From an uncultured bacterium (GTDB taxonomy: Bacteria; Cyanobacteriota; Vampirovibrionia; Gastranaerophilales; Gastranaerophilaceae): a stretch of DNA of 64,000 nt. Location of the stretch: positions 310,001 to 374,000 of the forward strand of contig CASFYV010000021.1 in NCBI GenBank assembly GCA_949298985.1. The letters run 5' to 3'. A program made the position numbers and the translations under genes. Below, piece after piece: positions 1-64,000 of this stretch (its first letter is position 1; every line of letters begins with the position of its first letter). Under the pieces are notes generated by a model, which saw only the letters and a program-made list of their open reading frames with translations, was not told where the DNA came from and made no database searches.

Positions 1-1116
1 GTATACACGCCTGTAAAAAATACAACTTCATTCAAGGCAACAAAAACAAATCAACCGGAAAATGAATTAGATAGCTTTATAAAACAACAAGAAGAAGCTA
101 GAAAAAAAGCCAGAAATCAACAAAGATTGAATACAGGTATTCAATTAGGAGTCTTAGGAGCATTGTTACTTTCTGTTGGTTTTATGGCAAAACAAATGGA
201 CTTGTTTAAAAGATTTAAACTTGAATTTAAAGATTTAGCCAAAGAATTAAGCCTAGATGAAATGGCAATGCCTAAAAGTCAACAAGAAGCAGCAAAACGT
301 ATAACAAACTTTGTAGAACATCATGACAAAATTGTAAAAATGGGTGGTCCAGAAGGTTCATCAATTTTATTTTATGGTCCTCCTGGTACAGGTAAAAATA
401 CTTTTGCTTATGCGATAACAAAAAAATTCCCAAATGCAAAGTTTGTAGAAATGGATATTTCTAAGATGAATTCAAAATGGCACGGAGAATCTGAACAAAA
501 TGTATTAGGTACAATGAAAGCAGTTATTAAAGAAGCAACCAAACATCCTGATAAAAAATATTTTGTATTTATTGATGAAATAGATTCAGTAATGATGCAA
601 GATGTCGGAAGCAATGCGAAACTTTCTCAAGATATTTTAAACGCTTTCAAAAAAGGTTTTAATGATTTAACTAATAAAGAAAATATTATTGTAATTGGTG
701 CGACAAACTTAAAAATAGATCCAGAACTTGCAAGATTGGAAGGAAAAGTTCTTGATAGTGCAATGCTTGATAGATTTGCAGAAAAAGTATTAGTTGATTT
801 ACCAACAAAAGATCAAATAAAACTTGCTATAACAAATTATTATAAATCCCCAAAACGACCTGATGTAGATGATGCTTTAAAAGATATTAATAATGAAAAA
901 TTAGATAAAATTGCAGAATTCTTAGCAGAAAGAAAACGAGAAACCTCTTTTAGAAAACTTATTAACGGAATTTTAAGACCTGCCGCATCTAATAAAGAAT
1001 ATTCAACAGATGCTATTATGACAATGGATGATTTAATTCATTCAATAATAAATAATAAAAATAACTTAAATATAACAGATAGTGAATTACAAAAATTCTT
1101 AGATTCTTTAAAATAA
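1..1116 (+). CDS. Membrane-anchored AAA+ ATPase (5' end outside window)
   Basis: The open frame runs back to base 1 without a start, so the gene is partial. The visible N-terminus carries TTSFKATK, the F-K leader seen on many proteins here. A charged linker and one hydrophobic segment (GVLGALLLSVGF, bases about 145-185) follow, then a single AAA+ domain. Walker A is GPPGTGKN at bases 376-399, with Asn where Ser/Thr normally binds Mg2+. Walker B (FVFIDEID), sensor 1 (GATN) and the arginine-finger region (LDRF) look intact. It is a close paralogue of the next gene, 12 bases downstream, so the two may form a mixed hexamer. It resembles the ATPase domains of FtsH/katanin-type proteins, but no protease or other effector domain is visible. 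The AAA+ call is firm; the cellular role is unknown. Confidence 0.85.
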   Translation, partial: VYTPVKNTTSFKATKTNQPENELDSFIKQQEEARKKARNQQRLNTGIQLGVLGALLLSVGFMAKQMDLFKRFKLEFKDLAKELSLDEMAMPKSQQEAAKRITNFVEHHDKIVKMGGPEGSSILFYGPPGTGKNTFAYAITKKFPNAKFVEMDISKMNSKWHGESEQNVLGTMKAVIKEATKHPDKKYFVFIDEIDSVMMQDVGSNAKLSQDILNAFKKGFNDLTNKENIIVIGATNLKIDPELARLEGKVLDSAMLDRFAEKVLVDLPTKDQIKLAITNYYKSPKRPDVDDALKDINNEKLDKIAEFLAERKRETSFRKLINGILRPAASNKEYSTDAIMTMDDLIHSIINNKNNLNITDSELQKFLDSLK

Positions 1117-1128
1117 CAGGAGATAAAA

Positions 1129-2409
1129 ATGGTTCAATCTATTAATACCCCAATTAAATTCAAAGCAGATACAACATATCCAGCTATTAGTTACAGCAAT
1201 CAATATACTCCACCAATGCTTGATAACAACATTGAAGATGTTTTTTTAATGCAAGAAATGGCTAATCAAAAAGCTGCAAAAAAAGAAAAATCAAAAGAGA
1301 ATTGGAATAAAGCCGGTGTAATTGCACAAGCCGCGATAGCATTAGGAATAATAGGTTCTGCGTTAGCAACAATTTTTTCAGCTAAAATGACTAAAAAAGC
1401 TTTAACAGGTGTAAAAGAAGAAAGCAAAAAATTGATTGACACATTAAAACCTGTAGATGTAAGCAAAGAAAAAAACTTTGAAGAACTAACATTAGGTCCC
1501 GAAATGAAAAAAGTTGTAGAAGATATGAAAACCCGAATTGAAAGAGCAGAAGCTTTAAAGAAAAAAGGTTCAAAAGGTGGATCCGGAATAATGTTATATG
1601 GTGAGCCCGGCGGTGGTAAAAACGCTTATGTATATGCTCTTACAAAATACATGCAAGAAAAATTCCCGGGTTCTGAGCTATACGAAATGAATGTTTTAAA
1701 ATTAACAGATAAATACGTCGGTGAAACAGAAAACAATATCATGGGATTTGTAGAACAAATGGTAGAACAAGCAAAAGCAAATCCTAAAAAGAAATATATT
1801 GTGTTTATGGATGAATTTGATTCCATCGCAAGAAAAGAAGACGGTAACAATATAAAAATGGGTGAAAAATTCCAAAATGCTTTCAAAACAACATTAACTA
1901 AACTAACTGCTTGTGATAATATCCAAGTAATTGCAGCTACTAACAAAGCTGAAAAAGATGCTGCATTAAATAAAGTTCTAGATGAAGCTATCCTTAACAG
2001 ATTCCCTCAAAAAGTCTTTATCCCATTACCATCTAAAGACCAATTAAAAAATGCTGTAGTTGCTCATTATAAGAGTCTGCCGCAAGACGTTGTAGATAAA
2101 GAATTAACTGATGTTAACAGTTCAAAATTAGATAGTATTTGCAGAGATATCGCTAAAAAATCTAATCACGCATCATTTAGAGATTTACAATACATCTTTG
2201 AACATGCTCGAGTAATTTCTGAATCAGGAACAAGAAAAGAAGGCTCCCCTATTACTATAAAAGATTTAAAAGAAGCTGTTAAAAAACATGCAGAATCCAA
2301 CAACTGGGGCAAAGGAGTAAAAAGTAGTAGCGGTAGTGATGATAGTGTTACAACAGGCTTATCTATTCGAGAAAAAATATCACAATTCTTTAATCGATTT
2401 AGAAAATAA
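1129..2409 (+). CDS. Membrane-anchored AAA+ ATPase, paralogue of the upstream gene
   Basis: This 426-residue protein starts at an ATG with an AGGAG ribosome site. The N-terminus MVQSINTPIKFKAD carries the F-K leader. A hydrophobic segment (about residues 63-84, IAQAAIALGIIGSALATIF) is followed by a linker and an AAA+ domain. Walker A is GEPGGGKN (bases 1600-1623), again with Asn in place of Ser/Thr. Walker B (IVFMDEFD), sensor 1 (AATN) and the Arg-finger region (LNRF) are kept. After the ATPase core there is a Ser/Gly-rich stretch and a basic tail (SQFFNRFRK). The shared Walker A change in both paralogues makes sequencing error unlikely. Probably co-transcribed with the preceding gene. Substrate unknown. 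Confidence 0.85.
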   Translation: MVQSINTPIKFKADTTYPAISYSNQYTPPMLDNNIEDVFLMQEMANQKAAKKEKSKENWNKAGVIAQAAIALGIIGSALATIFSAKMTKKALTGVKEESKKLIDTLKPVDVSKEKNFEELTLGPEMKKVVEDMKTRIERAEALKKKGSKGGSGIMLYGEPGGGKNAYVYALTKYMQEKFPGSELYEMNVLKLTDKYVGETENNIMGFVEQMVEQAKANPKKKYIVFMDEFDSIARKEDGNNIKMGEKFQNAFKTTLTKLTACDNIQVIAATNKAEKDAALNKVLDEAILNRFPQKVFIPLPSKDQLKNAVVAHYKSLPQDVVDKELTDVNSSKLDSICRDIAKKSNHASFRDLQYIFEHARVISESGTRKEGSPITIKDLKEAVKKHAESNNWGKGVKSSSGSDDSVTTGLSIREKISQFFNRFRK

Positions 2410-2598
2410 ATGTTTACATTTTGTAAAATATAACGCAATTTTTTAAAATAAAAATACTTTATATAAATGTAAGGGATAATTAAATGATTGAAATAAAAAA
2501 TAAAATTTAATCGTAAATGTGTTTCAAATAAGAATATACATTTACCCCACAAGTTTCTTTTTATACTCTCTCTCTTAATATCCTCGTGTTTATTTAAT

Positions 2599-2630
2599 GT
2601 TTGCCATCACTCATTGGCAAACTTTTTTTT
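2599..2630 (+). terminator. Rho-independent terminator after the AAA+ pair
   Basis: Perfect 8-base stem GTTTGCCA/TGGCAAAC (2599-2606, 2615-2622) with an 8-base loop, followed directly by eight T. It lies 190 bases after the second AAA+ gene, which is rather far, so it may instead end an independent small RNA starting after 2410. Confidence 0.7.
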
Positions 2631-2687
2631 GTGGGGGTAAATATAATTAGAATCAGAATTAGTTAGAAGATGGCTTTAGATATAGTA

Positions 2688-2771
2688 GAGGCTTCCGCTC
2701 TTTTAGTTAACATAAAAAAAAGAACCCCCAAAAGGGATTCTATCTATATTTCTCTAGTGTTTAAATGGAGC
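2688..2771. repeat. 84-base direct repeat, copy 1 (tRNA-Gly flank)
   Basis: Identical over 84 bases to 2882-2965. Read on the minus strand, the repeat opens with the last six bases of the tRNA-Gly gene (GCTCCA). It then contains a terminator and ends with GCGGAAG, the first seven bases of the same tRNA. That is the spacer expected between two tandem tRNA genes. Here no intact tRNA is attached on either side. Confidence 0.85.
2714..2741 (-). terminator. Terminator copy inside repeat copy 1
   Basis: On the minus strand AGAATCCC/GGGGTTCT (one G-U pair) is followed by eight T. It is the same structure as the terminator of the intact tRNA-Gly, and is now probably an orphan. Confidence 0.6.
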
Positions 2772-2792
2772 AAGGACTCCGGCTGCGTACAG

Positions 2793-2819
2793 AAAAACGT
2801 GACTAAATGTCACGTTTTT
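2793..2819. terminator. Perfect 11-base-stem hairpin, T-rich on both strands
   Basis: AAAAACGTGAC pairs with GTCACGTTTTT around a five-base loop (2804-2808). The arms supply T-runs in both directions, so it could terminate on either strand. It lies in the insert between the two 84-base repeats. Confidence 0.6.
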
Positions 2820-2881
2820 CGTCGACATTTTATTTTATTTAACAAATTTTATTTAAGCAGATGGAGGGACGAGACGTAGTC

Positions 2882-2965
2882 GAGGCTTCCGCTCTTTTAG
2901 TTAACATAAAAAAAAGAACCCCCAAAAGGGATTCTATCTATATTTCTCTAGTGTTTAAATGGAGC
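2882..2965. repeat. 84-base direct repeat, copy 2, joined to tRNA-Gly
   Basis: Same 84 bases as 2688-2771. This copy overlaps the final six bases of the intact tRNA-Gly, so it is the natural 3' flank of that gene. On its other side (2861-2881, minus strand) the sequence after GCGGAAG soon shows TCTCGTC and CCTCCA. This looks like a tRNA-Gly copy with most of its middle deleted. Confidence 0.85.
2908..2935 (-). terminator. Terminator of tRNA-Gly
   Basis: Minus-strand stem AGAATCCC/GGGGTTCT (2935-2928 with 2922-2915), loop of five, then a run of T from 2915 to 2908. It begins 25 bases after the tRNA 3' end. The G-U pair works only on the minus strand, which fits the tRNA's direction. Confidence 0.8.
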
Positions 2966-3035
2966 GGAAGACGAGACTCGAACTCGCGACAGTCTGCTTG
3001 GAAGGCAGATACTCTACCAACTGAGCTACTTCCGC
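2960..3035 (-). tRNA. tRNA-Gly(UCC)
   Basis: This 76-base cloverleaf reads on the minus strand. Acceptor GCGGAAG pairs with CTTCCGC, discriminator U, and CCA is encoded in the gene. The D arm is GCTC/GAGT, the anticodon stem TCTGC/GCAGA with loop CTTCCAA (anticodon UCC), and the T arm GCGAG/CTCGT with loop TTCGAGT. A terminator follows at 2935-2908. It decodes GGA/GGG glycine codons. The flanking 84-base repeats suggest it is the survivor of a tandem array. Confidence 0.97.
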
Positions 3036-3086
3036 ACAAGAGTTATTCTAACTCAAACATAAAAACATTTCAAGTATTTTTTATAA

Positions 3087-3737
3087 TTATTGTGGTAAAG
3101 AAGTTTTTGCATTGTTCATTGGAACAGCCTCAGGATTAGACTGAGTTTCAGTCTCTTCATCCGGCTCTGTATGAGCATACAACCTTAAACTAAGATTTGA
3201 AATTAAAATTTTCTTATCTTTTTCATAAGGCTTTACTTCTAAACCATTAATTTTTACATAATAAGGGTACTGATAAATATCCTGAATCAATTTCCCTAAA
3301 TTAACATAATTAGAGACTAATTCCATTTCAACATCACAAACAAAATAAATACCTTTGCCAAAATTTACAAACGGATCATCTTCCGGATTATATTGATAAT
3401 CAATTTTCTTAATCTTAACAGTATTAGCATGAACCATTTCAATAATATCATTATACAAAGTAAAGAACAAAGTATCACTACCCAAATCAGATTCAATAGG
3501 AGAATAAATCTTCTTTTGAGATGTAAATATAGAATCTTTAATTTTTTTAATTTTTTGTTTAACAATAGATAATTTTTTCTCTAAAGTTTCAAGCTGGCCT
3601 TGCTTACTATTCACAGAGCTTTCAAGGCTTTTAATCTCTACTACCTTAGGTGAAAACAAAGAGTAAACTATAAAAATCAATAAACCCACCGCAGCTAAAA
3701 AAGCTAAAACCCCATAATATCGTTTACTTTTATCCAT
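3087..3737 (-). CDS. pilO: PilO-like type IV pilus inner-membrane protein
   Basis: This 216-residue protein has one N-terminal membrane helix (about residues 8-28, YGVLAFLAAVGLLIFIVYSL). A predicted coiled coil follows (SVNSKQGQLETLEKKLSIVKQK, roughly 40-68), then a small alpha/beta domain. That is the build of PilO, which pairs with PilN to link the cytoplasmic ring to the secretin. The C-terminal 20 residues are acidic and low in complexity. It sits 11 bases downstream of the PilM-PilN-like fusion on the same strand, the order M-N-O known for pili. Primary sequence of PilO is weakly conserved, so the call rests on architecture and context. Confidence 0.7.
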   Translation of the reverse strand: MDKSKRYYGVLAFLAAVGLLIFIVYSLFSPKVVEIKSLESSVNSKQGQLETLEKKLSIVKQKIKKIKDSIFTSQKKIYSPIESDLGSDTLFFTLYNDIIEMVHANTVKIKKIDYQYNPEDDPFVNFGKGIYFVCDVEMELVSNYVNLGKLIQDIYQYPYYVKINGLEVKPYEKDKKILISNLSLRLYAHTEPDEETETQSNPEAVPMNNAKTSLPQ

Positions 3738-3748
3738 TCTTATATCCT

Positions 3749-5410
3749 TTATTCTTTTATTGTCTCTAAATCAGGTAAATTTCCGACATCCTTACTATCA
3801 TCTTTACCATTTTTATCTTTATCATTTTTTGTTTTAATCTCTTTAGGAGCATTAGAAATTTTAAATTTATAAAAATCAGCATTTAAAGATGTTAAAACAG
3901 ACTCTGTATCCAATTCTTCATTATTATCAAGTTCAATTGGAGCAGAATTAGAGGCCAGTGATAATTCTTGTAATTCTAACTTTGAATCCGGATTATAATC
4001 CTTTAAACTTCTAAAGAAAGAATAGACACTCTCTAAATTATCAGCTTGCCCTTCTATTGTAACTTTATCATTAAAATCAAGATGAGTTAACCAAAGTTTT
4101 TTAGGAATTTCCGTACCTACAATTGTATAATAAGAATAAATATTCTTATTATGAACTAATCCGACTTTAATTTCATCGCCTTCATCAAACAAATCAGAAG
4201 AAACATTTTCATTTTCTTTTAAGAATTTTTGTATTTGAGTAATTTTTGTATCAAGCTCTTGTCCCTTATTCTTCAAATCTGAAACATATTTTGAAACAAC
4301 AGACAACCCAATAACAGAAGGGATAATTATAATAATCGCAATCACTATAAACATTTTTATCAAATTTTCATTTGATAAAACAATATTACGCCCTCTAAAA
4401 TTAATTTCAGGAGGTTGCTCTAATATGTATATATCACCCAAAGATTTATTATAAAGGTTAAAACACGCACTAGCATATGGCATGAACTCTCTGTATATAG
4501 CCGCACCTATAACTTCAAGACTTATAAAACTAGCAACAGCTTCATCTACCGTTGGTGCGAACGATAAATCCTTCTCTAAAGAATATCTATTTGCATTTAA
4601 ATGTATAATTCTTGCTGAATAATTTATCTTACTTGCAATAATTTCTGCATTAATCAAATCTGTTTTTGAAACTATATATAAATATTTTGAAGGCAAGTTT
4701 TTCAATAATGGATCTATGGCAGAAACAACAGCCGAATAATTTTCCTCGTCACCTAAAACTTCGCCAATTACAACTCGTTCTTCAAACGCATCTACATAAT
4801 TTTTACCGTTCATTAAAATCAAACGACAGCAATAATTTTCAATAACCAACATCAACCAATTTGATTCATCTGAAACATTAATCTGTTCTTTATACATCAA
4901 AGTATTCAATGTTGCATTTACAGATGTTTCCATAGCGTGAATCTTATAACCAAGTTCTTTAACAATCATTGCGATCTCAATTAGCATAACTTTCTGAGAA
5001 GCGACATAAGCAACTTTATTAAACTGCATAGAAGAATTCGGTAACATTGCAGCACTTATAACAGGTTCAGAATTTTTAAAAAACGAATTTTCATTCAATT
5101 CTTCTTCAATTGCGTTAGAAATCTGGCCATCATCTAATGCTGCCGGATAATCATTAACCCTAAAAGCAACCGTAGGAGTACATAAAACCAATGGAGAATT
5201 CTTTGGAATTTGTAATTCCATTAACAACTCCTGTAAAGTTTCTTTAAAAATATCCAAATCCGCAATTGTTCTCTGATGAATATCAAATTCTAAAGAACGA
5301 ACTCCATACTTTAAAACCTCTTTGGTTAAAAAATTTATTTCTGCTATTTCAAGACCTCTCTCAGGAGTAACAGCAACACCAACTATTGAACTCTTTTTAA
5401 ATAATTCCAT
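3749..5410 (-). CDS. PilM-PilN fusion protein of a type IV pilus-like machine
   Basis: A 553-residue protein in two parts. Residues 1 to about 320 resemble the actin-like ATPase PilM (opening FKKSSIVGVAVTPERGLEIAE, then a long alpha/beta region). At about 348-370 there is a strong membrane helix (MFIVIAIIIIIPSVIGLSVV). A coiled segment and a PilN-like periplasmic domain follow, with the hallmark pattern of comparing sites by ...LWLTHLDFNDKVTIEGQADNL. In most bacteria PilM and PilN are separate genes; here they are joined. The C-terminal 45 residues are charged and probably disordered (KNDKDKNGKDD). Directly upstream of pilO. The fusion could instead be a GspL-like protein, which has the same order of domains. 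Confidence 0.7.
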   Translation of the reverse strand: MELFKKSSIVGVAVTPERGLEIAEINFLTKEVLKYGVRSLEFDIHQRTIADLDIFKETLQELLMELQIPKNSPLVLCTPTVAFRVNDYPAALDDGQISNAIEEELNENSFFKNSEPVISAAMLPNSSMQFNKVAYVASQKVMLIEIAMIVKELGYKIHAMETSVNATLNTLMYKEQINVSDESNWLMLVIENYCCRLILMNGKNYVDAFEERVVIGEVLGDEENYSAVVSAIDPLLKNLPSKYLYIVSKTDLINAEIIASKINYSARIIHLNANRYSLEKDLSFAPTVDEAVASFISLEVIGAAIYREFMPYASACFNLYNKSLGDIYILEQPPEINFRGRNIVLSNENLIKMFIVIAIIIIIPSVIGLSVVSKYVSDLKNKGQELDTKITQIQKFLKENENVSSDLFDEGDEIKVGLVHNKNIYSYYTIVGTEIPKKLWLTHLDFNDKVTIEGQADNLESVYSFFRSLKDYNPDSKLELQELSLASNSAPIELDNNEELDTESVLTSLNADFYKFKISNAPKEIKTKNDKDKNGKDDSKDVGNLPDLETIKE

Positions 5411-5476
5411 TTTCTCTTTCTTCCTATTTTTTTTTATTGTACAATAAAATATAAAATTTGTACACAGGATAAATAG

Positions 5477-6385
5477 ATGAAAAAAATAATTGAAGAAATA
5501 AACAATTTAAAAAAGAAAAAAAATGCAATAATTCTTGCTCATAGCTACCAGAATATAGAAATTGATGAAGTAGCGGATTTTGTTGGAGATTCTTTGTATT
5601 TGAGCCAACAAGCTAAAAAAACAAATGCAGATATAATTGTATTTGCAGGAGTATATTTTATGGCTCAAACAGCTAAGATAATATCCCCAGAAAAAAAAGT
5701 CTTGTTACCTAATATAAATGCAGGATGTTTAATGGCAGACATGATAAACCATAAACAAATGCTTGATTTTAAAGCAAAATATCCTAACATTCCAATAGTT
5801 TGCTATATAAACTCTACTGCAGAAGTAAAAGCGGAGTGTGACATCTGTTGTACAAGTTCTAATGCTTTACAAATAGTAAAAAGTTTAAATTCGAATAAAG
5901 TCTTGTTTTTACCTGATAAAAACTTAGGGAAATGGGTTGAAAATCAACTAAATAATGTAGAAGTAATAACATACGAAGGTAATTGTCCTGTTCATAATAA
6001 TATTAAAATTTCAGACATTAAAAACGCAAGAAATAAATATCCTAATGCAAAAATTTTAATTCATCCTGAATGCCAACCTGAAGTCAGCAAATTGGGAGAT
6101 TATATAGGAAGTACAAGTGGCATTATTAACTACGTTAAAAATAGTTCTGATAATCAATTTATAATTGTCACAGAAAAAGGTGTTTATGACAGATTAAAAA
6201 GAGATTATCCAAACAAAGAATTTATTCTAATAAATGACAACATGCTTTGTGAAAGTATGAAATTAACTACTTTAGAAGAAATTTTAAACGCTTTAGAAAA
6301 CGAAACTACAGAAATTTTATTAGATGAAAAAATAAGACAAGCGAGTTCAAACTGCATTGAAAGAATGTTAAAGGTTTCAAACTAA
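5477..6385 (+). CDS. nadA: Quinolinate synthase
   Basis: Condenses iminoaspartate with dihydroxyacetone phosphate to quinolinate in de novo NAD synthesis, using a [4Fe-4S] cluster. The 302-residue protein shows the family opening AHSYQNIEIDEVADFVGDS. The three cluster cysteines appear at residues 84 (NAGCLMADM), about 199 (HPECQPEV) and about 293 (SNCIERM). The substrate-contact motif STAEVKAECDICCTSSNA is also present. Length is normal. Starts after a weak AGGA site. Its stop codon overlaps the next start (TAATG), so it is coupled to the RlmB-type gene. nadB and nadC are not in the window. Confidence 0.96.
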   Translation: MKKIIEEINNLKKKKNAIILAHSYQNIEIDEVADFVGDSLYLSQQAKKTNADIIVFAGVYFMAQTAKIISPEKKVLLPNINAGCLMADMINHKQMLDFKAKYPNIPIVCYINSTAEVKAECDICCTSSNALQIVKSLNSNKVLFLPDKNLGKWVENQLNNVEVITYEGNCPVHNNIKISDIKNARNKYPNAKILIHPECQPEVSKLGDYIGSTSGIINYVKNSSDNQFIIVTEKGVYDRLKRDYPNKEFILINDNMLCESMKLTTLEEILNALENETTEILLDEKIRQASSNCIERMLKVSN

Positions 6386-7134
6386 TGAATGAAAATTATA
6401 TCTACGGTAAAAATTCAATAATAGAAGCTTTAGAGTCTGGAACTCGAGAATTTAATAAAATTCTGATTTCTAATAATTCGCGAGCAGATCAAAAAATTGA
6501 AAAAATAAAACAATTAGCAACAAAACTCGGGATTGTTTATCAATTTGTTACACCACAAAAATTAAATCAAATTGAAACAGAAGGAAGGCATCAAGGAGTT
6601 ATCGCATTAATATCTCCAATTAAATATGTAGAATTAGAAGATTTCCTTGTACAAAATAAAGATTCTGAAACATCCGTAGTTATTTTAGATGGAATTGAAG
6701 ATTCCCACAATATCGGTGCAATAATTCGTTCTTGCGTATGTGCGGGAGTAAAAGCAATAATTTTACCATCAAGAAGAGGTGTTTTAATCAATTCAACAGT
6801 AGAAAAAACAAGTGCAGGTGCTATTAATCATATTTCAATAATAAAAGTTAATAGTTTAGTTAATACTGTTCAAAAATTAAAAGAAAACGACTACTGGGTA
6901 ATTGCATCTGACCACCATGCAAAAGATAATTATTATGATATTGATTATACGAATATGAACTTTGCATTAATCATGGGGGCTGAACATTCAGGAATTTCAA
7001 AATCTTTGATAAAATTATCAGATTTTAAAGTTAAAATCCCAATGTTAACAAATTTTAATTCTTTAAATGTTTCAAATGCCACTGCTATAATATTATTTGA
7101 GAGCGTTAAACAAAGAGGTATTAAAAATGAGTAG
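6385..7134 (+). CDS. rlmB: SpoU/TrmH-family 2'-O-methyltransferase, RlmB type
   Basis: 249 residues. The N-terminal substrate-binding domain ([14 protein letters not shown]) precedes a SPOUT knot domain. The domain carries motif 1 ([17 protein letters not shown]), motif 2 (MGAEHSGIS) and motif 3 ([18 protein letters not shown]). This is the pattern of RlmB, which methylates G2251 of 23S rRNA with S-adenosylmethionine. Related enzymes act on tRNA, so the substrate is inferred. One base overlap with nadA and eight bases with the sigma-factor gene show tight translational coupling. Confidence 0.9.
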
Positions 7135-8122
7135 AAAAAAAGAATCATTAAATCTTATTGATGATATATCTGATGAAGGTGTTGATTTTAACAGTCTTGA
7201 ACCTATAGAAGAAGACGAAGATTCTATTTCTATAGAAGAGCCAAAAACCCAAGAGAGCTTAAATTCTGTTAATTCAGATGACTCTGTAAGAATTTACCTG
7301 CAACAAATAGGTAAAATACCTTTGTTATCTGCTCAAGAAGAATTGGAAGTTGCAAAAAAAATATTTGAAACACAAAGTGAAATTGCCCGTAAAGTGTTAA
7401 TTAACGCAAATTTACGTCTTGTAGTAAGTATTGCGAAAAAATACATTGGAAGAGGCTTGTCTTTCCTAGATTTAATACAAGAAGGAAACATGGGATTAAT
7501 AAAAGCAACTGAGAAATTTGATTATACAAAAGGTTACAAGTTTTCAACGTATGCAACTTGGTGGATACAGCAATCAATAACAAGAGCAATAGCTGATAAA
7601 GCAAGGATTATAAGACTTCCAATCCATTTAATAGAATCTATAAATAAAATTAAAAAAGCAACAATGGATTTAACAACAGAATTTGGAAGAATTCCTAACA
7701 AGCAGGAAATAGCCGATAAAATGGGAATTTCTGTTTCAAAATTAAACTCAATTGTAAAATCTACGCAATCTACAATAAGTATTGATACTCCAACAGGACA
7801 AAAAGATGATTCCAATAAAATTATTGACTATATTGTTGACGAATCAACAATAGCTCCTGATAACTTAGTTTCACAAGAAAGCATGCTTGATGATATTAAA
7901 AACATGTTAGATCAACTAAGCCAAAAAGAAAGAGATGTTTTAATATTAAGATTTGGATTAAATAACGATGGAAATAAAAAAACTCTTGATGAAATTGGTT
8001 CAATTTACGGAGTATCCAGAGAAAGAATTAGACAAATTGAAAACCGTGCAATTTCTAAGCTAAAGAAATTATGCAGAAATACAAATATTTCCGCAGGTTT
8101 AAAAAATTATTTCGGAGCATAA
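7127..8122 (+). CDS. rpoD: RNA polymerase primary sigma factor (sigma-70 family)
   Basis: I place the start at the ATG at 7127, preceded by AGAGGT, rather than a TTG further upstream. This gives 331 residues. Region 1.2 ([16 protein letters not shown]), region 2 ([42 protein letters not shown]), region 3 and region 4 with its helix-turn-helix ([19 protein letters not shown]) are all complete. Region 1.1 is replaced by a short acidic N-terminus. This is a group 1 or very close group 2 sigma factor. Core regions match consensus so well that -35/-10 promoters of the TTGACA/TATAAT kind are expected, as found in the window. Confidence 0.93.
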
Positions 8123-8123
8123 A

Positions 8124-9887
8124 ATGATAAATATTGATAGAATTAATGAACTGGTTGGTGAAAAAAAATTTAGTGAAGCTAAAGAATTAATAATTCCTGC
8201 TCTTAAAGAAGATGGTAATAATATAGAATTATTAAAACTTGCAGGTTTAACTTTTATAAATCTTGAAGAGTGGAAAGAAGCACAAAATAAATTTGAAACA
8301 GTTTTAAAATATGCTCCAGACGATGCAACATCTTGGTTTTATTTAGCAAATTGTTATGATAAAAATAATGATTTTATTTCTGCAAAAAATAGCTACATTA
8401 AAGTCATCGAATTACGTAAAGAATATTTAGAAGCATACAAAAACTTATGCGTAATATTAATGAAACTAAACCAACCAGAAGAAGCTTTAAAATACGCAAC
8501 TATTGCAAATAGTTTATTTGATGATGATTATATTTTTGATTTTGTAATCGGTACTGCTTATATGAAAATTAGAGAATTTTCAAAAAGTATCAAACCTTTT
8601 GAAAGAGCTTTACAAAAAGAACCTGAAAATTTAGGAATTTTAAATAGTTTAGGAACAGCGTATATGGCAACAAGCCAAGGAGAAAAAGCCATTAAATATT
8701 ATAAAAAAGCTTTGGAAATTTCTCCTGAAAATCCTATGGCTTATTTTAACTTAGGTTCAGCTTTTCAAATTCAACAAAATCATGCAGAAGCAAGCATATA
8801 TTTAAAAGAAGCAGTTAAACTTGATGAAGAAGATGAAAGTTTTAAAATTGCTTATGCAATGTCATTAGTTAAATCCGAAAAATACGAAGAAGCTGCAAAT
8901 ATTTATAAAGCATTAATCGTACAACATCCTGAAAAAGAAAATTATAAATACAATCTTGTAACTTGCTTGGAAGCCTTAGGTGATATAAATACTGCAATAG
9001 ATATGTTGGAAAAAATGGTTTTTGTTAACCAAAAATTTATATTACCGGCTCAAAAACTTGCAAGTTTATATATTAAGGTAAATAATCTTTCTAAAGCAAA
9101 AGATATTTACGATAATATTTTATTAAAAAACAATCCGACAGTAGAAACTTTACATCAATATGCGGTATTATCTTCAAGTCTTTGTGACACAGATACAGCT
9201 GAAAGAATATTAAAAAAAGTTATCAAAATGAATCCAAATATTGCAAAAGCACATAAAGATTTGGCAATTATATATTTGAATAAAAGATTATTTGATTATG
9301 CAGAAGACGAATTTAAAATAGCTTTAAATCTAGCTCCAAATGATTTTGAGATAATTTTTGAATTCGGAAACTTTTTATATTCAGTTTCTAAAAATAATGA
9401 AGCAGAAAGATATTATACAGAAGCTTTGGATATTGAACCTGAAAATATTTTAGCACTAACCTTTATGGCATTAAATAAATTAGTCCTTAATCAATTAGAT
9501 GAGGCTAAAGATTATATTATGAAGGCATTTAAAATAAATCCTCACCACGAATATATTCAATTTTGTGTAGGAAGAATTCTTTTTGCAAGAAAAGAATATG
9601 ACGAAGCAAAAATATATCTAATTAAAGCAGTCGAACAAAATCCTGATATTGAAACTCAAAATACTCTTGCTTTAACATATTTTGAACTTGGCGAATATCA
9701 ATCTGCGATAAATATATTTGAAAATTTGCTTTCTAAAAAGCCTGATAACATTTCAGTTTTAATGAGCCTTGCAAAATGCTATGAAAATTTGAAAAACAAT
9801 GATAAAGCTTTAGAAATCTTAGAAAAGATTGTATCAATTTTCCCGGAAGATGAAGAAGCTCACGAACTGATTAGAAAACTATCTTAA
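8124..9887 (+). CDS. Long tetratricopeptide-repeat protein
   Basis: 587 residues made almost wholly of TPR units (examples: AWFYLANCYDKNNDFISAKNSYIKVIEL, cut here by eye into about 34-residue steps). About 15 repeats can be traced from residue 30 to the end. No signal peptide or membrane segment is visible, so it is probably a cytoplasmic scaffold. It starts one base after the sigma-factor stop with GGAG upstream, so it is the last gene of the nadA-rlmB-rpoD run. Partner unknown. Confidence 0.85.
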   Translation: MINIDRINELVGEKKFSEAKELIIPALKEDGNNIELLKLAGLTFINLEEWKEAQNKFETVLKYAPDDATSWFYLANCYDKNNDFISAKNSYIKVIELRKEYLEAYKNLCVILMKLNQPEEALKYATIANSLFDDDYIFDFVIGTAYMKIREFSKSIKPFERALQKEPENLGILNSLGTAYMATSQGEKAIKYYKKALEISPENPMAYFNLGSAFQIQQNHAEASIYLKEAVKLDEEDESFKIAYAMSLVKSEKYEEAANIYKALIVQHPEKENYKYNLVTCLEALGDINTAIDMLEKMVFVNQKFILPAQKLASLYIKVNNLSKAKDIYDNILLKNNPTVETLHQYAVLSSSLCDTDTAERILKKVIKMNPNIAKAHKDLAIIYLNKRLFDYAEDEFKIALNLAPNDFEIIFEFGNFLYSVSKNNEAERYYTEALDIEPENILALTFMALNKLVLNQLDEAKDYIMKAFKINPHHEYIQFCVGRILFARKEYDEAKIYLIKAVEQNPDIETQNTLALTYFELGEYQSAINIFENLLSKKPDNISVLMSLAKCYENLKNNDKALEILEKIVSIFPEDEEAHELIRKLS

Positions 9888-9890
9888 ATT

Positions 9891-10688
9891 TTAATTTACA
9901 TAATTTTTAGAATAATAATAAAACATTAAAACTGCTGCATAAATCATGTAGTAAAAGTTTACCAATGTTAATACAAAATGAGCAAAAATATTACTGCCAA
10001 AAATAGTTGTAATTATTGAAATTAAAAAATAAGAAATAAATAATATCAAATATAATAAAATGTTTTTGAAAAAATTTTTACTTAATAAATTTTTTAAGGT
10101 AACAAGAAAAGCTTTGAATGGATTTTTTTCCTTATAAAACATTGTTGGCGGATACAAAAAAATCACAAAATATGTAATTATCATACAGCCTAACAATAAC
10201 AAATTCCAAGCATTTAACCTAAATAATTGTTCATCAGACAAAGACAATAAAAATGTTCTTAAAGCTTCAGGAGAAGTAACTGCCTTAGAAAAGGCTACGG
10301 CAGAAATCCCTATTTGTCCAATAAATTTCATACCAACTAAATAAGATAAAAATAAAAATAAAGCTATTACTATAAAAACATTTATAATCATTCCTAAAGA
10401 ATTCAAAAAATACTCTCCCACTCCTGCAGGAAATTCTTTTATTAAAAAATTTGGATCTTCATATTCTTCAGAAGCTACAATAGCTTGCTTTATCATAAAA
10501 AACCAACCTGATAAAAACGCTCCCAGCATCATTATAAATAATATAAATGCAAAAATTAAACCTAATAAATTTCCATTCATCGAAAATATAATATACAAAC
10601 TGGACAACAAAGAAAACAATATTAATGGCGTTGCCAATATGATAAATTTATTAGTTAATTTAAAACTTTCTTTTATACAAGTTAACAT
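9891..10688 (-). CDS. Polytopic membrane protein, unknown function
   Basis: 265 residues with about six hydrophobic segments (for example ILATPLILFSLLSSLYIIF near residue 17 and VFIVIALFLFLSYLVG near 104). Ribosome site AGAGGA precedes the ATG. The overall shape resembles DUF975/YciC-type six-helix membrane proteins, but I cannot assign a family. It ends three bases from the convergent TPR gene. It lies 13 bases after the CpaE-like gene and probably shares its transcript. Confidence 0.75.
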   Translation of the reverse strand: MLTCIKESFKLTNKFIILATPLILFSLLSSLYIIFSMNGNLLGLIFAFILFIMMLGAFLSGWFFMIKQAIVASEEYEDPNFLIKEFPAGVGEYFLNSLGMIINVFIVIALFLFLSYLVGMKFIGQIGISAVAFSKAVTSPEALRTFLLSLSDEQLFRLNAWNLLLLGCMIITYFVIFLYPPTMFYKEKNPFKAFLVTLKNLLSKNFFKNILLYLILFISYFLISIITTIFGSNIFAHFVLTLVNFYYMIYAAVLMFYYYSKNYVN

Positions 10689-10701
10689 CTACTATCCTCT
10701 T

Positions 10702-11850
10702 TTAAACTCTATATTGCATTACAGTCTTTTCTATTATATCATCTGAAATTTTTGTTGCTAATTCTCTAAAATTATTTGCAATATTAGAATTTAAATTAAT
10801 TTCTGAAACGCAAATGCCTTTATTTATAGCTTCCATTATTGTGAAATAATTATTAGGAATTTTCCAATAAATTTTTTCTCCTAAGGTATTTTCTATATCT
10901 TCTATTTTTATATCATCACTTTCAATATATCTGTTAACAACTATTTTAACTTTATCTTTAGGATATCTTCTTGACTTGAATAAAGTTAAACATCTTTGAG
11001 CATTTCTTATTGCCGGAACATTTACAATAGTTGTAAATAAAACTAAATCTGATAAATCAAGTATTTTTAAAGAATTTTCGTCTATATTAGAAGACATGTC
11101 TATTACTATATAAGAAAATACTTTTTTTAATTCATTAAATAATTTTGTAATATCCTGCGGAGAAATGCTTTCAGCCTGTTCTATATATGTAGGATCGGAT
11201 AAAATATATAACGAACTATCCTTATAACGCTCAAAAGCTTTCAAAAAAATCTCTTCATCTTTATTTATAAAATTTTTAATTACATAACTAACATCAAATG
11301 TCGGATTCAAATTTAAAAAAGTTGAAACATCACCCAGTTGTAGATTTAAATCAATCAGAGCTACCTTACATTTGGTCACTTTTTCTAATTCTTTCGCAAG
11401 ATTTATCGCAAGTGTAGTCTTTCCGATGCCACCTTTATTAGAATATACAGTTATTATTTTTGATTGAGAATGTATTTCCGAAAAATCATTATTAACTAAA
11501 GAAGAAATTGTTCTCAACAAATCATTTTTTATAATGGGTTTAGGTAAGAATTCTTTCGCTCCCATTCTTAAAGCTTTTACAATTGTATTTGTTGAATAAT
11601 CTGTAGAAGTTATTATCAATTTTGAAGCATGTAATCTAACTTGTTCAATAAATTCATCAGATTCAATCTCTGTTATATCAACTATTACAATAGCTTCATC
11701 ATTTTGTTTTTTTATATTTTCAAATCCTACATTATAATCTTCATAACATTCAACATTTTCTATAAAATCAAACTCTTCTATATATGACGCCAAAATATTT
11801 CTTGAATTCTCATTTTTATCAAGAACTATAACAACAGGTTTGCTTTCCAT
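10702..11850 (-). CDS. CpaE/TadZ-like protein: receiver-like domain plus MinD/ParA ATPase
   Basis: 382 residues. Residues 5-120 form a response-regulator-like fold (VIVLDKNENSRNILASYIEE, IVIVDITEIE, LRMGAKEFLPKP). A MinD/ParA-type ATPase follows, with the deviant Walker A KGGIGKTT at about 144-151 and LIDLNLQLGDVSTFL as the switch region. This two-domain layout is that of CpaE/TadZ, which localises Flp/Tad pilus machinery at the cell surface. No Tad ATPase (cpaF) or pilin is visible nearby, so the partner system is uncertain. The gene follows a decayed Hcp homologue on the same strand. Confidence 0.85.
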   Translation of the reverse strand: MESKPVVIVLDKNENSRNILASYIEEFDFIENVECYEDYNVGFENIKKQNDEAIVIVDITEIESDEFIEQVRLHASKLIITSTDYSTNTIVKALRMGAKEFLPKPIIKNDLLRTISSLVNNDFSEIHSQSKIITVYSNKGGIGKTTLAINLAKELEKVTKCKVALIDLNLQLGDVSTFLNLNPTFDVSYVIKNFINKDEEIFLKAFERYKDSSLYILSDPTYIEQAESISPQDITKLFNELKKVFSYIVIDMSSNIDENSLKILDLSDLVLFTTIVNVPAIRNAQRCLTLFKSRRYPKDKVKIVVNRYIESDDIKIEDIENTLGEKIYWKIPNNYFTIMEAINKGICVSEINLNSNIANNFRELATKISDDIIEKTVMQYRV

Positions 11851-11942
11851 TTTAGACCTCTTCTAATTTAAGACAAATAAATTGAATTTATAATTAAACT
11901 CCATAATTTAATATACCTTAAATTTAAGATTAGAACAATCTA

Positions 11943-13520
11943 TTATTCAAAAATACTTTCTAAATCTTTTTTTACACTGGAAAGAGTTTTTATATTAAAG
12001 AACTTACCTAAAGTTTCTATCAAAGTTGGATTTAATAATATCGGAGCACATCTGCCAACATAAATTTTAACATTTTCAAACTCTGATAAATACAACATTT
12101 GAGAAATACTATGTCTTTCACATTTAGGGAAAAATATTGTAATTGGAATATCAAATTCTTTAATTATTTCTTCACCAAATTTACTTATTGCAAAAGTATC
12201 AAAACAAGCATTAATACAAATAATATTATCAGTATCTTCACAATATGAAAGTGAAACAATTAAAACATCTTTAGGAGTTTTCTTAATTAAATTTTCAAAA
12301 TACGATTTTTGCTCTAAAGTGTAAGCGTTCAGGCCAATAAGAAAAATTTTTGAATAATTTCCTTTCAAAAACTTATTTTTTATCTTTTCAAAAGTTTTAT
12401 CAAAATTATATCCGACTTCAACTGATTCACATTTTTTTCCTGTTTTGAAACCTTTTGCTTCAAAAGCAGAAGTTATTACAGGAGAAAAATCTTTATTATC
12501 AATAGAAATTACGCCTTTTGAATATGCAATATCAGTAGTATAAAGCCTTCCTCTATACAAATTTTCTACATTATACAAAGAATGCTTTGTTAATAAAATT
12601 GGTCCCGGGAAAGTTGCAAAATCTAAATAACAATTATCCATTCCCTGACCATACTGTCCTTTTAAATGCTTATATTCACTAAATTTAGGAAAAGTATGTG
12701 CAAGCATCATTTCATCATGAGTATAAATATCAATTTCAGTTTCTTTTAAAGCCTCTAATACATCCTCCAATTCTCTTATATTAGAACCGACAACCAATAA
12801 AGCTTTACTTGGAGTTGTTGAATAAGAAACATTAGTTTCTCTTTGTATTCCATACCTTTCTTCTTGAACTTTTCTGAGCTCTTTCATCAAAGTATTATCA
12901 AATTCAACTGTATCTTTTATTAATGTCTTAATTTCTTCCAAATTATATTTATTAACATTTAAACTGTCTAATAGTTTTAAAATATAAATATATGCTTCAT
13001 CATTGCTAACAGAAAAACTTTCTAAATCCAAAAGATTTATACAAATACTTTTTGCTAAAACTAACAAAATTGTGTATAAATTTCTAACTTCTTGAGAAAT
13101 AGATTCTATTTTTTTTAATAACTCTCGTTCTCCTAATTGGATAGATTTTATTATATCGGCTTTATCATCAAATTTTAAAACCGATTTTAAGTAATCCGGT
13201 ACTAAATCATTTTGTTCGCATAAAGCTGAATATTCTTCTTTTATTCTTGGTAATTCATTATTTAATCTCAAAATTATTTTTTCAAAATCTTTTTCTGAAA
13301 AATCAGAGTTCAAAACCATTACAGATATAATATTAAGAATAATATTTTTAGCAATATCATCTTTTTTATTATTTTCATGCAGTTTTAAAGCATAATGAGC
13401 AAGTAGTTTTAAATATAAAATCAAAACTTCTTGCAAAGAAGAAATTCTTGGATTAACAGAACATCTTCCATTTGCAGTACAACTGTCATATTGGTAATCT
13501 TCATTAAAATTATTTGTCAT
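11943..13520 (-). CDS. Degenerate hybrid-cluster protein (Hcp/Prismane) homologue
   Basis: 525 residues. The N-terminus CTANGRCSVNPRISSLQEVL matches the second half of Hcp's cysteine motif; the first cysteine pair is missing. Further on, DIYTHDEMMLAHTFPKF and FPGPILLTKHSL match the Hcp core. By eye against Desulfovibrio Hcp ligands, E268 (E270 here), C434 (C427), C459 (C439) and E494 (E468) appear kept. H244, C312 and the persulfide C406 are replaced by S246, S314 and N398. The protein probably cannot hold the normal hybrid [4Fe-2S-2O] cluster, so hydroxylamine or NO reductase activity is doubtful. It is the first gene of the run leading into the CpaE-like gene. Confidence 0.75.
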   Translation of the reverse strand: MTNNFNEDYQYDSCTANGRCSVNPRISSLQEVLILYLKLLAHYALKLHENNKKDDIAKNIILNIISVMVLNSDFSEKDFEKIILRLNNELPRIKEEYSALCEQNDLVPDYLKSVLKFDDKADIIKSIQLGERELLKKIESISQEVRNLYTILLVLAKSICINLLDLESFSVSNDEAYIYILKLLDSLNVNKYNLEEIKTLIKDTVEFDNTLMKELRKVQEERYGIQRETNVSYSTTPSKALLVVGSNIRELEDVLEALKETEIDIYTHDEMMLAHTFPKFSEYKHLKGQYGQGMDNCYLDFATFPGPILLTKHSLYNVENLYRGRLYTTDIAYSKGVISIDNKDFSPVITSAFEAKGFKTGKKCESVEVGYNFDKTFEKIKNKFLKGNYSKIFLIGLNAYTLEQKSYFENLIKKTPKDVLIVSLSYCEDTDNIICINACFDTFAISKFGEEIIKEFDIPITIFFPKCERHSISQMLYLSEFENVKIYVGRCAPILLNPTLIETLGKFFNIKTLSSVKKDLESIFE

Positions 13521-13608
13521 AACAACTACATAATAAAATTAATTACAAAATAATATATTCCCCAATATGGTAATTTAATTTGTAATGTAAATTTTTACTA
13601 CAAAAGTG

Positions 13609-13637
13609 TTGACATTTTACATACTTTAGAGTATACT
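13609..13637 (+). promoter_or_regulatory. Consensus sigma-70 promoter
   Basis: TTGACA at 13609-13614, 17-base spacer, TATACT at 13632-13637. Transcription would start near 13644, about 27 bases before the ATG at 13671. This is the best -35/-10 match in the window. Confidence 0.8.
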
Positions 13638-13670
13638 TGCCGAGTGTGTTTAACCATGAGGGTTTATATT

Positions 13671-13994
13671 ATGAAAATCAATGCTATCCAAAGTTATGGT
13701 CTTACCTGTTCGCCTAGAAAAATTAACAAGAAATTTAGAAACGAAATTCCAACAAACTCTAATGAAACTCTCGCAACAGATACAGTTTCTTTTAAAGGCA
13801 AAGGGGCTGTTAAAGGTGCTGGGATTGGTGCTGTAGTCGGAGTTGGCGCTTTAGCTGCGATTACTTTTTTAAGTGGAGGCATAGCAGCTCCTGCAGCATA
13901 TTTAGCTTATGGTGCGATATTTGGTTCTCTTGGCGGAGCTGTTGGAAAATCTGTAGACAAATATAATGAAGAACAGAAAAAATTTAAAAAATAA
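13671..13994 (+). CDS. Small glycine-rich membrane protein with F-K leader
   Basis: 107 residues from the ATG at 13671. I prefer this to an upstream in-frame GTG because it fits the promoter and the usual MKI opening. The N-terminal 45 residues are polar and end in TVSFKGKG. Two glycine/alanine-rich membrane segments follow (GIGAVVGVGALAAITFL and AAYLAYGAIFGSLGGAVG), of the glycine-zipper kind. A strong promoter precedes and a terminator follows, so it is a single-gene unit that may be highly expressed. Function unknown. Confidence 0.8.
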   Translation: MKINAIQSYGLTCSPRKINKKFRNEIPTNSNETLATDTVSFKGKGAVKGAGIGAVVGVGALAAITFLSGGIAAPAAYLAYGAIFGSLGGAVGKSVDKYNEEQKKFKK

Positions 13995-14022
13995 GATTTA
14001 ATATTTTCTTATTTTAAGTAAG

Positions 14023-14055
14023 AGGTGAATTGTAAGCGTTCAATTCATCTTTTTT
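14023..14055 (+). terminator. Rho-independent terminator
   Basis: AGGTGAATTG (14023-14032) pairs with CAATTCATCT (14041-14050) with one G-U pair and an eight-base loop, then six T. It ends the small glycine-rich gene. Confidence 0.85.
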
Positions 14056-14083
14056 GCTATTTAGTGGAGTTTTATGCTATAAT
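14054..14083 (+). promoter_or_regulatory. Extended -10 promoter of the YhaM-like gene
   Basis: TTGCTA at 14054-14059, 18-base spacer, TATAAT at 14078-14083 with the extension TGC immediately upstream. The predicted start near 14090 leaves about 20 bases before the ATG. Confidence 0.7.
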
Positions 14084-14109
14084 TTAGGCAAATTATAGGA
14101 GAAATCTTA

Positions 14110-14940
14110 ATGTTTAGTACTGATATTATCTACGAAGTAGTGACGTTCTCAATCGGCGATACAAAATCCGGAACAAAAATGGGGAAATTGCAATTAAAAG
14201 ACCCTAAAACCGGAGAATTTTTGAATTGCATTCTTTGGGAAGAAGCTTTAAATAGAATCGATTCAAAATTATTCCGAACAGGAAACGAATTAAAAATTGT
14301 ATCAGGTTCTTTTAACGAAAAATATAATAATTGTTTAGTTTCTTCTTTAGAACTAATAAAAGAAGCTAAAACAGGTTTAGATAAGCAAGAACAGGAAAAC
14401 TCTTATAATGAATTAATTTCTTACATTAATAAAATTGAAAATAATGATTTAAAAAACTTTGTTTTAGATATTTATGAAAAAAATCGAGAAAAAATCTTAA
14501 TTTCCCCTGCTGCAAAATTAATGCATCATAATTATATCGGAGGCTTACTTGTACATACTTTAGAATGTGTAAAATATGCAGAAAGTAATCTTCAAAACTT
14601 TTTCCAAAGAGTTAATAAAGATGAAGTATTTGCAGCTTGCTTGTTACATGATATAGGAAAAATATTTGAATATACAATTGATACTGAATCAGGTTTAATA
14701 GATTACGATGAAAACTTTAGAAAAGAATGGGTTTCTCATTCTCAGTACGGATTTTCAATATGTATGCTAGCAGGATTTAAACGAGTTGCAAAAATGATTG
14801 CAGCACATCATGCCCGTGCAGAATGGGGGGCTATTATTGATTTGAACGAAAAGGATTTGGAGCCTTATGTTTATTTAATTCATCATATTGATGATTTATC
14901 GGCTAAATTTGGAAAAACAAATGTCGCAATGTTAGGTTAA
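14110..14940 (+). CDS. YhaM-like 3'-5' exoribonuclease (OB fold plus HD domain)
   Basis: 276 residues. Residues 1-90 look like an OB-fold nucleic-acid-binding domain (TKMGKLQLKDPKTGEFLNCILW). The rest is an HD hydrolase domain with the metal ligands HHNYIGGLLVHTLE, LLHDIGKIFEY and AAHHARAEWG. This is the YhaM/Cbf1 arrangement, which degrades RNA or single-stranded DNA from the 3' end with Mn2+. It is a little short of the roughly 310 residues of YhaM. GAGAA ribosome site. Confidence 0.85.
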   Translation: MFSTDIIYEVVTFSIGDTKSGTKMGKLQLKDPKTGEFLNCILWEEALNRIDSKLFRTGNELKIVSGSFNEKYNNCLVSSLELIKEAKTGLDKQEQENSYNELISYINKIENNDLKNFVLDIYEKNREKILISPAAKLMHHNYIGGLLVHTLECVKYAESNLQNFFQRVNKDEVFAACLLHDIGKIFEYTIDTESGLIDYDENFRKEWVSHSQYGFSICMLAGFKRVAKMIAAHHARAEWGAIIDLNEKDLEPYVYLIHHIDDLSAKFGKTNVAMLG

Positions 14941-15002
14941 AAATGAAAATAAACATAAAATTAATAAATTAAAGCAATCAATAATTTACAAAAGGAATCC
15001 TT

Positions 15003-16895
15003 ATGGAAATAAATCGTTTAAATAAAAATAATATTAATCTTTTTGGAAAAAATTATATCAATAAAGATGATAATAAAAATATAAAAAAAGATAATTCACA
15101 AAAATTAGTAGAGGAGCTTAATAAAATGAGTATGATTAATAATGTAAATATTAATAAAAAAGATTATGAATTAAATCTTTCTATGGAAGAGTTAGAAAAA
15201 CGAACTCATAAAGATTATCTAACGACAAAAAAAATGCTTACTGTTGATGCACCAGAATATTTAGAATTAGCAGATGGCGATAAAGAAGCTTTAAAACATT
15301 TAGTAAAAGCTGCAAAAGTTTTGGATAAAGTTAATATGCAGCTTGATAACCCTAATAACTTACCTTTTCAAGAATATTTGGAAAAAGAAATTGCAAAAGG
15401 TAACGAGCAAGCAAAATTAACAAAGATTCTTTTTGATGCTCAAAAAGGAGTTTGCTCACTTGATAGAGAAAGCAATATGATAGAACTGGCTAAAGGTGTC
15501 AAAGAAAGAGCCGGAAAAGGTGTTTATCCTCAAGATTTAGAAAAAGAAGAATTTCACAATATATTAATTAAAATGTTAAAAGAAGGTAAAATAGATGAAG
15601 TTGCTAAAATTCTAAATCAACGCTCTGTTGTAGAAAGAGTTGGAAACGAACTTGTAGCTACAGATTATGTAGATAAATTCAAAGATGATTTTGCTTATAT
15701 GGCATCAGAACTTGAAAAGGCCGCAGAAACTTCAACAAATGAAGATTTTAACGAATTCTTAAAACTGCAAGCAAAAGCATTAAGAACAGCAGATCCTATG
15801 TTAGATGCTTATGCAGATAAAAAATGGGCAACTCTACAAGATACTCCGTTAGAATTTACAATAACCAGAGAAAATTATTCAGATGAATTAACAGAAACTG
15901 TGGTTGAAAACCCTGAATTAAAAAAATTACTTGATGAAAATGGAATTACCCCTGTTGCTAAAGACTTTTTAGGCGGTCGTGTCGGAATAGTTAATAAAAA
16001 AGGTACAGAAGCTATTTTAGGCGTTAAAAACTATTTACCGCTAATGGCACAAAATATGCCTTTTAAAGATAGTTATATCCAAAACATTTCACCGGATAAA
16101 GAATCAAAACAAACAATGGTTGATGTAGATTTAGTTGCAGTAAATGGTGATGTTGGAGAATTTAGAGCAGGGATAACTCTTGCAGAAAATTTACCTAATG
16201 ATGATAAATTATCAATAATAGAATTAGATGGCGGAAGAAGAAACGTTTATCATAGACAAATAAGATTAATTACATCGGATGATGCTAGAGAAAAAATGAA
16301 GAAACGTTTAGATGCAACTCTAAACCCTGAACTACATAAATATTATAACGATGAAGCAGATCACTGGTTTACAGTAGGACACGAAAACGGACATTCTCTT
16401 GGACCAAAATCAGGAACAGAAGGTTTGGGTAAATATAAATCAATTATTGAAGAAAATAAAGCTGATATGGTTTCTCTTGCAATGCTTGATGTATTAACAG
16501 AAGCAGGAATGTACACACCGGAGCAGAGAAATCAAATAATAGTAACATATGCAGCAGATAATATGATGACTTCAAAACCAACTCTAAGCCAAGCTCATAG
16601 AGTTCGCTCAGTTATGCAGAACTACTACTTCATAAAAGAAGGTGCAATGGAAATTTCTAAAGACGGTATTTTAAACGTTAATATAGAAAAAATGATACCA
16701 ACTGCAAAGAAAATGTTAGAAGAAATTATCCAAGTACAAATGAAAGGTGATTTTTCTAAAGGAGAAAAATATGTAATGGATAATTTTGTATGGACTCCTG
16801 AAATGCAGACAATGTCAGAAAATATTAAAAAGGTATCCAAAACTTTAAACGGAAAAGTCGAATCACCTTTAGCTGATAAGCTTTTAAATGAATAA
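15003..16895 (+). CDS. M49 (dipeptidyl-peptidase III)-like zinc metallopeptidase with F-G leader
   Basis: 630 residues, AAGGA ribosome site. The N-terminus MEINRLNKNNINLFGKN carries the leader. The middle is helical. The zinc site is HENGHSLGP (about residue 463) with the second motif EENKADMVSL about 28 residues later. This spacing and the HExxH..GP...EE.KAD pattern match the DPP III-like proteins related to plant NUDT3 C-termini. The M49 assignment is from motif memory, not alignment. Substrate is probably a peptide; no signal peptide is visible. A terminator follows. Confidence 0.75.
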   Translation: MEINRLNKNNINLFGKNYINKDDNKNIKKDNSQKLVEELNKMSMINNVNINKKDYELNLSMEELEKRTHKDYLTTKKMLTVDAPEYLELADGDKEALKHLVKAAKVLDKVNMQLDNPNNLPFQEYLEKEIAKGNEQAKLTKILFDAQKGVCSLDRESNMIELAKGVKERAGKGVYPQDLEKEEFHNILIKMLKEGKIDEVAKILNQRSVVERVGNELVATDYVDKFKDDFAYMASELEKAAETSTNEDFNEFLKLQAKALRTADPMLDAYADKKWATLQDTPLEFTITRENYSDELTETVVENPELKKLLDENGITPVAKDFLGGRVGIVNKKGTEAILGVKNYLPLMAQNMPFKDSYIQNISPDKESKQTMVDVDLVAVNGDVGEFRAGITLAENLPNDDKLSIIELDGGRRNVYHRQIRLITSDDAREKMKKRLDATLNPELHKYYNDEADHWFTVGHENGHSLGPKSGTEGLGKYKSIIEENKADMVSLAMLDVLTEAGMYTPEQRNQIIVTYAADNMMTSKPTLSQAHRVRSVMQNYYFIKEGAMEISKDGILNVNIEKMIPTAKKMLEEIIQVQMKGDFSKGEKYVMDNFVWTPEMQTMSENIKKVSKTLNGKVESPLADKLLNE

Positions 16896-16916
16896 TGTAA
16901 CAAAAATTTAATAAAT

Positions 16917-16955
16917 AAGCACCTGATAGCAATTAATTTTTTCAGGTGCTTTAAT
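16917..16955 (+). terminator. Rho-independent terminator
   Basis: AAGCACCTGA (16917-16926) pairs perfectly with TCAGGTGCTT (16942-16951) across a 15-base loop, followed by a short T/A-rich tail. The T-run is weak. Confidence 0.7.
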
Positions 16956-16985
16956 TATTATGTGTTGTTTCTTGAAAGGTTTAGT

Positions 16986-18320
16986 ATGAAAATTTCTAAC
17001 AATTTTAATATTCCTCATAAATTTGTAAACTTTAAATCAGAAGAAAATATTGAAATCCCAAGTATTAACCAAAACGAATCTTTTATAAATGATGATTTTA
17101 TAAAAACAATTCCAACAAAAAGATCAAATTTTAATACTAAAGATATATTACTTACTTTAGGTTTTTTAGGTTCTGCAACTGTTGCAGGTGTTACTATTCA
17201 CAAAAATAAAGGTTTAAATGAGAGTTTAAAAAAAGCTCTTGAAAAACTAAATATTTCAGAAAAAAATCAACAAGAATTAAAAACTAAACTTGAAGAAATT
17301 AATAAAAAACTTCAAAATACAACAAAAGAAGCTGCTGAAAATTTAAAAAAAACTAATAAAAGAAAAACAGAAACTCAAGGTTTTTACAAAAATGAAAATT
17401 TCAAAACAACTTCAAATGAAACAGTTCAAAAAAACAATACAAAAACAAATAATAATAGAATATTTTCTACAAACAAACAAAACAATATTCAAACTTTTAA
17501 TTATAAACTAACTCCTTTTAATTCTGAAGAAGAAAGAGGATATATAGAACAAATTTCTAAAAAAACAGAAGAAATTATCAAAAAAGAAACGACTAAAAAA
17601 GATTCGCAAATAAAAGAAGCTATCACTGAAACTCATAAAAAAATCAACTTTTTAGACAAATTAAAACTTAATTTCGAAATTTTTCTTTTCAATTTAAGAA
17701 CAAGAAAAGACTTAAATGTTGATAAAAAAGCGTTTTTGAATACAAGTGAAAATCACACTTTAAATTTAGATAAAGCTCCTGAAAGTTATTTAAAAGATTA
17801 TACTTATAATTCTAAAAAAACTAAAATTAAAGATATTAATATTCAAGATACGAGTGAGAAAAAGAGTAAAAAATTTGCTCATAAAATTAAACAAAACATA
17901 GTAGCTTTATTTTTTAATCTAAAGACAAGAAAAAACTTAAATATAGATAAAAAAGCGTTTTTAAATACAAGTGAAAACCATACTTTAAATATAGATAATG
18001 TAGCTAAAATCAATTTAAACCAAAAATCTAATTTTAATTGGTTTGATTTTACAAAAAAAGAAGAAACTCCAATAAAAATAAAAACTAATAAAGTTTCTAA
18101 AAAAGATAGAATTTTTGCAGAAAAAAAGCAAACTCTGGAAGAAGCAAAAAGAAATCAAAAAACAAAAAGAAAAACCGGAAAATGGGGAAGAAAATTTAAT
18201 AACAAATACAACGCTCAAAATGTTCAACCTAAACAAACGGAAGAAATAAAACCCCAAAGAAGTTTAAGACAAAAAATTAAAAACTTTTTCAGCAAACTTT
18301 TTGATGATAAGGATATTTAA
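16986..18320 (+). CDS. Membrane-anchored low-complexity protein with F-K leader and internal repeat
   Basis: 444 residues from the ATG at 16986 (AAAGGT upstream). The opening MKISNNFNIPHKFVNFKSEE carries the leader. One membrane helix (about residues 47-66, LLTLGFLGSATVAGVTI) and a coiled coil (roughly 70-115) follow. A Lys/Asn/Thr-rich disordered region holds two copies of a unit with core KKAFLNTSENHTLN (bases about 17694-17774 and 17923-17998). The tail is very basic (RSLRQKIKNFFSKLF). No known domain. The orientation is probably N-terminus outside or in the periplasm, but this is undetermined. Confidence 0.75.
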   Translation: MKISNNFNIPHKFVNFKSEENIEIPSINQNESFINDDFIKTIPTKRSNFNTKDILLTLGFLGSATVAGVTIHKNKGLNESLKKALEKLNISEKNQQELKTKLEEINKKLQNTTKEAAENLKKTNKRKTETQGFYKNENFKTTSNETVQKNNTKTNNNRIFSTNKQNNIQTFNYKLTPFNSEEERGYIEQISKKTEEIIKKETTKKDSQIKEAITETHKKINFLDKLKLNFEIFLFNLRTRKDLNVDKKAFLNTSENHTLNLDKAPESYLKDYTYNSKKTKIKDINIQDTSEKKSKKFAHKIKQNIVALFFNLKTRKNLNIDKKAFLNTSENHTLNIDNVAKINLNQKSNFNWFDFTKKEETPIKIKTNKVSKKDRIFAEKKQTLEEAKRNQKTKRKTGKWGRKFNNKYNAQNVQPKQTEEIKPQRSLRQKIKNFFSKLFDDKDI

Positions 18321-19114
18321 ACTTGAATAAATTGAATTTCATTTAATTTCTGATATATTATTGAAGTTGCCAAGTATAATATATCATAATCAAAATTTTG
18401 CCATTCAAAATCAAAACCAATGTTTATAATTTCATCATTATAAATAATTTTTGAATTAAAAAAACCTATAAAATTAGCATTTTCAGTAATTAACATTTTT
18501 TGTAGATTTTGATTATACTCTAATAATTTTTCATTTGAAAGCCCTTGAACAGGTATAGAAACAAGAGTTTTTCCATCAAAGACAGAAGTAATTTTAAAGT
18601 ATTTCCCTTGAATAAATTCTTCTAAAAAAGAAGACCTTGCAATTTCTTCTGATACAGATGCAAATTCATTTCTATATTTAATAACCTCATCTACAGAGTT
18701 TGCAACCTTAACGTATCTATTAGATTTAACAATTACAGGAAATTCATTTGGGTATGCTAAATTTTTTGGAGTAAGTATTTTATATTTATGTAATAATTTT
18801 TTTAATTTCCCAAAATCAATTAAAATATTTGCCCAATTTGAATTTAAAGCTAAACAATTTATAAAATTATTTCTTAAAACATCTGAAATTCCTTGTAGAA
18901 TCCATTTTTCGTTTTCTACAAAAACAACATCTATTTTTAAAGCCTTACATTTTTTAGCAAGTTCAATGAAAGTATTAAATTTTATATTTATACATCCCTC
19001 TATTTTTATATCAGAAGTAATATATAATTTATTAAGATATTTAGAAGCTTTAATCAAATCCGCAGAAACACCATCTCCTGCAATTAAGACATTTAGTTTT
19101 TGCAACTTGAACAC
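18317..19114 (-). CDS. PurD-like (GAR synthetase-related) protein, shortened
   Basis: 265 residues against about 420 for PurD. The N-terminal fold (LNVLIAGDGVSADLIKASKY) and the middle (KLKKLLHKYKILTPKNLAYP, then FPVIVKSNRYVKVANS) track GAR synthetase. The ATP-grasp part SFLEEFIQGKYFKITSVFDG is recognisable. The protein stops well before the end of the normal ATP-grasp/C-terminal domains, and the glycine-rich ATP loop is poor. It overlaps the end of the PurN-like gene by 22 bases. It may have lost synthetase activity and acquired another function, or be decaying. Confidence 0.65.
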   Translation of the reverse strand: MFKLQKLNVLIAGDGVSADLIKASKYLNKLYITSDIKIEGCINIKFNTFIELAKKCKALKIDVVFVENEKWILQGISDVLRNNFINCLALNSNWANILIDFGKLKKLLHKYKILTPKNLAYPNEFPVIVKSNRYVKVANSVDEVIKYRNEFASVSEEIARSSFLEEFIQGKYFKITSVFDGKTLVSIPVQGLSNEKLLEYNQNLQKMLITENANFIGFFNSKIIYNDEIINIGFDFEWQNFDYDILYLATSIIYQKLNEIQFIQV

Positions 19115-19581
19115 CCTCCACCACAGCTAGAGCAAGTAGAAGACTTCCCAATCTTTTTCATGTCAATAATTTCATTATTTAAAATTTTTTCGATAATTAT
19201 CGGAAAAAGAGTTTGTTCAAGATATTTTAATTCATTTTCAATTTCAATAAAATCAGCATCATTAGAAATAATTATCGGATATTGAGCAATAATTCTCTTG
19301 GGATTTGTATAATAAAAAGTAATACCAGTAACTTTAACACCCTCTAAAAATGCTTTTTTTACAGGTTCTTCATCCGGAAAAGAAGGTAAAAGTGAATAAT
19401 GAGAAGTCAAGATATTTTTATCTTCATATTTTTCAACTCCAATTCCTACAATCAAATCGAAATCGTCATTAGTTGTAATTTCATTTTGAAAACAACAAAC
19501 CTCGACATTTTTCAAATTATAAATAATAGCATCAATTGTTGGAGTATATTTGGAATAAACAATTGCAATCTTTTTCTTCAT
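19093..19581 (-). CDS. PurN-like (GAR formyltransferase-related) protein with Cys-rich tail
   Basis: 162 residues. The segment LTSHYSLLPSFPDEEPV followed by VKVTGITFYYTNPKRIIAQ matches the active-site part of PurN (consensus N-I-H-P-S-L-L-P, then VTGVTVHFVDEGLD). The histidine is present, but the catalytic Asn is replaced by Ser and the Asp-containing loop is gone. The C-terminus ends STCSSCGGGCSSCKN, a CxxCxxxCxxC cluster suited to metal or Fe-S binding and absent from PurN. Its frame runs into the PurD-like gene, so the two are translated together. Formyl transfer is unlikely. Confidence 0.65.
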   Translation of the reverse strand: MKKKIAIVYSKYTPTIDAIIYNLKNVEVCCFQNEITTNDDFDLIVGIGVEKYEDKNILTSHYSLLPSFPDEEPVKKAFLEGVKVTGITFYYTNPKRIIAQYPIIISNDADFIEIENELKYLEQTLFPIIIEKILNNEIIDMKKIGKSSTCSSCGGGCSSCKN

Positions 19582-19585
19582 ACAA

Positions 19586-21031
19586 TTATTTTAACATAAG
19601 TGATTTATACATTTCCAAATACTTTTTAGCACTTTCTTTCCAACTAAAATCAGCTTCCATAGCAGATTTTCTCATCGCATTAAAAGTATATTTATCCTTA
19701 TAAACATTCATAGCAGTAAGAATAGCCTCTTTCATATCCCAACCGTCATATCTCCAGAATTTAAACCCGTTAGAATTATTCAGAGGATAACCCGTTACAG
19801 TATCTTCCAGTCCGCCAGTTGCTCTAACAATTGGTAAAGAACCGAATCTCATTGCAATAAGTTGAGATAACCCACAAGGCTCAAAACGAGAAGGCATTAA
19901 GAAGAAATCACTTCCTGCATATATTTGATTAGCTAAATCACCCCTATATCCAACATAAGTTCTAATATTAGAAGTATTATTAGAAAGCCAGATAAATAAA
20001 TTTTCATAAGCTTTATCTCCGGAGCCTAAGAAAATAAAGTCAGCTTCCAGATTCTTTAAATCATTTTCAACCTGCCTAATTAAATCCAAACCTTTTTGCT
20101 CTACAAGTCTTGAAATCAAAGCAATTAAAGGTCTTTCAGGATTATATTTAAGTCCAAAATATTCAAGAATTTTCCTTTTATTTTCTTCTTTATTTTTTAA
20201 AGAATTAACATCATAATTTTTAGTCAGAGTTTTATCTTTTTTAGGATTAAACACATCATAATCGATACCGTTAACAATCCCCACAAGTCTATCAGTTTTT
20301 CCTCTTAAGGTATAATCCATACCTTCTCCATATTCACCTGTAAGGATTTCTTTAGCATAATTTGGAGATACAGCAACGATTTTATCAGAATAATTAATAG
20401 CCCCTTTCATCCAATTAACTTTTCCGTAATGTTCACAACCCCATTCATTAAAAACGATATCTTTTCTCATATTTGCAAAATCTAAAATATCTTCAAACCA
20501 TACACCTTGATAAGCAAGATTATGGATTTCAAAAACATTTTTAGTTTTAGCCCAAAAATCATCAAACTTGTAATTTGCTTTTATATAAAGAGGAATCATC
20601 GCAGTATGCCAATCATTAGAGTGAATAATATCAGCTCTAAAATTTAATTGTTTAGCATATTCTAAAGTCGCAAGAGAAAAAGCAATATATCTTTCATGCT
20701 CATATCTTGGATCAAGCCAACGCGGATAAACTTCCTGAAAACAAGAAAAATACCAATCATTTTGAACAAAAAACACATTAATATTAGTATTAGGAAGTTT
20801 AGTCATATGAAGCTTAAATTTTTGCGGAGAACTTCCGAACGTTATCCACATTTCAGAATTTTCCAGCTCTTTTAAACCCCATTTTTTATAATCAATACAT
20901 CCGTGAAGAGGAGTAAAAATCGCAATTTCAGCATCTTTTTCCAAAGCTTTAGGCAAACTTCCTACAACATCAGATAACCCACCTGCTTTAGAAAACGGAG
21001 AAACTTCTGCAGCTGCAAACAAAATCTTCAT
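19586..21031 (-). CDS. glgA: Glycogen (starch) synthase
   Basis: 481 residues, normal for GT5. The ADP-glucose site KAGGLSDVVGSLPKAL is at residues 16-30. The second conserved block (SRFEPCGLSQLIAMRFGSLPIVRATGGLEDTV, read in parts) carries the catalytic Glu. It elongates alpha-1,4-glucan from ADP-glucose. Together with the malQ gene at 61.6 kb this supports glycogen storage. Other glg genes are not in the window. Start ATG with AGGAG. Confidence 0.96.
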   Translation of the reverse strand: MKILFAAAEVSPFSKAGGLSDVVGSLPKALEKDAEIAIFTPLHGCIDYKKWGLKELENSEMWITFGSSPQKFKLHMTKLPNTNINVFFVQNDWYFSCFQEVYPRWLDPRYEHERYIAFSLATLEYAKQLNFRADIIHSNDWHTAMIPLYIKANYKFDDFWAKTKNVFEIHNLAYQGVWFEDILDFANMRKDIVFNEWGCEHYGKVNWMKGAINYSDKIVAVSPNYAKEILTGEYGEGMDYTLRGKTDRLVGIVNGIDYDVFNPKKDKTLTKNYDVNSLKNKEENKRKILEYFGLKYNPERPLIALISRLVEQKGLDLIRQVENDLKNLEADFIFLGSGDKAYENLFIWLSNNTSNIRTYVGYRGDLANQIYAGSDFFLMPSRFEPCGLSQLIAMRFGSLPIVRATGGLEDTVTGYPLNNSNGFKFWRYDGWDMKEAILTAMNVYKDKYTFNAMRKSAMEADFSWKESAKKYLEMYKSLMLK

Positions 21032-21203
21032 AGATAAAAACTCCTCTTATTTAACATTCAACTTCAATTTGTGATAAACGATTATAGAATGTTAATTAAT
21101 TTTTATCAATAATGAGTTATAATTTGTAAATAAAAATTAATATTAATAATAAATTAGCAAAAAATTTTTTTATAATTTTTATAACAAAAAAAGGTCTTTT
21201 AAA

Positions 21204-22823
21204 ATGTCTATGTTTGGTGATTACAAAAATTATAGAGCACTTATTCCAGAATACAATAGCTGGAAGGAGAATCGCGATTTAGTTGAAGCTAAACGTACAA
21301 AATATTTAAAAGAGAACCCAAAAGCAATAAATAGTGAAGACATCCAAAAAAGTAAAACTTTATTAAGAGCCATTGATATCATGGATGAATATTCTCAAAA
21401 GCGAGCAGAGGATATGGAAATGGCAACAGACGTTGTTACTGGAGAGGTTTTAGAATTAGCATTACTAGGAGGAGCTGCACTTGGTTTTGGAGTATCACGA
21501 ATTAAGGCTGTAAATACATTTTTAACAAAAATTTTTAAGAATAATAAAAATAAAGAAATAATGGTGGCAGCAATTCCTTCCGTTATAGGTGGTATTTTAG
21601 GAACAATCGCAGTATTTCCATTAGAAGCATGGGCAGCAAAAGCACAAGTATCAGCCTCAAAAAAAGGCCGATATGAAGCGATGAGAAAGGATTTAAAAAA
21701 TCCAAACGGTTTTGCAATGCTTACTCCTGAACAAATCCAAGAAGCAAAACGCAGAGCTGCCAAAATGCCTTTAGAAGAAGAGGAAAAACCTTTAATGAAA
21801 AATTTAAAAGAAAGTTTTTCTATAATAAAGGATATGACAGTTGGCAGCAAGGAATATAAACAACAAAGAAAACTTTTCGAATATGAATTAGAAGAACATA
21901 AACAACATTTAAACGAAAAATTATCACCAAAAGATATCGAAAATGCAAAAAAAGATCAACAATTATTAACAAATTTAATAGAAAAAATTGATATTGCATC
22001 ACAAGATTATGCGGAAAATGCAGAACTTGCAACTCAAGGAGTATTAATTGGAGCAACTGCTTTTAGCGGTTTATTCTCAATGATTTCAGCAAAAATTAGC
22101 GACAAATTAAAAATCAAATCCGGAAATGCAATCGCCAATATACTAGGCTTTATAGCAATCATAGGCAGTTCAATATTTGCAACAGAAATCCAAAAAGAAG
22201 CTTCAAGAGTCGGAAGATTTAAAATAAAACAAGAATTAATGCAAAACCCTGAACAATTAATTTACGTTGATGATAAAAATATCGCTAATATAAAAGATGT
22301 TCAAATAGAACAAAAAGAAAAACCTGGATTTTTCAAATTTTTACAAAAACTTTGGAAAGATAACAAAGAATATCAAAAATACAAAAAAACTGGTGCAAAA
22401 GAAGAAAAAAGACTTTATAAAGCTATCGAAACTCTAAATTTAAGTCCTGAACAATTAAAAGATGCAAAAAAACTGCAGAGAAACACATTTATGGCATTTA
22501 ATGAAGTCGATGAAAATTCTCAAAAATACTCTGAAAACATTGAAGCATTAGGACAATCTCTAATGTATCCCCTAGGTTTAATTACAGGTGGAATAGGTGT
22601 TGCACTTGGTTTCAGATTCTTAAAAAGAAACGCTAAATCAACACTTGAACAAGCAAATAATTTCATAAAATATATAATGACAGTAATCGGAATTTCAATA
22701 GTACCATCTGTTTTGATGAACGCATACATAACAAAAGAGCAAAAGAAAGCATCAAGAGTTGCTGATATGATGGCAATAAATAATTTAAAAGATTACAGAC
22801 ATTTTGCTGATTATAATAAATAA
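21204..22823 (+). CDS. Three-repeat membrane protein, unknown function
   Basis: 539 residues with AAGGT ribosome site. The sequence is a threefold repeat. Each unit starts with a motif of the form D-x-x-S-Q-x-x-A/S-E-x-x-E (MDEYSQKRAEDME, IDIASQDYAENAE, VDENSQKYSENIE). Each then has a hydrophobic helix, a spacer, a second helix, and a motif with K/E-x-S/A-x-R-x-G/A. Units lie at about residues 57-150, 257-340 and 430-520. Six membrane helices are predicted. N-terminal MSMFGDYKNYRA contains an F-G pair close to the start, possibly a variant of the leader. No family recognised. Confidence 0.75.
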   Translation: MSMFGDYKNYRALIPEYNSWKENRDLVEAKRTKYLKENPKAINSEDIQKSKTLLRAIDIMDEYSQKRAEDMEMATDVVTGEVLELALLGGAALGFGVSRIKAVNTFLTKIFKNNKNKEIMVAAIPSVIGGILGTIAVFPLEAWAAKAQVSASKKGRYEAMRKDLKNPNGFAMLTPEQIQEAKRRAAKMPLEEEEKPLMKNLKESFSIIKDMTVGSKEYKQQRKLFEYELEEHKQHLNEKLSPKDIENAKKDQQLLTNLIEKIDIASQDYAENAELATQGVLIGATAFSGLFSMISAKISDKLKIKSGNAIANILGFIAIIGSSIFATEIQKEASRVGRFKIKQELMQNPEQLIYVDDKNIANIKDVQIEQKEKPGFFKFLQKLWKDNKEYQKYKKTGAKEEKRLYKAIETLNLSPEQLKDAKKLQRNTFMAFNEVDENSQKYSENIEALGQSLMYPLGLITGGIGVALGFRFLKRNAKSTLEQANNFIKYIMTVIGISIVPSVLMNAYITKEQKKASRVADMMAINNLKDYRHFADYNK

Positions 22824-22827
22824 TAAT

Positions 22828-23091
22828 TTATTCTTCGCTATTAATATAATCATCAGGCAATTCTTTATCCAATAGCCTTCCAAATTCTTCAAAAGTTAAA
22901 CCTAAAGCATTTATTATTTTTAATAAATTTGTAACATAAGGTTTTATTTTACCCTTTTCAATCATATAAAGCGTTGTTTTTGAAATATCATTTTCATAAC
23001 AAAAAATGGTAAATTTCAAATTACGTCGCTTTCTTTCTTTAGAAATTACTGTTCCAATAGCTTTTAAAATTATTTCATCATTATATTGCAT
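22828..23091 (-). CDS. XRE-family helix-turn-helix regulator
   Basis: 87 residues. The Cro/C1-type helix-turn-helix spans about residues 12-68 (VISKERKRRNLKFTIFC, DISKTTLYMIEKGKIKP, LLKIINALGLTFEEF). Small acidic tail. It is divergent from the small gene at 23164, with a perfect dyad (23124-23143) between them. It is therefore a likely autoregulator that also represses that gene. Confidence 0.85.
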   Translation of the reverse strand: MQYNDEIILKAIGTVISKERKRRNLKFTIFCYENDISKTTLYMIEKGKIKPYVTNLLKIINALGLTFEEFGRLLDKELPDDYINSEE

Positions 23092-23114
23092 AAATTTTAT
23101 AATAATGCTATTAT
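23086..23114 (+). promoter_or_regulatory. Promoter of the small gene, overlapping the XRE start codon
   Basis: TTGCAT at 23086-23091, 17-base spacer, TATTAT at 23109-23114 preceded by TGC (extended -10). The -35 covers the XRE start codon on the other strand. Confidence 0.6.
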
Positions 23115-23123
23115 TAACAAAAA

Positions 23124-23143
23124 TGTTTCGTACTTCCGAAACA
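23124..23143. promoter_or_regulatory. Palindromic operator candidate for the XRE regulator
   Basis: TGTTTCG (23124-23130) and CGAAACA (23137-23143) form a perfect 7-base dyad with a six-base spacer. It sits just after the predicted start point of the small gene and 33 bases upstream of the XRE gene. A protein bound here would block the rightward transcript. Confidence 0.6.
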
Positions 23144-23163
23144 AATAAGGAGAATTATATTAT

Positions 23164-23361
23164 ATGGATAAACTTGAGCTATTAGATGAAATAAAAAATT
23201 TAACAAAAAAAAATGAACATATGGTAAAAATTTTAATGAGTTATTGTACAGATGAAATAACTCAATCAGAAGAAATAAAGGAAATTTTATCCGGATTAGA
23301 TATCATAGAAGAAAATCAAAAAATAATAAAAGCTAATTTTTCAAAAATATTCAATTCTTAA
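23164..23361 (+). CDS. Small acidic coiled-coil protein under XRE control
   Basis: 65 residues, start supported by AAGGAG. Sequence MDKLELLDEIKNLTKKNEHM onward is helical and charged, with one Cys and no known domain. Divergent from the XRE regulator, with dyad and promoter between, and followed by a clear terminator. Could be a small regulated effector. A toxin-antitoxin or phage-remnant role is possible but unsupported. Confidence 0.7.
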   Translation: MDKLELLDEIKNLTKKNEHMVKILMSYCTDEITQSEEIKEILSGLDIIEENQKIIKANFSKIFNS

Positions 23362-23373
23362 AATAAACAAAAT

Positions 23374-23404
23374 AAAAGAGGTTAGAAATTCTCTAACCTC
23401 TTTT
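23374..23404. terminator. Bidirectional terminator
   Basis: Perfect 13-base stem AAAAGAGGTTAGA/TCTAACCTCTTTT with a five-base loop (23387-23391). Arms give T-runs on both strands. It serves the small gene (plus) and reverse rubrerythrin (minus). Confidence 0.9.
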
Positions 23405-23419
23405 AATATCTATTAAGAA

Positions 23420-23962
23420 TTAGCCAAAATATCTAGCAAGAAGTCCATCAAAGCCACGTCCGTGACGAGCTTCATCTTTAGCCATTTCGTGAACTGTATC
23501 ATGGATTGCATCTAAACCTAATTCTTTAGCTTTTCTAGCAATCATCATTTTACCGTCACAAGCACCGAATTCAGCTTCAGCTCTTAATTCAAGATTCTTT
23601 TTAGTTGAATTAGTAACAACTTCACCTAATAACTCAGCAAATCTTGAAGCGTGATCAGCTTCTTCGAAAGCATATCTTTTGAAAGCTTCAGCAATTTCAG
23701 GATAACCTTCTCTATCAGCTTGTCTAGCCATTGCAAGATACATACCAACTTCTGTGCATTCACCCATAAAGTTAGCTCTTAAACCTTCTAAAATTTCAGC
23801 ATCAACATCTTTAGCGACACCAATTCTATGCTCATCTGCATAATTTTTGTTACCGTCTTTCATTTCAGAAAATGCACTTTTAGCAGCTCCGCAAACAGGA
23901 CATTTTTCAGGAGCTTCGCCTTCTGCTGTATAACCACATACTGTGCAAACGTATTTTGCCAT
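23420..23962 (-). CDS. Reverse rubrerythrin
   Basis: 180 residues. The rubredoxin domain comes first (CTVCGY at residues 5-10, CPVCGAA at about 21-27). The ferritin-like di-iron four-helix domain follows ([36 protein letters not shown]). In classical rubrerythrin the order is opposite. Reverse rubrerythrins act as NADH-linked H2O2/O2 reductases in anaerobes together with rubredoxin-type donors. All iron ligands appear present. Single gene with terminator downstream. Confidence 0.95.
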
Positions 23963-24070
23963 AATTAATTCCTTTCTTTTAAAATTCTAAGGTCTTACCC
24001 TTTAACATTTTGGATTATAGCATATCTTTTACATGCCTTTCAATTGTAATTACAACATAAATAAAAATAA

Positions 24071-24103
24071 AAAACAAAAAACCGGCTACTTACGTTACCG
24101 GCT
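24071..24103 (-). terminator. Probable terminator of the small gene at 24132
   Basis: On the minus strand AGCCGG pairs with CCGGTT (one G-U) over a 12-base loop and runs into a long T-rich tail. The stem is short, so confidence is moderate. Confidence 0.45.
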
Positions 24104-24131
24104 AGTTTTGCTTGATATAAATTGATGATGT

Positions 24132-24428
24132 CTATCTAATTTCAGCATCATCGGTGGCTTGAAGCTGTTTTGACTTGTAATTGTGGATAACAGCATCCAC
24201 TAATAAGTCGTAAGAAGAACTTTTCTCAATATTAGGAAATTCTTCTTTTAATTGTTGTCTGACCATTGCTTCCAGCCTCTGTTCGTCAGTCTTTATTTTC
24301 AACTCTGTACTTGACAGAGATGCTATATAATCTTCATTGGCTTTTCTTTGTCCGCTTGAAAAAGTCAATAAATTAGTCTTTGGATCAAATATTCTTTTTA
24401 GTGACTTGAATAAATCTAGGTTAAACAT
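24132..24428 (-). CDS. Small hypothetical protein
   Basis: 98 residues with GAGG upstream of the ATG. Helical and charged (LKIKTDEQRLEAMVRQQLKE), without membrane segments or recognisable domain. Followed by a weak terminator and preceded by its own gap, so it is probably a single-gene unit. Unrecognised. Confidence 0.7.
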   Translation of the reverse strand: MFNLDLFKSLKRIFDPKTNLLTFSSGQRKANEDYIASLSSTELKIKTDEQRLEAMVRQQLKEEFPNIEKSSSYDLLVDAVIHNYKSKQLQATDDAEIR

Positions 24429-24523
24429 AACGACCTCTTTATTTTTACTACCTTCACTTTGTACTATATTAAAGTGTCCTCAAGGTAAAAATTGACTGTT
24501 TTTTATCCATTTGTTACAAATTT

Positions 24524-26527
24524 TTACATTTTTGAGAAATCTGTTAATATTATATACTTATTTTTCAAAGTGTTCAATAGTGCAAGTCTATTATTCTTAA
24601 TCTTTTCATCCTTATCCATTACAAGAACTTCATCAAAGAATTTTGTAACAGTAGGATTAATAGAAATCAAATCTGCCAAATATTTATTATAATCTCCAGC
24701 AAATTCAATTCCTTTAACTGCTTCATATAAATCTTTTTCAGCAGGTAAATTAAATAGAGCTACATCAACCTCTCCTTTTACCTCTTCTTTTAATATTCTT
24801 AAAACACGATTTGCATTTTCTAAAAGTTTTTCATCATTCAATGTTGAAACAACCTTTACTCTTTCTAAATAATCACATAAATCAACACAAGGTGATTTTC
24901 CGCAAATATCTCCTGAGCATGCTTCAAGAATGTTTTTAGAATATTTATCATTCAAGAAAATTATTAATCTCTGAGTAAAGAACTCTTCAATATCAGATTT
25001 TACATCAGCTTTAAGAGGTAATAATTCTAAAGCAACATCAATTAATTTAGATAAATCTAATTTTAAATTATGCTCTAAAACTGTTTTAATAATACCCAAA
25101 GCTGCACGTCTTACTCCAAGAGGATCGGATGAACCGGTAGGTTTTTTACCAGCTGTGAATACCGCAGAAATAGTATCAATTTTATCAGCGATACCGACAA
25201 TTTGACCTTCGATTGATTTTGCGGTTTCACTATCAGCATTTAGAGGGAAATAATGTTCTCTAATACCGTCTTGAACACCGATTTCTTCTCCTGAAACTCT
25301 TGCATAATCTGCTCCAATAAAGCCTTGTAACTCTGTAAATTCAAATACTAAATTTGTAGCTAAATCAGCTTTACACAATTCAGCAGCTCTTTTTATTGAA
25401 GGCTTGTTTACTCCAAGAGCTGATGCAATTTTTTCTGAAAGTTTAACAATTCTTTGAGTTTTATCATAAACTGAACCCATACCTTTTTGGAAAGTCATAC
25501 CTTTTAAGTTTTCAACATAAGCTTCCAAAGGTTTTTTAGTATCTTCATTAAAGAAAAATACTGCATCATCAAGACGAGCTTTTATTACACGTAAGTTTCC
25601 AGCTTTTATATTTTCAAATTCATTACCAATGTAATTTGTAATTGTTACAAATTTGTTTATTAATTTTCCGTCTTTAGAATATAGTGCAAAATATCTTTGG
25701 TGAGTTTCCATAACAGTAACTGCAACTTCTTGCGGAATTGTAAGATACGCATCATCAAAATTACAAGTAACAGCAACAGGATATTCACAAATAAAAGTTA
25801 CTTCTTCCAATAAATCATCAGAAATTTTGGTAACAGCATTCAATTTATCAGCTTCAATTTTAGTAAGCTCAAGAATTCTTTGTTTTCTTTCCTCAGGATC
25901 AACAATAACATGTGCATCTCTAAGTTTTCCAATATATTCATCAGGATTATTAATTACGATATTTTGAGTAGAAAACCTATGCCCATTTGTCATATTAGAG
26001 GATTCTTTATCAATAATAGTAAGTTTAACTTCTTCCCCATCAAGGATAGATAAAACCCAACGAATAGGACGAGAAAATTTCACATCATTATTTCCCCATC
26101 TCATAAAATGAGGACCTTGTAGTTTTGCAAAAATTTGTGGAACATTAATTTGTAATAATTCTTTTGTGTCTTTTCCTTTTACAACAATTTTTGCAAAAAC
26201 ATAATTATCTTCAACATAAAGATCATTCACCCCAACGCCGTTTTTATTAGCAAAACCTTCTCCGGCTTTAGTTAAATTATTATTTTCATCAAAAGCAACT
26301 TTTGCAATCGGACCTTTAACAACTTTTTCAACATCAGGTTGAACTGCATCAAGCCCATCAACAATAACAGCCAATCTTCTTGGAGTTGCCATTACTTTTA
26401 TATCTTTATAATTAACATTATTATCTTTAAAAAAGTTTTCAAAACCTGTTTTAAGTTGAGAAATCGCCATAGGAATAAATTTATATGGTAATTCTTCAAC
26501 ACCTACTTCCAATAAATACTTACTCAT
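24524..26527 (-). CDS. glyS: Glycyl-tRNA synthetase beta subunit
   Basis: 667 residues. Opening KYLLEVGVEELPYKFIP and the ATP/tRNA region SSDPLGVRRAALGIIK are hallmark GlyS motifs. A beta subunit works with the alpha subunit GlyQ as an alpha2-beta2 enzyme; glyQ is not in the window. The C-terminal anticodon-binding domain appears complete to the stop. Confidence 0.96.
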   Translation of the reverse strand: MSKYLLEVGVEELPYKFIPMAISQLKTGFENFFKDNNVNYKDIKVMATPRRLAVIVDGLDAVQPDVEKVVKGPIAKVAFDENNNLTKAGEGFANKNGVGVNDLYVEDNYVFAKIVVKGKDTKELLQINVPQIFAKLQGPHFMRWGNNDVKFSRPIRWVLSILDGEEVKLTIIDKESSNMTNGHRFSTQNIVINNPDEYIGKLRDAHVIVDPEERKQRILELTKIEADKLNAVTKISDDLLEEVTFICEYPVAVTCNFDDAYLTIPQEVAVTVMETHQRYFALYSKDGKLINKFVTITNYIGNEFENIKAGNLRVIKARLDDAVFFFNEDTKKPLEAYVENLKGMTFQKGMGSVYDKTQRIVKLSEKIASALGVNKPSIKRAAELCKADLATNLVFEFTELQGFIGADYARVSGEEIGVQDGIREHYFPLNADSETAKSIEGQIVGIADKIDTISAVFTAGKKPTGSSDPLGVRRAALGIIKTVLEHNLKLDLSKLIDVALELLPLKADVKSDIEEFFTQRLIIFLNDKYSKNILEACSGDICGKSPCVDLCDYLERVKVVSTLNDEKLLENANRVLRILKEEVKGEVDVALFNLPAEKDLYEAVKGIEFAGDYNKYLADLISINPTVTKFFDEVLVMDKDEKIKNNRLALLNTLKNKYIILTDFSKM

Positions 26528-26595
26528 TTATATTTCTCCAAATTAATTCTTTTTCTTGATTATACAACAAAAAAGTCCAAAATAATTCTTTGATG

Positions 26596-26601
26596 TATAA
26601 T
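26596..26601 (+). promoter_or_regulatory. -10 box for leaderless start of the SpoIID-like gene
   Basis: Perfect TATAAT ending six bases before the ATG at 26608; no ribosome site. Transcription would begin at or within a base of the start codon. No convincing -35. Confidence 0.55.
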
Positions 26602-26607
26602 TTTAAT

Positions 26608-27477
26608 ATGGGGATTAGGAAAGCTTTATTTATAATTTTCATATTGTTAAATTTTATACCGCCTTGTTTTGCAATAAAAATAGGGCTTCAAACTCAAGTA
26701 AATAAAACATTTATAGGAGCATCGACACAAGCTCAAATAATAAATAGCGATACCAATAAACTTATATTCATTATGAAAAAAATGAAAGGCTATGAATTTA
26801 AATCCTATCGAGGAGTTATAGCAATAAAAGTTGACGGTGAATGGAAAAAAATAAATGCCAACAAAATTGTAATAAAACCAGATGAAAACGGTTTTGTGAG
26901 TGTAAAAAGAAAATGGTATCGAGGCCATTTCAAAATTATTAATGACGGGCTGGGACTAACTGTCATAAATGATATCCCTATAGAAAAATATCTTAGAGGC
27001 GTTGTTCCATCAGAGATGCCATCAAGCTGGGAACACGAAGCTCACAAGGCTCAAGCAATCGCAGCAAGAAGTTATGCAATTGCAAATAGGGGGAAAAGAG
27101 CAAAATATGGTTATGACTTAAAAGATACTCCCGAAGACCAAGCATACGGAGGAGCAAGTGCTGAAAAACAAAACACAAATGACGCTGTTAGTGAAACAGA
27201 AGGAATTGTATTAGTATGCCAAGGTAAAATTGTACCGGCATATTATTCAGCTTCTGCAGGAGGTAAAACAAGAACCGGAGGACAAGTATGGTCTTCAGAC
27301 TTACCTTTCTTAAAATCCGTCCCATCTTTTGATGATGGTATAAAGAAAAACGGTCACGGAGTCGGAATGAGTCAATATGGGGCTAATAACCTTGCAAAAA
27401 GAGGATATAACGCTTATCAGATTTTAAAATATTTTTATGCAAATACAAAATTTGCCAGAGTAAGAAACGAATATTAG
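26608..27477 (+). CDS. SpoIID/LytB-domain exported protein
   Basis: 290 residues from the ATG at 26608. This start gives a proper signal peptide (MGIRKALFIIFILLNFIPPC, cleavage after CFA) and fits the -10 box. The SpoIID domain includes the catalytic Glu in PSEMPSSWEHEAHKAQAIAA and the second motif GHGVGMSQYGANNLAKRGY. SpoIID is a lytic transglycosylase that cuts peptide-stripped glycan. The family is also common in non-sporulating cyanobacteria, so it does not imply sporulation. No amidase gene is beside it. Confidence 0.92.
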   Translation: MGIRKALFIIFILLNFIPPCFAIKIGLQTQVNKTFIGASTQAQIINSDTNKLIFIMKKMKGYEFKSYRGVIAIKVDGEWKKINANKIVIKPDENGFVSVKRKWYRGHFKIINDGLGLTVINDIPIEKYLRGVVPSEMPSSWEHEAHKAQAIAARSYAIANRGKRAKYGYDLKDTPEDQAYGGASAEKQNTNDAVSETEGIVLVCQGKIVPAYYSASAGGKTRTGGQVWSSDLPFLKSVPSFDDGIKKNGHGVGMSQYGANNLAKRGYNAYQILKYFYANTKFARVRNEY

Positions 27478-27488
27478 AGGTCTATAAA

Positions 27489-28502
27489 ATGAAAACCGCA
27501 CAAGTAGAAAACGAGAAAATTGTAATAAAAGAAATTGATGATATAAAACTTGATAATATAAAAGGTGCAATAGTAAAAGTCTTAGGCTGCGGACTTTGTG
27601 GCTCTGATATCGTGAAATTTAAACACAAAATAGTTAAAAATGGTGCGGTTTTAGGACACGAAATTGTAGCGGAAATTGTTGAAATAAATTCTAATACTAA
27701 TTTTAAAATCGGAGATAAAATTGTAACCTCACATCATATTCCTTGTGGAGAATGTAATTATTGTAAACACGGGAATGTTTCTATGTGTGAACATTTTAAA
27801 AAAACAAACATATTCCCAGGAGGTTTTAGTGAACTTGTCTATGTTTCGGAAGAACATTTAGAAAATGTTGCATATATTATACCTAACGATATTTCAGAAG
27901 AAGAAATTTCATTTTACGAACCTCTAGGTTGCTGCATTAGAGCAATAAAAAGATGTAATCTTTTAAAAAATGACAATGTTCTAGTTGTTGGGCTCGGCTC
28001 AATCGGACTTTTAATGAGTGAAAGTTTAAAAGCATTAGGATTCAATGTCTACGGTTGTGATTTAATCCCTGAAAGAATTACCCTTGCAAATAAAATGGGG
28101 ATTCAAGCTTTTAATTCGAAAAATCTGGAGGAATTTTCAACGATTATAAAGAACAAAACCAATGACTATGGAGTTGATGCAGTTTTTATGACTTCAGGAG
28201 CTGACAAAGCAATTGATGTCGCTTTAGCAACAATAAGACAAGGTGGTAAAATTTTAGTATTTTCAAGTACTCCATTAAGTAACGGGTATCCTAATAACGA
28301 AATTTATTACAAAGAATTAACTGTTTTAGGAAGCTATTCACCTTCTCCAGCGGATTTAAGAAATTCATATGAATTAATAACATCAAAAAAAGTTAATTTA
28401 AAAAATCTAACAACCACTTACCCACTTGATAAAATTCAACAAGCTTTTGACGACACTATTACTAACAAAATTTTTAAAGCATACATAAAGATTGCAGAAT
28501 AA
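27489..28502 (+). CDS. Zinc-dependent medium-chain dehydrogenase
   Basis: 337 residues. Catalytic zinc site CGLCGSD with GHE (about residue 59). The structural zinc cysteines lie in CGECNYCKHGNVSMC. The Rossmann motif is GLGSIGL at about 167-173. It belongs to the alcohol/sorbitol/threonine dehydrogenase group. Residues alone do not fix substrate; polyol or L-threonine dehydrogenase are possible. It starts 11 bases after the SpoIID-like gene with AGAGGT, so may be co-transcribed. Confidence 0.9.
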   Translation: MKTAQVENEKIVIKEIDDIKLDNIKGAIVKVLGCGLCGSDIVKFKHKIVKNGAVLGHEIVAEIVEINSNTNFKIGDKIVTSHHIPCGECNYCKHGNVSMCEHFKKTNIFPGGFSELVYVSEEHLENVAYIIPNDISEEEISFYEPLGCCIRAIKRCNLLKNDNVLVVGLGSIGLLMSESLKALGFNVYGCDLIPERITLANKMGIQAFNSKNLEEFSTIIKNKTNDYGVDAVFMTSGADKAIDVALATIRQGGKILVFSSTPLSNGYPNNEIYYKELTVLGSYSPSPADLRNSYELITSKKVNLKNLTTTYPLDKIQQAFDDTITNKIFKAYIKIAE

Positions 28503-28598
28503 AAATTATTAATTTAATATAAGTTAATTTACTACACAAAACCTGTTTCCACTTGCGATTAAATATTTTTACCAAAACTAAAAATCTCATCTATTCAG

Positions 28599-28627
28599 TT
28601 GATTACATAATAAAAAAAATGTATAAT
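28599..28627 (+). promoter_or_regulatory. Promoter of the gene at 28662
   Basis: TTGATT (28599-28604), 17-base spacer, TATAAT (28622-28627) with TG just upstream. Predicted start near 28634, leaving a 28-base leader. Confidence 0.7.
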
Positions 28628-28661
28628 AATGGTGTAAAATGATAGGGGAGATTAGGGTCTC

Positions 28662-29012
28662 ATGTTTAACAACATTAATGACAACAACCAAAATTTATTA
28701 CTTAATTCACAAGTAGGAAATTCTAATAATGTGATAAATTTGGCTGCTATTAGAGCTAATGCTCAAAAAAATGCATACACTTCTAACCCCTATGTTGATA
28801 AAACTGAAATTTCTTCTAGTGCTATGGAATTATTCCAAAGAGATTTGGATATAAATAAATTTAATAAAATAGCAACAAGTGATTTAGACGATACGTCACA
28901 TCTTGAAAAAATGAACGAGTTATTCTCTCAAGGAGTAATTGATGCTTTCGAAGATGATGTATTGTCAGATCTTGTTACAAATTCTAAATTATGGGATGAT
29001 TTAGAACTATAA
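28662..29012 (+). CDS. Small hypothetical protein, Asn-rich N-terminus
   Basis: 116 residues. The first 25 residues are very Asn-rich (MFNNINDNNQNLLLNSQVGN). The remainder is acidic and helical with no recognised domain. A clear promoter precedes it. The next gene has its own -10 box inside the 18-base gap. Unrecognised. Confidence 0.7.
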   Translation: MFNNINDNNQNLLLNSQVGNSNNVINLAAIRANAQKNAYTSNPYVDKTEISSSAMELFQRDLDINKFNKIATSDLDDTSHLEKMNELFSQGVIDAFEDDVLSDLVTNSKLWDDLEL

Positions 29013-29015
29013 ATA

Positions 29016-29024
29016 TGTTAAAAT
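29016..29024 (+). promoter_or_regulatory. Extended -10 for leaderless TPR gene
   Basis: TGTTAAAAT (TGn plus TAAAAT) ends six bases before the ATG at 29031, without a ribosome site. Confidence 0.5.
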
Positions 29025-29030
29025 TCAGAT

Positions 29031-30215
29031 ATGGTATCGTCAGATTATTATATAGCAGATAACTCGGATATTGAAAATCAAAAGTTGGAGGCTGCTAAAA
29101 ATTTATTTTATAAAAAAGATTATCGCGGGGCATTAAAGCTCTATCTTGATATGCTTAGTTCAAGTTTATCTTACAAACTCTATTATGAAATAGGCAGATG
29201 TTACTACAAACTTGATGAAATGTTGCCTGCTGAAGAATATTTTAAAAAATCTATAGGGCTGGAAAATTTTAAAAATCCTTCTTATCTTTATCTTGGAAAT
29301 ATCGTATTTAAACGTGAAGACATCAATAAAGCCATTGAATATTGGATAAATTCTTACGCTTATAAACCTGATGACAGCGTTGTTTGTCTTAATTTAGCAA
29401 CTTCGTATTTTAAAAAAGGAATGAATTTCCAATCTATATTCTTCTATGAAAAATGTATTAAATATACGAAAATTAAGGATGAATCTTTTTATGCCATAAA
29501 ATCAAGTATCGAAAAATGTAGAAATATCAGCCAAGAATATTTACAAAAAGCGAAACAAGCAATTAATAATAAAGAAAACAATATTGCTATTGAATCATTA
29601 AATTATGCAATTAAAAATTACCCTATTGATTTTGATATTAATTTACTTCTTGGAAAACTTTATTTTGAAGAAAATAATTATATTTTAGCTATAAATTATT
29701 TAAAACAAGCACTGTGTCTTGATAATAAATCTTTAGATATTTTACAAATGTTATCATCTGCATTTATTAATATTGGAGATTTTACTTCTGCATATTGTGC
29801 TATGCGAAGACTTTTACCTCTTGTTTTACATAATCAGGCGGAATATTTAAAAGTGCTTAAAATTATCAAAGAATTGAATTCTTCTTTTGATAATGAAAGT
29901 TATCAAATTCATAATAATTTGGCTGATAAATATTATAATGAAAATAATTATCATATGGCATTAATGGAATATGAAAATTGTATAATTTTAAAAGATACTT
30001 TATTAAATGATATTAATGACAAAATTAACAAGATAAAACATTATCTGCATCCTGAAAAAAGAATTATTGAAACTTGTATGGAAAAAGGAAGAGAACTTTA
30101 TTTAAATAATGACTTCAAAACCGCAAATAAATATTTTTCTAAAGTAGTGCTATTATCAAATGAAAATTCTTCGGAGTATAAATTTGCAAAATCAAAAATT
30201 AATGAAACTTTTTAA
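29031..30215 (+). CDS. TPR protein
   Basis: 394 residues with about eight TPR-type repeats (LYYEIGRCYYKLDEMLPAEE, INLLLGKLYFEENNYILAI). No signal peptide. Last codons overlap the start of the YkgJ-type gene by 14 bases, so the two are coupled. Start chosen from the -10 spacing; no alternative in-frame ATG is better. Partner unknown. Confidence 0.8.
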   Translation: MVSSDYYIADNSDIENQKLEAAKNLFYKKDYRGALKLYLDMLSSSLSYKLYYEIGRCYYKLDEMLPAEEYFKKSIGLENFKNPSYLYLGNIVFKREDINKAIEYWINSYAYKPDDSVVCLNLATSYFKKGMNFQSIFFYEKCIKYTKIKDESFYAIKSSIEKCRNISQEYLQKAKQAINNKENNIAIESLNYAIKNYPIDFDINLLLGKLYFEENNYILAINYLKQALCLDNKSLDILQMLSSAFINIGDFTSAYCAMRRLLPLVLHNQAEYLKVLKIIKELNSSFDNESYQIHNNLADKYYNENNYHMALMEYENCIILKDTLLNDINDKINKIKHYLHPEKRIIETCMEKGRELYLNNDFKTANKYFSKVVLLSNENSSEYKFAKSKINETF

Positions 30216-30621
30216 TTGGATTAAAAAAAATTTTTATCTCCATATTCTAAAAAAGAAGTATTATAGAGTAGGTTCTTGTAATGCTTGCGGAAGATGCTGT
30301 CAAAAGATTTATGTCAAACACAAAAATGTCATTCAAACTGAAGAAGAATTTAAAAAATTACAGAAATTACATCCTTTTTATACTTACTTAAAAATTATAG
30401 ACAAAGACGAAACCGGATTAGTTTTTGAATGTACTAATTTAGATAAAGAAACCAAAAAATGTAAAATCCATAAAAAACGCCCTGGAATTTGCAGAAGATA
30501 TCCGCAAGAAGAACTATTCACAATGGGGGGAACTCTTGCTGAAAATTGTGGTTATAGACTTGAACCAATTGAAAGTTTTGAAGATGTTTTCAATAAAGTA
30601 TCAAAAAAACTTAAATTATAA
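30202..30621 (+). CDS. YkgJ-family cysteine-cluster protein
   Basis: 139 residues from the ATG at 30202; an upstream in-frame ATG at 30160 lies inside the TPR gene. The conserved motif CNACGRCCQ, later cysteines CTNLDKETKKCKIHKKRPGIC and RRYP match the YkgJ family. Members bind zinc or an Fe-S cluster; their role is not known. Ends six bases inside the convergent small gene. Confidence 0.85.
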   Translation: MKLFNWIKKNFYLHILKKKYYRVGSCNACGRCCQKIYVKHKNVIQTEEEFKKLQKLHPFYTYLKIIDKDETGLVFECTNLDKETKKCKIHKKRPGICRRYPQEELFTMGGTLAENCGYRLEPIESFEDVFNKVSKKLKL

Positions 30622-30840
30622 AGCTTTATTCTTTAACCATTTTTTCTTATAATATTCAGCTAAACCTATATGTAAAACAGTTAAAAAAGCCGTTAAATAA
30701 GAAAAAAACTTATGAGTTTTTCTTAATGTTCTATTTTTAGTAACTCCACTAACTGTTGCCATAACAAGACTTCCTGTTGCGGCATAGCCTGTCGTTTTTA
30801 CAGTAAATATTCTATTTGTATCTACTCCTAAAACTTTCAT
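30616..30840 (-). CDS. Small membrane protein
   Basis: 74 residues with one or two hydrophobic stretches (TTGYAATGSLVMATVSG and FFSYLTAFLTVLHIGLAEY). Basic tail KKKWLKNKAL. Convergent with and six bases overlapping the YkgJ-type gene. The pattern HKFFSYLTAFLTVLHIG may be a haem- or quinone-type helix pair, but this is speculation. Unrecognised. Confidence 0.55.
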   Translation of the reverse strand: MKVLGVDTNRIFTVKTTGYAATGSLVMATVSGVTKNRTLRKTHKFFSYLTAFLTVLHIGLAEYYKKKWLKNKAL

Positions 30841-30863
30841 ATTTAATAAATATCATAATTTAG

Positions 30864-32321
30864 TTAAAACAACAACATTCTATATGGAGAAAGCTTTTTA
30901 TTATTTTTTTGAGATGGATTATTTTTTAAATATTTTTTTAAAACTTCTCTTGCAGCCAAATAATTACGTTCCTTAACATAAATATTTGCTAAATTTACTA
31001 CATAATCTATATTATTAGGTGAAATCCTAACTAATTTATTATATTCATCAATAGCACTTTGTAAATTCCCCATTTTTAAATAAATTTCAGCATAAAGATA
31101 ATGTAACTCTTCAGCCTCATTAATCTTAAAAGCTTGATTTACATAAAACAAAGACATGTCAAAATTATTTATATAAAAATAAGAAATTGCTAAATCATAA
31201 TATAAAATATATTTAACTTCACTTGTTGTTGCTAAATTTAAAGCTTTTTCTAATACCTTTATCGCCTTTGAATACTCACCTTTTGCAACATAACTTTCTG
31301 CTAAAGTTACATATCCGCTTGGTAAATTAGGAGCTTGATTTATATAATGTTTAGCTTCTAAAGTTTTACTTGCACTAATATCTTCCGAATCTCCCAACAC
31401 CAAATAGGAAAGATACTCTGATTTTAATTCTCCATCATTTGTAATATCCGGTTTTATTTTATATAAAAGCTTTAAAGTTTCATTATCTTCCTCCCTCAAT
31501 TCACGACGCAAATCATTCTTTAATATCTCTTTATCACTTGAAATGTACATTAAAGAGTCTTTATCCATACTATGACCTAGAAAACCTAATGCGTGAAAAA
31601 TTTCATGCAAAGCAATATTATATATTTGGTTTCGTGTATACAAAATTCCATCAGGAGAATATAAATCAAAGTAAATATCCATTCTCTCTAATTGAGTTAA
31701 ATTTATTTGAGGAACAGTATATGCTACAACATACTTCTGATTATTCCCTGTTATTTCTTCCTTATTATTTATAAAACTGATTTTTATATCAGCATCTCCA
31801 GCGACTTTAGTAAATAAAACAATCCCACACTTTTCCCATTCAGAAAAAGCATTTTCTATCTCTTCTATGTATTCTTTTGGAACATCATTAGAAACAATAA
31901 AACTATAAGTTATAGGTAAATTAGACCAACGAACAATTTTTTGATTGTAAGGAGCTTGTTGAATATAATTATCAGAATATTTATTAAAAATTTCTCGTCT
32001 TAGTTCAGATAAAAATTCTTCTGCTTTTAATTTTGCAGAATCTCGAACATCTCCCGTTGCAATTTTTACTAATTTTGCTTGTGATTTTAATGTTAAAGGA
32101 GAATTTATTAAAGAATTTACGTAAATATCACGCAAAATTTCATCATTATTTCCCAATGCAAAAGATTTTTCATAATATTTTTGAGCTTTTTCTATTTGAT
32201 TATTTCGATAATAAAAATCACCTATTTTAGCATACACAAAATCTGCATTTTTATTAAAATAAAATGCTAAAAATAAAATAATTAACAATACCAAATAAAA
32301 AAAGAGTTTACTCTTTTTCAT
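30864..32321 (-). CDS. Matrixin-like zinc metalloprotease with TPR domains
   Basis: About 485 residues from MKKSKLFF. Signal/anchor helix at residues 5-22 (FFYLVLLIILFLAFYF). One TPR unit follows, then a peptidase domain with the complete M10 motif HEIFHALGFLGHS (three zinc His and catalytic Glu). Four or five TPR units form the C-terminus. Matrixins with TPRs are unusual. The gene starts inside the last codons of scpB (14-base overlap), so its expression is tied to the condensin genes. Likely acts outside the inner membrane. Confidence 0.85.
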   Translation of the reverse strand: MKKSKLFFYLVLLIILFLAFYFNKNADFVYAKIGDFYYRNNQIEKAQKYYEKSFALGNNDEILRDIYVNSLINSPLTLKSQAKLVKIATGDVRDSAKLKAEEFLSELRREIFNKYSDNYIQQAPYNQKIVRWSNLPITYSFIVSNDVPKEYIEEIENAFSEWEKCGIVLFTKVAGDADIKISFINNKEEITGNNQKYVVAYTVPQINLTQLERMDIYFDLYSPDGILYTRNQIYNIALHEIFHALGFLGHSMDKDSLMYISSDKEILKNDLRRELREEDNETLKLLYKIKPDITNDGELKSEYLSYLVLGDSEDISASKTLEAKHYINQAPNLPSGYVTLAESYVAKGEYSKAIKVLEKALNLATTSEVKYILYYDLAISYFYINNFDMSLFYVNQAFKINEAEELHYLYAEIYLKMGNLQSAIDEYNKLVRISPNNIDYVVNLANIYVKERNYLAAREVLKKYLKNNPSQKNNKKLSPYRMLLF

Positions 32322-32994
32322 CGTCAGACCCATTTACTCTCTCATTTACCCCCGGACCAGTTGGATTTAAGTCCTCCGGATCATCTTTTACCCCTTTTTC
32401 AACAAGCGGACTAGTTAAATTTGCATCTTCCAGGGCATCTTTTACCCCTTTTTCAACAAGTAGACTAGTTGGATTTAAGTCTTCCGGGGCATCTTTTACC
32501 CCTTTGTCAATATTCAAAGTCTTAACAAGAGCTCTGATATCTCCTTTTAATTTAAAATATTCAGCAAATTTTGGAGTAGTTTTGATATTAAACGAACGGC
32601 CGTTTTTATCTTTATGACGGGATATTAAACCTTTTTCAATAAGTTCTTGAACATGTTCATAAGCATTTGAACCACGCAAATCCTTTAACAAAGACTGCCT
32701 AATCGGTTCTTTTAATGCAATAACAGTAAGTGTTTTTAAAACAGGAGGTTTTAATTCAACAGGACAAAGCTTTTCAACAATATCCAAGTGTTCTTGTTTA
32801 ACCTGTAAAATATAACCATTTTCATCATCAATTTCTAAAGCACCATCACGAGATGCGTAATCCATAATTAATTCCAGAAGAGCTTCTTCAACCAAATCAG
32901 GTTCTTCTCCTAAAATTTCTGCGATATCTTTTATTTGTAAAACTTTTGCTGTTACGAATAAAACAGCTTCAATTCTAGACTTCAACTGTTCCAT
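32308..32994 (-). CDS. scpB: Segregation and condensation protein B
   Basis: 228 residues. The winged-helix part (residues 1-160) has ScpB features (LKSRIEAVLFVTAKVLQIKD, TLTVIALKEPIRQSLLKDLRG). The last 65 residues are three tandem 18-residue copies of the type EKGVKDAPEDLNPTSLLV, acidic and probably disordered. ScpB forms the kleisin complex with ScpA and Smc. It starts immediately after scpA. Confidence 0.92.
   Translation of the reverse strand: MEQLKSRIEAVLFVTAKVLQIKDIAEILGEEPDLVEEALLELIMDYASRDGALEIDDENGYILQVKQEHLDIVEKLCPVELKPPVLKTLTVIALKEPIRQSLLKDLRGSNAYEHVQELIEKGLISRHKDKNGRSFNIKTTPKFAEYFKLKGDIRALVKTLNIDKGVKDAPEDLNPTSLLVEKGVKDALEDANLTSPLVEKGVKDDPEDLNPTGPGVNERVNGSDDEKE
32346..32510. repeat. 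54-base tandem repeat coding the ScpB tail
   Basis: The anchor CATCTTTTACC recurs at 32382, 32436 and 32490, exactly 54 bases apart, with a partial fourth copy to the left. Copies differ by a few substitutions and remain in frame (18 codons each). Copy number is likely to vary between strains. Confidence 0.85.
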
Positions 32995-32995
32995 A

Positions 32996-33919
32996 CTAAC
33001 TAGCTACCTCACTACTATTTTCTTCACTAATAACACTTTTTGCATTTTCAAAATTATTGTCAAATTCTTCTATTTCACCTTCATTATCTAAAACATCATC
33101 TTGAGTTTTAGAGCGTCTTACAACATATAAATCTGAATAAAACTCATCTTGTTCTAAATCATAATCACTATCTACAGTTAAAAATAATAAAGAAACATAA
33201 GCACTTATTTTATCCATACCCAAAAGAGTCAACTCATTAAGTTCAATTCTATCTTGCCTAGAAAGAATTTCAGTCAAATTAGCTCTTAAACGTTGTACTC
33301 CATTTTCAATATATTCGTCGTGAGCTAAATTTATAATATCATCCGGAGATAATTTTGCATAATTTTGAACTCTTCTTTTAGCTCTTTCATGTGCATTTTT
33401 AAGAGATTGCTTTTTATCAAGCATTTCATAAAATTCTAATTGACGAATCAAATCTCTCAATGTTACAACACGATTATGATTCAATCTTACACTTGTTCTT
33501 CTTTGTAAAACTTCATCAATAGAAATAACATTATTAGTCGGAATATACTCTTCTTCATAATCTAATGGCATTTCATCATCATAATTAAATACATCCTCTT
33601 GAGGAGGTTCAAAATCTAAAATATCTAATCCTTCCAAAACATTTGATTTTAATTTCAAAAGAATAGCCGCAAATAATAAAGTTCTACCTGTTAATCTCAA
33701 ATTTTGAGCTTTAGACTGAAATAAATGCATTAAATACTTGTCAGTCACTTCAACAATATCAACATTCCACGGATTAATTTTTCCTTGTTTTGCAAGACTT
33801 ACAAGAATTTCAATCCCATCTACTTCAGCTTCTTGAACAAACTTTTCTTCTTTTTCAGACAAAGAATTTGCTGAAGCGTTTAATGTATTATTCAAACTAT
33901 CTATATTATTTACTACCAT
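32996..33919 (-). CDS. scpA: Segregation and condensation protein A (kleisin)
   Basis: 307 residues. The N-terminal kleisin motif (FVQEAEVDGIEILVSLAKQG, then NPWNVDIVEVTDKYL) contacts the Smc neck. The C-terminal winged-helix (LTLLGMDKISAYVSLLFL) precedes an acidic tail. Slightly long for ScpA because of the N- and C-terminal acidic stretches. Its promoter lies at 34050-34022. Confidence 0.93.
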   Translation of the reverse strand: MVVNNIDSLNNTLNASANSLSEKEEKFVQEAEVDGIEILVSLAKQGKINPWNVDIVEVTDKYLMHLFQSKAQNLRLTGRTLLFAAILLKLKSNVLEGLDILDFEPPQEDVFNYDDEMPLDYEEEYIPTNNVISIDEVLQRRTSVRLNHNRVVTLRDLIRQLEFYEMLDKKQSLKNAHERAKRRVQNYAKLSPDDIINLAHDEYIENGVQRLRANLTEILSRQDRIELNELTLLGMDKISAYVSLLFLTVDSDYDLEQDEFYSDLYVVRRSKTQDDVLDNEGEIEEFDNNFENAKSVISEENSSEVAS

Positions 33920-34021
33920 CTACCCAAAATTTATACTATTATTTTAAATACTAATTTAAAGACTTTTATCCTTTATATTATTGAAATTAAACAATAAAAT
34001 CTCCCCAATAACCTATCCCGT

Positions 34022-34050
34022 ATTATACCATCCAAAAACTCATTCTGCAA
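34022..34050 (-). promoter_or_regulatory. Promoter of scpA-scpB
   Basis: Minus strand: TTGCAG (34050-34045), 17-base spacer, TATAAT (34027-34022) preceded by TGG (extended -10). It gives a leader of about 95 bases to scpA. Confidence 0.65.
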
Positions 34051-34068
34051 ACATTTACAAAATTTGAA

Positions 34069-34113
34069 AATTTCTAACTTCTCCCCAACTTGAAATCACA
34101 TTTTGTGTGATTT
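34069..34113 (-). pseudogene. Relic of an ORF6N (phage antirepressor-type) domain
   Basis: On the minus strand it reads ITQNVISSWGEVRNF, clearly the same segment as [15 protein letters not shown] in the fragment at 36561-36815. An in-frame stop lies just before it, and the similarity fades on both sides. It is a short remnant of a second copy in the same orientation. Confidence 0.75.
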
Positions 34114-34170
34114 AAAATATACGATGCTTTTCCAAATACTTGTTGTATATATTAGTAATTACCACATATT

Positions 34171-34203
34171 AAATTTGAGGGCGCAATTTGCGACCTCAAA
34201 TTT
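34171..34203. terminator. Long hairpin downstream of the gene at 34229
   Basis: AAATTTGAGG (34171-34180) pairs with CCTCAAATTT (34194-34203). Inside, CGCAA and TTGCG also pair. Only a weak T-run follows on the minus strand, so it may end the 35547-34229 minus-strand genes, or be another kind of repeat element. Confidence 0.5.
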
Positions 34204-34228
34204 AAATTATCATAATATATATAAATAT

Positions 34229-34657
34229 TTACAATATACTATCATCACCATCGCCTAATCCAAAAGAATGAGAAGTATCATTGCTTATATCATCAATCAA
34301 TGAATGATCTGAATCATGTCCTGATATGAAATCATGTGGATTATCTAATATCCCATTTACATAAGGCCCCGACATATTTGCAGTTACAAGTTGATCCCCA
34401 TCGCCAGCAATGTGGTTTCCATCATTAGGCACCCAACGTTCCATTACACTCTTAGGCATATGCCCTTTGATAAAGAAATATGCTTTTTCTTTATAACTTA
34501 AACCTCCGGGTATTATCATTTCTACTGGCTCAAAATGCATAGGATTCCCTCCCTGCATACTACTCCCAGCTAAATTCTTTAATTTGCTACTACTATTTTT
34601 TAACATTGAACGATTTACTACAGGTGTAGATATTTTAGGCATAATTCTTTGTATCAT
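34229..34657 (-). CDS. Hypothetical acidic protein
   Basis: 142 residues from the ATG at 34657, the one correctly spaced after AAGGAGA. It opens MIQRIMPKISTPVVNRSMLK. It has a central positively charged part (YKEKAYFFIKGHMPKSVMERW) and an Asp/Ser/Gly-rich C-terminus (GHDSDHSLIDDISNDTSH, LGDGDDS) that might bind calcium. No family recognised. Last gene of the three-gene accessory run on the minus strand. Confidence 0.65.
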   Translation of the reverse strand: MIQRIMPKISTPVVNRSMLKNSSSKLKNLAGSSMQGGNPMHFEPVEMIIPGGLSYKEKAYFFIKGHMPKSVMERWVPNDGNHIAGDGDQLVTANMSGPYVNGILDNPHDFISGHDSDHSLIDDISNDTSHSFGLGDGDDSIL

Positions 34658-34970
34658 AACCATTCTCCTTTTCATATCTTTTTGATAATTGTATCTGTTT
34701 TACCCATTTAGCAATAAGTAAAGATGTTGTTGCTATCAATAAAATAATACTTATTTTAGATAAACCTTTATCCTTTTGAAACGAATTTATATCGTAAACC
34801 CCACTAGCAAATGTTCCCAAAAAGCCAAGAGTTACAAGATTTTCAAGATTTTCTGTTTTTGCCTCAATGTATGCTTGTTTTTCTACAACTTTGGGATATT
34901 TAGATGATTTCTGAGTTGAATTTTTAAAATTAGCATTAAGTGAGTGTTTCAAAATAGGGTTTATTTGCAT
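34635..34970 (-). CDS. Small membrane protein with F-K leader
   Basis: 111 residues. Opens MQINPILKHSLNANFKNSTQ, the F-K leader at residue 15. Two hydrophobic segments (LVTLGFLGTFASGVYDI and ISIILLIATTSLLIAKW), charged tail. Overlaps the following gene by about 20 bases and starts four bases after the preceding one, so it is in one transcript with both. Confidence 0.7.
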   Translation of the reverse strand: MQINPILKHSLNANFKNSTQKSSKYPKVVEKQAYIEAKTENLENLVTLGFLGTFASGVYDINSFQKDKGLSKISIILLIATTSLLIAKWVKQIQLSKRYEKENGYDTKNYA

Positions 34971-34974
34971 TTAA

Positions 34975-35547
34975 TTACCTACCTTTTTTATTATCTTCAT
35001 TTTCCATTGCTTTTATAAATTCATCTAGCTTTTCACCTCTTTTACGAGCTTTATCCATCTCTTCAGCTATATCAATCAATGCTGCACCAAGAGCTGCAGT
35101 AGTTCCTCCTGCTACGACAGCATTAACAGTATTACCTAAGACTGGAATCCAAGTTATTCCTTTTGATAACATCTTAAACGTAGTTTTTCCTACTGCATGA
35201 CCAGCAACACCTGCTGCTACTGATTTAAGAAGAGTTTTAGATAATTTAAAATCATAAATTCCATTAAAAATATGCGTTGCCATTAAAACTTCTATACCAG
35301 TCAAAGCTAATTCATCAAACCCTGGAGCTTGAGCCGTCAATGCTGCTGTGACAGAATTTCCTGCTGTATATCCAGCAACCCAAGCTTTAGCTTTTTTAAC
35401 TTCTTTAGGACCGAATAATGGTTTTAAGTCATTGTTACTTGTAGATTTTAATAGTGCTCTATTTAAAGTTTTTTTCTGTATTGTACTTGAACAACTTTTA
35501 AATGCAGGATAATTATAATAAGAGTTTCCTACTGCTAAAATATTCAT
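34975..35547 (-). CDS. DUF697-like membrane protein with F-K leader
   Basis: 190 residues. N-terminus MNILAVGNSYYNYPAFKSCS carries the leader at residue 16. The rest resembles DUF697 (GFDELALTGIEVLMATHIF, then IPVLGNTVNAVVAGGTTAAL), a helical bundle with possible membrane contact that in other bacteria is found with GTPases. Here there is no GTPase domain. First of the three-gene accessory run. Confidence 0.7.
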   Translation of the reverse strand: MNILAVGNSYYNYPAFKSCSSTIQKKTLNRALLKSTSNNDLKPLFGPKEVKKAKAWVAGYTAGNSVTAALTAQAPGFDELALTGIEVLMATHIFNGIYDFKLSKTLLKSVAAGVAGHAVGKTTFKMLSKGITWIPVLGNTVNAVVAGGTTAALGAALIDIAEEMDKARKRGEKLDEFIKAMENEDNKKGR

Positions 35548-35660
35548 TTAATATCCCTTTATTGAATGTACTTATACCAATTAAGTAAAATCTAACAAGA
35601 ATTTTTATTTTTTTCAAGCATGTTTAAAATAAATTTACAAATAGCAAAAAAAAATATGTT

Positions 35661-35666
35661 TATACT
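35661..35666 (+). promoter_or_regulatory. -10 box for the metalloprotease-like gene
   Basis: TATACT ends ten bases before the ATG at 35677; no ribosome site between. A leader of about three or four bases would result. Confidence 0.4.
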
Positions 35667-35676
35667 TTATATAAAT

Positions 35677-36489
35677 ATGAATATTATTAACTTAAACAAT
35701 TTTAATACAACATTTTCTTCTGGATTAAACAATAAAATTTTGTTAAAGGAAAAGAATATCAATATACAACAAGAAGAAGAAATTTTTCTGAATAAATACG
35801 GAATAGAAACTCGATTTAATACTAATAAATCTGGAGCTTTGGCCAACAGTTTATGTGTTAAAATTTTCGAAAAATTATTTAAGCATTTTAATAGTCAAAT
35901 GGTACTTCCTCCAACAATTTATATGTACAAAAAAAATGAAATTATAGATACAAATAACGCTCCTAATTTTTGTATTTCAGACACAAAAAATGTATTAAAA
36001 AATGATTATCCCTTCCCTGGCAGAGCAATCTTTTTTCTTGAATCACTAAATCTTAAAGAAATTGATGATAAAGCTAATACACTATTTTATAATAAAGAAT
36101 CAAGTTCATCTCATTTTTTATCTCCTTTTATACATGAATGGTTACATAGCATTCAACTAGATTATATATATAGAAAATACGGATATGGTGGTGATTGTGA
36201 TTATTTAAAAGATTTATATCCTAAAAAATCAAATATATCAGGAGTTCTATTATTAAAAAAACTAGAAACAAGAACTTTAACACAAAAAGAAAATGAAATT
36301 ATTTTTGATGTATTAGGTAATTATTCTACAAGACCCATAAATCAATATTTAGAAATTTTTAGTGAAGCGTTTACAAAATTTATTTGTAATTCATTGTCAG
36401 GAGCAAATTTAATTAAAAATCCTATGGATGAAATAAAAAAAACAAACAAGGAATTCCAAAAAATTTTAAAAAAAGTTTGTTCACTATGA
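35677..36489 (+). CDS. HExxH zinc metalloprotease-like protein with F-S leader
   Basis: 270 residues from the ATG at 35677. I chose it because the opening MNIINLNNFNTTFSSG then matches the leader, and because the -10 box lies just upstream. A longer frame begins at 35620. The motif FIHEWLHSIQLDY (about residue 151) supplies HExxH. The later LEIFSEAFTKFIC (about residue 228) offers a third ligand Glu, as in some gluzincins. Family unknown. It lies alone on the plus strand between minus-strand genes in the insert between scpA and smc. Confidence 0.7.
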   Translation: MNIINLNNFNTTFSSGLNNKILLKEKNINIQQEEEIFLNKYGIETRFNTNKSGALANSLCVKIFEKLFKHFNSQMVLPPTIYMYKKNEIIDTNNAPNFCISDTKNVLKNDYPFPGRAIFFLESLNLKEIDDKANTLFYNKESSSSHFLSPFIHEWLHSIQLDYIYRKYGYGGDCDYLKDLYPKKSNISGVLLLKKLETRTLTQKENEIIFDVLGNYSTRPINQYLEIFSEAFTKFICNSLSGANLIKNPMDEIKKTNKEFQKILKKVCSL

Positions 36490-36560
36490 GTTACATTAAA
36501 ATTGATGTATAAATTATACTTTTTGCAACTTTTTCATCGTTTGAATATTCTTTAAAAATA

Positions 36561-36815
36561 TTATTCCGTAAAAACATAAGGCAACTTTCTAACTCCACCC
36601 CAATTTGAAATCACATTTTGTGATATCAAGTTTTGAAATTCATCTTTTGTTACCTGAAACATATAATGTACAGGAAATCTCTCAATATTCCTCTTTACAG
36701 CTTGATTTAAAACCCTTGTTTCAACTCCATACAAATTTACAAGATCACTATCAAGCATTACTTTATAACCACGGATTTCGTATATTAAATTTTTTATTTC
36801 TACTAAATTTTTCAT
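36561..36815 (-). pseudogene. Truncated ORF6N-domain protein
   Basis: 84 residues ([41 protein letters not shown], then [10 protein letters not shown] and stop). This is the DNA-binding ORF6N/KilA-N-type domain common in phage antirepressors. The family normally continues past FTE with an effector domain, so the gene is cut short. Its ATG is one base after the smc stop, so it could be translated from the smc message. A second relic lies at 34069. Confidence 0.8.
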
Positions 36816-36816
36816 A

Positions 36817-39800
36817 CTAATCTCTTAGCTTAACTCCGGTAACTTTTGAAATCCCTTTTTCTTTTTGAGTAACCCCAATTGTACGATTTGCAGATTCAAT
36901 CATAGGTTTTCTGTGACTTACAACAATAAATTGAGTTGTTTCGGCTTGTGATTGAACGATATGAGCCAATTTTTCAACATTTATACCGTCTAAACTTGCA
37001 TCAACTTCATCAAACGCATAAAACGGTGCCGGCATATACTTTTGTATCGCAAAAACAAATGAAAGAGCAGTCAAAGCTTTTTCGCCGCCTGACATACCTG
37101 CTAAACGTTGTTTTTTCTTATCTCTTGGTTGTGCCTCAATATCTAATCCGCCTTCAAATGGTTTTTCTTCATTTTCTAAAACCAAAGTTCCTTCACCATC
37201 TGATAATTTATGGAAAATATCTTTGAAATTTTCATTCAACACATTATACGTTTTCAAGAATGTTTCTTTTTTAAGATCTTCATAACCTTTCATTCTCTCT
37301 AAAATTTGCTCACGTTCTTTTGATAAAGTATCAATTTGACCTTGCAATTCTTGTTGACGTGCAAAAACTTTTTCATAATCTTCAAGTGCTTTCATATTAA
37401 CAGCACCTAATTCATCCATTCTCTTTTGTAATCTCTGTATGCGAGAAGTTATCTCTTCTATTGACATTTCTACAGGAGTTAAATCATTAACATTTACACC
37501 AGCCTCTGTTAAAATATTTTTTGTTTCTTCAAGCTGTGGTTCTAACTCTCTTCTTCTTGCTTTGAATGATTCAATCTGCTCTGCTATTTTTTCGATATCA
37601 CTCACTTTTAGATTTCTTTGAGTTTCTATATCAACTAAATCTTTATTTATATCATCTCTTTGTTTCAAAAGTTCGCCTAATTTTTCAGTAATTTCTTTTA
37701 TTTGAACTTCTAAAACTTCTAATTGCTCATTCAAACCTTTAATTTCTTCATTAAATTTAGCTTTATCCAATTCTAAATCTTTATTAGTAGCCAAAGCTCT
37801 TTCTATTGTATCATTATGAGTTTTTATAGTAGTATTCATAAAATCAATTCTTTGATGCAAACCTTCAATCTCATTATTTGCATCCGCCATATTTTTCTCA
37901 TAACGCTTAATTTCAGCTTCAACTCCTGCTGTTTTTTCTTTCAAATCTTTTAAATCAGCATCATTCATCAATTTTTCTACTTCTAAAATCGAAGTCTGAA
38001 TATCTGTCATTTTTTCTGAAATACTAATATGTTCTTCTTCTAACTTATCTAAACCTTTTTCTATATTAGCAATTTCAGGTTCTGTTATTTTAATAAACTC
38101 TTGTTGTTCATCAATGTTTTTCTGAGTACTTTCAAAACTCAATTCTAAATTAGTCAACTCCAATTTAGCTTTATTAAATTCAGTAGTAGAAGCAGAATAC
38201 TTACTTCTAACATCTTCTATTTTTGCTTCCAAACTTGAACGCTTAGAAATCAAAGTTGCATATTTAGATTCCAAATCTTTTAATCTAACCCTAAAAGTAT
38301 CTAATTCACTATCAGAATTTTGAGCAAATTTCAACCCTGTTTTTCTAACAGCACCACCTGTAATTGAACCTGATTTTTCAAATAAATCACCAGATAGCGT
38401 AACCATTCTGTACTTACCGATTAATTTGTTAGCAACAGAACGATCTTCAACTACTAAAGTATCTCCAACTGCATAATAAAAAGCATTTAAATACTCATCA
38501 TCAAAATCTATAAGATTAATCGCAAAATCAATTACACCTTTTTCTTTTGGCAAATTCAAACTCTTAGGACATTTAACAATTTTATTTAAAGGAACAAATG
38601 TTGCACGCCCTGCATTTGAAGATTTCAAAAGCTCAATACAAGTAGATGCAACATGCTCATCATCTACAACGATATGAGCCATTCTTCCGCCTACAGCTAT
38701 TTCCATAGCTGTAGAATATTCTTCATCAACTTGTCCCAATTTCATTAATGGAGCGTGAACACCACGAATATTTGCGTTTACAACTGTATCAACCGCACGT
38801 CCGAGGTTAGCTTCTTCACTTGCTTGTTTAGATGCCTCAAGCATATACATTTTTTTGCGTGCTGCTTGAAGATCATAGTCCATATCTGTGATTTCATTTT
38901 TAGTCTTATCCAAATCATGCAATGTATTTTTAAGGATAATTTTAAAATCGTCAAGTTCTTTTCCTAATTGTTCGATTAAAAGCTCCTTGTTCGCCTTTGT
39001 TTCTGAAAAATTATTCTTAAAATTCTCCAATTCTTCAAGCTTAATTTTAGCTTCCTCAATAACCTTTTTCTTTGAAGATAAATCAGCTTCCATCGGAGCT
39101 TGTTTTTGAATAAGCTTAGTTTCTTTATCATGATATTCTTCTAATTCTTTTCTAAGAGCATTTCTTCTTTCGATATGTTTTTCAGCTGTTTCATTAAGCC
39201 CTGACATATCTTCTAAAATCTTATGCAAAATCTCTTTTTGCTCTTGAATATTCTTCTCAATTCCTCTAATTTCATCTTGCTTTAAAGAAATTTTCAATTC
39301 ACTATCTTTAATTTTACCCTGTTGAGTTTCAATACCATTTTTAGTATTTTCAATAGTCTTTAAATTTTCTTGTATTTGCTTATCTGCATAAACTATTGAA
39401 GAATTTTTTCTTGAAATTGCCCCTTTAATTTCTTCTGATTTTTGTTTTAATTCAATCTGATGAGCTTCACCCTTTTCTTTTATAGTAGAAGAAATTTCTT
39501 CATATTTTTCCTTAACTAATTTTAATCTTTCTTCTAAATCCTTAGATTTTAATTCTTCTTCTTTTTTTCTTTTTGTAAACTCTAAAATATTTTCATGAGC
39601 CTGTTCTAAATTCCTTCTCAAATCAAAAAATTTCACAGTATTAATTTGACTTTCAAGCCCAACCTTTTCATCTTTTAACTTTTGATACTTCATCGCAACT
39701 TCTTTTTCTTCTTTAAGTTGCTCTAATCTAACATTTACTTCGTTTAAAATTAAAGTCGAATTAACAACTCTTTTTTCAACCGTATCCAATTCATTTGTAG

Positions 39801-40311
39801 CTTGATCTATTCTCCTGTCAAAATCTGCGACACCAGCTATTTCATCAATAATTTTACGACGTTCATTAGGAGTACAATTGGTAATACTCATAACATCGCC
39901 TTGCATCATAACATTATAACTATTAGGAGTTATGTTATATTTTTCAAGTTTTGCATGAATATCGGATAAAGTAACAATTTTATCATCTAAATAATAAATG
40001 CTATTAAAACCTTGTGAAGACTTACGAATTCTTCTTGCTACAGAAAACTCTCCTTCATCACCGGCTTCTGCAAAAGTTACTTTAACAAAAGCTTCATTTC
40101 TTTTATTGTAAATTGATATTAAATGGAATAATTTTTCAGCTCTCAAAGTTCTTGATGTAGAAAGTCCTAAAGCAAATAAAATACTATCTATAATATTACT
40201 TTTTCCGGAACCATTCGGTCCTGAAATAGTAGTAAAGCCTTTTAGCATTGGTATTTCGACTTTATTCGCAAACGACTTAAAGTTATCGACCTCGAGCTGT
40301 TTAATGTACAT
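36817..40311 (-). CDS. smc: Chromosome segregation ATPase Smc
   Basis: 1164 residues, full length. Walker [10 protein letters not shown] at 31-39. Two long coiled coils flank the hinge (about 510-650, with [12 protein letters not shown] and [11 protein letters not shown]). Signature motif [11 protein letters not shown] (about 1070) and Walker [16 protein letters not shown] (about 1095). With ScpA and ScpB it forms the bacterial condensin. The three genes usually are unlinked or scpAB are linked; here they lie within 8 kb, separated by an accessory insert. Confidence 0.97.
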
Positions 40312-40398
40312 TAAATCCCTTCTCCCTTACATTAATTAGACACTAAAAACCCCTCCATGTCAATCTATTAACAATGTTATTAACATTTAATAAAATAA

Positions 40399-40423
40399 AA
40401 ATCGGGTTTTAAAAACCCGATTT
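40399..40423 (-). terminator. Terminator of adk
   Basis: AAATCGGGTTT (40399-40409) pairs with AAACCCGATTT (40413-40423), followed on the minus strand by a T-rich tail. Confidence 0.8.
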
Positions 40424-40426
40424 CCA

Positions 40427-41086
40427 CTAAGCATTTATAATATTTAAAAGCCTGTCCCAAACCTCATTAATAGAACCATTCGCATCAATTTTATGAAGAA
40501 CTCCTTTTTGTTCATAAAATTCTATTAATGGAGCTGTTTCTCTAAAATATGTTTCAAAACGAGCTTTTGCTATTTCCTCGTTATCATCCGCTCTTGTTTT
40601 CAAAGTTTCACCGCATTTATCACAAATATTTTCAACTTTTGAAGGTTTAAATTTTTTGTTATAAATTTCACCACATTTAGGACAAGATTGACGATAAATA
40701 ATTCTTTCAATAAGAATTTGAGTATCAATATCAAAATAAATAGCTTTAAAAGCTGCTTCATTATTTTTATCAATATCTTTATTAATTTCATCTAACATTT
40801 TAGCTTGTTCTAAGCTTCTTGGGTAACCGTCTAGAACATATCCATTTTTACAATCATCACTTGCTAATTTTTTAGCAATAATTTTCCCAACTAATTCCGC
40901 AGGAACGAGTTGACCTTTATCAATAAAACCTTTAGCAATTTTACCTTCTTCAGATTCTTTAGCAATTTCAGCTCTTAAAAGTGAACCTGTATCAACGTGC
41001 GGTAAATTTAAATATTCTGACAAATGATTTGTTTGAGTCCCTTTTCCACAAGCAGGAGGCCCTAAAAAAATTAATTCTTTTTTCAT
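40427..41086 (-). CDS. adk: Adenylate kinase
   Basis: 219 residues. P-loop GPPACGKGTQ at residues 9-18, AMP site DTGSLLRAEI, and DGYPRSLEQA. The LID carries the zinc motif CPKCGEIY ... ICDKCGE, typical of many Gram-positive and cyanobacterial-lineage enzymes. Reaction: ATP + AMP to 2 ADP. AAGGAG ribosome site. Terminator follows. Confidence 0.97.
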   Translation of the reverse strand: MKKELIFLGPPACGKGTQTNHLSEYLNLPHVDTGSLLRAEIAKESEEGKIAKGFIDKGQLVPAELVGKIIAKKLASDDCKNGYVLDGYPRSLEQAKMLDEINKDIDKNNEAAFKAIYFDIDTQILIERIIYRQSCPKCGEIYNKKFKPSKVENICDKCGETLKTRADDNEEIAKARFETYFRETAPLIEFYEQKGVLHKIDANGSINEVWDRLLNIINA

Positions 41087-41253
41087 AATTTTCTCCTTCT
41101 TAACTAAATTATAAAACTAAAAAAGAAAATGTATAGTAAAATAAATTTAATTCATAATAGATGACTAATTAAAACACTACCACTCTTCACTACTCTCTAT
41201 AAATAATAGCGAATAAAGTTCAAGAATTTACGCTTTACCAACTTAATTCATAA

Positions 41254-42483
41254 CTATATTAATATCTGTGTTCCAAGCATAATTCTATGAGAATCTTTCG
41301 CCGCATCATTTTGACAGAATACATAGTTTAGAATTAATCTTAACCCTTGTCCTTTAATGAAGTAATTGAGCCCAACAGAATATTCTCTTTGATTATTATG
41401 TGCGATTTCTCTATTAGGGTCGAATTCATCATATCTTGCAAGAATTTGTAGTTTTTTTGTAAGCATATATCCAACAGTTGCATAAAAACCGCTTGCATGT
41501 TTATCAGTAGAAAATCCACTAGGTCCGTTGTATCCGTTAGCTTGAGCCCATTCAAAATTAGCCATAAATCTTTTGTAATCATACTGAATATGAGCACCAA
41601 CAACACAGAAGTTGTTATCTCTATGTCCAGCATCCATGCTGCCGCCGATAAGTAATTTCCCATATCTACCGTCAGTTTTACCCAGAGGTTTTAAATCAAC
41701 TCTACCGATAAATTCTGCTCCAGGGAAAAATTCTTGGAAATACGTATCTGAACTATATACCCCAAAATCATATCCTAAAAGGCTATAGTCACCAGAAACT
41801 CTTGCACCTAATTTTCTTATCGTTCCAAAGTTTCTGGAAATTTGTGAACGAGCTATAAATGGTAGAACAAACGGGCCATAAGCACCTTCCATACCTAAAG
41901 GTGGTCGAGAATGTCCAACTAATAATCTGTGGTGAGGAATTTTATTGGTTGCGATATACATATCAGCAAATAGGTTTTGTACAAAATTTCTTTCCGTAAA
42001 AGGATTGTAGTTAAACATTATTCTTGCATCAGCACTATTATTTTTAAAGAAAATATCATAACCAACGTTGATAGTATTAACATCGTAATGGTTAGTAGTA
42101 TGATCGGAGTTTAATCCTCCTTCTACAAAATGTAGCCCTATATCACCGTTATATCCTGCCCAAAGTTGAGTATGGTCAACTAAAGAACCTTCATCAAATT
42201 TTTGAGTTAAAACATCTTTTAAAAGATATGTAGGCTTATCATATTTATCAACTTCCAAATGATAAACATCTTGAAGTTTTTCTTTTAAACTTTTTTCTTT
42301 TTTAATACTGCTTTCACTAACAGAAACCGCTTGCGGAGCATCTGCAAGTTCTTTATCAAGAATATCTTCTAAAACAATTTCTTCTAAATTGTCATTGTTT
42401 TTATTTTTAGTATCTGCAGCTAAAACTGGAGTAATTGTTGCTATTATTAATCCGATTATTATTAGTAAAATCTTATTTTTCAT
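41254..42483 (-). CDS. OprP/OprO-type outer-membrane porin, copy A
   Basis: 409 residues. Signal peptide MKNKILLIIIGLIIATITPV with cleavage after VLA. A mature acidic N-terminal region leads into alternating beta strands with aromatic ends and a C-terminal strand HRIMLGTQILI. The motif HHRLLVGHSRPPLGMEG recurs in the copy at 49853. Looks like a phosphate-selective porin family barrel. Minus-strand TATAAT (42500-42495) ends 11 bases before the ATG, so the leader is only about five bases. A terminator for focA lies just upstream. Confidence 0.8.
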   Translation of the reverse strand: MKNKILLIIIGLIIATITPVLAADTKNKNNDNLEEIVLEDILDKELADAPQAVSVSESSIKKEKSLKEKLQDVYHLEVDKYDKPTYLLKDVLTQKFDEGSLVDHTQLWAGYNGDIGLHFVEGGLNSDHTTNHYDVNTINVGYDIFFKNNSADARIMFNYNPFTERNFVQNLFADMYIATNKIPHHRLLVGHSRPPLGMEGAYGPFVLPFIARSQISRNFGTIRKLGARVSGDYSLLGYDFGVYSSDTYFQEFFPGAEFIGRVDLKPLGKTDGRYGKLLIGGSMDAGHRDNNFCVVGAHIQYDYKRFMANFEWAQANGYNGPSGFSTDKHASGFYATVGYMLTKKLQILARYDEFDPNREIAHNNQREYSVGLNYFIKGQGLRLILNYVFCQNDAAKDSHRIMLGTQILI

Positions 42484-42494
42484 AACTATATTCT

Positions 42495-42500
42495 ATTATA
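42495..42500 (-). promoter_or_regulatory. -10 box of porin copy A
   Basis: TATAAT on the minus strand, 11 bases before the ATG and just after the focA terminator. A very short leader is expected. Confidence 0.45.
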
Positions 42501-42510
42501 TTTTAAAAAG

Positions 42511-42541
42511 AAAAGACCAATCTTTAAAAGATTGACCTTTT
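42511..42541 (-). terminator. Terminator of focA
   Basis: On the minus strand AAAAGGTCAATCTTT can pair along 15 positions with AAAGATTGGTCTTTT, including two G-U pairs (inner pairs open to form the loop). It is followed by a T-rich tail. Confidence 0.75.
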
Positions 42542-42554
42542 CTTATAGTATCAC

Positions 42555-43421
42555 TTAATTTTGATGTCTGTGTTCTTCTCTTAAATAAGCAGTCCAGAAT
42601 AAAAGAACAACAAAAACAAATGCACCAACCATATTTCCTAAAGTAACAGGAACTAAATTGTGTAAACAGAAACCTTTCCAAGTCATAGTAGCTAATTGAT
42701 CAGGAGTCATACCAGATGCTGCTACAATAGAAGGAAAATGTTTCATTAAAATACCGTTTGGAATAAAGAACATATTTGCAATACTGTGTTCATAACCTGA
42801 AGCAACGAATGTTGTAATAGGGAAGAAAATTGCAAATATTTTACCGATAACACGTTTAGATGTAGAAGCCATAAATATCGCTAAACAAACTAACCAGTTA
42901 CAAAGAATACCTCTAAAGAAAGCTTCTGTAAATGACAAATTAACTTTAGAGAAAGCTGTTTGCATAGCAGTAACACCAACAGCATCTCCACCATTATGTC
43001 CCATTCCTGCAAAATAAACTAAAGCTGCTACTAGCACAGAACCAATGAAGTTTGCAGCATAAACAATAGACCAGCTTCTTAATAATTTTGCTAAACTAAC
43101 TTTTTTTTCTAATACAGAGAAAGTCATCATAACGTTACCTGTAAATAGTTCAGCACCTGTAAGAGTAACTAACATCAAACCTGTAGCGAAAGTCATAGCT
43201 CCGATTAATTTAGTGAAACCCCATCCCATATTAGAATCACCTGTCATAACTGTAAGCGAAACTTGAGCACCAAATGCGATAAAAGCACCTGCTGCAATAG
43301 CTAAAGTAAACATTTTTGTTTTACTATAATCAGCCTTTCCTGTCATAACTTTGTCACTTAATTCGTGTACTGTTGCACTAGGAGTAAGGCTATCTTGTGT
43401 TGAAATCACTTTTTCTTCCAT
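42555..43421 (-). CDS. focA: Formate/nitrite channel (FocA/NirC family)
   Basis: 288 residues, six membrane helices. Family motifs GAELFTGNVMMTFSVLEKK, WLVCLAIFMA and ANMFFIPNGI are visible. The fold is a pentameric channel that moves small monovalent anions. Formate is the likely substrate in a fermenter; nitrite is possible. No pflB or nitrite reductase neighbour decides this. Single-gene unit with terminator. Confidence 0.93.
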   Translation of the reverse strand: MEEKVISTQDSLTPSATVHELSDKVMTGKADYSKTKMFTLAIAAGAFIAFGAQVSLTVMTGDSNMGWGFTKLIGAMTFATGLMLVTLTGAELFTGNVMMTFSVLEKKVSLAKLLRSWSIVYAANFIGSVLVAALVYFAGMGHNGGDAVGVTAMQTAFSKVNLSFTEAFFRGILCNWLVCLAIFMASTSKRVIGKIFAIFFPITTFVASGYEHSIANMFFIPNGILMKHFPSIVAASGMTPDQLATMTWKGFCLHNLVPVTLGNMVGAFVFVVLLFWTAYLREEHRHQN

Positions 43422-43661
43422 TTATATTTCTCCTTTTTATGATTTCTTTTTTAGTCAATACAAAGCTATAGATAAAATTCGAAGAATTCGAAATTTATGC
43501 TTAGAAATTATTTTACTATTTATATATTAAAGCTTAAGTATTTTAATGTTCTATTTAAACTTCATACTTCCTAAAAAAGAAGTCTTTTTCTAAATCCTTA
43601 TTGATAATAGCACTTGAAAAAATGATTGCAAGAGGGTAAATAAATTAAAATTTTATGAAAA

Positions 43662-44789
<1,128 letters not shown>

Positions 44790-45269
44790 TTATCCGTTAA
44801 ATCTTTCTTCGTTATATGTAATAAGCTCTAACATAGATTGCCAGTTGTCAAAAATTTCTTCCGGCTTAAAATAAATAGCAGTTTCTCTTTGAGCACTTTC
44901 TGGAGAATCTGAAGCGTGGATAACATTGTATTCCATAACTTGCGCGAAATCTGCACGAATAGTTCCGACATCTGCTTTCATAGGACTTGTAGCACCCACC
45001 ATATGACGAACACTTTCGATTGCTTCATAACCCTCAATAACCATAGCTACTATAGGACCACTTGTAATGTAGTGTACAAGTCTATTGTAAAATGGTTTCC
45101 CTTTGTGTTCTTCATAATGTTTTTCAGCCATTTCCGGAGTAACTTGTAAAAGCTTCATTGCAACAATTTTAAAACCTTTTGTTTCAAATCTGTCTATAAT
45201 TTTTCCGATAAGCCCTCTTTTAACACCATCTGGTTTGATAGCTACAAATGTTCTTTCTTCTGTTTTCAT
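44790..45269 (-). CDS. ndk: Nucleoside-diphosphate kinase
   Basis: 159 residues, a little longer than the usual 135-150. [11 protein letters not shown] at residues 12-22. The phospho-His lies in [15 protein letters not shown]. Transfers the gamma-phosphate of ATP to NDPs. First gene of the ndk-tgt pair. Confidence 0.96.
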
Positions 45270-45363
45270 AACTTCTCCTAATATAATACTCGGGTTTTCC
45301 CAATCACAATAATTACAACATAAAAAGGCTCGGTTGTAAAGGTAAAGAAAATATTTTAAAGGA

Positions 45364-45392
45364 TTGAAGATTTCAGGAAATCATAATATAAT
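45364..45392 (+). promoter_or_regulatory. Promoter of the ACT-domain gene
   Basis: TTGAAG (45364-45369), 17-base spacer, TATAAT (45387-45392). AAGGAG then precedes the ATG at 45414. Confidence 0.7.
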
Positions 45393-45413
45393 TCTTAAAA
45401 AGGAGATTTTGTA

Positions 45414-45692
45414 ATGGATGATTATAAAATAATTATAACTGTTTCAGGTAGTGATAAAGTTGGTATTGTATCAGGGATTTCCGCGGTTTTAGCAAAATAT
45501 AAAGTTAATATCGAAGATATTAAACAAACACTTATGCAAGGTCATTTTGTAATGTTTATGTTGTGTGATATTAAAAATGCTGAATTGAATTTTAAAGAAC
45601 TTAAAAATGCTTTAATTGAAGAAGGTAATAAATTGGAAGTTGAAGTTTGGGTTCAGAAAAAAGGTATTTTTGAAAAAATGCATACTGTATAG
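45414..45692 (+). CDS. ACT-domain regulatory protein
   Basis: 92 residues forming a single ACT domain (KIIITVSGSDKVGIVSGISA, VNIEDIKQTLMQGHFVMFM). This matches the UPF0237 family of free-standing ACT proteins, which bind amino acids or similar ligands. Partner unknown. Stop lies seven bases before the following ATG. Confidence 0.88.
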   Translation: MDDYKIIITVSGSDKVGIVSGISAVLAKYKVNIEDIKQTLMQGHFVMFMLCDIKNAELNFKELKNALIEEGNKLEVEVWVQKKGIFEKMHTV

Positions 45693-45693
45693 A
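45688..45693 (+). promoter_or_regulatory. Candidate -10 for the TPR gene at 45700
   Basis: TATAGA with TG just upstream ends six bases before the ATG. It overlaps the end of the ACT gene. The match is weaker than the other six-base cases. Confidence 0.35.
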
Positions 45694-45699
45694 TTTTTT

Positions 45700-46164
45700 A
45701 TGAGTGAAGAACTTGATAATTTAAATAAAATTTCGGATTTTTTTAAAAGAGCTAATTATAAAATCAAATTAATTAGTTTAATAAAGCGTGCAAAAGTCGA
45801 GTATGATAAGTATGAATATGATTTGGCATTTGAGTCTTTGAATAAAGCATATGAAATAGATAAAAATAATTCGACAGTTCTTAGGGGATTAGGTTGTATT
45901 AATCAATTTAGAGGGAATTATGAAGTTGCAGTTGGTTTTTATAAAAGAGCTTTAGAATTTTCTTCTAAGAAAGAAATAGAATATGCTTTACTAGGAACGG
46001 TTTATTATATTCAAGATAAATTAGATGATGCAATTATGTATTTTAATCTAGCGATTGAAGAAAATGATAATTATGACGTGGCATATGAGGGAAGAAATCA
46101 GGCTATGCTGGAGAATCATGTTAGGATTTTGGATTTACAAGAAGCTTTAAAAAAATATTTCTAA
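45700..46164 (+). CDS. Small TPR protein
   Basis: 154 residues from the ATG at 45700. Three TPR-like units in the second half (YDLAFESLNKAYEIDKNNST, LRGLGCINQFRGNYEVAVGF). No ribosome site. Either coupled to the ACT gene or leaderless from the -10 box just upstream. Longer frame to 45616 overlaps the ACT gene and is rejected. Confidence 0.75.
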   Translation: MSEELDNLNKISDFFKRANYKIKLISLIKRAKVEYDKYEYDLAFESLNKAYEIDKNNSTVLRGLGCINQFRGNYEVAVGFYKRALEFSSKKEIEYALLGTVYYIQDKLDDAIMYFNLAIEENDNYDVAYEGRNQAMLENHVRILDLQEALKKYF

Positions 46165-46272
46165 ATTTAAACTAAAGAACAATAGCATATAGTACACTTA
46201 TTTTTACAATTTTTATTTACAAACATATCTTTTAATATAACTTTGGGTATTTATTACTCAAAGGAGGTTTTT

Positions 46273-46932
46273 ATGCAAATAAAAATATTACTTGTAGAAG
46301 ATCAAAAATTAATGCGAATAGGAATAAAATCTTTGTTTTGTGATTATCCTGAATTGGAAATTATAGGTGAAGCTGTAAATGGTAAAGAAGCTATAGAAAA
46401 AGCTAAGCTTATAAAACCTGATGTTATTCTTATGGATATAGGTTTACCTGATATTTCAGGAATTGAAGCTACTAAACAAATTCTTGAACATAATGAGAAT
46501 ATCAGGGTGATAATGCTTACTTCACATATTTCAGAAAGTGAGTTAAATGCATCTTTAAGTGCAGGAGCAAGTGCTTATATTGTAAAAGATATTAGTACGG
46601 ATTTTTTAATGAGTGTAATAAATATGGTAAAAGCCGGAGCAATGTGGATAGATCCTCAAGTTGTTCCGTTTATTCGTGATAAAAATTGTGGTGTTATTCC
46701 ATCAAGACAACTCTCAAGAAGTGCTTTTAAAGAACATCATTCGAATTTAACACAAAGAGAATACGAAGTTTTGAAGTTAGTGGTCGATGGACAGTCAAAT
46801 AGTCAAATTGCACAAACTTTAACAATATCAGAACATACAGCAAAAGCACACGTTTGTAATATTATTCAAAAACTTGTAGTTGATGATAGAACTCAAGCTG
46901 CAGTAAAAGCCCTTAAAGAAGGCTTAGTATAG
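46273..46932 (+). CDS. NarL/LuxR-type response regulator
   Basis: 219 residues from the ATG at 46273 with a consensus AAGGAGG. Receiver domain: acidic pair VEDQ, phospho-Asp in DVILMDIGLPD, Thr/Ser in MLTSH, Lys in YIVKD. DNA-binding LuxR-type HTH at the C-terminus (LTQREYEVLKLVVDGQSNSQ, ISEHTAKAHVCNII). No histidine kinase is next to it. Followed by a strong terminator. Confidence 0.95.
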   Translation: MQIKILLVEDQKLMRIGIKSLFCDYPELEIIGEAVNGKEAIEKAKLIKPDVILMDIGLPDISGIEATKQILEHNENIRVIMLTSHISESELNASLSAGASAYIVKDISTDFLMSVINMVKAGAMWIDPQVVPFIRDKNCGVIPSRQLSRSAFKEHHSNLTQREYEVLKLVVDGQSNSQIAQTLTISEHTAKAHVCNIIQKLVVDDRTQAAVKALKEGLV

Positions 46933-46943
46933 AAATTAATCAG

Positions 46944-47001
46944 AGGGGAATTTTTGTTAATTTTAAGTAACAAAATATTATAAAACTTCCCCTTTTTTTT
47001 T
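46944..47001 (+). terminator. Terminator of the response-regulator gene
   Basis: AGGGGAA pairs with TTCCCCT at the base, with an inner TTTGTTA/TAACAAA stem, then nine T. Confidence 0.85.
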
Positions 47002-47033
47002 GTTTGATGTAGAATGTTTTGGTAAATTATGTT

Positions 47034-47074
47034 AGGAGAAGGACGACTTAATAAAAGTCGGATGTGTATAGAAT
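47034..47074 (+). promoter_or_regulatory. accD leader: ribosome-site-like AGGAGAAGG, then a hairpin before the start
   Basis: AGGAGAAGG at 47034-47042 lies far (over 30 bases) from the ATG at 47075. Between them CGACTT (47044-47049) pairs with AAGTCG (47055-47060). Folding would bring the purine-rich site nearer the start. This is a candidate for translational control of accD. Confidence 0.4.
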
Positions 47075-47941
47075 ATGACGATACAAGAATGGTTTGATAA
47101 ACGTAAAGAAGCACAGATAGAACGCCGTGCTAAAGATATGAAAGGGATTGATGTTGAGACTCCTGAATTATGGACTAAATGTGTTCATTGCGGTACTCAA
47201 ATTTTGAAATCAGAATTAGAAGATAATTTAATGGTTTGTCCTCATTGTGATTATCATTTTAGAATAAATGCTACAACAAGAATTAAACAATTATTTGATG
47301 AAGGAAGTTTTGAAGAAATGTTTAAAAATGTGCTTCCTTGTGATCCTTTAGAATTTGTTGATACAGAATCTTATGCAGTAAGATTAAAGAAAGCTCACGA
47401 AAAAACAGGTCTCGACGAAGCGGTTATAACAGGTCTTGCAACTATAGAAGGTCATAAATTGGCTGTTGCGGTTATGGATTTTGATTACATGGGCGGTTCT
47501 ATGGGAAGTGTTGTTGGAGAAAAAGTTACAAGAATTATGGAGAAAGCTCTTGAACTTAGACTTCCAATACTTGCAATTACATCTTCAGGCGGTGCAAGAA
47601 TGCAAGAGAGTGCATTAAGTCTTATGCAGATGGCAAAAACTTCTTGTGCGGTTGCAAGATTGGATGAGGCTGGACTTTTATATATTAATCTGCTTACAGA
47701 ACCTACTTTTGGTGGTATAACTGCAAGTTTTGGAACTTTGGGCGATATTATTATTGCTGAACAAGGTGCAAGAATCGGGTTTGCAGGTAGAAGAGTTATT
47801 GAACAAACAATTAGACAAAAATTACCTGATGATTTCCAAACTGCTGAATATTTATTGAAGTTTGGGCAGGTGGATATAGTATCTAAAAGAAAGAATTTGA
47901 GAAAAACTCTTTCAAGCATTTTAGATATGCATGGAGTATAA
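47075..47941 (+). CDS. accD: Acetyl-CoA carboxylase carboxyltransferase subunit beta
   Basis: 288 residues. N-terminal zinc finger CVHCGTQI ... CPHCDYHF, then the crotonase-like core (MGGSMGSVVGEKVTRIMEKA, SSGGARMQESALSLMQM, GGITASFGTLGDI). With AccA transfers CO2 from biotin to acetyl-CoA, the first step of fatty-acid synthesis. Followed seven bases later by accA. Confidence 0.97.
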   Translation: MTIQEWFDKRKEAQIERRAKDMKGIDVETPELWTKCVHCGTQILKSELEDNLMVCPHCDYHFRINATTRIKQLFDEGSFEEMFKNVLPCDPLEFVDTESYAVRLKKAHEKTGLDEAVITGLATIEGHKLAVAVMDFDYMGGSMGSVVGEKVTRIMEKALELRLPILAITSSGGARMQESALSLMQMAKTSCAVARLDEAGLLYINLLTEPTFGGITASFGTLGDIIIAEQGARIGFAGRRVIEQTIRQKLPDDFQTAEYLLKFGQVDIVSKRKNLRKTLSSILDMHGV

Positions 47942-47947
47942 GAAAAG

Positions 47948-48901
47948 ATGGCAGTAGTATTAGATTTTGAAAAACCAATAGTTGAAATACAAAAAAAAAT
48001 AGATGAATTAAAAAAAATGAGTGAAAATTCAGGCATGGATTTGGATAGCCAAATTCAGAACTTTGAAAGACAAGCTCAAGATTATAAAAAGGAGTTATAT
48101 TCAAAATTGAAACCTTCACAGAAATTACAGATAGCAAGACATCCAGAACGTCCAAAATTTTTGGATTATGTTAATTTGATGTGTGATGAATTTATAGAAT
48201 TACACGGTGATAGAGAAGGGATGGATGATAGAGCCATTATTGGCGGAATTGCTAAAATAGATGGTAAGTCTTTGATGATAATTGGTATTCAAAAAGGTAA
48301 AACCACAAAAGAAAATTTGGAATATAATTTTGGAATGCCTCAACCTCAAGGCTATAGAAAAGCTTTAAGACTGTTTAAACACGCAGATAAATTCAAATTA
48401 CCTGTTGTAACAATTATTGATACTCCTGGAGCTTATCCTGGAATTAAGGCTGAAGAAACAGGACAAGGAGCTGCGATTGCGGTTAACTTAAGAGAAATGG
48501 CAAAGTTAAATGTTCCTATCGTTGCAATAATTTCAGGAGAAGGTTGTAGCGGTGGAGCTTTAGGTTTGGCGGTTGCGGATAGAGTTATGATGCTCGAGCA
48601 CGCTTATTATACTGTTATTTCTCCTGAAGGTTGTGCTTCTATTCTTTGGAGAGATGCTGCAAGATTTGCGGATGCTGCGGAAGCTCTTAAAATTACTTCT
48701 AAAGATTTATTACAACTTGGAATTATCGATGAAGAAATTGCAGAACCTTTAGGTGGTGCTCATAACGATTATAATGAAACTGCAAATAATATGAAGAATT
48801 CTATTATTAATGCAATTTCTCAACTTGTTGAAAAATCTCCTCAAGAACTTAAGAATGACAGATACAATAAGTTCCGAGCAATGGGTAGATTTATTGAATA
48901 A
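47948..48901 (+). CDS. accA: Acetyl-CoA carboxylase carboxyltransferase subunit alpha
   Basis: 317 residues. Starts with a coiled coil (KKIDELKKMSENSGMDLDSQ). Core motifs: HGDREGMDDRAIIGG, FGMPQPQGYRKALRL, TPGAYPGIKAEETGQG, SGEGCSGGALGLAV. Partner of AccD. Terminator follows. Confidence 0.97.
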   Translation: MAVVLDFEKPIVEIQKKIDELKKMSENSGMDLDSQIQNFERQAQDYKKELYSKLKPSQKLQIARHPERPKFLDYVNLMCDEFIELHGDREGMDDRAIIGGIAKIDGKSLMIIGIQKGKTTKENLEYNFGMPQPQGYRKALRLFKHADKFKLPVVTIIDTPGAYPGIKAEETGQGAAIAVNLREMAKLNVPIVAIISGEGCSGGALGLAVADRVMMLEHAYYTVISPEGCASILWRDAARFADAAEALKITSKDLLQLGIIDEEIAEPLGGAHNDYNETANNMKNSIINAISQLVEKSPQELKNDRYNKFRAMGRFIE

Positions 48902-48923
48902 ATTAAATTAGATTAAGATATAC

Positions 48924-48958
48924 AAAGTGGGGGTAAGTTTATTATTCCCACTTTTTTT
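48924..48958 (+). terminator. Terminator of accD-accA
   Basis: AAAGTGGG (48924-48931) pairs with CCCACTTT (48947-48954), followed by T-run. Confidence 0.85.
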
Positions 48959-49040
48959 GGAATTTTAGTTAGTAAACATTTGTAACAAAAAGGCAATTAT
49001 TTAATAAATATATACTTTATACATATAAGGAACTATAATT

Positions 49041-49856
49041 ATGACTATTTTTAATCGAACAATAAATATTCATACTCCTTATATGAATATAGGAACACCT
49101 CCTATATTTAGTTGTAATAACTTTTTACCTTTTAATAATTGGATGCCAACATTCAATTTTAATTTTTTCAATTTTAATGTATTTAGTTTTCCATTTCAAA
49201 ATTTTAATAGTATACCTAATTTTTCATTTAATTTGGAAAAAATGTTTCCAACTACCAATATTTGGGATAATCAACAAGCAAATTTCAATTTAAAAACAAA
49301 TTGGAATGTTTCTTGGAATAATACTTGGCAGGCAAATTGGGGTGATACTTTTACAAGAAGTAATGCTGAAATAAAACGAAATCCAACAAATTCAAACTTA
49401 CAATTAGCACTTGTAGATAAAGCGAAGAGTTATATAGGAAAAGTAAATTCTGATGCTGAAGGTAACAGATTATTTTCAAACGGAAAATCTCAAGCTTGGT
49501 GTGCAGACTTTGTATCAACAATAACAAGAGAAACTTTTAAAGATAAATTACCATCAAGCTTCCAACATTTTTCTGCTGTTAGTGATATCAAAACTTGGGG
49601 AGAAAATAACAACTGTTACTTATCAGTACCTTCAGCAAATAAAGCCGAATTTATTGCAAAAAATGTAAAAGTCGGCGATATTATGATAGAAAAAAATGGG
49701 GGAAAATCTCATACAGGTATTGTTACAAAAGTAAATTCTGATGGTTCATTCGAAACAGTTGAAGGAAATTGTAGCAATAAAGTTGCAACACAAAAATATC
49801 AAGCAAATAGTCCTACATTAAGCGGATTTGTATCTTTAGATAAATATACAGCTTAG
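49041..49856 (+). CDS. CHAP-domain peptidoglycan amidase-like protein with Phe/Asn-rich N-terminus
   Basis: 271 residues, AAGGA ribosome site. The first 100 residues are extremely rich in Phe, Asn and Trp, with no signal peptide, a possible aggregating or membrane-inserting region. The C-terminal part (about 118-268) is a CHAP-type domain: catalytic Cys in SQAWCADFVS and His in KSHTGIVTKV, ending EGNCSNKV. CHAP enzymes cleave peptidoglycan crosslinks or glutathionylspermidine. Whether it acts on own or foreign walls is unknown. PPIFSCNN near residue 23 may be a variant leader. Confidence 0.75.
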   Translation: MTIFNRTINIHTPYMNIGTPPIFSCNNFLPFNNWMPTFNFNFFNFNVFSFPFQNFNSIPNFSFNLEKMFPTTNIWDNQQANFNLKTNWNVSWNNTWQANWGDTFTRSNAEIKRNPTNSNLQLALVDKAKSYIGKVNSDAEGNRLFSNGKSQAWCADFVSTITRETFKDKLPSSFQHFSAVSDIKTWGENNNCYLSVPSANKAEFIAKNVKVGDIMIEKNGGKSHTGIVTKVNSDGSFETVEGNCSNKVATQKYQANSPTLSGFVSLDKYTA

Positions 49857-51010
49857 AGCATTAATTGAGTTCCTAAAATTAATCTGTGCGAATCTTCTAG
49901 GATATCATTTTGGCAAAAGACATAATTAAGCATAATTTTCATAGCTTGTCCTTTCAGGAAATAATTTAAACCAACTGAATATTCTCTTCTTATATCGTCA
50001 GCATAATTTTTGTTAGGAATAAAATGATCATATCGTCCTAAGATTTGTAGTTTAGGAGTGATTTTATATGCAATTGTTGAATAAAAACCTTCTGCTTTAT
50101 TAGTAGAAATAGTATAAGCTCCATTATATCCGTCAGCGGAAGCGTATTCAAAATTTGCCATAAAATTTTTATATTCGTAACCTGCATACAAGCCTGATAC
50201 AAAATAATCAGTATTATTATTTCCTGCAGTGATTCCGCCCCCTAAACGTAAATTTCCATACTTTCCTTTTGTTTTCCCGAGAGGTTTAAAATTTACCCAT
50301 CCGGCAAATTCAGCTCCTGGGAAAAAACTTCTAAAATAAGTATCAGAACTATAACCTCCTAAATCATATTCTATTAAATCATAGTTCCCTTTAACCCTTA
50401 AGCCAACTTTTCTAGTGTTTCCAAAATTTCTAGCAATTTGAGCTCTTGCAACAAAAGGTATAATTGAATCAGAACGTCCGCCTTCATATCCTGTAGGAGT
50501 TCTTGTATTACCCAAAATTATTATATGGTGTGGAATTGAGGCGTTAGCCACATAGATATCTATTGGCATAGTTTGTAAAAATTTATACCCATCTACAGGA
50601 TCAAATCTAAATCGAGCTTCATAAAAATTTTGCCCGCCTCTAAATTTACCGTTAATTCCTGCTTGAATAGCATTAAAGTCATAAATAGTATCCCCATTTT
50701 CTGATAAATTCATTTCAGCAGCGGCTCTGTAGTATCCAAAGAAATGCATTGTTTCTATTGGACCCGATTCGAAATGTTTAGTTAAAATTCCATCTAATAA
50801 ATAAGAAGAACTATTAGTGTCTTTAACTTCTTTTGACTTTATATCTTGAATTTTTTCCCAAAGAGTGTATTCATCATCCTCTTCAAAAACTTTATTTGCA
50901 CCTTTTTGGGGAATATTGTTATCATCAATGTCTAATAAGACTTCTTCAATTGCAAAAGAAGAAGTCATGCAAAAAATAAAACAAACCAGAAGGAACGAAA
51001 ATTTCTTCAT
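49853..51010 (-). CDS. OprP/OprO-type outer-membrane porin, copy B
   Basis: 385 residues from the ATG at 51010, which gives a signal peptide (MKKFSFLLVCFIFCMTSSFA). An upstream frame to 51070 is not coding-like. Same barrel pattern and C-terminal strand as copy A at 41254 (SRNFGTIRKLG there, ARNFGNTRKVG here; both have FFPGAEF and GYNG). The two differ along their N-terminal linkers. Convergent with the CHAP gene by four bases. Confidence 0.8.
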   Translation of the reverse strand: MKKFSFLLVCFIFCMTSSFAIEEVLLDIDDNNIPQKGANKVFEEDDEYTLWEKIQDIKSKEVKDTNSSSYLLDGILTKHFESGPIETMHFFGYYRAAAEMNLSENGDTIYDFNAIQAGINGKFRGGQNFYEARFRFDPVDGYKFLQTMPIDIYVANASIPHHIIILGNTRTPTGYEGGRSDSIIPFVARAQIARNFGNTRKVGLRVKGNYDLIEYDLGGYSSDTYFRSFFPGAEFAGWVNFKPLGKTKGKYGNLRLGGGITAGNNNTDYFVSGLYAGYEYKNFMANFEYASADGYNGAYTISTNKAEGFYSTIAYKITPKLQILGRYDHFIPNKNYADDIRREYSVGLNYFLKGQAMKIMLNYVFCQNDILEDSHRLILGTQLML

Positions 51011-51122
51011 TAAGCAATTATAACATATAAACGAATACATTAAATGAATGAAATTAACAAACTTGTTCATCTGAATAAATGATTTTTAAAAAACAAAAAT
51101 ATTAAAAAATGTTAAAATAATA

Positions 51123-51128
51123 TATAAT
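51123..51128 (+). promoter_or_regulatory. -10 box upstream of the 51-55 kb cluster
   Basis: TATAAT 75 bases before the first gene, with AGGAG just before the ATG. No clear -35. The leader would be about 70 bases. Confidence 0.4.
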
Positions 51129-51203
51129 ACTGTTGTGAAGATTGACTTATAGTAACTTTTCATTAAACCCAATATAAGAAAGACAAAATAGGAGAATAAC
51201 ATT

Positions 51204-52931
51204 ATGGGAATGGCAGCATCACAGGCCAGATATTTAGCACTAGTTGCAAGAAAATCAAATTGTGAATATGAAGGTCAACAAATAAATCAGGCAAGAACTG
51301 TTTTATCAAATCAGAGTGCAAATTTGTTTAACCAAATGCTGGGCTTAAATGTACCAATCCCTCCTAGCACACAAGATTTTACAAAGCAACAATATTCATT
51401 TTCAGACGGTTCAAATGAATACACAATAGATAGCTGGCAGCAACTTGCCAATGATCCTGACTATAATTATGTAGTAACACATCATTATTATGCAGATGTA
51501 TATACAGGTTCGCAAAAACATAAGCAGGATCCTCAAGTACAATTTTCAAGTGGTACGGCAGCAACTGTTGACCAAATTGAAATGGCACAAAGATTAATGA
51601 CACAAGCAAAGGCAGATTATGAAGCGGCAAAAGCTGCTGTAAAAGAAAAAGAAGCTGAGGCTGCAAGCTTAAATAATTATGTAAATACGGATAATTATCA
51701 ACATATCACAGCTTGTAATTATGACGTCAATACAAATAGTTATACTGTATCGAGATCTGAACAAGAAAAATATGGTAATGCTTTAGTATATAAAGATAGT
51801 GCAGGTAACAAGTATTATTATAATGAAGAAGACAAGAAATATTATAGTACAGATGGCACAAGTACTCCTTATACTGGATCAGAAACTCTTCTTGCTTCAA
51901 TGGTAGATGCACCAAATGCTGTTTATAAAGGATATTCTCAATATGATGCAGTTACACAACAAAAAATTGCAAATGCTTTAGATGTTTTAATAGAAAAGGG
52001 GGCATTAAGCAAAGATACCAAATTAGATTATGCCGATATTTATTATAATGAAGCAGATGGTTCCATTGCCTTTAAATCAGATTTAAAAAGCTTGTATGGA
52101 GGAAATGTAAATGGTTCTAAAACAATTTTACCTGTTTATTATACAGGAGATGCGGGAACCACCGGAACTATTGAAAACATTGCTGCTAAATATGACGCTG
52201 AATTAGCAACACTACAAGCAGCAGAATTTGCTGCATTACAGGCTTTTGAAGCGGCAGAAACCACATATAATAATTTACAAAGACCTACATATGTTGGAAA
52301 TAGTGAATTAACTTTACTGGTTGATTTAACTGACGATCAAAAAGCCGAATTAAAACAAATTGTCACTGATATGAAAGCTCAAGGTATCGATTCTGCAATC
52401 ACCGATTGTTTTGATAATGAAGGAAATTATTTAGGTGGGGTTTATTCTTTCCAACTAAATGGTGTTACATATTATACAACATATGCTGATTTAAACAAAT
52501 CATATCAAAGTGGAACCGGTATAAATCATATCGATGGTCAAGATAAATTAGCATATTATAATGCAACATACGTTTCAACAAAAATGGAAGAAACTAAAAA
52601 AGCATTATTAGAAACAGACGGTAACGGTAGATTTACGTCTGTAAGGTTTGAAGACGACTCAATTAAATACACTTTGAACATGGAAACGGTAACAGATGAT
52701 AATGCTTATCAAGATGCAATGAATCAATATTATTATGAAAATGCACAATATGATAAAATGGTTCAAGATATAAATGCAAAAACATCCTTAATTCAGCAAG
52801 AAGATTTACAATTGGAATTACGATTAAAGCAGCTTGATACAGAACAAAATGCTCTTGCAACGGAAATAGATGCAGTTTCTAAAGTTGTTAAAGATAATAT
52901 TGAAAAATCATTCAAAACATTTGGCGGTTAA
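51204..52931 (+). CDS. Large secreted-filament-type protein, unrecognised family
   Basis: 575 residues, AGGAG before the ATG. N-terminal helix MGMAASQARYLALVARKSNC, then QQINQARTVLSNQSANLFNQ. C-terminal coiled coil ends ATEIDAVSKVVKDNIEKSFK (last residues TFGG). The middle is Tyr/Thr/Asp-rich and beta-like (YADVYTGSQKHK, YYNEEDKKYYSTDG) with an Ala/Glu coiled insert. No signal peptide. Conserved helical ends around a variable middle is how flagellins and hook-associated proteins are built. Related small protein at 54459 shares both ends. The family name is not known to me. Confidence 0.65.
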   Translation: MGMAASQARYLALVARKSNCEYEGQQINQARTVLSNQSANLFNQMLGLNVPIPPSTQDFTKQQYSFSDGSNEYTIDSWQQLANDPDYNYVVTHHYYADVYTGSQKHKQDPQVQFSSGTAATVDQIEMAQRLMTQAKADYEAAKAAVKEKEAEAASLNNYVNTDNYQHITACNYDVNTNSYTVSRSEQEKYGNALVYKDSAGNKYYYNEEDKKYYSTDGTSTPYTGSETLLASMVDAPNAVYKGYSQYDAVTQQKIANALDVLIEKGALSKDTKLDYADIYYNEADGSIAFKSDLKSLYGGNVNGSKTILPVYYTGDAGTTGTIENIAAKYDAELATLQAAEFAALQAFEAAETTYNNLQRPTYVGNSELTLLVDLTDDQKAELKQIVTDMKAQGIDSAITDCFDNEGNYLGGVYSFQLNGVTYYTTYADLNKSYQSGTGINHIDGQDKLAYYNATYVSTKMEETKKALLETDGNGRFTSVRFEDDSIKYTLNMETVTDDNAYQDAMNQYYYENAQYDKMVQDINAKTSLIQQEDLQLELRLKQLDTEQNALATEIDAVSKVVKDNIEKSFKTFGG

Positions 52932-52954
52932 ACTTTTAATTAAACGAGGTAATT

Positions 52955-53812
52955 ATGTCATACAAAAACGATGGATATTTAGTAATGGCGAACAGATTTG
53001 GAGCCGCATCAGCGGATGCCAAAGTTATGCTTTACGAAACCTACGATCGATTAAGAGATTTAACAGTAGCCGGTTCTGCAGGTTCTGGCACAGGCTTCGA
53101 AGCAGCAGGTGGTTTTTTATACCAGCTTGCTAGTTTATTTGCTCCATCAGCTTTTATGACAACGCTTGGTGGTACAAGTGCTATGAATATTCCGGGGACT
53201 TCATATTGGACACAATATACCGGTGGAACTGGTGGTACTACAGGAACTTATTCTTCTTTTGGGGTTAATAGTTTAGGAAATTATTCAGGTTTTCCTAGCG
53301 GATACGCAGCAAATTTTGGTTATAGACAAAGCGGTTATACAACAGGCGGAGCATCAGGAATCGGAGATTTATTATCCGGTTTTGGCTCTTCTGATGGTGC
53401 AACTACCGGGTATGCTTCCGGAATTGGAAGTATTGCTGATATTGCAAGTACTGCAGCTTATGGAGTTGGAACTGCAAATGGTTATGGAATTGGAGCTGCA
53501 AATGTTTTAATGCCACTTGCAGGATTAATTTCCGGTTGGGGCGGAATCATGACTGCAGCTGCTCCGTATCTTGGGGAATTTGGACTCCCGGCTGTTGTTA
53601 TGGGTAATTTAATGCAAGGTACTACTTCGGCGGCTCTTTCTGCTTACCAAAGTGTTTCTAGTAATATTATTTCTAATGCTGATACAATACTGTCTCAAAA
53701 AGTTGCTAATATTGAGACTGTTTGCAAAATGCTTGATACGCAAGGCGATATTGTTAGAAAAATGCTTAAAGATGATATTGAATCTGCTAGTAAAGATATT
53801 CAAGACTTATAA
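52955..53812 (+). CDS. Gly/Ser-rich protein of the 51-55 kb cluster
   Basis: 285 residues; starts 23 bases after the large protein with GAGG. Opens MSYKNDGYLVMANRFGAASA. Middle is Gly/Ser/Tyr-rich with repeats such as YASGIGSIADIAS and YGIGAANV. C-terminal helices follow (SNIISNADTILSQKVANIET, IVRKMLKDDIESASKDI). No signal peptide. Might be a structural subunit or a substrate of the same export route. Unrecognised. Confidence 0.65.
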   Translation: MSYKNDGYLVMANRFGAASADAKVMLYETYDRLRDLTVAGSAGSGTGFEAAGGFLYQLASLFAPSAFMTTLGGTSAMNIPGTSYWTQYTGGTGGTTGTYSSFGVNSLGNYSGFPSGYAANFGYRQSGYTTGGASGIGDLLSGFGSSDGATTGYASGIGSIADIASTAAYGVGTANGYGIGAANVLMPLAGLISGWGGIMTAAAPYLGEFGLPAVVMGNLMQGTTSAALSAYQSVSSNIISNADTILSQKVANIETVCKMLDTQGDIVRKMLKDDIESASKDIQDL

Positions 53813-54174
53813 TTTGTTTAACTAATATTAAAAAAAGATTTAATAATATGCAAGGACGCACATTTTTTAGAATAATGTTAGATTTAATACTAAATAATGT
53901 TATTATCAAAACGATAATAGCATTTGTAACTTTTTGTAAAGAACAACAGTATTATAATCGTAATGAATTAAAGTTTTCTGAAAAATTACCGTTAACTAGT
54001 TTAGTAGAAAAAGAATATTATAAAAAACGTTTTGTGTTTAATTCAATAACCAACAAGAGGAATAGTTCTAGGTAATGTTAACAATTGTAAAAAAAATAAC
54101 TAATGATACGCAATTATTCTTAACTACATGTTTTATAATACATGTAGGCTTAGAACGTATAGGAGTAAAAGCTT
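53813..54174. other. 362-base gap in the cluster; possible tiny ORF and control elements
   Basis: A 75-codon frame (53848-54075, MQGRTFFRIMLDLILNNVII) lacks a ribosome site and I do not accept it as a gene. There is a hairpin at 53899-53921 (TATTATC/GATAATA) and, at 54124-54147, a dyad containing a TATAAT. Confidence 0.5.
54124..54147. promoter_or_regulatory. Dyad enclosing a -10 box
   Basis: CTACATG (54124-54130) and CATGTAG (54141-54147) flank a 10-base centre that contains TATAAT (54134-54139). It is 28 bases before the next gene. A bound repressor would cover the -10. Confidence 0.5.
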
Positions 54175-54444
54175 ATGCGTGAAGAACTACAACAAAGTAT
54201 TCAACGGTTAGTGAATTTTATGAATTTTACCAGATCGTTTTTCATAAGGAAAAATCCATTTAAGGCACTGGCTGTAAGTTTAATATCAAGCCTTAAGGAT
54301 ATGCTTACCATTAGGCAAAAACTAAAAATGGCTAAGTATAGGGTAAATTATCACAAGCATCAATTACATAAAATGGAAAGTTTGATTGCAGAAAGTAATG
54401 AACACACATTCCTGAAAGGTAAGAATCTAAACGAAACAAGATAG
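54175..54444 (+). CDS. Small basic helical protein of the cluster
   Basis: 89 residues, AGGAG ribosome site. Basic (MREELQQSIQRLVNFMNFTR, KMAKYRVNYHKHQLHKMESL) and helical, no signal or membrane segment. Size and charge are like a secretion chaperone, but no known family matches. Placed before the small coiled protein at 54459. Confidence 0.65.
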   Translation: MREELQQSIQRLVNFMNFTRSFFIRKNPFKALAVSLISSLKDMLTIRQKLKMAKYRVNYHKHQLHKMESLIAESNEHTFLKGKNLNETR

Positions 54445-54458
54445 AAGGACTGTGTATT

Positions 54459-54791
54459 ATGGGATTAATTGCCTCTAGTTTCAGAATGATGTATCTAACA
54501 GCTTATAAGATAACGCTGGAAACTAAAATTCAGTGGATTGCTTCGGCTAAGATGGAATTGGTTGCATCTTCAGATGAAATTATGGCTTTAGGAAATGACT
54601 TAGATCCTGAAAATCCTGCAATCAAACAATTGGAAGCGAGAAGAGATAAACTTATTATTCTTGAAAAGAAATTAGATTTACAAATGCAAGAGTATCAAAA
54701 TAGATTAAAAATGGTTGATGCAGAATTACAATCTGCTCAAGGTGCTGTTGATGCAGCTATTAGAAGCTCATTTACCTACAATTTCCAATAA
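54459..54791 (+). CDS. Small coiled-coil protein sharing helical ends with the large cluster protein
   Basis: 110 residues. N-terminal MGLIASSFRMMYLTAYKITL aligns with MGMAASQARYLALVARKSNC of the 51204 protein. The pattern is M-G-x-x-A-S-x-x-R-x-x-x-L-x-A with E-x-x-x-Q-x-I after it. The C-terminus (EKKLDLQMQEYQNRLKMVDA, ending SSFTYNFQ) parallels the other's SFKTF end. So it is essentially the two terminal helices without the middle. It is a possible filament or needle-type subunit. A terminator is not evident. Confidence 0.65.
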   Translation: MGLIASSFRMMYLTAYKITLETKIQWIASAKMELVASSDEIMALGNDLDPENPAIKQLEARRDKLIILEKKLDLQMQEYQNRLKMVDAELQSAQGAVDAAIRSSFTYNFQ

Positions 54792-54792
54792 T

Positions 54793-55302
54793 TTAATCTG
54801 TAATTACTAATTTTATCGGTATGTCATATTTATCAGGATTTATTGTGTCTATAATAAATTCTTTAGGTAAACAAGTTATTGTATAACCGTCAAAACCCTT
54901 TAAAAACCTGTCATAGTAGCCTTTTCCATATCCAAGACGATAATTATTTTTATCACAACAAAGTGCTGGTACAATAATTAAATCAAGAATATTTTTATCT
55001 ACACAATTTGTTATTGGTTCTTTAGTATTAAATTTTGAAATCTTAAGCTCATCACCAATTTTATAGGGACAACAAACAATTTCATCACCTTCTATTTTTG
55101 GCAAATAAAAATTTTTTGTTGTATCTGATAATATTTCTAACAAGTTTATTTCATTATCCAATGGATAAAATAACATTATATTTTTTGAAGTTTGATATTC
55201 TTTTAAATTAATTAATTTGTTAACTAAACTTTGAGATATCTTTAGAGTTAATAGCTCTTTTCTTAAATTTTTAAAATATTTTCGTAAACTATTCTTATCC
55301 AT
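54793..55302 (-). CDS. 5-formyltetrahydrofolate cyclo-ligase
   Basis: 169 residues. Motif GYGKGYYDRFLKGF (about 127-140) binds nucleotide; opening SLRKYFKNLRKELL and the central FYPLDNEINLLEIL fit the MTHFS/YgfA family. Converts 5-formyl-THF to 5,10-methenyl-THF using ATP. Convergent with the preceding cluster by one base. Confidence 0.88.
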   Translation of the reverse strand: MDKNSLRKYFKNLRKELLTLKISQSLVNKLINLKEYQTSKNIMLFYPLDNEINLLEILSDTTKNFYLPKIEGDEIVCCPYKIGDELKISKFNTKEPITNCVDKNILDLIIVPALCCDKNNYRLGYGKGYYDRFLKGFDGYTITCLPKEFIIDTINPDKYDIPIKLVITD

Positions 55303-55354
55303 AATACTATATTAGTTTAATACTAAAATAATTTAAATTAATTGTAACGAAAAT

Positions 55355-55384
55355 TTGATAAAATTTTATTCCAAATGATATAAT
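55355..55384 (+). promoter_or_regulatory. Promoter of the gene at 55407
   Basis: TTGATA (55355-55360), 18-base spacer, TATAAT (55379-55384) preceded by TGA (extended -10). Confidence 0.7.
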
Positions 55385-55406
55385 CAAAAAAAAGGGTTTA
55401 TAGAAT

Positions 55407-55838
55407 ATGAAAAAAATTATTTTATTACTAATGTTACTTTTACCATTTGCAGTAATTGCAGAAGAAACAGTAACGCTTGATGGAGTTGTAGAACCGGCTT
55501 GGAAAGATTTTGTTCCATCTGCATATGTTGATGTACAAGAACCAAAAGGTTTAGGGAAATTAAATGAAACTGCAGCTTATTGGTATAAAAGACGAGTTGA
55601 TTTTGAAAATGCCATTAATGATTGTAGAAACTTAGAAGCAAATGACGCAAAATATAGTTGTTATCAGCAAGTAAAAGTAAAACAATATCAAAAAAACAGT
55701 GAATATAATGCAAAGATAGAAGCTCAGGAACAATCAAGAATGGGTCCTCCTGAAATGTATGATAGAACAGATACAATGATTCCAATAGGAGGATATCTTA
55801 ACAACTTTACTCGTTTTCAACCAAATGAGCTTCACTAA
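55407..55838 (+). CDS. Secreted or periplasmic hypothetical protein
   Basis: 143 residues with a signal peptide MKKIILLLMLLLPFAVIA. Mature part contains two Cys (NDCRNLEANDAKYSCYQQVK), possibly a disulphide. No domain recognised. The C-terminal codons overlap the convergent rdgB by 32 bases. Confidence 0.7.
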   Translation: MKKIILLLMLLLPFAVIAEETVTLDGVVEPAWKDFVPSAYVDVQEPKGLGKLNETAAYWYKRRVDFENAINDCRNLEANDAKYSCYQQVKVKQYQKNSEYNAKIEAQEQSRMGPPEMYDRTDTMIPIGGYLNNFTRFQPNELH

Positions 55839-56397
55839 TATAATTTAAAACTTTTTGTAGAGCTAATGAGCGATGAGAAATTTCATTTTTCTCATCGTCA
55901 TTTAGTTCTGCCATAGTTTTATTTGAATTTTTCAAAAGAAAAATCGGGTCATATCCAAAACCGTGTTCTCCACTTGGTTTATAGGCAATACTACCTTTAC
56001 AAATCCCTTTACACACAAATTCAATTTCTCCTTTAGGATTAATTAAAGTCATTGCACAGGTAAAATGGGCTTTCCTATTTTCAATATTTTTCATTTCATT
56101 TAAAACTTTCTCAATTCTCTTTTGAGGAGTTACATCATATCTTGCAGAATATATTCCGGGTTTTCCGTCTAACGCATCAATACATAGTCCTGAATCATCA
56201 GCTAAAGACCAAGTTTTTGTAAGTTCCCATGCAGCTTTAGCCTTAATCAAAGAATTTGCTTCAAAAGTTTCTCCATCTTCAATAGGATCAAATTTCCCTT
56301 CAGGTAGAACAAATTCTATATCATAGCCTAATTTATTAACAATTTCATTAACCTCTTTTACTTTATGTTTATTTGAAGATGCTAAAACTATTTTCAT
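55807..56397 (-). CDS. rdgB: RdgB/HAM1 non-canonical purine NTP pyrophosphatase
   Basis: 196 residues. [13 protein letters not shown] at the start, [20 protein letters not shown] and FGYDPIFLL are the family motifs. Hydrolyses ITP/XTP/dITP. Overlaps the GT2 gene by four bases. Confidence 0.94.
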
Positions 56398-57188
56398 AAT
56401 TCCCTTTTATTATAATAATTTAATTCTTTTTCTTTATCTAAAATTCTACCACCATTATTAAATAAATTAATTTTTATTCCTAATTTTGCAAATCTATATT
56501 TTAAACTTACTAAAAGAACTTCTAATCCATATTTGCAAGAGCGAATAAAATTGATAGAAGATGCTTCTTTAAAATATTTTGTAGGACAAGAAATTTCACC
56601 TATTTTATATCCATTATATAAAATTAACGCTAACATTTGATTGTCAAAAATAAAATCATCACTACAATCTTCTAAAGGTAAAGTTTCAAGGATTTTACGT
56701 GTAAAACCTCTAAAACCGGTATGATATTCTGATAACTTTTCACCGATAAAAAAGTTTTGAAATTCAGTTAAAAATCTATTAGCAATAAACTTATACAAAG
56801 GCATTCCACCTTTTAAGGCTGAATTTCCAAGCATTCTGGATGCAATAACCGCATCATATTCTTCAAAAGCCATCATTGAAGCTATTGCAGGAATAAGTTT
56901 TGGAGTATATTGATAATCAGGATGAAGCATAATAACAATATCAGCATTCGCTTTTAACGCTGCTCGATAACAAGATTTTTGATTAGCTCCGTAACCTTTA
57001 TTTTTTTCGTGTAAAATCGTTGTTATATTTAATTTTTTTGCAACATCTTTTGTGGCATCAGAAGAGAAATCGTCGACAAGAATAATCTCGTCGACGAAAT
57101 TTTGATAAATCTCATTATAAGTTTTCTCTAAAGTCTTTTCTGCATTATAAGCAGGCATAATTATTACAACTTTTTTGTTGTTAATCAT
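56394..57188 (-). CDS. Family 2 glycosyltransferase
   Basis: 264 residues with the GT-A core: [20 protein letters not shown], then [12 protein letters not shown], the DxD-like region MLHPDY and [10 protein letters not shown]. Similar to dolichyl-phosphate-mannose-synthase-type enzymes in fold. No membrane segments at the C-terminus. Acceptor and sugar unknown. Starts four bases after hpf. Confidence 0.9.
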
Positions 57189-57192
57189 TTAT

Positions 57193-57558
57193 TTAACTTT
57201 CCAGAGCCTCAGCATCAGATTCTTCTTCCATTTCAATACCACGAATAGTAGCCTTGTCAGAAGTTAATGCTTTGTCTTTAAACTTTTTAACTTGACGTGA
57301 TAATTTATCAGCTAATAAATCAATACTTGCATACATAGATTCAGCTGACTCTTCACAGTGTACAACTCCAGTGTTCATTTTGCAAGAAACTTCTGCAACG
57401 TGTTTTCCTGTAGCTGCGGGGTTTTTAATTACAGATAAAACAACATCAATGCCTGTAATTTGATCATAATGATTCGCAACCTTACCAACTTTTTCCTTTA
57501 CATAAGCTTTGATTGCATCTGTAATCTCAATGTTTTTACCATTTACGTGTATATGCAT
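57193..57558 (-). CDS. hpf: Ribosome hibernation-promoting factor / RaiA family
   Basis: 121 residues. Opening MHIHVNGKNIEITDAIKAYV and DLLADKLSRQVKKFKDK match HPF/RaiA. It blocks the mRNA channel of idle ribosomes. Slightly longer than short HPF because of an acidic tail (EMEEESDAEALES); no long-HPF C-terminal domain. Strong AGGAGG; minus-strand TATAAT at 57601-57596. Confidence 0.92.
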   Translation of the reverse strand: MHIHVNGKNIEITDAIKAYVKEKVGKVANHYDQITGIDVVLSVIKNPAATGKHVAEVSCKMNTGVVHCEESAESMYASIDLLADKLSRQVKKFKDKALTSDKATIRGIEMEEESDAEALES

Positions 57559-57632
57559 TTACACCTCCTAATGTACTACCCTTTTATTATACAACATTTT
57601 TTGTATTTTTAAAGAGGCTTTTTGCAAAAGAT

Positions 57633-57848
57633 TTATTCTAAAATCTGCGGTAACTCAACGTTAGGAGTTCCGATTGTTCTTACCAATTCTAATACTGCAG
57701 CTTTCATTTGGCACTTTTGAGCTGTAGCACTAAAAAAGTCACTATAAAAACAACCTTCACATACACATCCGCGTTTATAACATTCTAATGCCGTAGGCGT
57801 CCATCTTTTAACAGCAATAGCTCTCCCCATATCACGACTCTTAAACAC
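57633..57848 (-). CDS. Small Cys-rich conserved protein
   Basis: 71 residues, from a GTG at 57848 placed after GGAGG. The core is RWTPTALECYKRGCVCEGCF, then KCQMKAAVLELVRTIGTP. Cysteines C-x5-C-x-C-x2-C plus a later C could bind a metal. I remember similar small proteins in several anaerobes but know no function. Upstream of hpf by about 75 bases. Confidence 0.75.
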   Translation of the reverse strand: MFKSRDMGRAIAVKRWTPTALECYKRGCVCEGCFYSDFFSATAQKCQMKAAVLELVRTIGTPNVELPQILE

Positions 57849-58148
57849 TTATTCCTCCAAAATTATATTTATTTGTGATTTTTAACTTTAGGATTTCCCC
57901 AAATCCCAACCATATTTCTATTATATTGATTAAGAAACCTTTTACAACCCTAAAAATACTATTTGTTAAGATTTTTTAAAAAATCTATAATTCCTAATAC
58001 TACTGGTTAAGCTGTTTTAAATGCATGCGATACCCTTAAGTTTACATGCTTATAGCGAATTTAATCATGAAAAACCATGTGGCTAGCATGTTTGCATGTG
58101 TTTCTTTTCTGATTAAGTTTTGTAAAGATGTTGGCATGTGTTAAATTT
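57849..58148. other. 300-base gap with clustered CATG
   Basis: Between 58021 and 58140 CATG occurs seven times, several as GCATGT/GCATGC. No gene or hairpin terminator is obvious. Could be a binding region or a small RNA; nothing further is supported. Confidence 0.4.
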
Positions 58149-59444
58149 TTACTTTAATTCATCAATTATTCTTTCTAATTTCATGCTTCTAGAAGCTTTT
58201 AAAAATAATTTTGTTGATTTTTGAAGATTATTTTTTATAAATACTATGACTTCATCAATAGTGTCAAAATGTTTTGAAAAACAATTACTAATTTCATCAG
58301 TAATATGTTTTGATAAATTACCAACAGATAAAATCTTACAATCCTTATTTAATAATTTATGTGAATTAATATATTTGCCTAATTCTTTGTGATATATGAT
58401 TTCTCCATCTCCTAATTCTCCCATATCGCCAAGAATTAATGTATAGTCTTTATAATGTTCAAAAATCGTATCAACAAATGCTTTCATTGATTCAGGATTT
58501 GCATTATAACTGTCGTTTATTATTTCAAAACCACCTGCATTTACCGCTTCCCAGCGTTTTTCTATAGGTTTATATTTTTTTAAACCTTCTTGAATTTCGG
58601 TAACATTCATTCCTAACTCTAATCCTGCATTAATTGCACTTAGAGCATTTTCAATGTTATAATCTCCACCTACATTTAATTCATAGATATTATTTTCATA
58701 TTCAAATTTAGAATAATTTGCTGTTTTTTTAATAATTTTTACATCACCTATTGAATAAAAGATTTTTTTACCATCAAATTGAACAGTTTTTTTGATAAGC
58801 TCATCGTTATGTCCAATAAAAACATTACCTCTTTGATATTTAACAATTTCACATTTGGCTTTAGCAATATTTTCTCTAGAGCCTAATCTTCCGATATGAG
58901 CAGTTCCAACATTAGAAATAATCGTAATATCCGGTTCTGAATATTTAGAAAGAAGTTCTATTTCCCCTAAACCTCTCATCCCCATTTCAAGCACCAAAAC
59001 TTCGGTATCACCTGGAGCTTCAAAAATTGTTTGGCAAAATCCGATTTCATTATTATGATTTAGCGGAGTTTTAAAAGTTTTAAATCTTTCACTTAAAACA
59101 GATGCAACAAGTTCTTTTGTTGTAGTTTTTCCTGAACTTCCTGTAATTGCTACTACTTTAAAATTAAGTTTATTTCTTCGATAATTTGCTAGTTTTAAAT
59201 AAGCTTCTAAAGTGTCCTTTACCTTTAAAGTTCCTTCATCTGTCGTTGAAAAAGCTCCAATTGCTCCTTTTTCGAGGGCTTGTTCTATAAACTTTTCACC
59301 ATCAAAAGAAGCACCTTTTAAAGGCAAATAAAAATCTCCTTTAGAAATAGTTCTAGTATCGGTAGAAATTTTAACTTCTAAATCTTCATCTATCTTTTTT
59401 AAAACTTTAGCATTTGTTGCTTGAATTAAATCTTTTATTTTCAT
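58149..59444 (-). CDS. murF: UDP-MurNAc-tripeptide:D-Ala-D-Ala ligase
   Basis: 431 residues. ATP loop GSSGKTTTKELV at about 105-116; NHNNEIGFCQTI follows; then YNANPESMKA. Adds the D-Ala-D-Ala dipeptide in peptidoglycan precursor synthesis. Normal length. No other mur genes adjacent. Confidence 0.96.
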   Translation of the reverse strand: MKIKDLIQATNAKVLKKIDEDLEVKISTDTRTISKGDFYLPLKGASFDGEKFIEQALEKGAIGAFSTTDEGTLKVKDTLEAYLKLANYRRNKLNFKVVAITGSSGKTTTKELVASVLSERFKTFKTPLNHNNEIGFCQTIFEAPGDTEVLVLEMGMRGLGEIELLSKYSEPDITIISNVGTAHIGRLGSRENIAKAKCEIVKYQRGNVFIGHNDELIKKTVQFDGKKIFYSIGDVKIIKKTANYSKFEYENNIYELNVGGDYNIENALSAINAGLELGMNVTEIQEGLKKYKPIEKRWEAVNAGGFEIINDSYNANPESMKAFVDTIFEHYKDYTLILGDMGELGDGEIIYHKELGKYINSHKLLNKDCKILSVGNLSKHITDEISNCFSKHFDTIDEVIVFIKNNLQKSTKLFLKASRSMKLERIIDELK

Positions 59445-59477
59445 AACAAACTTATTATATGATGAATTTTTTTGAGC

Positions 59478-59483
59478 TACAAT
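59478..59483 (+). promoter_or_regulatory. -10 box for leaderless gene at 59490
   Basis: TACAAT ends six bases before the ATG. Part of a 17-base string TTTTTGAGCTACAATAG shared with the mnmE upstream region. Confidence 0.5.
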
Positions 59484-59489
59484 AGTTAT

Positions 59490-60164
59490 ATGAACAATAT
59501 TTTAAAGCCTTTAAAACTTAAGAGAAAAGACGGTGAGATTGTAGATGCGATTTTTTACAATAATTCAAATATTCAAAATATCGAGATTGTAGATATTAAA
59601 AAACTAAAGTTTGAAGGCATGAAAACAAAAGATATAAAAAAATTACAGATACACAAAGAAGTTTTAAAGGGTGAAGATAAGATTTTTATACAAAATAATC
59701 AATCAAAGATTGTTGCTGTTTTATCAAAACGACATTTGAACAAAATTATCTCTACGATTTTCACTCGTGATATTGAAAGCAGACACGCATATTTAAAAAA
59801 AGAACTTATAACTAATATTGATAAAATTTTTTATTCTGCAATACCAATATTAAAACACCCGGAATTAAAGAAAGAAGCATTATATCAAACTCAAATTATC
59901 CACCGTTTTGCCTTACCCTTAAAAATCGGTGGTTTCATATTTTTAACAATGATTACAGTTAAAGAAAGAACTGATTATCAAAAAATGTTGATTGATGAGT
60001 TTTCTATTTATGATTTGTATTCAGAAGTTTCAGACAATAAAAAATCACTTGATAGTTCCTCTAAGGTTTCCTTAAGAACCTTCCTTAGCCATTATCAAGT
60101 GACTACTTACAGTATAAACGATTTAATTAGCTTTGTCAATTGTAGTATAACGAAACGCCTTTAA
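59490..60164 (+). CDS. LPD3/BECR-nuclease-like domain protein
   Basis: 224 residues from the ATG at 59490 (no ribosome site, -10 just upstream). The middle SAIPILKHPELKKEALYQTQ followed by IHRFALPLKIGGFIFLTMIT resembles LPD3 and related phage-Barnase-EndoU-ColicinE5/D-RelE-like nuclease domains in large mobile-element proteins. Here it is free-standing. The catalytic residues cannot be confirmed by eye. N- and C-terminal parts are unrecognised. Possible toxin or mobile-element remnant. Confidence 0.5.
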   Translation: MNNILKPLKLKRKDGEIVDAIFYNNSNIQNIEIVDIKKLKFEGMKTKDIKKLQIHKEVLKGEDKIFIQNNQSKIVAVLSKRHLNKIISTIFTRDIESRHAYLKKELITNIDKIFYSAIPILKHPELKKEALYQTQIIHRFALPLKIGGFIFLTMITVKERTDYQKMLIDEFSIYDLYSEVSDNKKSLDSSSKVSLRTFLSHYQVTTYSINDLISFVNCSITKRL

Positions 60165-60219
60165 AATCAATATTTTTAAACTCATTTTAAAATTTTCTGT
60201 TGTCAATATGTTTTTGAGC

Positions 60220-60225
60220 TACAAT
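60220..60225 (+). promoter_or_regulatory. -10 box for leaderless mnmE
   Basis: TACAAT ends six bases before the ATG at 60232; no ribosome site. TTGTCA lies 14 bases upstream, a short spacer for a -35. Confidence 0.5.
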
Positions 60226-60231
60226 AGAGTT

Positions 60232-61566
60232 ATGAATATTTTAGAAGAATTTGATACAATTACTGCAATTTCTACTCCTATAGGTGTTGGTGGAGTTGGT
60301 GTTATAAGAATTTCAGGCGAAAAAGCTTTTCAAATTATTGAAAAAATTTTTTCAAACCCTAAGTTTGAGCCAAGAAAATTCAATCACGGTTGGATTATTG
60401 ATAATGGTGTGAAAATTGATGAAGTGATTATACTTCCATTCTTTGCACCAAATAGTTACACAGGAGAAAATGTTATTGAAATCCAGTGTCATGGCGGAAT
60501 TAATGTTGTAAAAAATATTCTTGAGCTTGTTCTTAAAAACGGTGCAAGATTAGCTGAAAAGGGTGAATTTACTAAAAGAGCTTTTCTTAATAAAAGAATG
60601 GATCTTTCTCAAGCAGAATCTGTTGCAGATATAATCTATTCTAAAACTTCTGATTTTGCAAAAGTTTCTATGAAAAACTTATCAGGAGTTTTAAAAGAAA
60701 AGATTAATGAAATTAGGAACGATATTTTTGAAGTTTTATCTAAAATAACTGCTGGGATTGATTTTCCTGATGACGTAAAAGAGCCTGAATATGAATATTT
60801 AGAAAATTGTTTTCAAGAAATTATTGAAAAAATAAACAAAGTTCTTGCAGGTGCTAAAACTTCTAATATATTTAGACAAGGAGCTTCTGTAGCTATTATT
60901 GGGAAACCAAATGTTGGAAAATCTTCTCTTTTTAATGCTTTATTAAATTTAGATAGAGCAATAGTTACAGATATAGCAGGAACGACAAGAGATGTTATTA
61001 GAGAAACTCTTGATTTGGGAATTCCGGTTACTCTTATTGATACGGCAGGAATAAGAGATGATGAAGAAATTTCTAAAGTTGAAAAAATAGGTATTGAATA
61101 TTCTAAACAATCTTTAGATGAAGCTGATTTAATTTTGTTTGTATATGACGCATCTAAAGGCTTAGATAATGATGATAAAGAGGTTTTAAATTTAATCAAA
61201 GATAAAAATTATATCTTAATTGCTAACAAATCAGATTTAGCAAAAGAAGAAAATCTTGAAGCTTTAAACATTTCAGCTTTAAGTGGAGAGGGAGTTCAAG
61301 ATTTGAAACAACTTCTTAAACAAAAAGTTTGTGATATAGAACCTGATGCATTAGAATTTGTAACAAATTCTCGTCAACAAGTTTGTTTAACAAAAGCTAA
61401 AGAATCTTTAGAGCAAGCGTATTTGGCGGCAAAATTGAATGAATTGCAAGACTTAATTTCAATTGATGTAAAATCTGCAATTTTAGCTCTTGATGAACTT
61501 ACAGGGGAATTAATTACGGATGATGTTTTAGATAATATATTTTCTAATTTTTGTATTGGAAAATAA
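60232..61566 (+). CDS. mnmE: tRNA modification GTPase MnmE
   Basis: 444 residues from the ATG at 60232, giving the usual opening DTITAISTPIG. N-terminal THF-binding domain; G domain with GKPNVGKSSLFNALL, DTAGIRDDEE and ANKSD; C-terminal CIGK containing the conserved Cys. Works with MnmG on U34 of some tRNAs. Earlier in-frame starts lie before the -10 box and are rejected. Confidence 0.96.
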   Translation: MNILEEFDTITAISTPIGVGGVGVIRISGEKAFQIIEKIFSNPKFEPRKFNHGWIIDNGVKIDEVIILPFFAPNSYTGENVIEIQCHGGINVVKNILELVLKNGARLAEKGEFTKRAFLNKRMDLSQAESVADIIYSKTSDFAKVSMKNLSGVLKEKINEIRNDIFEVLSKITAGIDFPDDVKEPEYEYLENCFQEIIEKINKVLAGAKTSNIFRQGASVAIIGKPNVGKSSLFNALLNLDRAIVTDIAGTTRDVIRETLDLGIPVTLIDTAGIRDDEEISKVEKIGIEYSKQSLDEADLILFVYDASKGLDNDDKEVLNLIKDKNYILIANKSDLAKEENLEALNISALSGEGVQDLKQLLKQKVCDIEPDALEFVTNSRQQVCLTKAKESLEQAYLAAKLNELQDLISIDVKSAILALDELTGELITDDVLDNIFSNFCIGK

Positions 61567-61626
61567 ATTTTTATGATAATATTAATTTATCGAAATATTT
61601 AAGATGTGTGTATTAAGGAGTATCCC

Positions 61627-63462
61627 ATGAAAATTCAAAAAATTGATAACACTAGCTTTAGAAGACAACCCAGCAATGCTGAAATGCAAGTTTATTCAAA
61701 ATCTTTAGAAAAAGGATTAAATCTTTTAGGAAAACAAGTAGATATTATTTTGCATAACTCTTCAGCACCATCAATCCAAGCTGAAAATGTAGGCATAGGT
61801 TCTTTATTTTCTACAACTACAGTAAAAAAGCTATTCCCATTTTTAAAAAAACATATGATAAAAGGAATACAACAAGAACCTAACGGATTAAGAAAATTCG
61901 GAGATAACTCACCTTATGCACCGGAAGCAAGTAGTAAAAATATATTCATGATTCCTTTAGAAAAATTAACAACAAAAGAATACAATGAGATTTTATCTAA
62001 AGAAACTTTTAATTCTATAGTAAAAAATAATCCTAATCCTCAAAATGTTGATTATAAATATGTTAGAGCCTATTTTAATAAAGCATTAGGTGAAGCTTAT
62101 GAAAATTATAAAAAAGGCGATACAAGTGAATTAGAAAATTTTAAAAAAGAATTTTCTTCAAAATATGAACCTGCAGCTATCTTTAGAGTGTTAAGTGAAG
62201 AAAACGCAAATAAAGATTGGTCTAAATGGAGAGGAATTGATAAAAACTTGTATGCCCCTAAAGATGAATTAGAGGCAAAAAAAGCAGAAGCAAGAATTGA
62301 ACAAATAAAAAAAGAAAATACAGATAAAATTGATTTTTATTATTTCCAACAAATGATTTTAGAAAAAGAGAATAAAAAATCTAATGAAATAAGTAAAGAG
62401 TATGGAATAAAAATTATTGGAGATTCACCTGTTGCACAACCAACCGTAGATGAATGGGTAAATCAAAATTTATTTTTAAAGGATGCAGCAATAGGCTGCC
62501 CTCCTGATTATTTTTCAAAATCAGGACAAAGATGGGGATTTAAATATTTTAATCCTGAAGAGATTTTTAATAAAGACGGTTCTTTAGGACGAGCTGGGGA
62601 GTTTTTAAAGAAAAAATATGAAGACTATTTTGCAAGCTGCCCTGGAGGTGTAAGAGTAGATCACATAATCGGTCTAATTGATCCGTTTATTTATTCTACT
62701 AATTCAAAAGAAATGCTTCCATCAAATTCAGGTAGAATTTATTCAATTTTTTCAGGAAAATACCAAAAACACACAGATGAAGAATTCGCATCAATTTTAA
62801 CTAAAATAATTATTCCTGCAGCAAAAAAATATGGTTTAGATAAATCATCCATTATTTGTGAAGATTTAGGAGATGTTACTCCTCCGGTTGCAAATGTTAT
62901 GAAAAATCTAAATCTTACAGGAATTGCTGTTACACAATTTGATCATAGAGGAGCTACTACACCAGAAAATAAAGTAATAATGTTGGGTTCTCATGATAAC
63001 CAATCTTTCTTAGAATTTGTAGAAGATTTATTTAAAAATCCTCAAGATAAAAGATTTTTAAATAAAACAAAGCTTCTTGCAAAAGATACAATTGCTAAAA
63101 ATTCTTCAAAAGCAGAAGAAAACGAGTATTTAAAACAACTAAGAACAGATAAAAAACAATTTATAGCGGCAAGTTTTGCAGAATTATTTACAAGTCCTGC
63201 AAGAAGAGTTCAAATATTTTTTGCAGATTTCTTTGGGCTTGGAAAAACATACAATCGCCCAGGAACAACTGAAGGCAATTGGGCTTTAAGATTAGGTGAA
63301 GATTTTGAAAATGATTATTATAAGGCCGTTGCAGAAGGTAAAGCTCCAAATCTTGCAGACACTATTGCAAGAGCTTTACGTCAAAGAGGTTTAGATAAAG
63401 CAAATGAAGCTTTGATGAAAGATTTAGAAAATTCTGCAAAAATTTTAAGTGAAAAAGTATAA
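61627..63462 (+). CDS. malQ: 4-alpha-glucanotransferase (GH77) with F-R leader
   Basis: 611 residues from the ATG at 61627 with AAGGAG. Leader MKIQKIDNTSFRRQPSN, not part of usual MalQ. Core motifs: IGDSPVAQPTVDEW, DAAIGCPPDYFSKSGQRWG, nucleophile Asp in GGVRVDHIIGLIDPF, acid/base Glu in IICEDLGDV, and SHDNQS. Moves malto-oligosaccharide units in glycogen metabolism, complementing glgA at 20 kb. Divergent from classical MalQ but all three acids are present. Confidence 0.9.
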   Translation: MKIQKIDNTSFRRQPSNAEMQVYSKSLEKGLNLLGKQVDIILHNSSAPSIQAENVGIGSLFSTTTVKKLFPFLKKHMIKGIQQEPNGLRKFGDNSPYAPEASSKNIFMIPLEKLTTKEYNEILSKETFNSIVKNNPNPQNVDYKYVRAYFNKALGEAYENYKKGDTSELENFKKEFSSKYEPAAIFRVLSEENANKDWSKWRGIDKNLYAPKDELEAKKAEARIEQIKKENTDKIDFYYFQQMILEKENKKSNEISKEYGIKIIGDSPVAQPTVDEWVNQNLFLKDAAIGCPPDYFSKSGQRWGFKYFNPEEIFNKDGSLGRAGEFLKKKYEDYFASCPGGVRVDHIIGLIDPFIYSTNSKEMLPSNSGRIYSIFSGKYQKHTDEEFASILTKIIIPAAKKYGLDKSSIICEDLGDVTPPVANVMKNLNLTGIAVTQFDHRGATTPENKVIMLGSHDNQSFLEFVEDLFKNPQDKRFLNKTKLLAKDTIAKNSSKAEENEYLKQLRTDKKQFIAASFAELFTSPARRVQIFFADFFGLGKTYNRPGTTEGNWALRLGEDFENDYYKAVAEGKAPNLADTIARALRQRGLDKANEALMKDLENSAKILSEKV

Positions 63463-63606
63463 TAAATAAACTATTAAACTTCTTTTCAACTTCTTAATTT
63501 TTACCATATGAAGTTTATAAAGTGCAATTTTTCTATCTTACCACCTTAATCTTCACCCCCAAAAAAATCAAAGATTTCACACCTCACACAAAGAAACAAG
63601 TATAAT

Positions 63607-64000
63607 TTAATTTATAAGCTTAGATTTTAAAATTCTTGCCGCAGAAATTAAAATATCTATGCTTGTAGAAAACGGTGGTGCATAAGTTAAATCTACATCA
63701 AGCAAATCTTCTACTCTCATACCATTTATTAAACCTACTGAAATAGTATTCACCCTTTTATCAGCATTGCCACAACCAATTGCTTGAGCTCCTAAAATTT
63801 TATGCGAACGCCTATCTGCAACTATTTTTAATGTTACGTTTTTAACCTCTGGCATATACCCTGCTTTATCTCTTTTTGTTATAACAACAGAAACGGTATC
63901 ATAACCAAGCTTTTGAGCCATTTTTTCACTCAATCCGGTCATAGAAATACTCAATGCGTGATATCTTAAAACAGCAGAGCCTAAAATCCCTTCAAAATCT
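63607..64000 (-). CDS. Pyridine-nucleotide disulfide oxidoreductase, C-terminal part (runs off window)
   Basis: The frame stays open to base 64000, so the 5' end is outside. Visible part is the dimerisation domain: DFEGILGSAVLRYHALSISM then GLSEKMAQKLGYDT, RRSHKILGAQAIG and LTYAPPFSTSIDILISAARI. The pattern, including YAPPFS near the end, fits CoA-disulfide reductase or NADH oxidase/peroxidase. The FAD and redox-Cys regions are not in view. Confidence 0.88.
   Translation of the reverse strand, partial: DFEGILGSAVLRYHALSISMTGLSEKMAQKLGYDTVSVVITKRDKAGYMPEVKNVTLKIVADRRSHKILGAQAIGCGNADKRVNTISVGLINGMRVEDLLDVDLTYAPPFSTSIDILISAARILKSKLIN

Follow-up and report, generated by a model that had tools for sequence, protein, structure and literature searches.

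What might a large protein and a small protein be doing side by side when they share their terminal helices, and only the large one has a long middle between them? The pair is encoded in a stretch of 64,000 nucleotides (the window) from an uncultured gut bacterium, a relative of cyanobacteria in the order Gastranaerophilales, and is part of a 1.79 Mb genome labeled G000. An earlier note, made from the letters alone, read the locus as a cluster of four genes with a flagellin-like layout, belonging to no known family and calling for an exporter of its own. We asked what these proteins are, how far the likeness to flagellin goes, and by what route they might leave the cell. The second export machine to which the cluster proved to be linked is a larger finding than the flagellin-like layout.

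The gene cluster

All four genes lie where the earlier note placed them, on the forward strand: A (P0001, 575 aa; 51204–52931), B (P0002, 285 aa; 52955–53812), D (P0003, 89 aa, net charge +10; 54175–54444) and E (P0004, 110 aa; 54459–54791). A fifth, gene C (75 aa, basic; 53848–54075, same strand), had been overlooked between B and D. The gaps from A to E are 23, 35, 99 and 14 bases, and this spacing, on a single strand, looks as in an operon. Gene A has a conserved N-terminal helix (1–51) and C-terminal helix (504–573) around a variable insert of ~450 aa; B has conserved helical ends and a Gly-rich, hydrophobic centre; and E, a short relative of A with no insert, is presumably a helical hairpin. 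Signal peptides had been reported absent, and by eye no hydrophobic one is visible at the N-termini.

The neighborhood is conserved across the order. The gene order A-B-(C)-D-E is maintained across families of Gastranaerophilales, with counterparts of C (75–79 aa) in the same place in other genomes (63% in G036, a member of the window's genus). B partners A in two orders, since the A-B pair is present in Vampirovibrionales as well, and D pairs with E in Gastranaerophilales; in two loci of Vampirovibrionales (L139 and L141) a D-type gene is directly 5′ of a family member.

Other features of the window deserve mention. A CHAP-domain protein (49041–49856), its N-terminus rich in Phe and Asn and without a visible signal peptide, is conserved 5′ of the cluster in G036 (L195), and is possibly a further export substrate. 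Two related outer-membrane-type proteins occur at 49853–51070 and 41254–42483, the first of which weakly matches Porin_O_P. Far upstream, at 2670–3139, two overlapping reading frames with nearly identical stretches of ~35 residues around a tRNA-Gly gene (2960–3035) are a local duplication.

Fixed ends and a variable centre

A hidden Markov model built from ten short family members (109–138 aa), all of other genera, matches gene A at residues 1–51 and 504–573 (E 3.5e-31) and gene E over its whole length, 1–105 (E 2.8e-17). The common termini of the 575-aa and 110-aa proteins, first noticed as a pattern, thus reflect true homology, and A reads as an E-like protein with an insert of ~450 residues. 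Of that pattern one detail needs correcting: the C-terminal SFxxF is present in A, but in E it is SFxxxF. Counterparts of A in other Gastranaerophilales families, located 5′ of B, D and E, are 113–138 or 249 residues long, and because A lacks its insert (113–138 aa) in several of these families, the centre looks like an add-on.

The two parts evolve very differently. Within the genus, residues 1–25 of A are 99% identical in pairwise comparison and residues 526–550 87% (81–87% for the C-terminal end overall), whereas mean identity across residues 126–350 is 11–39%, falling to 11–15% pairwise at 176–250. For E, the mean pairwise identity is 83%. The centres of A are fast-changing and beta-containing, and Tyr, Asn, Thr, Gly, Ser and Asp make up 48% of them. 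Several A-type paralogues occur per genome; G000 has at least six complete family members (575, 495, 435, 384, 330 and 110 aa), along with fragments at contig ends. Its contigs break inside family members at C9:38459, C31:3–113 and C15:13888—the last contig also carries two flagellins—and repeated family sequences probably fragment assemblies.

That the proteins belong to no known family was borne out in Pfam, NCBIfam, PHROGs and the PDB, none of which holds the A/E family. A PDB sequence search with gene A found nothing above noise, nor did profiles built from the short members or from gene B. As far as we have seen, the family is restricted to the class Vampirovibrionia, where it is present in two orders, Gastranaerophilales and Vampirovibrionales, and is carried by Vampirovibrio chlorellavorus, too. 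A and E are thus members of a protein family without an earlier name, whose helical ends are fixed and whose centre varies.

How far the likeness to flagellin goes

The flagellin-like layout stands, as a layout. In an AlphaFold model of gene A, made with 40 sequences in the alignment (mean pLDDT 73), helices at 2–46 and 499–574 are mostly above 90 and the centre is poor; predicted beta segments at 60–100 and 456–497 adjoin the terminal helices. Together with the identity profile, the model gives conserved helical ends and a variable middle. For gene B, the prediction is of low confidence (pLDDT 41.5).

Sequence gives no support, however, for placing the proteins among the flagellins or among rod or hook proteins; the profile-profile probability is ~3% or less with flagellin and with the rod proteins of the second export system described below. 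Comparisons of the family with FliE, FlgB/C/G/F, FliD and flagellin were negative (3.3% by hhalign for flagellin), Pfam scans of the cluster proteins gave no Flagellin_N (PF00669) match, and neither Pfam nor profile-profile comparison found in the family the Flg_bb_rod or Flg_bbr_C motifs of the rod and hook proteins FlgB/C/F/G/E. The C-terminal helix of gene B reaches 13.9% against the family, a value on which we claim no homology. Structural comparison is no more decisive. By VIA-align, gene A aligns at both ends with flagellins (Z 8.6–8.9, rmsd 2.2–3.1 over 107–112 residues, a Z range shared with unrelated coiled coils) and with FlgL (Z 8.1 and below, similar to what unrelated coiled coils reach); for the two groups together the rmsd is 2.2–3.1 over 107–121 residues. 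SMC-like coiled coils outscore flagellins, and helical models often reach Z 8.1–8.9, so the modeled likeness lies within the chance range of such models: consistent with a flagellin-like core, but not proof of one. Foldseek found no PDB match to gene A with E below 0.6, and none at 0.001 or better in either PDB or BFVD. The idea that A and E are true flagellins finds no support in sequence, there being no detectable homology; the layout is a useful analogy.

A second flagellum-type export system

The dedicated exporter that had been predicted appears to exist: a second type III system of flagellar kind, which we call T3-II, occurs together with the family and has genes linked to the cluster. 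Its genes encode FliE, FliF, FliH, FliI and a distinct (type II) FlhA; FliO, FliP, FliQ, FliR and a FliN (FliMN_C); rod-like proteins resembling FlgB, FlgC, FlgF and FlgG; and an SLT transglycosylase. The protein encoded between FliF and FliH (K), in the usual place of FliG, has no FliG match, and a motif search of the fetched stretches found no type II FlhB. The lack of a FliG match and of a flagellin in T3-II suggests a device that does not rotate.

With a type II query, FlhA proteins fall into two types: type I, the flagellar one, is ~37–40% identical, and type II 63–88%. In the FlhA tree each type forms a fully supported clade with members from the two orders, Vampirovibrionales and Gastranaerophilales, and is therefore probably older than their split. 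With midpoint rooting, the single FlhA genes of three groups that lack the A/E family (f10–f12) are sister to type II. Against the flagellar FlhA model TIGR01398 type II scores 697.7 bits, below the cut-off of 772 (type I scores 851), and against TIGR01399 (SctV) 586 bits, below the cut-off of 692; the gate proteins of T3-II score higher with flagellar models than with injectisome models. Judged by its genes, then, T3-II is a second flagellum-derived export system, distinct from the ordinary flagellum.

In G000 the second-type FliN-O-P-Q-R genes are on the window's own contig, at C21:261304–265767, some 96 kb before the cluster. The G000 assembly lacks a full FlhA gene of either type; both are present in its sister G022, the E protein of which is identical. 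A separate 493-aa protein of G000 (C26:103253–104356; L196:8263–9744; also in L248 and L249) matches the C-terminal half of FlhA alone (PF00771 positions 321–655), and similar genes are widespread in the order.

Linkage and co-occurrence

In seven loci (L187, L189, L191, L193, L194, L197 and L198) the cluster, as A-B-D-E (or, in one cut by the edge of the stretch, B-D-E), lies 2.4–6 kb from FliE-FliF-K-FliH-FlhA. In two more (L159, L161) a like distance separates it from FliE(-FliF), and in the window's genus it is 2.3 kb from FlgC-B-G-F (L195, G036); A adjoins FlgC-B-G-F in L162; SLT follows E in L088/L146; and in a Vampirovibrionales locus (L133) FlgB-FlgC-SLT-FliE is ~6 kb from A-B. Several of these loci were fetched for a nearby FlhA, and their counts are a biased rate. 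Many of the FliE-FliF-K-FliH-FlhA loci, moreover, share one inherited arrangement, which leaves a handful of independent arrangements. Just after E, on the opposite strand (L187:9233–9868 and equivalents), several genera without type I FlhA encode a 211-aa coiled-coil protein with no family match above cut-off.

Among 290 genomes of the class, the family is present in 231, every one of which (231/231) has a FHIPEP/FlhA gene, and in none of the 38 that are FHIPEP-negative; the nesting of these 231 within 252 FHIPEP-positive genomes was read from two tables. In many family-positive genomes the only FHIPEP gene is of the distinct type. Type II FlhA was found in 16 of the 17 family-positive genomes tested (the tree includes 13 of the sequences from these 17), the exception being G000, and type I in all 13 tested that have flagellin. 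FliP tells the same story: flagellated family-positive genomes have two copies, save G000, in which only the second type is assembled, and the four from g26/g35 that lack type I FlhA have one, of the second type. Because the family and T3-II both lie within one clade, their co-occurrence represents few independent events.

Alternative explanations

Could the family simply be part of the ordinary flagellum, as minor filament, sheath or hook-associated proteins? In a first sample of 77 relatives the family and flagellin largely go together, nearly all family-positive genomes having flagellins—in G000 itself nine genes are flagellin-like, their open frames 285 to 624 codons long—and in Vampirovibrionales some members adjoin flagellins, FliD or FlgB-FliG, those in L079, L078 and L110 having flagellins or type I flagellar genes nearby. 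A component of the ordinary flagellum would be expected only where flagellin and type I FlhA occur, however, and the family is not so confined. In the window's taxonomic family, 21 genomes, which represent 19 genera, lack flagellin and a full-strength type I FlhA (best matches ~1e-215, versus 1e-260), yet they retain the A/E family and FlhA of type II strength. Genus g41, where type I FlhA is lost in some species only, shows that the loss happened more than once, and the linkage in Gastranaerophilales is to T3-II genes. The A/E family travels with T3-II, not with the ordinary flagellum, and we regard a purely flagellar role as unlikely. A cytoplasmic one, in which A and E would be coiled-coil partners of T3-II—chaperones or scaffolds—that stay inside, has a little more to be said for it, E and D being small, helical and chaperone-sized, but we think it unlikely: large, fast-changing, beta-containing centres like those of A are what one expects of exposed surfaces and seldom of chaperones, and genomes carry several A-type paralogues.

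The proteins might instead reach the surface, or be secreted, by another route, their association with T3-II being an effect of clade and chance. Family and T3-II do mark the same clade, and the f10–f12 relatives have the sister-type FlhA without the family; against this are the lack of visible signal peptides and the repeated linkage, in varied arrangements, to FliE/FliF, FlgCBGF and SLT genes, which make such a route quite unlikely. A phage origin as structural proteins we consider very improbable. Members occur on seven IMG/VR contigs and, where these were read, adjoin portal, terminase or capsid genes; but none of 50,697 phage records, nor PHROGs, yields a match, the family spans two orders, and in L180 host-like genes separate the phage block from the family member. 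The blocks on these contigs (L180–L186) are divergent and prophage-like, with capsid, portal and terminase genes in a common order and a family member of 565–773 aa just downstream; they may represent a phage that was domesticated and conserved, or a gene-transfer element.

A possible appendage, and what it would mean

On balance we lean toward a non-motile appendage, or a device for secretion, of which A and E would be exported, flagellin-like subunits. They would leave the cell without signal peptides through T3-II, which is carried beside, or instead of, an ordinary flagellum. The terminal helices would pack as the inner, polymerizing part of an external structure, with the variable centres of A-type proteins displayed outside, as in flagellin, and the short, strongly conserved E serving as an adaptor or as a core, needle- or rod-like subunit. 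B, Gly-rich and hydrophobic with helical ends, may sit distally or contact the membrane, and the small, basic C and D may be cytoplasmic helpers.

Several known systems come close. Flagellin and FlgK/FlgL also have conserved helical ends, variable centres, several paralogues, no signal peptide and a linked flagellum-type gate, but A and E share no detectable sequence homology with them, the shortest members (109 aa) have no centre, and the family is retained where flagellins are lost. The needle and tip proteins of injectisomes (SctF, SctA and EspA type) are helical hairpins, some of them with an inserted domain, that leave through a type III gate; the A/E layout is alike, but without sequence match, and the T3-II gate scores higher with flagellar models. 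Buchnera aphidicola keeps filament-less flagellar basal bodies (PMC8109811), and so, too, export machinery and basal-body genes with no need to swim; here, in contrast, two systems coexist whose divergence probably precedes that of the two orders, and there is a candidate external protein family. Non-flagellar type III systems evolved from the flagellum (PMC3459982), as T3-II appears to have done, but T3-II has retained rod genes resembling FlgB/C/F/G along with a long FliF, and its gate is below the NCBIfam cut-offs for both FlhA and SctV.

No second type III system is described for Vampirovibrionia in the literature that could be searched, which excluded most subscription papers. The gene list of Di Rienzi et al. 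has two flhA genes. Loss of flagella was inferred in Gastranaerophilales by Soo et al. (PMC4451040), where a type IV system was proposed for the algal predator V. chlorellavorus, and the incomplete flagellar gene sets of its gut members have been taken as a sign of ongoing genome reduction (PMC3787301) or, as cited in PMC5877343, of non-motility. A different history is quite possible, though short of probable: a second, non-swimming appendage derived from the flagellum, with an A/E filament or needle family of its own that is unrelated in sequence to flagellin, would have come down to Vampirovibrionia from their common ancestor. After the loss of flagella it would have become the sole type III machine of most gut Gastranaerophilaceae, and the 'degenerate flagella' reported from some gut strains would be this same machine, intact.

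Gut Gastranaerophilales are widespread in animals, and bench characterization of them is scarce. A conserved second export machine, together with an abundant, variable and probably surface-exposed protein family, would alter the reading of their flagellar genes as genome reduction or non-motility. It would give these bacteria a route by which to touch hosts or prey, and it would add a case of flagella turning into secretion devices.
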